NCBI GenBank assembly: GCA_945860375.1 | Contig: CAMAQR010000131.1 | Span: forward strand, 1 to 5,220 | Source: Pseudorhodobacter antarcticus | GTDB taxonomy: Bacteria; Pseudomonadota; Alphaproteobacteria; Rhodobacterales; Rhodobacteraceae | Reading direction: 5' to 3' | DNA: 5,220 nt | Part shown: piece after piece, positions 1 to 5,220 of the stretch | How positions within the stretch are numbered: position 1 is the first letter of the stretch | Layout of the letters: each line of letters begins with the position of its first letter | Notes under the pieces: model-generated | The model's input: the letters and a program-made list of their open reading frames with translations, nothing else | Databases searched by the model: none | What the model was told of the DNA's origin: nothing | Program-made: the position numbers and the translations under genes

Positions 1-7
1 TTGATGC

Positions 8-31
8 CGGGGTCGCCACATCTTGTGGGGC
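8..31. repeat. Left terminal inverted repeat of the IS1595-type element (candidate)
   Basis: Positions 11-17 (GGTCGCC) match the complement of 1128-1134 (GGTCTCC), and a GTGG block follows at similar depth in both ends; about 14 of 24 ungapped positions agree. The segment also holds its own small palindrome, CCACA-tct-TGTGG (16-28). The match is imperfect, so the exact IS end is uncertain. Confidence 0.45.
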
Positions 32-129
32 GCAGCCTCCGGGGGGGACGCCGGTCTTTCGTTGCTGGGACATGTGAGTGAACGGATGCAGGCCGGAGGA
101 CGACGCTCGGCGATCTTTGGCAGTCGGGA

Positions 130-1041
130 TCAGGCGCGCTGATCGACGAAGTCGCGATAGGTGGCGGGCCTGAGGTCCATGCCGATCCCGAGGAGGCGAT
201 CAAGGGCGATGCGGGTGTGGCGTCGTCGGTTCCAGCGGAAGACGAATTCGTCGAGGTAGCGCTGGACATGGGCCTTGCGCAGTCCGTGGAAGACGCCCTT
301 GGCCCATCGCTTGAGGTTCGAGAAGACCCGGTGGATCCACTTCAACACCTCATGAGCCTTCTGCCCCTCGACAACGCGCACCTCGTGTGAGTTGTCAGGC
401 GGGTTCTCGTAGCCCAGCCAGCCGTCGGTGATCACCCGGGCACCCGGGGTTACCACCTTCCCGATGAACCCGTGCAGCGTCTTCGAGGATCCGTCGGGGA
501 TGTGGGCCAGACGGATGCGGCGCGGCTGGCCGTCATCAGACAGCTCGACGGCGCCCACGATGAAGATCTTGCCAACCGGGGAGCGCCCGCCCTTCTTCTG
601 GTCGACGGGGTCGCGTTTCGAGCGGAACGGCATCTCGGTTTCATCGATCTCGACGAGGGTTTGCAGCGGGCTGCGTCCGGGATCGACCATGGCGCGCCGA
701 AGCTTCTGGAGCAGGAGCCAGGCGGTCTTGTAGCTGCCGATGCCCAGTTGGCCCTGCAACTGAAGGGCGGAGATGCCGTTCGAGTGGGTGGCGACGATGT
801 GGGCGGCAAGGAACCACGTCTTGAGAGGCAGATGGCTGCGATGCATGATGGTGCCTGCGGTGACTGAAGTCTGCCGCCTGCACTCTGCGCATTCCCACGT
901 CGGCCTGTTACGATCCAGAGTCCAACCCTTTCGGGTGTCGCAAACCAGACAGGTGAAGCCTTCGGGCCAGCGTTTCTTGGCAAGGTATTCCGCGCAGGCC
1001 GCGTCGTCGGGAAACAGCGCCTCGAACTCCTGGCGCGACAT
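130..1041 (-). CDS. IS1595-family (ISXO2-like) transposase
   Basis: This 303-residue protein would catalyse DDE-type transposition of its own element. The N-terminal part contains a zinc ribbon with two CxxC knuckles (CLVC at 31-34, CAEC at 51-54), as in IS1595/ISXO2-like transposases. The catalytic core shows an aspartate in EIDETEM (D133), a second aspartate in ITDGW (D206), then the family signature around 237-274: H-x-x-FSNLKRWAKGVFHGL, a histidine at 258, and YLDEFVFRWNRR, in which E265 is the likely third acidic residue. The length is full for the family and there is no internal stop or frameshift, so the gene appears intact. I see no strong Shine-Dalgarno sequence before the ATG. The gene stands alone between the element's terminal repeats. 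The family call is secure; the subgroup is not determined. Confidence 0.93.
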   Translation of the reverse strand: MSRQEFEALFPDDAACAEYLAKKRWPEGFTCLVCDTRKGWTLDRNRPTWECAECRRQTSVTAGTIMHRSHLPLKTWFLAAHIVATHSNGISALQLQGQLGIGSYKTAWLLLQKLRRAMVDPGRSPLQTLVEIDETEMPFRSKRDPVDQKKGGRSPVGKIFIVGAVELSDDGQPRRIRLAHIPDGSSKTLHGFIGKVVTPGARVITDGWLGYENPPDNSHEVRVVEGQKAHEVLKWIHRVFSNLKRWAKGVFHGLRKAHVQRYLDEFVFRWNRRRHTRIALDRLLGIGMDLRPATYRDFVDQRA

Positions 1042-1112
1042 GGGGCGATCTGATGACCAGCGTGCAGGCTTGCGGGAACATTACAGGAACATTCGGCGCG
1101 CCGCAACCCCCC

Positions 1113-1136
1113 GGCCACCACATCTTGGGAGACCGG
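1113..1136. repeat. Right terminal inverted repeat of the IS1595-type element (candidate)
   Basis: This is the inverted partner of 8-31, read on the minus strand as GGTCTCCCAAGATGTGGTGG. It also contains CCACATCTTG (1118-1127), which is repeated in direct orientation at 16-25. It lies about 75 bp upstream of the transposase start, as expected for the transposase-proximal end. Confidence 0.45.
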
Positions 1137-1165
1137 GCTCAAGGGGATAAGCCTTATGCCGGAGA

Positions 1166-1183
1166 TTGACAAATCTTTGTCAA
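1166..1183. promoter_or_regulatory. Perfect 8-bp inverted repeat with 2-bp spacer; possible operator or -35 region
   Basis: The sequence is TTGACAAA-TC-TTTGTCAA, a perfect dyad just outside the IS right end. Each arm contains a consensus -35 hexamer, TTGACA. On the minus strand the arm at 1183-1178 is followed 18-19 bases later by CATAAG-like sequence (1153-1159), which could form a promoter pointing into the transposase. The size and symmetry also suit a dimeric repressor site. A second short palindrome, ATAAGCCTTAT, lies at 1147-1157. Function is inferred only. Confidence 0.35.
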
Positions 1184-1222
1184 GTTCAGCATCGCCGCAA
1201 ACGGCCCCACCAAGCCCAAGCC

Positions 1223-1240
1223 CTCCCACTCCCACTCCCA
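1223..1240. repeat. Three tandem CTCCCA hexamers
   Basis: CTCCCA occurs three times head to tail (1223-1228, 1229-1234, 1235-1240). It is a simple low-complexity repeat in intergenic DNA between the IS and the tRNA fragment, with no coding context. Confidence 0.8.
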
Positions 1241-1381
1241 ATATTTCCTATCCCTGCCAATGATTTAGGTAGGAATAATCCGCTGCTGACCACACAATTG
1301 TAGATAACAGTTGTGAGGCAAACAATGACCTGCATGAAACTGCGCGATGGTGACATAACCCTGAAGTGACACGGCTACGCT

Positions 1382-1409
1382 TAAAACGCTGTGTTGCCAC
1401 AGCGTTTTA
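1382..1409. terminator. Bidirectional rho-independent terminator-like hairpin
   Basis: A perfect 12-bp stem (TAAAACGCTGTG / CACAGCGTTTTA) closes a 4-nt TTGC loop. The A-run at the base on one side and the T-run on the other make it look like a terminator in both directions. It lies at least 240 bp from the nearest recognisable gene, so what it terminates is unknown; the transcript may belong to a gene now lost. Confidence 0.6.
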
Positions 1410-1535
1410 TGATACCGTGTTCAACATAGCAAAACGCATTCTGCGCCCAAAATGCACGATAGCACATTCTGTAGCACACCCATTTCTTGGGTTTAATTCA
1501 CGTTTATTATCAATGCGTTACCGTCAAGCCAAATC

Positions 1536-1580
1536 TTGAAAATCCGCGTGTCGCTGGTTCGATTCCGGCTCTGGGCACCA
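1536..1580 (+). tRNA. tRNA-Phe(GAA) 3' half: probable attachment-site remnant
   Basis: Read in tRNA numbering, the segment gives the anticodon loop TTGAAAA with anticodon GAA (1538-1540), the 3' anticodon stem TCCGC, a five-base variable loop GTGTC, the T stem GCTGG/CCGGC around TTCGATT, the acceptor 3' strand TCTGGGC, discriminator A, and an encoded CCA (1578-1580). The 5' half is missing. The five bases before the loop (AAATC) cannot pair with TCCGC, and no 5' acceptor strand (GCCCAGA expected) or D arm lies upstream. Fragments running from the anticodon loop to CCA are the usual attB core of tyrosine-integrase islands. In that model the element lies on the 5' (left) side and the ancestral tRNA-Phe downstream DNA on the right. 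The fragment cannot be a functional tRNA. Confidence 0.85.
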
Positions 1581-1646
1581 CTTAAAACACTCAAATGTTT
1601 GAATTTTTGTGGCGAGCGCGTCAGCGTGTGTTGTGCAGGTGGTTGC

Positions 1647-1666
1647 TGGGCAACATATGGGCAACA
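1647..1666. repeat. Two 9-bp direct repeats at 11-bp spacing; possible integrase arm or accessory sites
   Basis: TGGGCAACA occurs at 1647-1655 and 1658-1666, one helical turn apart. The first copy also forms a small hairpin with the preceding GTTGC (1642-1646 with 1650-1654). Repeats of this size next to a tRNA-derived core are compatible with integrase arm-type or excisionase sites. This is inferred from position only. Confidence 0.35.
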
Positions 1667-1805
1667 ATTTCACGCCGATCTGTCGCGGCAAGAATGAACA
1701 TGGGACTGGAGCCTTTCTGTCGAATTTTTTTACCATCCCATCCGACACATCGGGAAGCTAGGCGTATAGGAAAGCATCGGCAACCAAAACAAAGGCTCAG
1801 CCATC

Positions 1806-2051
1806 ATGCACCCACTGTCCCTATCATCAGATGAAATCGGCGATTCTCATTTTCTCTCAGTCGAACAGGTCGCCAAGCGCTATGACGTGTCAACCGACAG
1901 CATCTGGCGTTGGGTGCGCCAGAAGAAGTTCCCCTCCCCCGTTCGGGTAGGGGCTGGCACCACAAGGTGGCGCCGCGCCGACCTCAATGAACATGACGGT
2001 GCGTTGCGGTGCTGCTTCATGACAAGCATGACGATGTCTTTGGCGGCGTGA
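1806..2051 (+). CDS. AlpA-like helix-turn-helix DNA-binding protein, C-terminus probably altered
   Basis: This 81-residue ORF contains a recognisable AlpA/excisionase-type winged helix: FLSVEQVAKRYDVSTDSIWRW (16-36) forms the helix-turn-helix and FPSPVRVGAGTTRWRRADL (42-60) the wing. AlpA proteins are small regulators of phages and integrative elements, often activating integrase expression or aiding excision, so the gene fits the neighbouring tRNA att scar. The ATG is preceded by AAAGG about ten bases upstream, an acceptable ribosome site. After about residue 65 the sequence becomes unlike the family (Cys- and Met-rich, ending MTSMTMSLAA), which suggests a frameshift or recombination replaced the normal C-terminal helix. 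No integrase gene is found nearby. It could be a relic rather than a working regulator. Confidence 0.72.
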   Translation: MHPLSLSSDEIGDSHFLSVEQVAKRYDVSTDSIWRWVRQKKFPSPVRVGAGTTRWRRADLNEHDGALRCCFMTSMTMSLAA

Positions 2052-2121
2052 CCATCGGGAAGAAAGGACGAGACAAAAGGCTGTGCTCCCCGGGGAACGG
2101 CGCGCTTCCCAACCACACGCC

Positions 2122-2292
2122 TCATCCCGCGTCGAGCAGTTCGCGCAGCTTGCGGACCCTTTCCGGTGTGACCCTTGGGTCGCGCCCGCCGGAAATGACG
2201 CGGATGAATTCGATCCACGCCTTCTCGTTCTGAGACAACTGATCCCACGGTCCCACAGGTCCCATCGGTTTGGTGAAATATCCCTCGCTCAT
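2122..2292 (-). CDS. Small hypothetical protein (56 aa), translationally coupled
   Basis: I do not recognise the family. The protein runs from MSEGYFTKPMGPVGPWDQL (1-19) through a helical segment QNEKAWIEFIRVI (21-33) to a basic C-terminal region TPERVRKLRELL (42-53), with codon use typical of a GC-rich alphaproteobacterial gene. The ATG overlaps the stop of the upstream gene in an ATGA arrangement (2289-2292), which indicates translational coupling in a minus-strand operon. The upstream partner is broken at its 5' end, so the pair is probably no longer expressed from its own promoter. The gene sits between an AlpA-like gene and an IS3 remnant, so it is likely island cargo or island housekeeping. 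The coupling and protein-like composition support a real gene; its function is unknown. Confidence 0.6.
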   Translation of the reverse strand: MSEGYFTKPMGPVGPWDQLSQNEKAWIEFIRVISGGRDPRVTPERVRKLRELLDAG

Positions 2293-2490
2293 TTGCCGAA
2301 GATCCCCCGAAGGGCCGAACGGGACCGCACGGTGATGCGCGGGTCGGCGTTGTCAGACGCATCGCGGATCTCGACGATCCAGCCGAGTTCGTTAACCGTG
2401 ATGGGGGTGCCGAAGCACTCCACGATGGCGTTAGCGGCCGTCACGCCGACCGACTGCTCCAGCGACAAACGCATCAGGTATGCGGGGTCA
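2289..2490 (-). pseudogene. 5'-truncated hypothetical gene upstream of the 56-aa gene
   Basis: About 66 C-terminal codons remain, reading DPAYLMRLSLEQSVGVTAAN at the left edge, then AIVECFGTPITVNELGWIVE and a tail ending ALRGIFGK. The alternation of hydrophobic strands and the GC-rich third positions suggest a genuine small beta-rich domain, but I do not recognise it. The frame continues to the right only through sequence that belongs to the IS3 transposase on the opposite strand, so the gene's start was lost at about 2485-2492. An internal ATG at 2474 has no ribosome site and is an unlikely start. The TGA stop overlaps the ATG of the following 56-aa gene, so the two were once co-translated. 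Confidence 0.55.
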
Positions 2491-2838
2491 GCCGAACGCG
2501 TCATCCGCAGTTTGGACAGGATCATCGAATGGCGCGGCAAACCAAGCTCCATTCGGGTTGACAATGGCCCCGAATACATCAGTGAAAAGCTGATGAAATG
2601 GGCTGAGAAACAAGGAGTTGCCATCCTCCACATCCAGCCCGGCCAACCCCAGCAGAACGCCTATATCGAGCGTTACAACCGCACGGTTCGGCACGAATGG
2701 CTCGACCAATACATCATCGAAAGCATCGAGGAGGCCCAAGACTTCGCAACACAATGGCTATGGACATACAACAATGATCGCCCGAACATGGGCATCGGCG
2801 GCATCACACCCGCACAGAAACTGAAAATGGCCGCGTGA
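2488..2838 (+). pseudogene. IS3-family transposase (OrfB) 3' remnant
   Basis: The last 116 codons of an IS3-type OrfB are preserved, beginning SAERVIRSLDRIIEWRGKP. They include the second catalytic aspartate in IRVDNGPEY (codon at 2560-2562), the catalytic glutamate in NAYIERYNRT (2668-2670), and the conserved tail RHEWLD ... WLWTYNNDRPNMGIGGITPAQKL. The first catalytic aspartate, the N-terminal HTH region, OrfA and the left end are absent. The upstream open frame (2083-2487) encodes unrelated sequence because it runs antisense to the hypothetical gene pair. The transposase is therefore non-functional. The break at about 2488 coincides with the truncation of the minus-strand gene, so both were cut by one rearrangement. 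Confidence 0.88.
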
Positions 2839-2844
2839 GTTCTA

Positions 2845-2878
2845 CGACTGCACCCCGTTCAAAATGGGGGGACTACCA
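2845..2878 (+). repeat. Right inverted-repeat end of the IS3-family element (candidate)
   Basis: Just after the transposase stop, the complement of 2858-2878 begins TGGTAGTCCCCCCATTTTG, the C-rich TG-starting end typical of this IS3 subgroup. No left partner survives in the window, so the boundary at 2878 is inferred from this terminal pattern alone. Confidence 0.5.
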
Positions 2879-3233
2879 GGGCATTTGTCGCCAGCCAGTG
2901 TCCTACCCTTCGGTCGATGTCTTGGCGGTGACCGAGGTCGTCGAATGCAATCGGTCCGTTGCAGTGCCGGGTGGGTATCTGGATCGTCATTAAGATCGTG
3001 CAGGAAAGATGTCTACGGGAGTGCTCGAATCCTGGGTGCGCGCAGAGCGCCTTGGAGGCCCGCCAGAGCGCGTCTAGCGCATTTTGGCGGCGAGGGAAGC
3101 CAATGGCAATACACCTCCGTGCAGCCCTCCTGTGCGCGGCGCAGGTGGCGCTAGTCCCTGGTCGGGCGCCACCAAAATGGTCGACTAGGACACCCTCGAG
3201 ACGGCCATCAGCTGGACATTGCCGTGGCTAGGT
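2879..3233. other. Gene-free stretch between the IS3 remnant and the reductase
   Basis: Open frames on the plus strand (for example 2959-3231) have Arg/Ser/Cys-rich, low-quality composition and no ribosome site; the minus strand is broken by stops. The only structure noted is an 8-bp direct repeat CAGAGCGC at 3043-3050 and 3064-3071. No clear terminator for the reductase was found here. The stretch is probably decayed intergenic DNA. Confidence 0.55.
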
Positions 3234-4217
3234 CTACCACAGTTGATGGACATGAGGCGCGATACGTCGGTTATAGATCGCCCGCACCTCTTCCATCGTC
3301 GCGTCCGGGATTGCCGGCTGTTCAGAAGCCCGTGCATTGGCTAAAGCCTGCTCCGCCGTTTTCGCGCCCGGTATCACCGTCGTTACACCAGCATCCATCA
3401 AGATCCAGCGCAGGGCAAACTCGGCCATACCCTGACCGGGTTGTAGCAGTGCCCGGATCTCTTCCACCGCCTCCAGCGCGATATCATAGGGCACGCCGGC
3501 AAAGGTCTCGCCCTTGTCAAATGCCTCGCCGTTGCGGTTGAAGGCGCGGTGGTCGTCGGCTGCAAAGTGGGTTGCAGCCGACATCTTGCCGGTCAACAGC
3601 CCCGACGCCAGCGGCACCCGTGCGATCACGCCGACGCCGCGCGCGCGTGCTTCGCGCAAGAACAGCCGCGCCGGGCGCTGACGAAAAATGTTGTAGACGA
3701 TCTGCACCGAGGCGACGCCGGGATACTCCAGCGCCTTCAACCCCTCCTCAACTTTCTCGACCGAAACGCCATAGGCTTTTATGCGCCCCTCGGTCACCAT
3801 GCCTTGCAGCACATCAAACACCTCAGGGCGGTAAAAGACTTCGGTCGGCGGGCAATGCAACTGGACAAGGTCCAGCGTCTCGACCTCCAGGTTCTTTCGC
3901 GAGCGGTCAACGAAGGCGCGCAGGTTGTCCGCAGTGTAGCCCGCCGCCAAATGCGGGTTCAGCCGCCGCCCGACCTTGGTCGCCACAAAGGGACGCTGCG
4001 CGCGCGTCTTAAGCACCGCAGCAATCAGACGTTCGGAGCGACCATCGCCATAGACATCGGCTGTGTCGATAAAGGTTACCCCGGCATCCAGAGCCGCGTT
4101 CAGCGCGGCCTTGGCATCGGCCTCCGACACCTCTCCCCAGGACCCACCGATCGCCCATGCGCCAAAGCCAATCTCCGATACCCCGCGCCCAAGCCTTCCG
4201 AAATTCCTGTCCTGCAT
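3234..4217 (-). CDS. Aldo/keto reductase
   Basis: This 327-residue cytosolic NAD(P)H-dependent oxidoreductase would reduce aldehydes or ketones to alcohols; the specific substrate cannot be read from sequence. The (alpha/beta)8-barrel landmarks are present. The family motif GFGAWAIGGSWG is at 17-28. The catalytic tetrad is D51 and Y56 (FIDTADVYGDGRSE), K81 (VATKVGRR) and H121 (LVQLHCPP). GRIKAYGVS (144-152) follows, and the cofactor-binding C-terminal segment VTTVIPGAKTAEQALAN is at 278-294. Length is normal for the family and the frame is intact. The start at 4217 is chosen because GGAGG lies five bases upstream. The frame stays open to 4349, but the extra 44 residues are Cys/Phe-rich and unlike the family. 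The gene stands alone, with a possible upstream ORF and a 12-bp palindrome in its leader. Confidence 0.95.
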   Translation of the reverse strand: MQDRNFGRLGRGVSEIGFGAWAIGGSWGEVSEADAKAALNAALDAGVTFIDTADVYGDGRSERLIAAVLKTRAQRPFVATKVGRRLNPHLAAGYTADNLRAFVDRSRKNLEVETLDLVQLHCPPTEVFYRPEVFDVLQGMVTEGRIKAYGVSVEKVEEGLKALEYPGVASVQIVYNIFRQRPARLFLREARARGVGVIARVPLASGLLTGKMSAATHFAADDHRAFNRNGEAFDKGETFAGVPYDIALEAVEEIRALLQPGQGMAEFALRWILMDAGVTTVIPGAKTAEQALANARASEQPAIPDATMEEVRAIYNRRIAPHVHQLW

Positions 4218-4221
4218 CACA

Positions 4222-4229
4222 ACCTCCGC
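4222..4229 (-). promoter_or_regulatory. Ribosome binding site deciding the reductase start
   Basis: On the minus strand the sequence AGCGGAGG-TTGTG-ATG places a strong GGAGG five bases before the ATG at 4217. This fixes the start over the longer in-frame alternative at 4349. Confidence 0.8.
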
Positions 4230-4264
4230 TCTCGGGCAGAAGGTGAGGGCAAAGCCGAGGAAAG

Positions 4265-4276
4265 GCAAGATCTTGC
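4265..4276. promoter_or_regulatory. Perfect 12-bp palindrome upstream of the reductase
   Basis: GCAAGATCTTGC is a perfect dyad 48-59 bases upstream of the reductase ATG. It lies between the small upstream ORF and the ribosome site. It could be an operator for a dimeric repressor or a short hairpin in the mRNA leader. There is no direct evidence of function. Confidence 0.4.
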
Positions 4277-4314
4277 AGGACAGCGAAATGCTGCCCACCT
4301 GTTCGCGGTGCGGT

Positions 4315-4377
4315 TCACAAAACCGATTCCACATTGACCGGGTGAACACAAAGCTGCCGGTATTGTCCCTGCATCAT
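4315..4377 (-). CDS. Possible 20-aa upstream ORF (leader peptide) before the reductase
   Basis: The ORF starts ATGATG at 4377, preceded at a suitable distance by AAAGGA, and encodes a 20-residue peptide, MMQGQYRQLCVHPVNVESVL, ending in TGA about 98 bases before the reductase start. A good ribosome site before such a short frame, in the same direction as and just upstream of a real gene, is the layout of regulatory leader peptides. The peptide has one Cys and one His and no codon run that points to classic amino-acid attenuation. It may equally be chance or the stub of an older gene. Confidence 0.3.
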   Translation of the reverse strand: MMQGQYRQLCVHPVNVESVL

Positions 4378-4441
4378 GGTGTTTGTCCTTTGTTGGACCT
4401 CGGAAACGTTTGTAGCCCGCAGACGAAATTAATCCAGCTAG

Positions 4442-4469
4442 ATTTCGCGTCCCGGATTTTGCGTCCCGG
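4442..4469. repeat. Tandem 14-bp repeat, two copies with one mismatch
   Basis: ATTTCGCGTCCCGG (4442-4455) is followed directly by ATTTTGCGTCCCGG (4456-4469). The unit is not a multiple of three, so it points to non-coding or decayed DNA. Confidence 0.8.
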
Positions 4470-4562
4470 AAGGTTACGGGGCGCGTTGACGAACAGGTGA
4501 GCGAAGTCTTAGAAAAAGCAGGTAAGGTCGATGGGGATGCGTTCTGGCACCACAGGTCGGGA

Positions 4563-4591
4563 CAGATAAACCCTCCGGGTTCAGTTATCTG
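4563..4591. repeat. Inverted repeat CAGATAA/TTATCTG with nested ACCC/GGGT stem
   Basis: A perfect 7-bp outer stem (4563-4569 with 4585-4591) encloses a 4-bp inner stem (4570-4573 with 4577-4580) and a four-base bulge. There is no T-run on either side, so it is not a canonical terminator. It overlaps the ends of two weak ORFs on opposite strands. Confidence 0.45.
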
Positions 4592-4703
4592 GCTGAAGCT
4601 GCCCGGCCGTCTCACACATCGGCTTTGACAGACGAGTTGACGTCTTCCTACCGGCCAGCGCCCTCGCGGCAACCGTGTTGTTATGGCTGTGAGTCCCGAG
4701 CAT
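4581..4703 (-). CDS. Possible 40-aa small ORF with good ribosome site
   Basis: ATG at 4703 is preceded on the minus strand by AAGGAG eight bases upstream, an unusually good ribosome site for this region. The 40-residue peptide begins MLGTHSHNNTVAARALAGRK and ends CETAGQLQPDN. It is polar and basic, with no membrane segment or motif I recognise. It overlaps the end of the plus-strand fragment at 4416-4628, so both are unlikely to be functional. The only support is the ribosome site. Confidence 0.2.
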   Translation of the reverse strand: MLGTHSHNNTVAARALAGRKTSTRLSKPMCETAGQLQPDN

Positions 4704-4752
4704 GGTTGCCGCTCCTTCCGCTCAAGTCCGGAGGCTGTATCGAACGCCGAAG

Positions 4753-4783
4753 GAATCACGTGATCCACCAAGAGAATCACGTG
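4753..4783. promoter_or_regulatory. Paired GAATCACGTG direct repeats, possible tandem operator
   Basis: GAATCACGTG occurs at 4753-4762 and 4774-4783, exactly 21 bp apart, two helical turns. Each copy has a CACGTG core; the first is part of the perfect 10-bp palindrome ATCACGTGAT (4755-4764). Two phased palindromic sites suggest cooperative binding by a dimeric regulator. The adjacent weak small ORF starts 50 bp away on the minus strand. Confidence 0.4.
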
Positions 4784-5187
4784 GTCGTGCCGTCGCCTGA
4801 AAGGCTTTCCCGGAAATGCCATGTCATTGCAAGGAAGGCGAAATCTTCATTCTGCCGGTTTTCCGTCATGGTCGAAGGTGAGCCAAACGAGGTGTGCGTC
4901 TCCAATTGCCTTGCACGCAAGAAATATGGCGGCAGCGCCTTTGGCGTTTCTATTTGCCGAAATCGGCCGTTGTTCACAAATAAGGGGAAAGCCGATTGTT
5001 TCACCGCATTTCGGATGCGGGACGAGCCATCGACCAGCACTTTTGCCGGAACTGCGGTGATACCGTCTTTTGGTTCGTTGAATTCGATGAAGACGCTGTC
5101 GGGATACACGTCGGATTCCTCGAATACCCGATGCAACTGCGCTCCCAGTTCGGTCAGTCGTGGACCTGAAGCTGGCCCGTGCTGCAT
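4777..5187 (-). CDS. Hypothetical protein (136 aa), possibly a fragment
   Basis: I do not recognise the family. Residues 10-65 (RLTELGAQLHRVFEESDVYP, then DSVFIEFNEP and AVPAKVLVDG) have acidic, protein-like composition with GC-rich third positions, suggesting real or recently real coding sequence. From about residue 85 onward the composition becomes irregular (ETHTSFGSPSTMTENRQNED, ending SGDGTTT), and the last 30 codons overlap repeat-like DNA and the CACGTG repeats, so the original C-terminus may be lost. The ATG at 5187 directly follows an in-frame TAA, and the ribosome site is weak. No signal peptide or membrane segment is seen. It could be a decayed gene. Confidence 0.42.
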   Translation of the reverse strand: MQHGPASGPRLTELGAQLHRVFEESDVYPDSVFIEFNEPKDGITAVPAKVLVDGSSRIRNAVKQSAFPLFVNNGRFRQIETPKALPPYFLRARQLETHTSFGSPSTMTENRQNEDFAFLAMTWHFRESLSGDGTTT

Positions 5188-5220
5188 TTAAGGCTGCCGG
5201 TCCACGCTCCGTTGAACTGA

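Follow-up and report, generated by a model that had tools for sequence, protein, structure and literature searches.

Islands that pile up at one gene by successive insertion are well known. The closest described systems are compared here. Tandem accretion has been described for ICEs, IMEs and CIMEs (PMC5704250), where decayed elements that keep their att sites are stacked at the end of the target gene with a chimeric att site in the middle, and the present locus, on the reading given below, would resemble this arrangement. A likeness is also found to the Islander-type tRNA islands (PMC4383910), whose ends are marked by a tRNA gene and its displaced 3′ fragment, and for which an anticodon-centred crossover class and tandem arrays are known. 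The Islander definition requires an integrase and a length of at least 2 kb, and the 1.34-kb segment of a related locus described below (L074), on whose contig no integrase was found, would not pass this filter. ICEMlSymR7A of Mesorhizobium (PMC11963761) is similar in that its attP has multiple IntS arm-type motifs and its excision factor is a winged-HTH protein, and its target is phe-tRNA according to the title of a paper cited in that article; its motif, TGKTGGTATC, differs from the repeats reported here, as compared by description only. The ssrA islands of Dehalococcoides (PMC3146451) are likewise arranged in tandem and bounded by repeats of the gene 3′ end, and 15 of them are without an integration module, whereas their target is tmRNA, their recombinase is a serine recombinase and their host belongs to a different phylum. 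The kind of structure is already known, and this locus is a new instance of it. The locus is not named in titles within the literature searched, a result that has no bearing on work beyond that literature.

The window, i.e., the whole stretch of 5,220 nt of DNA that was analysed, contains a tRNA-Phe half at 1536–1580, which the earlier note had read as the attachment site of a genomic island. We estimate the probability at roughly three in four that this half is the far-end scar of one element (A) and, at the same time, the boundary of a different element (B). As judged from the sequence comparisons, the two sides of the window are probably different elements that share one core, and the site would be a tandem accretion junction. 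The features of the window are given below, and their assignment to A or B follows this reading.

130..1041, minus strand: IS1595-family transposase, inside or beside putative element A (NCBIfam transpos_IS1595, 2.5e-56; Pfam DDE_Tnp_IS1595)
1383..1535, plus strand: distal end (P-arm side) of putative element A, without a recognised gene (similarity to L074 and L242)
1460..1478, plus strand: paired repeat TAGCACA-N5-TAGCACA, candidate arm-type integrase sites of A (role predicted)
1536..1580, plus strand: att core, 3′ half of tRNA-Phe(GAA) from the anticodon loop to CCA (exact 43-mer and relatives)
1647..1666, plus strand: direct repeat pair TGGGCAACA-N2-TGGGCAACA, candidate arm-type sites of putative element B (function predicted)
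1806..2051, plus strand: AlpA/excisionase-like HTH protein of B, 81 aa (Pfam HTH_17, 1.2e-8; PHROG 66 excisionase, 1.1e-10)
2114..2289, minus strand: small conserved protein of B (79% identity over 53 aa, at the same place in the Rhodobacter maris island)
2289..2490, minus strand: C-terminal part of a gene that is cut by the IS3 fragment (relatives named XRE/HTH regulators)
2489..2880, plus strand: 3′ part of an IS3-family transposase gene, truncated (rve_3 domain; plasmid copies)

A tRNA-Phe 3′ half without an intact gene

The plus strand at 1538–1580 reproduces the 3′ half of tRNA-Phe(GAA) exactly over 43 nt. This 43-mer had one match in the window when up to three mismatches were allowed, and none was obtained in 200 dinucleotide shuffles. 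The stretch common to the window and intact tRNA-Phe genes begins at 1536 (TTGAAAA) and reaches 1586 with some relatives. The 33 nt upstream of 1538 agree with the 5′ half of the L036 tRNA-Phe, which is intact, at 9 of 33 positions, no better than chance (across 2000 randomly chosen window positions, matches averaged 8.3 and never exceeded 17). GCCCAGA was absent from 1400–1537 and GCGGA from 1500–1537. ARAGORN called no tRNA in the window, and Rfam gave no match in it at E <= 1. These results confirmed that a tRNA-Phe 3′ half, with no intact tRNA gene, is located at 1538–1580, and both observations of the earlier note, the presence of the half from the anticodon loop to CCA and the absence of the 5′ half, were borne out. 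The half is identical to the 3′ end of the tRNA gene, as a displaced 3′ fragment is, when it is judged against the tRNA-Phe genes of relatives.

Among the matches listed, 127 loci carried the exact 43-mer, on 7 viral contigs and at least 120 genome stretches; the counts over these loci refer to the matches listed and are not population frequencies. ARAGORN detected an intact tRNA-Phe at 104 of the 127 listed loci, other sequence stood in place of the 5′ half at 18, and the remaining 5 were truncated where the locus or contig ends. Many of the records were labelled Rhodobacterales, others Rhizobiales, and a few belonged to other groups. A 26-mer spanning the core and the right flank had no match in the genome contigs scanned, and no match to the window was found among annotated phages.

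The right side and the Rhodobacter maris island

At 67 nt past the CCA, TGGGCAACATATGGGCAACA is followed by the AlpA-like protein and then by two convergent small genes. In Rhodobacter maris (G001) and in G020, tRNA-Phe, a paired repeat, AlpA and the same two small genes are found in the same order. A 13.1-kb island in R. maris (L168, G001:C8:61500-75484) has a tRNA-proximal start that matches the right side of the window; a second tRNA-Phe half closes this island 13.1 kb from the intact tRNA-Phe. The island carries HipA together with an HTH partner, as well as one NYN-LOTUS and one Fic protein. In addition, PADLOC called a PtuA/PtuB (Septu) pair, which is below the NCBIfam cut-offs, and an MbeA-like relaxase match was below the curated cut-off.

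The gene part at 2289–2490 showed 73% and 75% identity to the gene that follows AlpA in R. maris and G020, respectively, and the XRE/HTH label was taken from how relatives of the R. maris gene are named. Similarity to IS3 begins at 2489–2491 in the best matches. The IS3 fragment matched plasmid copies at 80.8–86.4%, and it was the only part of the window that matched plasmids, both among the matches listed (20 of 26 records). The pair of small genes was also considered as an island marker, and it is weak in this role because it was found away from AlpA as well, twice near tRNA-Trp or tRNA-Pro (in one genome), and because the larger gene has 612 database relatives.

The 81-aa protein matched HTH_17 above the cut-off and lies close to the att core, the two properties of an AlpA-type excisionase, and excision activity is predicted for it; its match to TIGR01764 was below the cut-off of that model. 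Relatives of this protein were found in 50 of the 394 family genomes searched. When 30 AlpA loci were fetched, an intact tRNA was located within 1.2 kb upstream in 17 of them (tRNA-Phe in 6, tRNA-Ser in 11), and the 13 loci without such a tRNA were mostly weaker matches. As a control, 29 loci were fetched via other parts of the window, and none had a same-strand tRNA within 1.2 kb before the match. At L174–L192, AlpA relatives were repeatedly found just 3′ of tRNA-Ser (three anticodons) and tRNA-Phe, and in some of the tRNA-Ser cases a 544–586-aa integrase frame adjoined AlpA. Viral contigs gave 13 pattern matches for AlpA, of which none was confirmed.

The AlpA module is also present at an intact tRNA-Phe in R. 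aestuarii (G003), G004 and G397, where a second core was not found. The search for core copies covered four AlpA-type tRNA-Phe genomes, and these three had a single copy at up to three mismatches. Since only one core was found, the module in these genomes stands without a second-core boundary and could be a resident remnant. Such a case would fit a simple attR, with element A on the left of the half and ordinary chromosome on the right, the AlpA module being resident in the flank of tRNA-Phe. However, the R. maris module lies between the intact tRNA-Phe and the second half, i.e., inside an island, and AlpA relatives also occur at tRNA-Ser, some with the integrase frame behind them. We consider a simple attR unlikely, and prefer the reading in which a different element begins on the right of the half. 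Further to the right, the window contains a 136-aa ORF at 4777–5187 (minus strand) without a Pfam match and an aldo/keto reductase gene at 3234–4349 (minus strand), whose listed relatives in the 394 family genomes are 68–73% identical in DNA.

The left arm and the paired repeats

The last 155 nt before the core form a conserved left arm. It matched L074 at 77.6% over 156 nt and L242 at 75.2% over 157 nt, and in both loci the arm ends at the same base of the tRNA core. The core that follows the arm is the same in L242 and has one change in L074. In the alignment of the window, L074 and L242, the six bases preceding GAAAATCC and the core were invariant, bar one base in L074. The pair TAGCACA-N5-TAGCACA is identical in L242 and has one change in L074. 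This same left junction in L074 and L242 gives good support to the earlier reading of the half as an attachment site. The left flank of the window had only three short matches, of 23–33 nt, in the 394 family genomes, a sample in which the L242 genome is not included. The arm of L074 was found only in G002 itself when 244 relatives of G002 were searched, a sample that overlaps the 394 and likewise does not include the L242 genome. The near absence of the arm from these two samples counts against the reading as two elements.

In L074, the homologue of the left arm closes a 1.34-kb segment that opens at an intact tRNA-Phe. ParD/ParE (PF03693, PF05016) are the only recognised genes of this segment (L074 6174-7556; the same in L169), and a phytase-domain gene lies past the second tRNA half. 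L242 is located in the genome of L045. A flank of 200–330 nt, called F here, follows the tRNA-Phe core in L045, L058, L060, L074 and L080; in L074 and L242 a diverged copy also stands after the tRNA half, and the genes that lie behind it differ. In the window, a palindrome, TTGACAAATCTTTGTCAA, was read by eye at 1166–1183, between the IS1595 gene and the left arm.

The two repeat pairs of the window are unlike, with TAGCACA at a spacing of 12 on the left versus TGGGCAACA at a spacing of 11 on the right. Because the two sides carry differing repeats, we read them as probably two elements with one shared core. Paired repeats after the CCA were then counted at the 123 tRNA-Phe loci with enough sequence, a pair being a 9-mer repeat with at least 8 of 9 positions equal, 40–110 nt after the CCA. 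Among the matches listed, pairs at 11-nt spacing were present in 20 of 123 loci, at spacing 12 in 13 and at spacing 10 in 3, and mononucleotide shuffles gave 9-mer pairs in 0.4–0.6% (0.55% for spacing 11). Pairs of the GG(G/A)C(A/T)AC type occurred in 7 of the 123 among the matches listed (the window, L016, L022, L036, L070, L108 and L113), and they start 67–71 nt after the CCA, counted from the T before them. AlpA was found within 500 nt on the same strand in 5 of these 7 loci, while L070 and L108 had the pair and no AlpA match. Conversely, L033, L187 and L192 have AlpA near tRNA-Phe without a pair of this type, and the AlpA hits in L062 and L118 were weak and on the opposite strand. For the spacing-11 loci, 18 of the 20 were inspected (L005 and L006 were left out). 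The type of the pair goes with the type of the element largely, not strictly. The paired repeats would be the sites at which the integrase binds.

Pairs on both sides of a tRNA half were observed on two viral contigs. On L007, near 3412, the tRNA-Phe core has pairs of one type to its left and right, and an integrase that contains an arm-binding domain lies to the left. On L238, at 4803–5047, TGGGCAACA pairs flank a tRNA-Met-like 3′ half, which was named by eye and at which ARAGORN calls no tRNA. Both contigs look like attP, and L238 would tie the right-hand repeat of the window to another tRNA attachment site. The right-pair pattern was found on three viral contigs in all (L236, L237 and L238), and no tRNA part was seen around it on L236 and L237. 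The left pair had one hit among viral contigs, without a tRNA. The arrangement in L007 and L238 is what would be expected if the window were the attP of one circular element, or tandem copies of one, with both flanks belonging to the same element. The AlpA protein of the window is listed in the protein database on two contigs, the longest of 5220 bases, and the window is thus probably a complete, short metagenome contig, which may have a circular form. In the window, however, the two pairs differ in sequence and spacing, and in L074 and L242 what comes after the left arm is F, or a relative of F, and not the AlpA flank, so that an attP is very unlikely.

A random deletion that took the 5′ half of the tRNA-Phe gene, for example by the IS1595 copy whose transposase gene is present on the same side, can hardly be true because the same breakpoint, with homologous left sequence, repeats in three sequences, and about 490 nt, the last 155 of which are the conserved arm, separate the transposase gene from the break.

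Order of the elements and their integrases

Among the options that the earlier note had offered, the tandem element is the best match, since the sequence on the right looks like the beginning of another element, different from the first. The window has a left arm of the type shared with L074 and L242, the same junction thus being present in three sequences, next to the tRNA half, a right side that matches the tRNA-Phe-adjacent start of the R. maris island, and differing pairs; the link between pair and AlpA is not strict. An intact cognate tRNA at the opposite end was found in the homologues, L074 and R. maris. Upstream of the intact tRNA-Phe of relatives, infA/maf-like genes were read by eye.

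In the proposed course of events, recombination by a tyrosine integrase would join the attP of an element to the anticodon loop of the tRNA-Phe gene. The tRNA on the left would be restored by the core brought in, and the old 3′ half would end up at the far end. A further element, whose arm-type sites differ but whose core is the same, would use one of the cores, and the resulting order would be tRNA-Phe, element A, half tRNA, element B. The integration of the different element at the same core may have occurred after or before the displacement of the tRNA half. In this scheme, the presence of an intact tRNA-Phe on the left is inferred, as are the order of events and the integrase type.

A scan of 8 ORFs of the window gave no tyrosine integrase, and the island is mostly outside the window. 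In 6 of 8 tRNA-Phe segments with two cores on a single contig, a PF00589 integrase was found near one end (L222 and L231–L235; the contig of L235 starts within the first tRNA). The other two, the L074 segment and the R. maris island, have no PF00589 integrase on their contigs, and an integrase to the left of the half is therefore not assured. The island reading of the earlier note was thus supported in part: the attachment-site scar is well supported, the tandem option is the probable one, and the integrase to the left is not to be assumed. Hits to integrases of about 60–130 aa that start at −61 overlap the tRNA and were disregarded. Likewise excluded from the integrase count were the hits in L059/L168 (466 aa), which overlap a relaxase-like gene, and those in L015/L231 (650 and 149 aa).

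Of these observations, the integrase-free ParDE segment is the most curious, and its basis is one genome. It is conceivable, but we think rather unlikely, that the Rhodobacteraceae have a family of integrase-free tRNA-Phe mini-elements, each with a core, paired arm sites at both ends and small cargo such as ParDE, which would be moved in trans by integrases of other elements that read the same arm sites, and which would stack like cassettes beside one tRNA gene. The locus provides a sequence-resolved example of unlike elements on one tRNA core with different paired repeats. It would allow asking which integrase moves which element, and whether neighbours carry integrase-less segments such as the ParDE segment of L074 and the Septu/HipA/Fic island of R. 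maris.

A further pair of cores, L028/L057, was left out of the count of 6 in 8 segments, its contig number not being assigned. It lies on a 44-kb contig (NZ_JAPDGS010000015.1) that has a tRNA-Phe core at either end and whose title gives a coverage of 5232; this contig may be an element in active replication.
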